From the NCBI GenBank assembly GCA_946886255.1, contig CAMPIG010000150.1, forward strand, positions 1 to 9,953: a stretch of DNA of 9,953 nt, in the 5' to 3' direction. Of the stretch, positions 1-9,953 are shown one piece after another. Position numbers and translations under genes: made by a program. The notes beneath the pieces were generated by a model. The model had not been told where the DNA came from. It did no database searches and was given only the letters and a program-made list of their open reading frames with translations. Position 1 is the stretch's first letter, and each line of letters starts with the position of its first letter. The DNA comes from an uncultured Cellvibrio sp. (GTDB taxonomy: Bacteria; Pseudomonadota; Gammaproteobacteria; Pseudomonadales; Cellvibrionaceae).

Positions 1-134
1 GTTCCACTCCTTAATCGCTGGTGTTAATCAAATAACTCGCCAAGGCTGCAATAAGTTGATAAGACTCTTTTGAATAACCTCCTGAGGTAATATTCTCAGA
101 AAACTCCAGTTATGTCTGTCTCAGGATAAGGGAA
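1..134. other. Non-coding left edge, possible gene remnant
   Basis: No convincing complete gene is seen here. On the minus strand one frame is open for about 30 codons and ends in TAA at 13-11; its last residues read roughly GGYSKESYQLIAALASYLI, which is protein-like. It could be the 3' end of a lost gene, but I do not recognise the family and the frame is closed by a stop near position 108. The rest is probably the upstream region of the broken XRE gene. Confidence 0.25.
77..99. promoter_or_regulatory. Inverted repeats upstream of XRE gene
   Basis: ACCTC-CT-GAGGT (77-88) is a 5-bp inverted repeat. It overlaps a second one, CTGAG-8 bases-CTCAG (82-99). They lie 36-58 bases before the GTG start of the XRE-type regulator, where an autoregulatory operator would be expected. 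The repeats are seen directly; the operator role is inference, and no clear -35/-10 pair accompanies them. Confidence 0.25.
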
Positions 135-327
135 GTGGACAAAACCATAAGGGAGTTGAGGAAGGATAAAGGCTTGTCCCAAGAGGTCTTTGCTGACCTC
201 GCTGCATTGATCGCAGCTACATGGGACATATTGAGAGGGGTGAGAAAATATCACTCTTACCAAGATTTATCAAATCGCTAAGACTCTGAATATTTCCGTG
301 CAATTGATATTTGAGCGCATTGAGTAA
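135..327 (+). pseudogene. XRE-family HTH regulator, two frameshifts
   Basis: Read through two one-base gaps, this gives a ~64-residue HTH_3/XRE protein of the type often found beside restriction-modification and other defence genes. Segment one begins at GTG 135 (TIRELRKDKGLSQEVFADLAAL). Segment two continues in another frame from about 210 (DRSYMGHIERGEK). Segment three starts near 248 (NITLTKIYQIAKTLNISVQL) and ends at TAA 325-327. The first break fits loss of one G (TTGGATCGC reduced to TTGATCGC near 209). The second fits loss of one A from an A-run at 245-248. Protein similarity is continuous across both joints, so this was one gene. No frame alone gives a whole HTH domain. The gene ends 9 bases from the end of the converging DRT1 gene. 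The GTG start is uncertain; the true N-terminus may lie a few codons upstream or be lost. The breaks may be real decay or sequence error. Confidence 0.75.
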
Positions 328-336
328 CTCTGAAAG

Positions 337-1422
337 TCACTTAGGGGGATCCTTTTTTCGATTTGCTGCCAACCTAAAGCCTTCCGGCAGTGGTTTAAAT
401 TTATCTCCTTCTTGTGGCCATCGTTTGGCGCGACTCTGAAATGATCTAAGCGCATCTATGTCTAAAGTCGCTGCGACCACATAATCATTCTCACCACCCC
501 GAAGGCGAGCTATGTCACGCATGAACGACTCTTTGGCTGGGGATCTAACACGGCTGTCCCCATATTTTCTGTTATTTACTAAAACTGTGTATGCGTGTAC
601 ATCAAGAGCAGCAGATTCAATCAAGGAAGAGAAAGTTTCTAAGTCCTGGTTCCAGCTTAAAACCATGAGGGCATCTACCACCCCTTGAAAGCGTAAGCGA
701 GCGATCGCATTTTGTAACTCAGAGCAAATCATCACTCCGAAGTTAATGCCATTATGAATATATACAGGCTTTCTTATTTTTCTTGCTAACAGTTCCGAGA
801 CAGCCCAGCGCTTTCCATACTTTGCATGAAGGTCTTTATCCTCATTAACGGCAGGACGTAACTTTGGTTGCCAAATCTTAACTGATGCTGGATAGCCCAA
901 ACGATTATCTGAGAGCGCTAAAACAACCTCACTTTTTAAATAATTACCGAGAGAGTGTCGATACTCCGTTCCCGCTATCAAGCTAATACCTGCAGAATTC
1001 AAGCGTGCTGCAATACTATTCACCCAATGCAATGGTATTGAAAGCTCGGGAAATAATACGTAATCTGGTTTTGGTGAAAGCTTTAATGTTTCATTAACTA
1101 GCCTGGATAATTGTTGGTATCGCGTGCGCGATAGATTTGATTTATTGCACGCCATTAAAGCCCAGTCTGAATCCTCAGTTTTGATATTGGTTAGAGCAAC
1201 TATGACTTTCTGCTTTTTATCTGTTCCTACTCGGATGAATTTCCTTCGTCTAGCTCTAAATTCGTTAGTGTCGGCTTTTAACTTAACCGGTTGCCCGTCT
1301 TGTTGGACAGCGATAAGTGTAGGCTTAACCCATACCCCGCGAACAGCTTGAGTATATCTTGCCCAAGTAACAGAGGGTTTTTCATTTAGCGATGCACCAC
1401 TCGTTGTAGGTAGCCAACACAT
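337..1422 (-). CDS. DRT1 segment 3: nitrilase-like domain
   Basis: This is the third frame of the DRT1 locus, a carbon-nitrogen hydrolase (nitrilase superfamily) domain. Counting from the ATG at 1422, the triad is Glu126 in LFPELSIP, Lys187 in QPKLRP and Cys233 in MICSEL, so it looks catalytically complete. SWNQD and VNNRKYGDS follow as family-like strands. The natural substrate of the DRT1 nitrilase domain is not known to me. Residues 1-70 are linker. The frame is open only back to a TGA at 1437-1435, so the join with segment 2 lies between 1434 and 1386. The sequence before ATG 1422 (GAGTTGGCACCAGA) is a poor ribosome binding site. A naturally split, translationally coupled nitrilase cannot be excluded, but a lost base is more likely. 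It ends in TGA 339-337. Confidence 0.75.
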   Translation of the reverse strand: MCWLPTTSGASLNEKPSVTWARYTQAVRGVWVKPTLIAVQQDGQPVKLKADTNEFRARRRKFIRVGTDKKQKVIVALTNIKTEDSDWALMACNKSNLSRTRYQQLSRLVNETLKLSPKPDYVLFPELSIPLHWVNSIAARLNSAGISLIAGTEYRHSLGNYLKSEVVLALSDNRLGYPASVKIWQPKLRPAVNEDKDLHAKYGKRWAVSELLARKIRKPVYIHNGINFGVMICSELQNAIARLRFQGVVDALMVLSWNQDLETFSSLIESAALDVHAYTVLVNNRKYGDSRVRSPAKESFMRDIARLRGGENDYVVAATLDIDALRSFQSRAKRWPQEGDKFKPLPEGFRLAANRKKDPPK

Positions 1423-2570
1423 TCTGGTGCCAACTCAGAAATTTCTGAAGGGGTTAGTGGGCGAGTAGGAAAGATGTATGGCAGATAGCTCTCATTTTTT
1501 CTATTGTCTTTTTCCACATACCGAAGACGTTTAAGTTTAGTGGACTTCAAAAACTGCTGAAGAGATTCAGCATCAACCAAACCTGATGACTTCAGTAATG
1601 CAAGCGCTTTCCTTCCCCTGTTAGATGCTTGCTTCCTAACGAATTTTTCAGCTGACTTACTCTGTAAAATCGCTTTATATGGCTCTTTAGCTAGGTCTGC
1701 CATTGCAACTAATGGGGCTTTAGAATGAAAATCTGCAATATCAAACCTGAGATTCAACAGATCCTCAAAATCTTGCAAGCTATGAAAAATTCCATCGAAA
1801 AACAGATTAGATAATCGTTTTTCTTTTTGATTGAGCTCACCAAAAAACAGCTTATCTGAGCGATAGTAGCGTGTGGCGGAATCAATAAACAACCAAGTTA
1901 AGGTCCCCTTAACAAGACGCCAAAAATCATTATTTGCTATGCCTTTTCGTCCGTTTATGCATATATCCTTTCCTGCCGTTACCTCTGATGCCAGTCGATC
2001 AATAGTTTTGTAGGCTTTTAGTGCGATTTTTTCTGCCTCATCCCATTCGTTCATGCTAATAGAAAAGCCTAACAATCGTGGTAGATAACTAAAATGAGCA
2101 AATAGATTATCAGCCCTCAATATATGATTATGAGCAAATTGATAAAATTCCTTTCTCTGCTCCTCCCACTGATCGGGAGGCAAATCTCTAGCTAGAGTTT
2201 CAACATGTCGTAATTGCAAAGACCAGCTTAAGCGGCGAATAGTCAAGCCATCAGCTCGCCTTAGAGTATCCGCATTCTCACCAACACTTCCAGCAGCAGA
2301 TAGAACTTTGGCAGCAGTCGAATTATCCAGTTGGTCTGGCGATGGCATCAAGCGATGCTCGCTTGATAATTCATAAATTTCTTTCTCGATACTATCCAAT
2401 AAATCCAGTCCGGCACGTCCTTTTAATAGAAATAATTTTTGCTTATCGGACTGTAGCTGTATTTTAGTATCACCTTGAATTTTTTTACCTTGCTGAATGT
2501 ACCAAGTAAGGGAATCGCTCTTGTCAGGATAAACACGTTTCTTTCCGATTCTGCTCTGCAATATCGCCAT
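1386..2570 (-). CDS. DRT1 segment 2: RT thumb and linker
   Basis: This is the second frame of the DRT1 locus. The ATG at 2570 is probably incidental: the sequence LQSRIGKKRVYPDKS continues straight from the RT domain, matching the post-YVDD part of an RT (LQSDKQKLFLLKGRAGLDLLD). The remaining ~330 residues are helical, rich in Leu, Lys and Glu, and link the RT to the nitrilase. The frame closes at TAA 1388-1386 after QRVVHR. It overlaps the third frame by 37 bases, and no ribosome binding site appropriate to a separate gene is seen at 2570. Similarity across both ends says it is the middle of one protein rather than an independent gene. Confidence 0.7.
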   Translation of the reverse strand: MAILQSRIGKKRVYPDKSDSLTWYIQQGKKIQGDTKIQLQSDKQKLFLLKGRAGLDLLDSIEKEIYELSSEHRLMPSPDQLDNSTAAKVLSAAGSVGENADTLRRADGLTIRRLSWSLQLRHVETLARDLPPDQWEEQRKEFYQFAHNHILRADNLFAHFSYLPRLLGFSISMNEWDEAEKIALKAYKTIDRLASEVTAGKDICINGRKGIANNDFWRLVKGTLTWLFIDSATRYYRSDKLFFGELNQKEKRLSNLFFDGIFHSLQDFEDLLNLRFDIADFHSKAPLVAMADLAKEPYKAILQSKSAEKFVRKQASNRGRKALALLKSSGLVDAESLQQFLKSTKLKRLRYVEKDNRKNESYLPYIFPTRPLTPSEISELAPECVGYLQRVVHR

Positions 2571-3574
2571 GAATCATTACTATTGAAAATATTCCCAGGA
2601 TCACGCATTACTAGGAACATATCGTCAACATAACGCCCATAATGGATGGGAGACAGCTTTTCAATAACCAGTCTGTCCCAACAATGTAAAAGTGCATTTG
2701 ATATGATTCGGCTTGCGGTTAGTCCGATCACCAATCCGCCGCTAATTTCAGAATCATTGCCACCAATCCCTTTTCCATATTTAGCTGCTTCATTTGACCA
2801 ACGATTTAAGAAATTGGACAGCTGGGTGGTAAATTCAATTTCTTCTTTCGACAGCTCCAAAGCTAGGGCTTTAAGTAACTTCGGGCTTGCTAGTGCAGTA
2901 GGATCAATGAAGTGATAGTAGCTTTTTAAATCTAGAGATACGGCAATAACATCGCGATTTTTTTCGAGTTCGTCCCGAATCGATTTAAGCCCATCGCCAC
3001 GCCATTTTTGATAGGGCTGAAAGTAGGGACAAAAAGACCCGATAGAACTAATATGAAATGGCTTTTCCTCTTCATCAGAAAACATATCGTCGTTTTTGAC
3101 GCGCTTTAATCGTGCTCCATAACAACAGTCGTCTAATTTCTCATCAACCTTGTGACCTATGGTATTTATCCATAGTGCTGAAATTATATGTGCTTCTACA
3201 GGAAAATCACCAACTATGCGGAATTCGGGTACCACATGATAATTTTTGAATAAATGATCGGCAGCCCGTTCTGGATTGGAGAAGTGAACATGACCATTTG
3301 ATGATGATTTGTCTTTCTTGTCTGTTGAAAGTTTCTTCGGTAATAGACGGAAATCACCCAAAAATGCTTTATCTTTTTCAAATCCATTTTGCTCTTGCAG
3401 TCGCACTAGCAGCTTCTTCAAATTGGTTATCAGTTTTTGTTCATACTCAGCAAACTTAAAAGCGCTAGGAAACGTATTTTCAAAAAAACAATCTGCTTTA
3501 GCCTTTCGATAAGCAACTAGCAAATCTTCAATAGTTAATGAATCCCATCCATCAAACTGCGCTTTGTATCCCAT
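2560..3574 (-). CDS. DRT1 segment 1: reverse transcriptase domain
   Basis: This is the N-terminal ~338 residues of the DRT1 locus in its first frame. Residues 1-110 are a mainly helical lead-in. Around 118-190 comes RT finger-type sequence (VPEFRIVGDFPVEAHI). Motif A is VSLDLKSYY (212-220, catalytic Asp215), motif B is GLVIGLTASRIISN (280-293), and motif C is RYVDDMFLV (314-322, Asp317 and Asp318). The three metal-binding aspartates are therefore all present. Similarity to the family continues to W336-R-Y338. The frame then runs into an unrelated tail (CRAESERNVF and on, closing at 2423) because one T of a T-run is missing on the coding strand. By itself this product would have the palm but no thumb and no nitrilase domain. 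Confidence 0.8.
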
Positions 3575-3578
3575 AATC

Positions 3579-4052
3579 CTAGTCCTGTTTCAATTGCTCG
3601 GCAGTCTGAATGGCCTCCACAATGGCGAGTTTTACTGCTTCTGGATAATCCTCTTCATAGAGAATTGAGCTAATAATTTGATGAAGCAGATCTTTATTAA
3701 TTACATTGTCGGCCACCCAAACGGCTATATTCTCCATCTCCTTAGTGAAGCGCTTTACCAGGTAATCGAAGCCATTCAGTTCAAGAAAATAAGCGCCCAA
3801 CGCTAATGACGAGCGTTTATTGCCATCATTAAATGCGTGATGCTTATTGATGGAAAACACTAAGTGCGTGAGTTTGTCTTCCACCTCAGGGTAGTACCAG
3901 TCGTTCCGGATGTGTTCTAGTGGGCTTTCCAGCTGACCAATATCCTTGATGCCTGCAAGACCACCAGAGTTCTCTATGATCCAATCGTGCACAGAGATCG
4001 CGTGCATCACATCGAAATAAAAATTGCGGATGCCGTTATCTGAACCCGTCAT
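3579..4052 (-). CDS. Doc/Fic-family toxin
   Basis: This 157-residue protein has the death-on-curing architecture. A helical N-terminus (GGLAGIKDIGQLESPLEH, 30-47) precedes the Fic core motif H72-A-F74-N-D76-G77-N78-K79-R80, followed by SSLALGAYFLELNG. In P1 Doc the equivalent motif HxFxDANKR, with Lys in place of the second Gly of AMP-transferring Fic enzymes, goes with kinase activity on elongation factor Tu. The Lys79 here points to the Doc rather than the AMPylating side, although Gly77 replaces the Ala of Doc. No self-inhibitory [S/T]xxxE(G/N) helix is obvious. The start at 4052 is one base after the upstream stop, with AAGGA about eight bases before it inside that gene. It is the middle gene of the RhuM-like/Doc/DRT1 operon. 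Its likely control partner is the RhuM-like protein; no Phd-type small antitoxin is present. Confidence 0.85.
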   Translation of the reverse strand: MTGSDNGIRNFYFDVMHAISVHDWIIENSGGLAGIKDIGQLESPLEHIRNDWYYPEVEDKLTHLVFSINKHHAFNDGNKRSSLALGAYFLELNGFDYLVKRFTKEMENIAVWVADNVINKDLLHQIISSILYEEDYPEAVKLAIVEAIQTAEQLKQD

Positions 4053-4053
4053 T

Positions 4054-5067
4054 TTAGCGATCCTTCAAGCGCTTAAATACCGCGAGAGTTGCGGGATCGC
4101 TTAGTTGTTCCTCCAAAGACCTGCTTTTTTCACCTAAGAAGCGATCAAAATCAGCTTGAGGTACAGACTGAATGTAGGCCTCCAGTTTTTCATGCAGTGC
4201 ATCGCGGAAGCACAAATCTCGGCTTGCCATTTTTGTTCGCGCATCCAGTATCAGAGGTTTGAATAGAGGATGTTTTTCAAAATTGGCAAACAAGCCTTCG
4301 GCTTCCTTTTGTGTGAGCTTGCGGCCTTGGGTTGTGCTGGCTTCCTCCAGCTCATGAGCAATACCTGATTCGTAGCTAGCAATCAGGTTCAGCACTTCTG
4401 AATATAGAGTTTCGCGGATATTGGTTTTGGACGCTAAGTTCAAGACCTTTTTATATTCGGCGGCGTTTTCATGGAAAATGCTTTGATAGATCAGGTTGGT
4501 AAAACGCGCATACTTCCAATGGTTGCCTTCAACATAGTTGTCGAGTGCATCGGTGAATTGGCGACGGTAGTTGTCTTCTTGCAGCGCAGAGATCAAGTAG
4601 TTCTCATCACGCTGATTAATAAACTTGGTGTGCCCTCCTGTTCGCTCGGCCATCACGTCCAGCACAATATCCAGCAACCGCGAGCGCAATAGGCGCGCCG
4701 GCTCGCTCTCGGTGAGTAGCATGCCCAGATTCAGCACTGCACGAAAACTAAACACACCCAAAACACTGGTTTTGGTACCGTCATTGGTGTCGGAACCATC
4801 AGTTAACTCTTTGAATTCCCTAAGTTTTTTTCCCTTAAGTAATTGGTAGCCGTTGCTTTTTAGCTCATCCTCATGGCTGACTAAATAGCGCTCAATAGTA
4901 CGATCTGCCACCTCATAGAGCGCCACCACCTGTGCCTTGGTAAACACAGTCTCACCTTCAAAGGTTACCCCGCCCAAACTTAGGTGCTGCTCAGCCTGCT
5001 GTAAGGCATAGCGGTTGTTGAGAATGTTTTGGCGGTCGTGGGACGATTCCGTGAGGTCTTTGGCCAT
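4054..5067 (-). CDS. RhuM-like DNA-binding protein
   Basis: A 337-residue cytoplasmic protein. Residues 34-66 (VTFEGETVFTKAQVVALYEVADRTIERYL) form a winged/helix-turn-helix segment of the RhuM type, comparable with the WATQAQIAELF...ITKHL region of that family. Residues 100-140 follow with the FSFRAVLNLGMLL...RLLRSRLLDIVLDV pattern, and the C-terminal ~190 residues are helical and unassigned. Such genes commonly precede Fic/Doc genes, sometimes inside type I restriction loci, and the RhuM and Fic parts occur fused in some proteins. The likely role, as inference, is a DNA-binding antitoxin or regulator of the Doc toxin. The start is chosen because GGAGG sits five bases upstream, inside the tail of an HsdS remnant whose TAG ends one base before the ATG. 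It is the first intact gene of the operon; no strong promoter is evident upstream. Confidence 0.75.
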   Translation of the reverse strand: MAKDLTESSHDRQNILNNRYALQQAEQHLSLGGVTFEGETVFTKAQVVALYEVADRTIERYLVSHEDELKSNGYQLLKGKKLREFKELTDGSDTNDGTKTSVLGVFSFRAVLNLGMLLTESEPARLLRSRLLDIVLDVMAERTGGHTKFINQRDENYLISALQEDNYRRQFTDALDNYVEGNHWKYARFTNLIYQSIFHENAAEYKKVLNLASKTNIRETLYSEVLNLIASYESGIAHELEEASTTQGRKLTQKEAEGLFANFEKHPLFKPLILDARTKMASRDLCFRDALHEKLEAYIQSVPQADFDRFLGEKSRSLEEQLSDPATLAVFKRLKDR

Positions 5068-5068
5068 A

Positions 5069-5179
5069 CTAGCCTCCGCTGTTTTCGGCTGAGTGGATGG
5101 TAACTTGGCCGCTCGTTAGCATGGGGAGAAGCCAGTCACGAAGCTTCCCAAGAGCTGCACTTTGTTGATTATTACTAAC
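5069..5179 (-). pseudogene. hsdS 3' remnant (type I specificity subunit)
   Basis: The minus frame ending at TAG 5071-5069 reads NNQQSAALGKLRDWLLPMLT then SGQV. This is the characteristic C-terminus of many HsdS subunits (ELatLRDWLLPMLMNGQV), the end of the second coiled-coil conserved region. Only about 36 codons remain. Upstream of ~5180 the HsdS similarity stops and the sequence changes to an unrelated fragment in the opposite direction. The tail sits one base before the RhuM-like ATG and supplies its ribosome binding site. This suggests that the RhuM-Doc pair was originally the continuation of an hsdM/hsdS operon. Confidence 0.7.
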
Positions 5180-5398
5180 TATCGTCCTAAGTATGGGGGA
5201 AGTTCCTGGTTTTTTAAAGATATCGACTTACAAGCCGAATCAATCAATAAAATAAGCAGCCAAAATGATGCGGTAAAAATAGAAGATGAATTACAAACCA
5301 TCAATAAAATATGGCCGAAGCTAAATTCAACTCAACGATTGGCAATTGTCATTTGCTGGATAAGTTTGCCTATAATTGAATTAGGAAAACAGAGCTAG
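5162..5398 (+). other. Orphan open frame, probably gene fragment
   Basis: From a TTG at 5162 a plus-strand frame of 78 codons runs to TAG 5396-5398. The last 55 residues look protein-like (KIEDELQTINKIWPKLNS, then LAIVICWISLPIIEL). No in-frame ATG or GTG and no ribosome binding site precede it; the frame is closed by TAG at 5117. Its first ~6 codons fall inside the HsdS remnant on the other strand, so the fragment proper starts near 5180. I read it as the 3' end of an unrecognised gene, truncated at the junction. Its stop shares the CTAG palindrome with the frame-corrected HNH stop. Confidence 0.35.
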
Positions 5399-6149
5399 GA
5401 TGTAAGAAAAATATTTTCTCTGTGGTAGGTTAATGCGGCATTGTCCGGTAGAAATTTCTCCGGCGCTTTTTTAATAAAGTGCCTTCTATGGATAACAAAG
5501 AACTGGAAAATAAAAATCCATCCATCTTTTCCTTCAGCCTGCCTGATAAAGTCACCCTTAGATCTTCATCGAACGTTATCAAGCCCTTATCAAAGGCTTT
5601 ATCATAGAGCGCGTTTAATGCTATTCCATTGGTAGGGTCCGCACGACGTTGTTCGTTTGCAGCCCATGGGATGATATGGCTAGCAACCAACAGCTCGGGC
5701 ATTGCCAATCCCGAAATAGCACAACGATAATCGTAGCTTTGCATGACTGCCTGCCTAAAAAATCGCTGCACGCGTCGGACTTTAACTTCCCGTGTTGTTT
5801 CAGTCATACCCTCGGGTAGGGTCGGTTTAATAACGTCTTTCTCTATTTTGGCCTCAACCTTGTTTTCATATAACGCCTCCGCTTGCTCGGCAATTGCCGT
5901 GGAGTCATTCATGAAAGCATCCCACAACGCGCGGTCAGCTTTACTTGCGCCAGCCAAGCCTTTTTGACTGAGCGCAGGATCGAGACTGGCAAAATTACAA
6001 GCCTTCATCGCTACCGCAGATGGCGTTCGACCAATGACTTGGGCAATCTGGATAACATCCGGATTGGATTGATGCAATTTTCCGAAGGGTAGGCGACAGT
6101 ATAAATGCAGTGCTAGCAGGAGTTCATTTTCTTTCCAGTTATTGGCCAT
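5395..6149 (-). CDS. HNH endonuclease (HNH_2), frameshifted C-terminus
   Basis: The N-terminus (ENELLLALHLYCRLPFGKLH, 7-26, then GRTPSAVAMKACNFASLDP) and the HNH core (YRCAISGL 141-148, ASHIIPW with His158, NGIALNALYDKAFD 174-187) are those of a family of putative restriction-type HNH endonucleases. The core keeps the metal/catalytic His and the Asn region. As read, the frame ends after LLKKRRRNFYRTMPH at 5430. One extra A in the A-run (complement of 5467-5472) restores KKAPEKFLPDNAALTYHREN and a stop at 5397-5395, the usual end of the family, for a 251-residue protein. So one base appears to be missing. The start at 6149 has TAGGAC about 8 bases upstream and lies 9 bases after the membrane protein stop, consistent with co-transcription. 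It probably acts as a defence nuclease; its target is unknown. Confidence 0.8.
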
Positions 6150-6158
6150 TATGAAGTC

Positions 6159-6611
6159 CTATCGACAATCCGAGTAATTTTCGCGCTTAAATTTATCAGG
6201 AGATAGATTTTGTGAGCTGGATGCGAATTGGACTTCAGCACCTTTGCTCCATGCAACTACATCCACCATACCTATCGGCTTTTTCTTAACACTTTGGGTA
6301 ATTAAATTTTTGGCTTGCCATTCATATCGGTAGCCAACCAATGTGATCCTGTCGCCTTCTTTAAAGCTGGAAATACTGTGCGGATCTGGTAAATCGTCGG
6401 GAACATTAGGAAAAATTCCCTGATGGCTATTAATTTCATATAACTTTGTACAAAGCGCATCGCCCGTCATGGAAAGGTATTCGACCTCAATCGTTGTCGG
6501 CTTATCTCCTATGCGTACGCTTTGGTAACTCATGTAGGGTTTAGTTAGCCATACAAAAAAAGCGATTACTACCAACAATAAGAGACTTAAAATGGAGAAA
6601 AAAATTTTCAT
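6159..6611 (-). CDS. Small membrane-anchored protein, possible immunity protein
   Basis: A 150-residue protein with one N-terminal membrane segment (IFFSILSLLLLVVIAFFVWL, residues 3-22) and a soluble domain of about 125 residues that should face the periplasm. That domain has strand-like stretches (TTIEVEYLS, DRITLVGYRYEWQA, GMVDVVAW) and two cysteines (54, 149). I do not recognise the family. The ATG at 6611 is preferred to one 39 bases upstream because AAAGGA lies about 8 bases before it and the hydrophobic segment starts directly after. It starts 13 bases after the caspase-like gene and ends 9 bases before the HNH gene. A periplasmic anchored partner directly behind a possible protease-type toxin suggests an immunity role, but this is inference from position and topology only. 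Confidence 0.65.
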   Translation of the reverse strand: MKIFFSILSLLLLVVIAFFVWLTKPYMSYQSVRIGDKPTTIEVEYLSMTGDALCTKLYEINSHQGIFPNVPDDLPDPHSISSFKEGDRITLVGYRYEWQAKNLITQSVKKKPIGMVDVVAWSKGAEVQFASSSQNLSPDKFKRENYSDCR

Positions 6612-6624
6612 TGTGTAAATTCCT

Positions 6625-7383
6625 TTACTTTGGTGTTGAGGAATTGGCAAAAGTTAACGTCCTTCGATCTATCCCATCGTGGATGAGCTTTCCGCCTTTA
6701 TAAGCTCTTACCCTTCCGTGTCGGTAGTCAGAACTTTTTCCATTAGGATTTTTATTGGGATTGGAGTTAAAGATATGCCCAACCACGATCGCCTCTTTAG
6801 AGAGATTATCTGAAAACTGTTTGGCAAAGTTGTCCTTAAAGTATGTATTTAGGCCGGGAATCATCTCCGCTGTTCGGCAACCATGAAACTCTACAAAGGC
6901 ATTATTTGAAAATGAAAAAAACTTGATATCACCTAGATATGCAGTATCCGACGAATCATCGAAACTTTGGTTATAGTAGTATGAAATACCCTTTTTAGCC
7001 GTCCAATCGGTGTAAAGGCCGTGCATACTCTCTTCTATATATTCCGCTTGAGATTCATCTTGAGGTCTGTCGCTATCGGCTCGTATGCTCACATGGGCTC
7101 GACGTTGGATAAAGCCGGATTTCGCAGGCTTTGCTAACTTTTTGGCTATATGAATTCCTCCTTGATTTCCGTGGGAAACGATATCTAGCGACACCAATCC
7201 ACCCTCGCTGTAACCATTAATAGCCTTCACTATTTCCTTGCCCGATTTTACAAATAATAGATTGACGGTATCTTCCGGGTACTTTGTTCTGTAGTCCTTT
7301 TTTAGCCTCAGAGCTGCGGCTTGGAAAGTATTAACATCCGATGACGCTATAGAGTCTGTGTAGATGATCAATCGATTGGCCAT
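6625..7383 (-). CDS. Caspase-like (clan CD type) His-Cys protein
   Basis: A 252-residue protein with no signal peptide. A beta-strand LVSLDIVSHGNQGG (63-76) carries His71 in an S-H-G motif, and a second strand NAFVEFHGCRTAE (161-173) ends in Cys169. A strand-His-Gly followed about 100 residues later by strand-Cys is the arrangement of caspase-fold peptidases (clan CD) and of related His/Cys domains. The N-terminal RLIIYTDS...TVNLLFVKSG segments would supply the alternating strands of the fold. The assignment is by motif and spacing only; no closer family is recognised. The start at 7383 has AAAGGAGT 7 bases upstream; an ATG 33 bases further up lacks one. It is the first gene of a three-gene minus-strand operon with the anchored protein and the HNH nuclease. 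It could be a secreted toxin or an intracellular defence effector. Confidence 0.6.
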   Translation of the reverse strand: MANRLIIYTDSIASSDVNTFQAAALRLKKDYRTKYPEDTVNLLFVKSGKEIVKAINGYSEGGLVSLDIVSHGNQGGIHIAKKLAKPAKSGFIQRRAHVSIRADSDRPQDESQAEYIEESMHGLYTDWTAKKGISYYYNQSFDDSSDTAYLGDIKFFSFSNNAFVEFHGCRTAEMIPGLNTYFKDNFAKQFSDNLSKEAIVVGHIFNSNPNKNPNGKSSDYRHGRVRAYKGGKLIHDGIDRRTLTFANSSTPK

Positions 7384-7529
7384 GGGTTTAACTCCTTTAA
7401 ATGCAATATTGTCCAAATACTTCTGATGAAACTCAAAGGTTGACCGATCCTACTATTTTTTTGGCACTTTCCCAAGCGATTGTCTATTAAAACGAGCCAT
7501 ATTGGTTAACTCTGATAAACCTCAGGGGC

Positions 7530-7561
7530 GTCGGGTTACGCCGCTGCGCGGCTAACACGAC
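7530..7561. repeat. Palindromic REP-like hairpin
   Basis: The left arm GTCGGGTTACGCCGC (7530-7544) pairs with the right arm GCGGCTAACACGAC (7548-7561) around a TGC loop, with one mismatch and one bulged base. It is followed by CTACGGG. Very similar GTCGGGTTAGCCGCG-type palindromes occur scattered in many proteobacterial genomes as short intergenic repeats. Here it sits between two divergent genes. Only one copy is in the window; its high GC stands out from the flanks. A transcript-terminating role is not supported because no T-run follows on either strand. Confidence 0.6.
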
Positions 7562-7621
7562 CTACGGGTTATGGCTTCAGCTTTTATTCAGAATACCTTC
7601 GTTATTGTTTGGTAAAGCACC

Positions 7622-7627
7622 AGGAGG
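7622..7627 (+). promoter_or_regulatory. Strong ribosome binding site
   Basis: AGGAGG, a full Shine-Dalgarno core, ends six bases before the ATG at 7634. It fixes the start of the secreted heptad protein and suggests efficient translation. Confidence 0.8.
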
Positions 7628-7633
7628 TTAATC

Positions 7634-8014
7634 ATGAAAAAAATCTTGACGGTGGTAGCTGGGTTGTTGGTGGTTTGGGGTTGGCTGGTGGTTGCGGCGC
7701 CGGCGCTTGCGCATGATCGGCAGCATTGGGTTGGGCATGAGCGCCAGCAAATTAATCGCGAGCGGGAAGCGATGCATCGTGAATTCGATGCGATGATGCG
7801 TGACCTGGATGCCGAGGGGCGGGAGATTGATCGTTGGCAAAGTCGCCAGCATCACGGCAATCATCAAACGATAGGGCGGATCACAAATCAAAAGCGCGAT
7901 GCCTTGAATCGCGAACGCGACAGGCTTAATCGTGAGCGGGATCGGATGAACCGGTATTATGATGAGCGGAATCGGGAGTTGGATCATCGGAATCAGTGGC
8001 ATGATCACCAGTGA
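7634..8014 (+). CDS. Secreted Arg/Glu-rich heptad protein
   Basis: A 126-residue protein with a clear Sec signal peptide (MKKILTVVAGLLVVWGWLVV, cleavage expected after A24-L-A26), so the mature ~100 residues are periplasmic or secreted. Almost all of the mature part is built of seven-residue units beginning with a small/polar residue then Arg. Four units lie at 41-68 (NREREAM, HREFDAM, MRDLDAE, GREIDRW) and six at 85-126 (NQKRDAL, NRERDRL, NRERDRM, NRYYDER, NRELDHR, NQWHDHQ). A His-rich link (RQHHGNHQ) separates the blocks. Such a pattern predicts one long charged helix or coiled coil. Function is unknown; no enzyme motif is present. The start is set by an AGGAGG. A frame on the opposite strand across the same DNA is a shadow of this codon periodicity. 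It stands apart from the next gene by 140 bases. Confidence 0.75.
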   Translation: MKKILTVVAGLLVVWGWLVVAAPALAHDRQHWVGHERQQINREREAMHREFDAMMRDLDAEGREIDRWQSRQHHGNHQTIGRITNQKRDALNRERDRLNRERDRMNRYYDERNRELDHRNQWHDHQ

Positions 8015-8027
8015 GGGGATTACGGCT

Positions 8028-8058
8028 TTTACATATAGGGAGAAATCGACAATATAAT
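8028..8058 (+). promoter_or_regulatory. Candidate sigma-70 promoter
   Basis: TTTACA (8028-8033, one change from TTGACA) and a perfect TATAAT (8053-8058) are separated by 19 bases, a little longer than ideal. They lie about 100 bases before the transglycosylase start, in the only sizeable gap on this strand. The -10 box is flanked by GGAGA (8039-8043) and TCTCC (8062-8066), a small inverted repeat that could be an operator. Both roles are inferred. Confidence 0.4.
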
Positions 8059-8154
8059 ATCTCTCCAGCACGTGTTTGCTTACTAGCCTCAATAGCCTTT
8101 AAAATCCCTCTCTCCAAAATCTGGCTGTGTATGTCAATCAAAAGGATCATGATT

Positions 8155-8994
8155 ATGTTGCTAAAGAATTCGGTTGGTAGAAAAGGGGTTAACAACAAGC
8201 TTGATGTCAAGCTGATTCAGGAAGCATTAAATAGAGTAATCCGAATCCCTTATGCATTATTAGCCGTGGATGGCATTAGTGGACCGGTAACAATAACTGC
8301 AATAGAGCGTTTTCAGCGCCAAGTTCTAAAATTTAACAATGTAGATGGTCGGGTAGATGTTGACGGTAAGACTTGGGGTAATCTTAAGAAATACTTGGTT
8401 GACTCACCAAATAAAAAAACGGCGATGTTCTCTTTGTTTCCAATGTCACCTTCCAATGATTTAAAGAAGCAAGTTGCTATAACACGTAAAAAAATAGCTT
8501 GGGGCGCTAAAGTATCTGGTGCGTTTAAAGAGAAAGTGATACAAATTTGCGAATCTCTAGATCTAGCTCCCGACTATTTGATGTCCTGCATGGCCTTTGA
8601 AACTGGTGAAACATTTAGCCCAAGTATTAAAAATGCGGCAGGGAGTGGCGCAACAGGACTCATTCAATTTATGCCTACAACTGCTAAAGGTTTAGGGACA
8701 TCGACGGAGAAATTGGCAAAAATGACGGCTGTGGAGCAGCTTGACTACGTCAAGAAATACTTCACTCCCTATCGCAATAAGCTGAAGAAGCTGGAAGATG
8801 TTTATATGGCTATTTTGTATCCCGCTGCGGTGGGTAAACCTATTACTCATGTTTTATTTAGTGAGGGAAAAAAGACCTATAGTCAAAACAAAGGTTTTGA
8901 TGCAAACAGAGATGGAAAAATAACTTTAAAAGAGATTTCAGTAAAGGTTCGACAGAAGTATGAAAAGGGTTTAAGTAAAGGATATTTGGGGTGA
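8155..8994 (+). CDS. Peptidoglycan-binding lytic transglycosylase, effector-like
   Basis: A 279-residue protein. Residues 5-80 (SVGRKGVNNKLDVKLIQEALN, AVDGISGPVTITAIERFQ, VDGKTWGNL) form a peptidoglycan-binding-like domain. Residues 125-225 form an SLT/lysozyme-like domain with catalytic Glu149 in MAFETGE, then GSGATGLIQFMPTTAKGLG (163-181) and the late ILYPAAVGK. Near the end, DANRDGKITLKE (249-260) resembles an EF-hand calcium loop. It should cleave the glycan strand of peptidoglycan. There is no signal peptide, so delivery by a type VI system or a phage-tail-like route is more likely than Sec export; this is inference. The start at 8155 is chosen because AAAAGGA ends about 8 bases upstream; earlier in-frame ATGs at 8131 and 8149 are badly spaced. 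The downstream lipoprotein gene follows at once, as in effector-immunity pairs. Confidence 0.75.
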   Translation: MLLKNSVGRKGVNNKLDVKLIQEALNRVIRIPYALLAVDGISGPVTITAIERFQRQVLKFNNVDGRVDVDGKTWGNLKKYLVDSPNKKTAMFSLFPMSPSNDLKKQVAITRKKIAWGAKVSGAFKEKVIQICESLDLAPDYLMSCMAFETGETFSPSIKNAAGSGATGLIQFMPTTAKGLGTSTEKLAKMTAVEQLDYVKKYFTPYRNKLKKLEDVYMAILYPAAVGKPITHVLFSEGKKTYSQNKGFDANRDGKITLKEISVKVRQKYEKGLSKGYLG

Positions 8995-8999
8995 CTGCT

Positions 9000-9428
9000 A
9001 TGAGAAATCTTCATTATTTTATTCTAGTAATCCTTACATCGCTTTCTCTATCAGCTTGCGCAGACAAGCCAGCTTGGCAGGGTACGTATAATTACGAAGC
9101 TATGCTGGGAGAAAATGTTGCTGATGATGCGGTTATTATTGAATATGAATTATCCATCAGTGACAACGAGTGCTCGCTTCAGATAGAAGGTTATCAGATC
9201 TCCGAAAGTATTACCTGTACAGCGACGGAAGATGGCAGTCGCTTGACCATATTTTTTAAGTCTTACGATGATGGTTCCGTTAAAAATATTTATGATGTAG
9301 CTGTTTATCCAGTTGGCGGAACACTATTTAGTTTGAGTTATGAGGACAAGCAACTTTTAACTAATTGGGGCGTGTTAACACCAGATGAATCTATGGCAAA
9401 AAAGGGCATTTACTTCGTAAAGGAGTAA
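9000..9428 (+). CDS. Lipoprotein, candidate immunity protein
   Basis: A 142-residue lipoprotein. It has a short signal with lipobox L17-S-A-C20 (SLSLSACADK) and Ala at +2, which predicts outer-membrane sorting to the periplasmic face. The mature part is a compact strand-rich domain (WQGTYNYEAMLGE, VIIEYELSIS, RLTIFFKS, GTLFSLSYED) with Cys58 and Cys73 that might pair. It resembles small lipoproteins of the DUF5991 kind, though I hold that loosely. The ATG at 9000 has GGGGTGA at 8 bases and puts the signal peptide in place. The GTG at 8991, overlapping the stop of the preceding gene, would add three residues with no benefit. Coupling to a cell-wall hydrolase gene suggests it protects the producer's own periplasm; this is inference. 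Confidence 0.7.
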   Translation: MRNLHYFILVILTSLSLSACADKPAWQGTYNYEAMLGENVADDAVIIEYELSISDNECSLQIEGYQISESITCTATEDGSRLTIFFKSYDDGSVKNIYDVAVYPVGGTLFSLSYEDKQLLTNWGVLTPDESMAKKGIYFVKE

Positions 9429-9493
9429 TCCTGCATTGTTAGATATTTGTCTGGGCATCGGTGCTGAATGCTGTTTAGCGCAGCCGCTGGCTT

Positions 9494-9953
9494 TTACTCA
9501 ACATAAAGCGCAACCCTACCGATGCTAACCGTACCACCTTCAGGCATTTCCCAGCGGGGCTGGAGTAACAATCTGATTTGATTTTGCTGTTGCATGTGTT
9601 TGCTGAGTTGTAGCAAGTAATGGCTTACATCCAATACCAAATGCATACCGGCTGCGTCCACATCTTCCAATCCATAAAGCCCCAAAGCACCAACTGAGGT
9701 AAGTTCGGATGTGTGTAATGAGCTTTTACTGCGAGCGGATTCAGCGCTGAAAAGCTCCAGGCTTACATCAATAATCGGTGGCACGCCGCTTCCCAAAATC
9801 TGTTCAAAATGCAAATAAGCCGCGTGCGCAGCAACGAGGGTGTTTGCCGTGTCGACAATATTCAGCGTTACTGACGTTGGCGTATTGGCCAGCGTCAGTG
9901 TGCCGTGATTCACCGCAACAAGCCGTGGAGCCATGATGTGTTGTTTCGCTGTT
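9494..9953 (-). CDS. Tyrosinase-family protein, C-terminal part
   Basis: The 3' end of a larger gene whose start lies beyond the window. The frame is open through the right edge, and the ATG at 9934 is probably internal. The sequence (TPTSVTLNIVDTANTL, AYLHFEQILGSGVPPIIDVSLELF, GALGLYGLEDVDAAGMHLVLDVS, MPEGGTVSIGRVALYVE) resembles the beta-sandwich C-terminal domain found after the copper core in bacterial tyrosinase/polyphenol oxidase-like proteins. In plants, similar C-terminal regions cover the active site. No copper-binding His motif is in the visible part, so the assignment depends on the tail alone. It ends at TAA 9496-9494 and converges on the lipoprotein gene across 65 bases in which no convincing terminator is seen. 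Confidence 0.55.
   Translation of the reverse strand, partial: TAKQHIMAPRLVAVNHGTLTLANTPTSVTLNIVDTANTLVAAHAAYLHFEQILGSGVPPIIDVSLELFSAESARSKSSLHTSELTSVGALGLYGLEDVDAAGMHLVLDVSHYLLQLSKHMQQQNQIRLLLQPRWEMPEGGTVSIGRVALYVE

Follow-up and report, generated by a model that had tools for sequence, protein, structure and literature searches.

The window analysed here, a stretch of 9,953 nucleotides from an uncultured Cellvibrio sp., probably holds the decayed 3' end of a gammaproteobacterial operon with a layered mechanism and the order hsdR-hsdM-hsdS, exchangeable cassette, UG5 reverse transcriptase (RT)-nitrilase. As read from the sequence, the cassette is an intact PDC-M59 pair (a gene for a RhuM-like DNA-binding protein followed by a Doc gene), an hsdS tail is left, and the RT gene carries two frame changes. 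Since the window is itself a remnant, it serves chiefly as a pointer to the related loci (designated L001 and so on).

Gene organization of the window

The features described below are on the minus strand. A gene for a 337-amino-acid protein (5067 to 4054) is followed after 1 base by a 157-amino-acid Fic/Doc gene (4052 to 3579) and after another 4 bases by the RT start at 3574. The first-pass annotation had reported three genes in the same direction with these gaps, as we also found, and had placed each ribosome binding site inside the gene before; read by eye, a purine-rich stretch does precede both inner starts within the end of the preceding gene. On the same strand, the 336 bases remaining beyond the RT gene contain no whole ORF of at least 60 amino acids. 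No sigma-70-like site that could serve RhuM-Doc as its own promoter was found in 4900 to 5500; shuffled sequences give an expectation of 0.9, hence nothing is concluded from this. The whole window had no match among plasmids, and Kiwa, PD-T4-4 and BREX were not found in it. An unrelated HNH nuclease-like gene lies among the window neighbours.

The hsdS remnant, the C-terminal tail of a type I restriction-modification (RM) specificity subunit, is located at 5078 to 5167, immediately ahead of the RhuM-like gene. In tblastn searches it matched the HsdS of L004 (53% over 30 amino acids, E 9.9e-6) and of L011 (43% over 37 amino acids, E 5.4e-6), and with blastn the hsdS ends of L001, L002, L006, L012 and L014 matched about 5100 to 5147 at 79-89% identity. 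L036 also has an hsdS tail. With tblastn at E<=0.01, two HsdR and two HsdM queries found nothing in the window, and only HsdS tails matched. Of a type I RM operon, then, the window has the hsdS tail, and hsdR and hsdM were not found.

The 337-amino-acid protein (4054 to 5067) had been labelled RhuM-like. The RhuM family of Pfam is named Virulence_RhuM; our protein matched 0 Pfam families at E<=1e-3, the best being ORF6N at 0.043, and is instead PDC-M59A of PADLOC (PDLC04717, E 2.3e-107). It had no match in Pfam or NCBIfam at 1e-3, so there is no Phd antitoxin upstream of Doc. Its predicted model has an N-terminal winged-helix-like part and a helical part. The resemblance of this model to DdrC, a DNA-break-binding protein, is a weak lead, and DdrC was absent when PDB sequences were searched with a profile at E<=1.

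The 157-amino-acid protein (3579 to 4052) scored 46.3 bits with PF02661 (cut-off 24) and 50 bits with TIGR01550 DOC_P1 (curated cut-off 38.65), and matched PDC-M59B (PDLC04718) with an E value of 1.2e-32. The Doc-type Fic motif with lysine is HxFx[D/E]xNKR, and the residues of HxFxDGNKR in this Doc are invariant in 11 of 11 sequences. Comparison with solved Doc proteins gave supporting evidence.

Both components of PDC-M59, M59A and M59B, are thus present, adjacent and in order, and both genes are intact, being full length compared with relatives. PDC-M59 is a candidate defence system of PADLOC; its name had no match in the literature searched, nor was a functional test found there. The available text of PMC12988326 attributes the discovery of the PDC class to 'guilt-by-embedding', and that of PMC12409356 cites a 2024 preprint for the class.

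Class and reading frames of the RT-nitrilase gene

The third gene had been annotated as one ORF from 3574 to 337 encoding DRT1. Neither the frame nor the label stood. Homology to the RT changes frame twice: the first frame carries it to about 2573, the second covers 2570 to 1413 and the third 1413 to 337. Piece 1 (2573 to 3574) contains the RT palm with YVDD, piece 2 (1413 to 2570) the rest of the RT and a middle region, and piece 3 (337 to 1413) the C-terminal nitrilase domain. With the RT_UG5-nitrilase profile the E values were 2.7e-114, 1.8e-66 and 1.5e-120 (the last with PDLC03780), and piece 3 also matched RTasNitrilase (E 2.1e-41). Drt1a was far weaker for pieces 1 and 3 (2.2e-14 and 2.9e-11) and had no match for piece 2. 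The UG5 model likewise outranks Drt1a in the intact relative L004. By these profiles the window RT-nitrilase, in which the UG5 model is best for both the RT palm and the C-terminal nitrilase, is a member of UG5 and not DRT1/UG1. Like DRT type 1 (UG1, Drt1a), it is an RT-nitrilase fusion, and the two have weak profile similarity, but its Drt1a score is far below that of the UG5 model. Rousset et al. 2022 (PMC9122126) likewise place the UG5 RT that they describe outside the clade of type-I DRT.

The three pieces cover positions 10-308, 305-596 and 598-901 of the 907 in the profile, consecutively, and one intact frame of about 1070 amino acids is absent. Homology departs from the first frame inside the RT domain, 16 residues past YVDD, the frame of piece 1 extends 147 bases past the next start, and the frame of piece 2 stops at 1386. 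The fetched RT relatives read through in a single frame, 18 of 18 at the first site and 16 of 16 readable ones at the second, and the RT is full length in 13/18. We ruled out a programmed frameshift or a natural split into three pieces because neither site interrupts the frame in the relatives, because the first break falls within the RT domain so close behind YVDD, and because the frame of piece 1 overruns the next start. PADLOC has separate models for a small UG5 RT and a nitrilase, so a split at the second site alone would not necessarily be fatal. From its sequence, the window gene, read in the usual way, cannot encode the complete protein.

If both frame changes were assembly or sequencing errors, the operon would be intact save for the lost RM genes. 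Each change is a net one-base shift, all three homologous pieces are stop-free, and full-length relatives are common, as errors would have it. However, a fragment with the same stop as window piece 2 is listed as one sequence (P0121) on 7 contigs, and from its length the frame upstream seems to be broken there as well; the neighbouring RhuM-like and Doc genes are full length; and the RT adjoining the pair also ends early in L011, L036 and L070. We therefore regard errors at both sites as unlikely, and decay of the RT gene as the better reading. In the dN/dS comparison of the window with L004, synonymous sites were saturated in 4/5 comparisons. Exact peptide patterns of the UG5 RT had no match in IMG/VR.

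The slot between RM genes and RT in relatives

The RT lies behind type I RM genes in 13/18 close UG5 relatives, and the earlier description of this RT as a stand-alone gene is too simple. What stands between the two in these 13 differs: Kiwa in 6 (assigned by HMM for L002 and L008 and by identity for the other four), a 588-amino-acid ATPase in 3, the RhuM-Doc pair in 2 and nothing in 2. Thus Kiwa (KwaA-KwaB) can hold the slot before the same RT. L004 and L005 have hsdR/hsdM at 94/92% amino acid identity and RTs at 89.7% nucleotide identity, yet L004 has RhuM-Doc in the slot and L005 the ATPase; the RT of L008 is 87.5% identical to that of L004 in nucleotides, yet its slot is filled by Kiwa. 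A tree with the RTs of the window, L004 and L011 as one clade was rejected (p-AU 6.9e-5). L070 has the order hsdRMS, PD-T4-4 A/B, RhuM, Doc, RT remnant, with PD-T4-4, which has anti-phage activity, placed before RhuM-Doc; L072 has hsdRMS, an 872-amino-acid ATPase, RhuM and Doc, and no RT.

The pair is directly before the RT in 2/18 RT relatives (L004 and L011) and missing there in the other 16. Searches with RhuM added L036 and L070, where the pair is followed by an RT remnant, so the arrangement is not confined to the one strain. In each of these four loci hsd genes or an hsdS tail precede the pair, and gene spacing is tight in L004 and L070 as in the window. PDC-M59A (E<=1e-20) occurred in 3/369 and 6/390 sampled genomes, and UG5 (E<=1e-60) in 4/369, 5/394 and 9/390. 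Adjacency by chance within a defence island, without any common history, would agree with the unrelated HNH nuclease-like gene nearby, but families each found in about 1-2% of sampled genomes abut in L004, L011, L036 and L070 beyond the window; this recurrence makes chance adjacency extremely improbable and we ruled it out.

The RT is intact in only 1/5 loci beside RhuM-Doc (L004); in L011, L036 and L070 it is cut short, as it is broken in the window, and the pair is intact. It is intact in 9/9 loci with RM genes and Kiwa, the ATPase or an empty slot (L002, L005, L006, L008, L014, L016, L017, L018 and L056; Fisher 0.005 against RhuM-Doc). Excluded from this count were L001, L009 and L012 (contig ends); L059, where further genes separate the RM genes from a truncated RT; and L003, L007, L010, L013, L015 and the E. 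coli loci, upstream of which RM genes were not found. We place no reliance on this result, as the RT was not what led to L036, L070 or the window.

The pair is also found without the RT. Doc comes immediately after the RhuM-like gene in 16/18 fetched RhuM loci. Where the RhuM relative is close (83% or more), an RT or its remnant is next in 4/7 fetched loci, plus the window, and lacking in 3/7; L069, L072 and L073 are loci of the pair without RT. All 11 loci with distant RhuM relatives have no RT, although two of them stop no later than the end of Doc. In L037 and L039 the pair has phage genes around it, and it is also found on a 962-kb plasmid.

These loci bear on the proposal of a combined abortive system, in which RhuM-Doc acts as guard or regulator of the RT-nitrilase and a phage that shuts off the RT or the operon sets Doc free. 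The tight spacing, the recurrence in four fetched loci beyond the window and the RTs behind close RhuM relatives would suit a dedicated three-gene unit. It is disfavoured because the RT is UG5 and broken in the window, because the slot behind type I RM genes also takes other contents than the pair, with Kiwa or ATPases in its stead before closely similar RTs, and because the pair occurs without RT (also on phage contigs) and the RT without the pair. We consider such a unit quite improbable. Of the options first offered, that the pair regulates the RT, guards it or is a passenger, the passenger module fits best.

A further possibility is that RhuM-Doc is solely an addiction module of the Phd-Doc kind, stabilising the island with no role in defence. 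Like Phd-Doc, the pair has a two-gene order, here with a 1-base gap, and a Doc-type Fic toxin with lysine in its motif that scores over the curated cut-off; it outlasts RM and RT in the window and is found on phage contigs and a plasmid. It differs from Phd-Doc in having no Phd, its partner being the 337-amino-acid PDC-M59A protein. The pair also lies beside type I hsd genes in L067, L068 and L071, beside type III RM in L030, behind PD-T4-4 in L070 and between phage portal and replication genes in L039, though none of these placements proves defence. On balance a pure addiction role is a serious possibility, though we hold it doubtful, and we prefer the exchangeable cassette of a layered operon.

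Proposed layered operon and known systems

In the living operon, RM would be the first line of a layered immunity and the cassette (PDC-M59, Kiwa, PD-T4-4 or an ATPase) the second, and the RT-nitrilase would provide a further, RT-based defence, co-transcribed and separate in action. The RhuM-like protein may restrain Doc, sense DNA damage associated with infection, or both. Doc of P1 modifies EF-Tu, and freed Doc would modify a host translation factor and halt growth. In the window the pair would either work on its own or survive as a toxin-antitoxin module that maintains itself. A fold that may sense DNA breaks, next to a Doc kinase, would make PDC-M59 a testable link from restriction to growth arrest, and the 13/18 RM-linked relatives, with the slot swapped before similar RTs, are a natural set for telling cooperation from co-riding of defence genes.

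UG5 RT-nitrilases have been assayed as compact, self-sufficient defence systems. Like the validated 'RT-nitrilase + 1TM' system of P4-like satellites, which in the available text of Rousset et al. 2022 (PMC9122126) joins a nitrilase-bearing RT of unknown group 5 to a transmembrane partner, the window has an RT of this class with a C-terminal nitrilase. It differs from the system as described there in that its gene is spread over three frames, with RhuM-Doc and an hsdS remnant ahead of it, and in that no same-strand ORF of at least 60 amino acids follows the gene. In the consulted parts of Anantharaman et al. 2013 (PMC3710099), DOC or RhuM-like genes occur together with PrrC/RloC-like proteins at R-M loci, for which multi-level defence was proposed. 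An RT-fused HEPN family (AbiA) that shares operons with R-M systems is listed in a table there, and the mere combination of R-M and an RT gene in one operon is therefore no novelty. Compared with the loci described there, ours differ in that a UG5 RT-nitrilase ends the operon and in that the slot of the relatives can take Kiwa, PD-T4-4 or other ATPases. The RhuM described by those authors may, as far as the consulted parts tell, be of another family, given that in L075 a different RhuM/Fic-like ORF lies about 0.75 kb further than a truncated PDC-M59A gene (by eye). No description of an operon of RM, Kiwa or RhuM-Doc, and UG5 was found in the literature searched, which did not include bioRxiv or most subscription papers and had UG5 in BREX outside its scope.

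Four distant UG5 genes (L060 to L063) lie within BREX operons, three of them with one half of pglX, a methylase gene, on either side. The distant loci L028, L057, L058 and L060 to L065 were excluded from the slot counts; L028, L064 and L065 are short contig ends, and L057 and L058 had no hsd match. UG5 loci in both RM and BREX operons allow us to ask if this RT and host DNA modification act together. A wider and rather unlikely model is that UG5 RT-nitrilases are the shared last stage of host-DNA-modifying defence operons, those of the near clade being type I RM and those of the distant clades BREX. The type I form would be layered with one exchangeable cassette (Kiwa, an ATPase, or a DdrC-fold sensor with Doc, PD-T4-4 being stackable before the latter). 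The DdrC-like protein would sense breaks made by the restriction enzyme or the phage and free Doc, wiring together restriction outcome, toxin release and RT defence.

The UG5 relatives of E. coli are 68% identical on the RT part, and the gene was matched in 253/5,426 genomes; on the two chromosomes viewed it is beside ash and incomplete integrase genes at tRNA-Thr. Three hits on Sinorhizobium plasmids were also obtained with the UG5 RT, at 30%.

Gene organization and naming

The window carries three consecutive minus-strand genes, encoding a RhuM-like protein of 337 aa (5067-4054), a Fic/Doc protein of 157 aa (4052-3579) and an RT-nitrilase region (3574-337). Their positions agree with the gaps of 1 base and then 4 bases reported in the first-pass annotation. 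As it had said of the ribosome binding sites, the purine-rich stretch ahead of the Doc start and that ahead of the RT start each sit, by eye, in the end of the preceding gene. The RT had been named DRT1, and this name was not borne out. It is UG5, not UG1/DRT1, the UG5 model being widely preferred by each of the three consecutive pieces in which the gene is read; in the profile search the intact RT of the related locus L004 also favoured UG5 by a wide margin (1024 bits). Rousset et al. 2022 (PMC9122126) assign the UG5 RT to a clade other than that of type-I DRT.

The upstream pair matched the PADLOC candidates PDC-M59A (E 2.3e-107) and PDC-M59B (E 1.2e-32). Its description as a RhuM-like/Doc pair held for Doc, which exceeded the curated DOC_P1 cut-off and matched solved Doc proteins; the Doc motif HxFxDGNKR was kept in 11 of 11 aligned members. 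It did not hold for RhuM. The 337-aa protein had no Pfam family at 1e-3, and 'RhuM-like' is therefore a loose label that we keep for convenience.

Frame changes in the RT gene and loss of the RM genes

As read from its sequence, the last of the three genes is broken. Its frame 0, open at 3574-2423, carries the RT motif YVDD, and the match of this frame to most relatives stops at about 2573. RT-nitrilase homology is found in a second frame at 2570-1413, with a stop at 1386, and in a third frame at 1413-337. The pieces cover 10-308, 305-596 and 598-901 of the 907-position profile RT_UG5-nitrilase, and both frame changes are net one-base shifts. We fetched 18 RT relatives from genome contigs with piece 1 as query. 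Pieces 1 and 2 share one frame in all 18. Piece 3 is present in 16, where it always continues the frame of piece 2; L001 and L012 end before it. The RT is a full single ORF in 13 relatives (L002, L004-L008, L010, L013-L018), is cut by the contig end in three (L001, L009, L012) and ends early within the nitrilase part in two (L003, L011). A single assembly error as the source of a frame change in the window is disfavoured, because the database protein P0121, a fragment of piece 2 that is 100% identical over 81% of the query, has the same stop on 7 contigs, not necessarily from independent samples, and this protein would probably exceed its 320 aa were the upstream frame continuous. Another database protein, P0137, 96% identical over the aligned part, reads across the first site and is itself just 518 aa.

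The UG5 genes of L011 (near 12724) and L003 (near 12751) lose homology at about the same nitrilase point, which looks like a common insertion site. Past it they run into different sequence, with an opposite-strand transposase-like ORF (by eye) in L003.

Directly before the RhuM-like start lies a C-terminal HsdS tail (5167-5078). It matched L004 at 53% over 30 aa (E 9.9e-6) and L011 at 43% over 37 aa (E 5.4e-6), and at the DNA level it was 79-89% identical to the ends of hsdS in five loci that carry a different cassette (L001, L002, L006, L012, L014). The tails of three of four HsdS proteins matched the window in tblastn, while two HsdR and two HsdM proteins, and the Kiwa and ATPase proteins, of relatives gave no match there at E<=0.01. 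In L036 too, part of an hsdS (79 aa, E 4e-13) precedes the RhuM-like gene.

In the window, upstream of the hsdS remnant, an HNH endonuclease-like gene (5430-6149, minus strand) matched PADLOC HNH PDLC04132 (E 7.8e-83) and lay above the cut-off of HNH_2 and below that of a phosphorothioate-DNA restriction model; it may be a further defence gene. Two adjoining minus-strand genes (6625-7416 and 6159-6650) had no Pfam match above cut-off. On the plus strand, a gene at 8011-9428 with peptidoglycan-binding and weak transglycosylase matches overlaps a DUF5991 gene, and what looks by eye like a broken XRE-type regulator gene (about 130-330) adjoins the RT end. Within this apparent remnant, 206-244 is a 39-base match to L016.

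Exchange of the slot between RM genes and RT

Type I RM genes (hsdR-hsdM-hsdS) precede the RT on the same strand in 13 of the 18 relatives, the HsdS of L017 being named by eye. The slot between them holds Kiwa in six (L001, L002, L008, L012, L014, L016; L002 and L008 tested with PADLOC, the others assigned by 62-80% identity to L002), a 588-aa ATPase in three (L005, L006, L009) and RhuM-Doc in two (L004, L011), and is empty in two (L017, L018). L003, L007, L010, L013 and L015 had no hsd match in the available upstream sequence, at most 10 kb (4.7 kb for L013); an 872-aa ATPase precedes the RT in L003, and L007 has a possible KwaB scrap (E 2e-4). The genome set also gave an RM-Kiwa-UG5 locus (L056) and one with RM, other genes and a truncated UG5 (L059). 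In L070, PD-T4-4 A and B (7373-9331) lie between hsdS and RhuM-Doc, so that the slot can take two stacked cassettes.

Judged by comparison of these loci, slot content changes independently of the RT. Between L004 and L005, hsdR is 94% identical, hsdM 92% and RT DNA 89.7%, yet the former carries RhuM-Doc and the latter the ATPase. The RT of L008 is 87.5% identical to that of L004, yet Kiwa fills its slot; its RM genes belong to a different type (54% and 49% identical to the L018 genes). Window and L004 DNA agree at 78.6% in RhuM and 74.7% in Doc, and at just 65.7% in RT piece 1. On the RT-part tree, a clade uniting L004 and L011 with the window was rejected (p-AU 6.9e-5). The RT tree, with many weak branches and without a shuffle control, had at least 14 slot-label changes over 22 rows, RhuM-Doc changing 3 times for 3 rows. 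The Doc-RT junctions of L004, L036 and L070 are near-identical, and that of the window resembles them, unlike that of L011. These like junctions speak against fully independent assembly and could stem from a shared block whose RT recombined later.

We read 19 RhuM-like loci including the window (the pair has the same sequence in L040 and L041). Doc directly follows the RhuM-like gene in 16 of the 18 fetched; the fetched sequence of L038 ends at this point, and the RhuM-like gene of L075 is truncated. Among seven fetched loci with RhuM-like identity of at least 83%, the order noted first in the window, RhuM-Doc and then an RT or its remnant, recurs in four: L004 (a gammaproteobacterial MAG), L011 (Marinobacterium ramblicola), L036 and L070, whose RhuM-like proteins are identical to ones named Teredinibacter turnerae and Thalassolituus sp., respectively, in the sources. 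The other three lack an RT: in L069 a KwaB remnant precedes the pair, in L072 hsdRMS and an 872-aa ATPase do, and L073 has no such genes ahead of it. No RT was found in any of the 11 loci of 53-69% identity, of which L037 and L038 end at or before the Doc end. Among these loci, the pair lies behind a type III RM system in L030, between phage portal and phage replication genes in L039 and behind phage tail genes in L037, the latter two by PHROGs; the phage setting of L038, L040 and L041 was judged by eye and by match.

The UG5 RT is damaged or short in four of five RhuM-Doc loci (L004, L011, L036, L070, window), against none of nine with Kiwa, ATPase or an empty slot plus RM genes, a comparison in which ascertainment bias remains. 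The RhuM-like protein P0068 and a 410-aa UG5 RT fragment, P0177, are both listed with a longest contig of 824,340 bases from NCBI, probably one more RhuM-Doc/broken-RT locus.

The first-pass observation led to a real modular operon, of which the window is the decayed form. The combined three-gene abortive system it proposed is not supported: the RT is broken in the window and is UG5, and the cassette is swapped in relatives. Where relatives keep the operon intact, its RM, cassette and RT may act as successive defence layers; layered defence is also what Anantharaman et al. 2013 (PMC3710099) proposed where R-M operons contain a RhuM-like or DOC gene. Doc would act on a translation factor, modifying it and so arresting growth, and would be restrained by its DNA-binding partner, the RhuM-like protein. 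Within the window, only the RhuM-Doc pair could still work as built.

UG5 genes in E. coli and BREX operons

A close UG5 gene was present in 253 of 5,426 E. coli genomes. In the three E. coli loci examined together with their upstream flank (L020, L029, L076) it lies beside AbiE, without RhuM-Doc; the upstream side of L019 is cut by the record end. A UG5 RT with a C-terminal nitrilase and a transmembrane partner is described by Rousset et al. 2022 (PMC9122126) as an anti-phage system of P4-like satellites. Four distant UG5 genes (L060-L063), 28-32% identical to piece 1 where aligned, are in BREX operons, with PglX directly before the RT in all four and BrxC in L060, L061 and L063. The RT of L062 lies between full-length pglX and pglZ. 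In L060, L061 and L063 the PglX profile is matched over its first half by the gene preceding the RT and over its second half by the gene that follows, which places the RT gene between two pglX halves.
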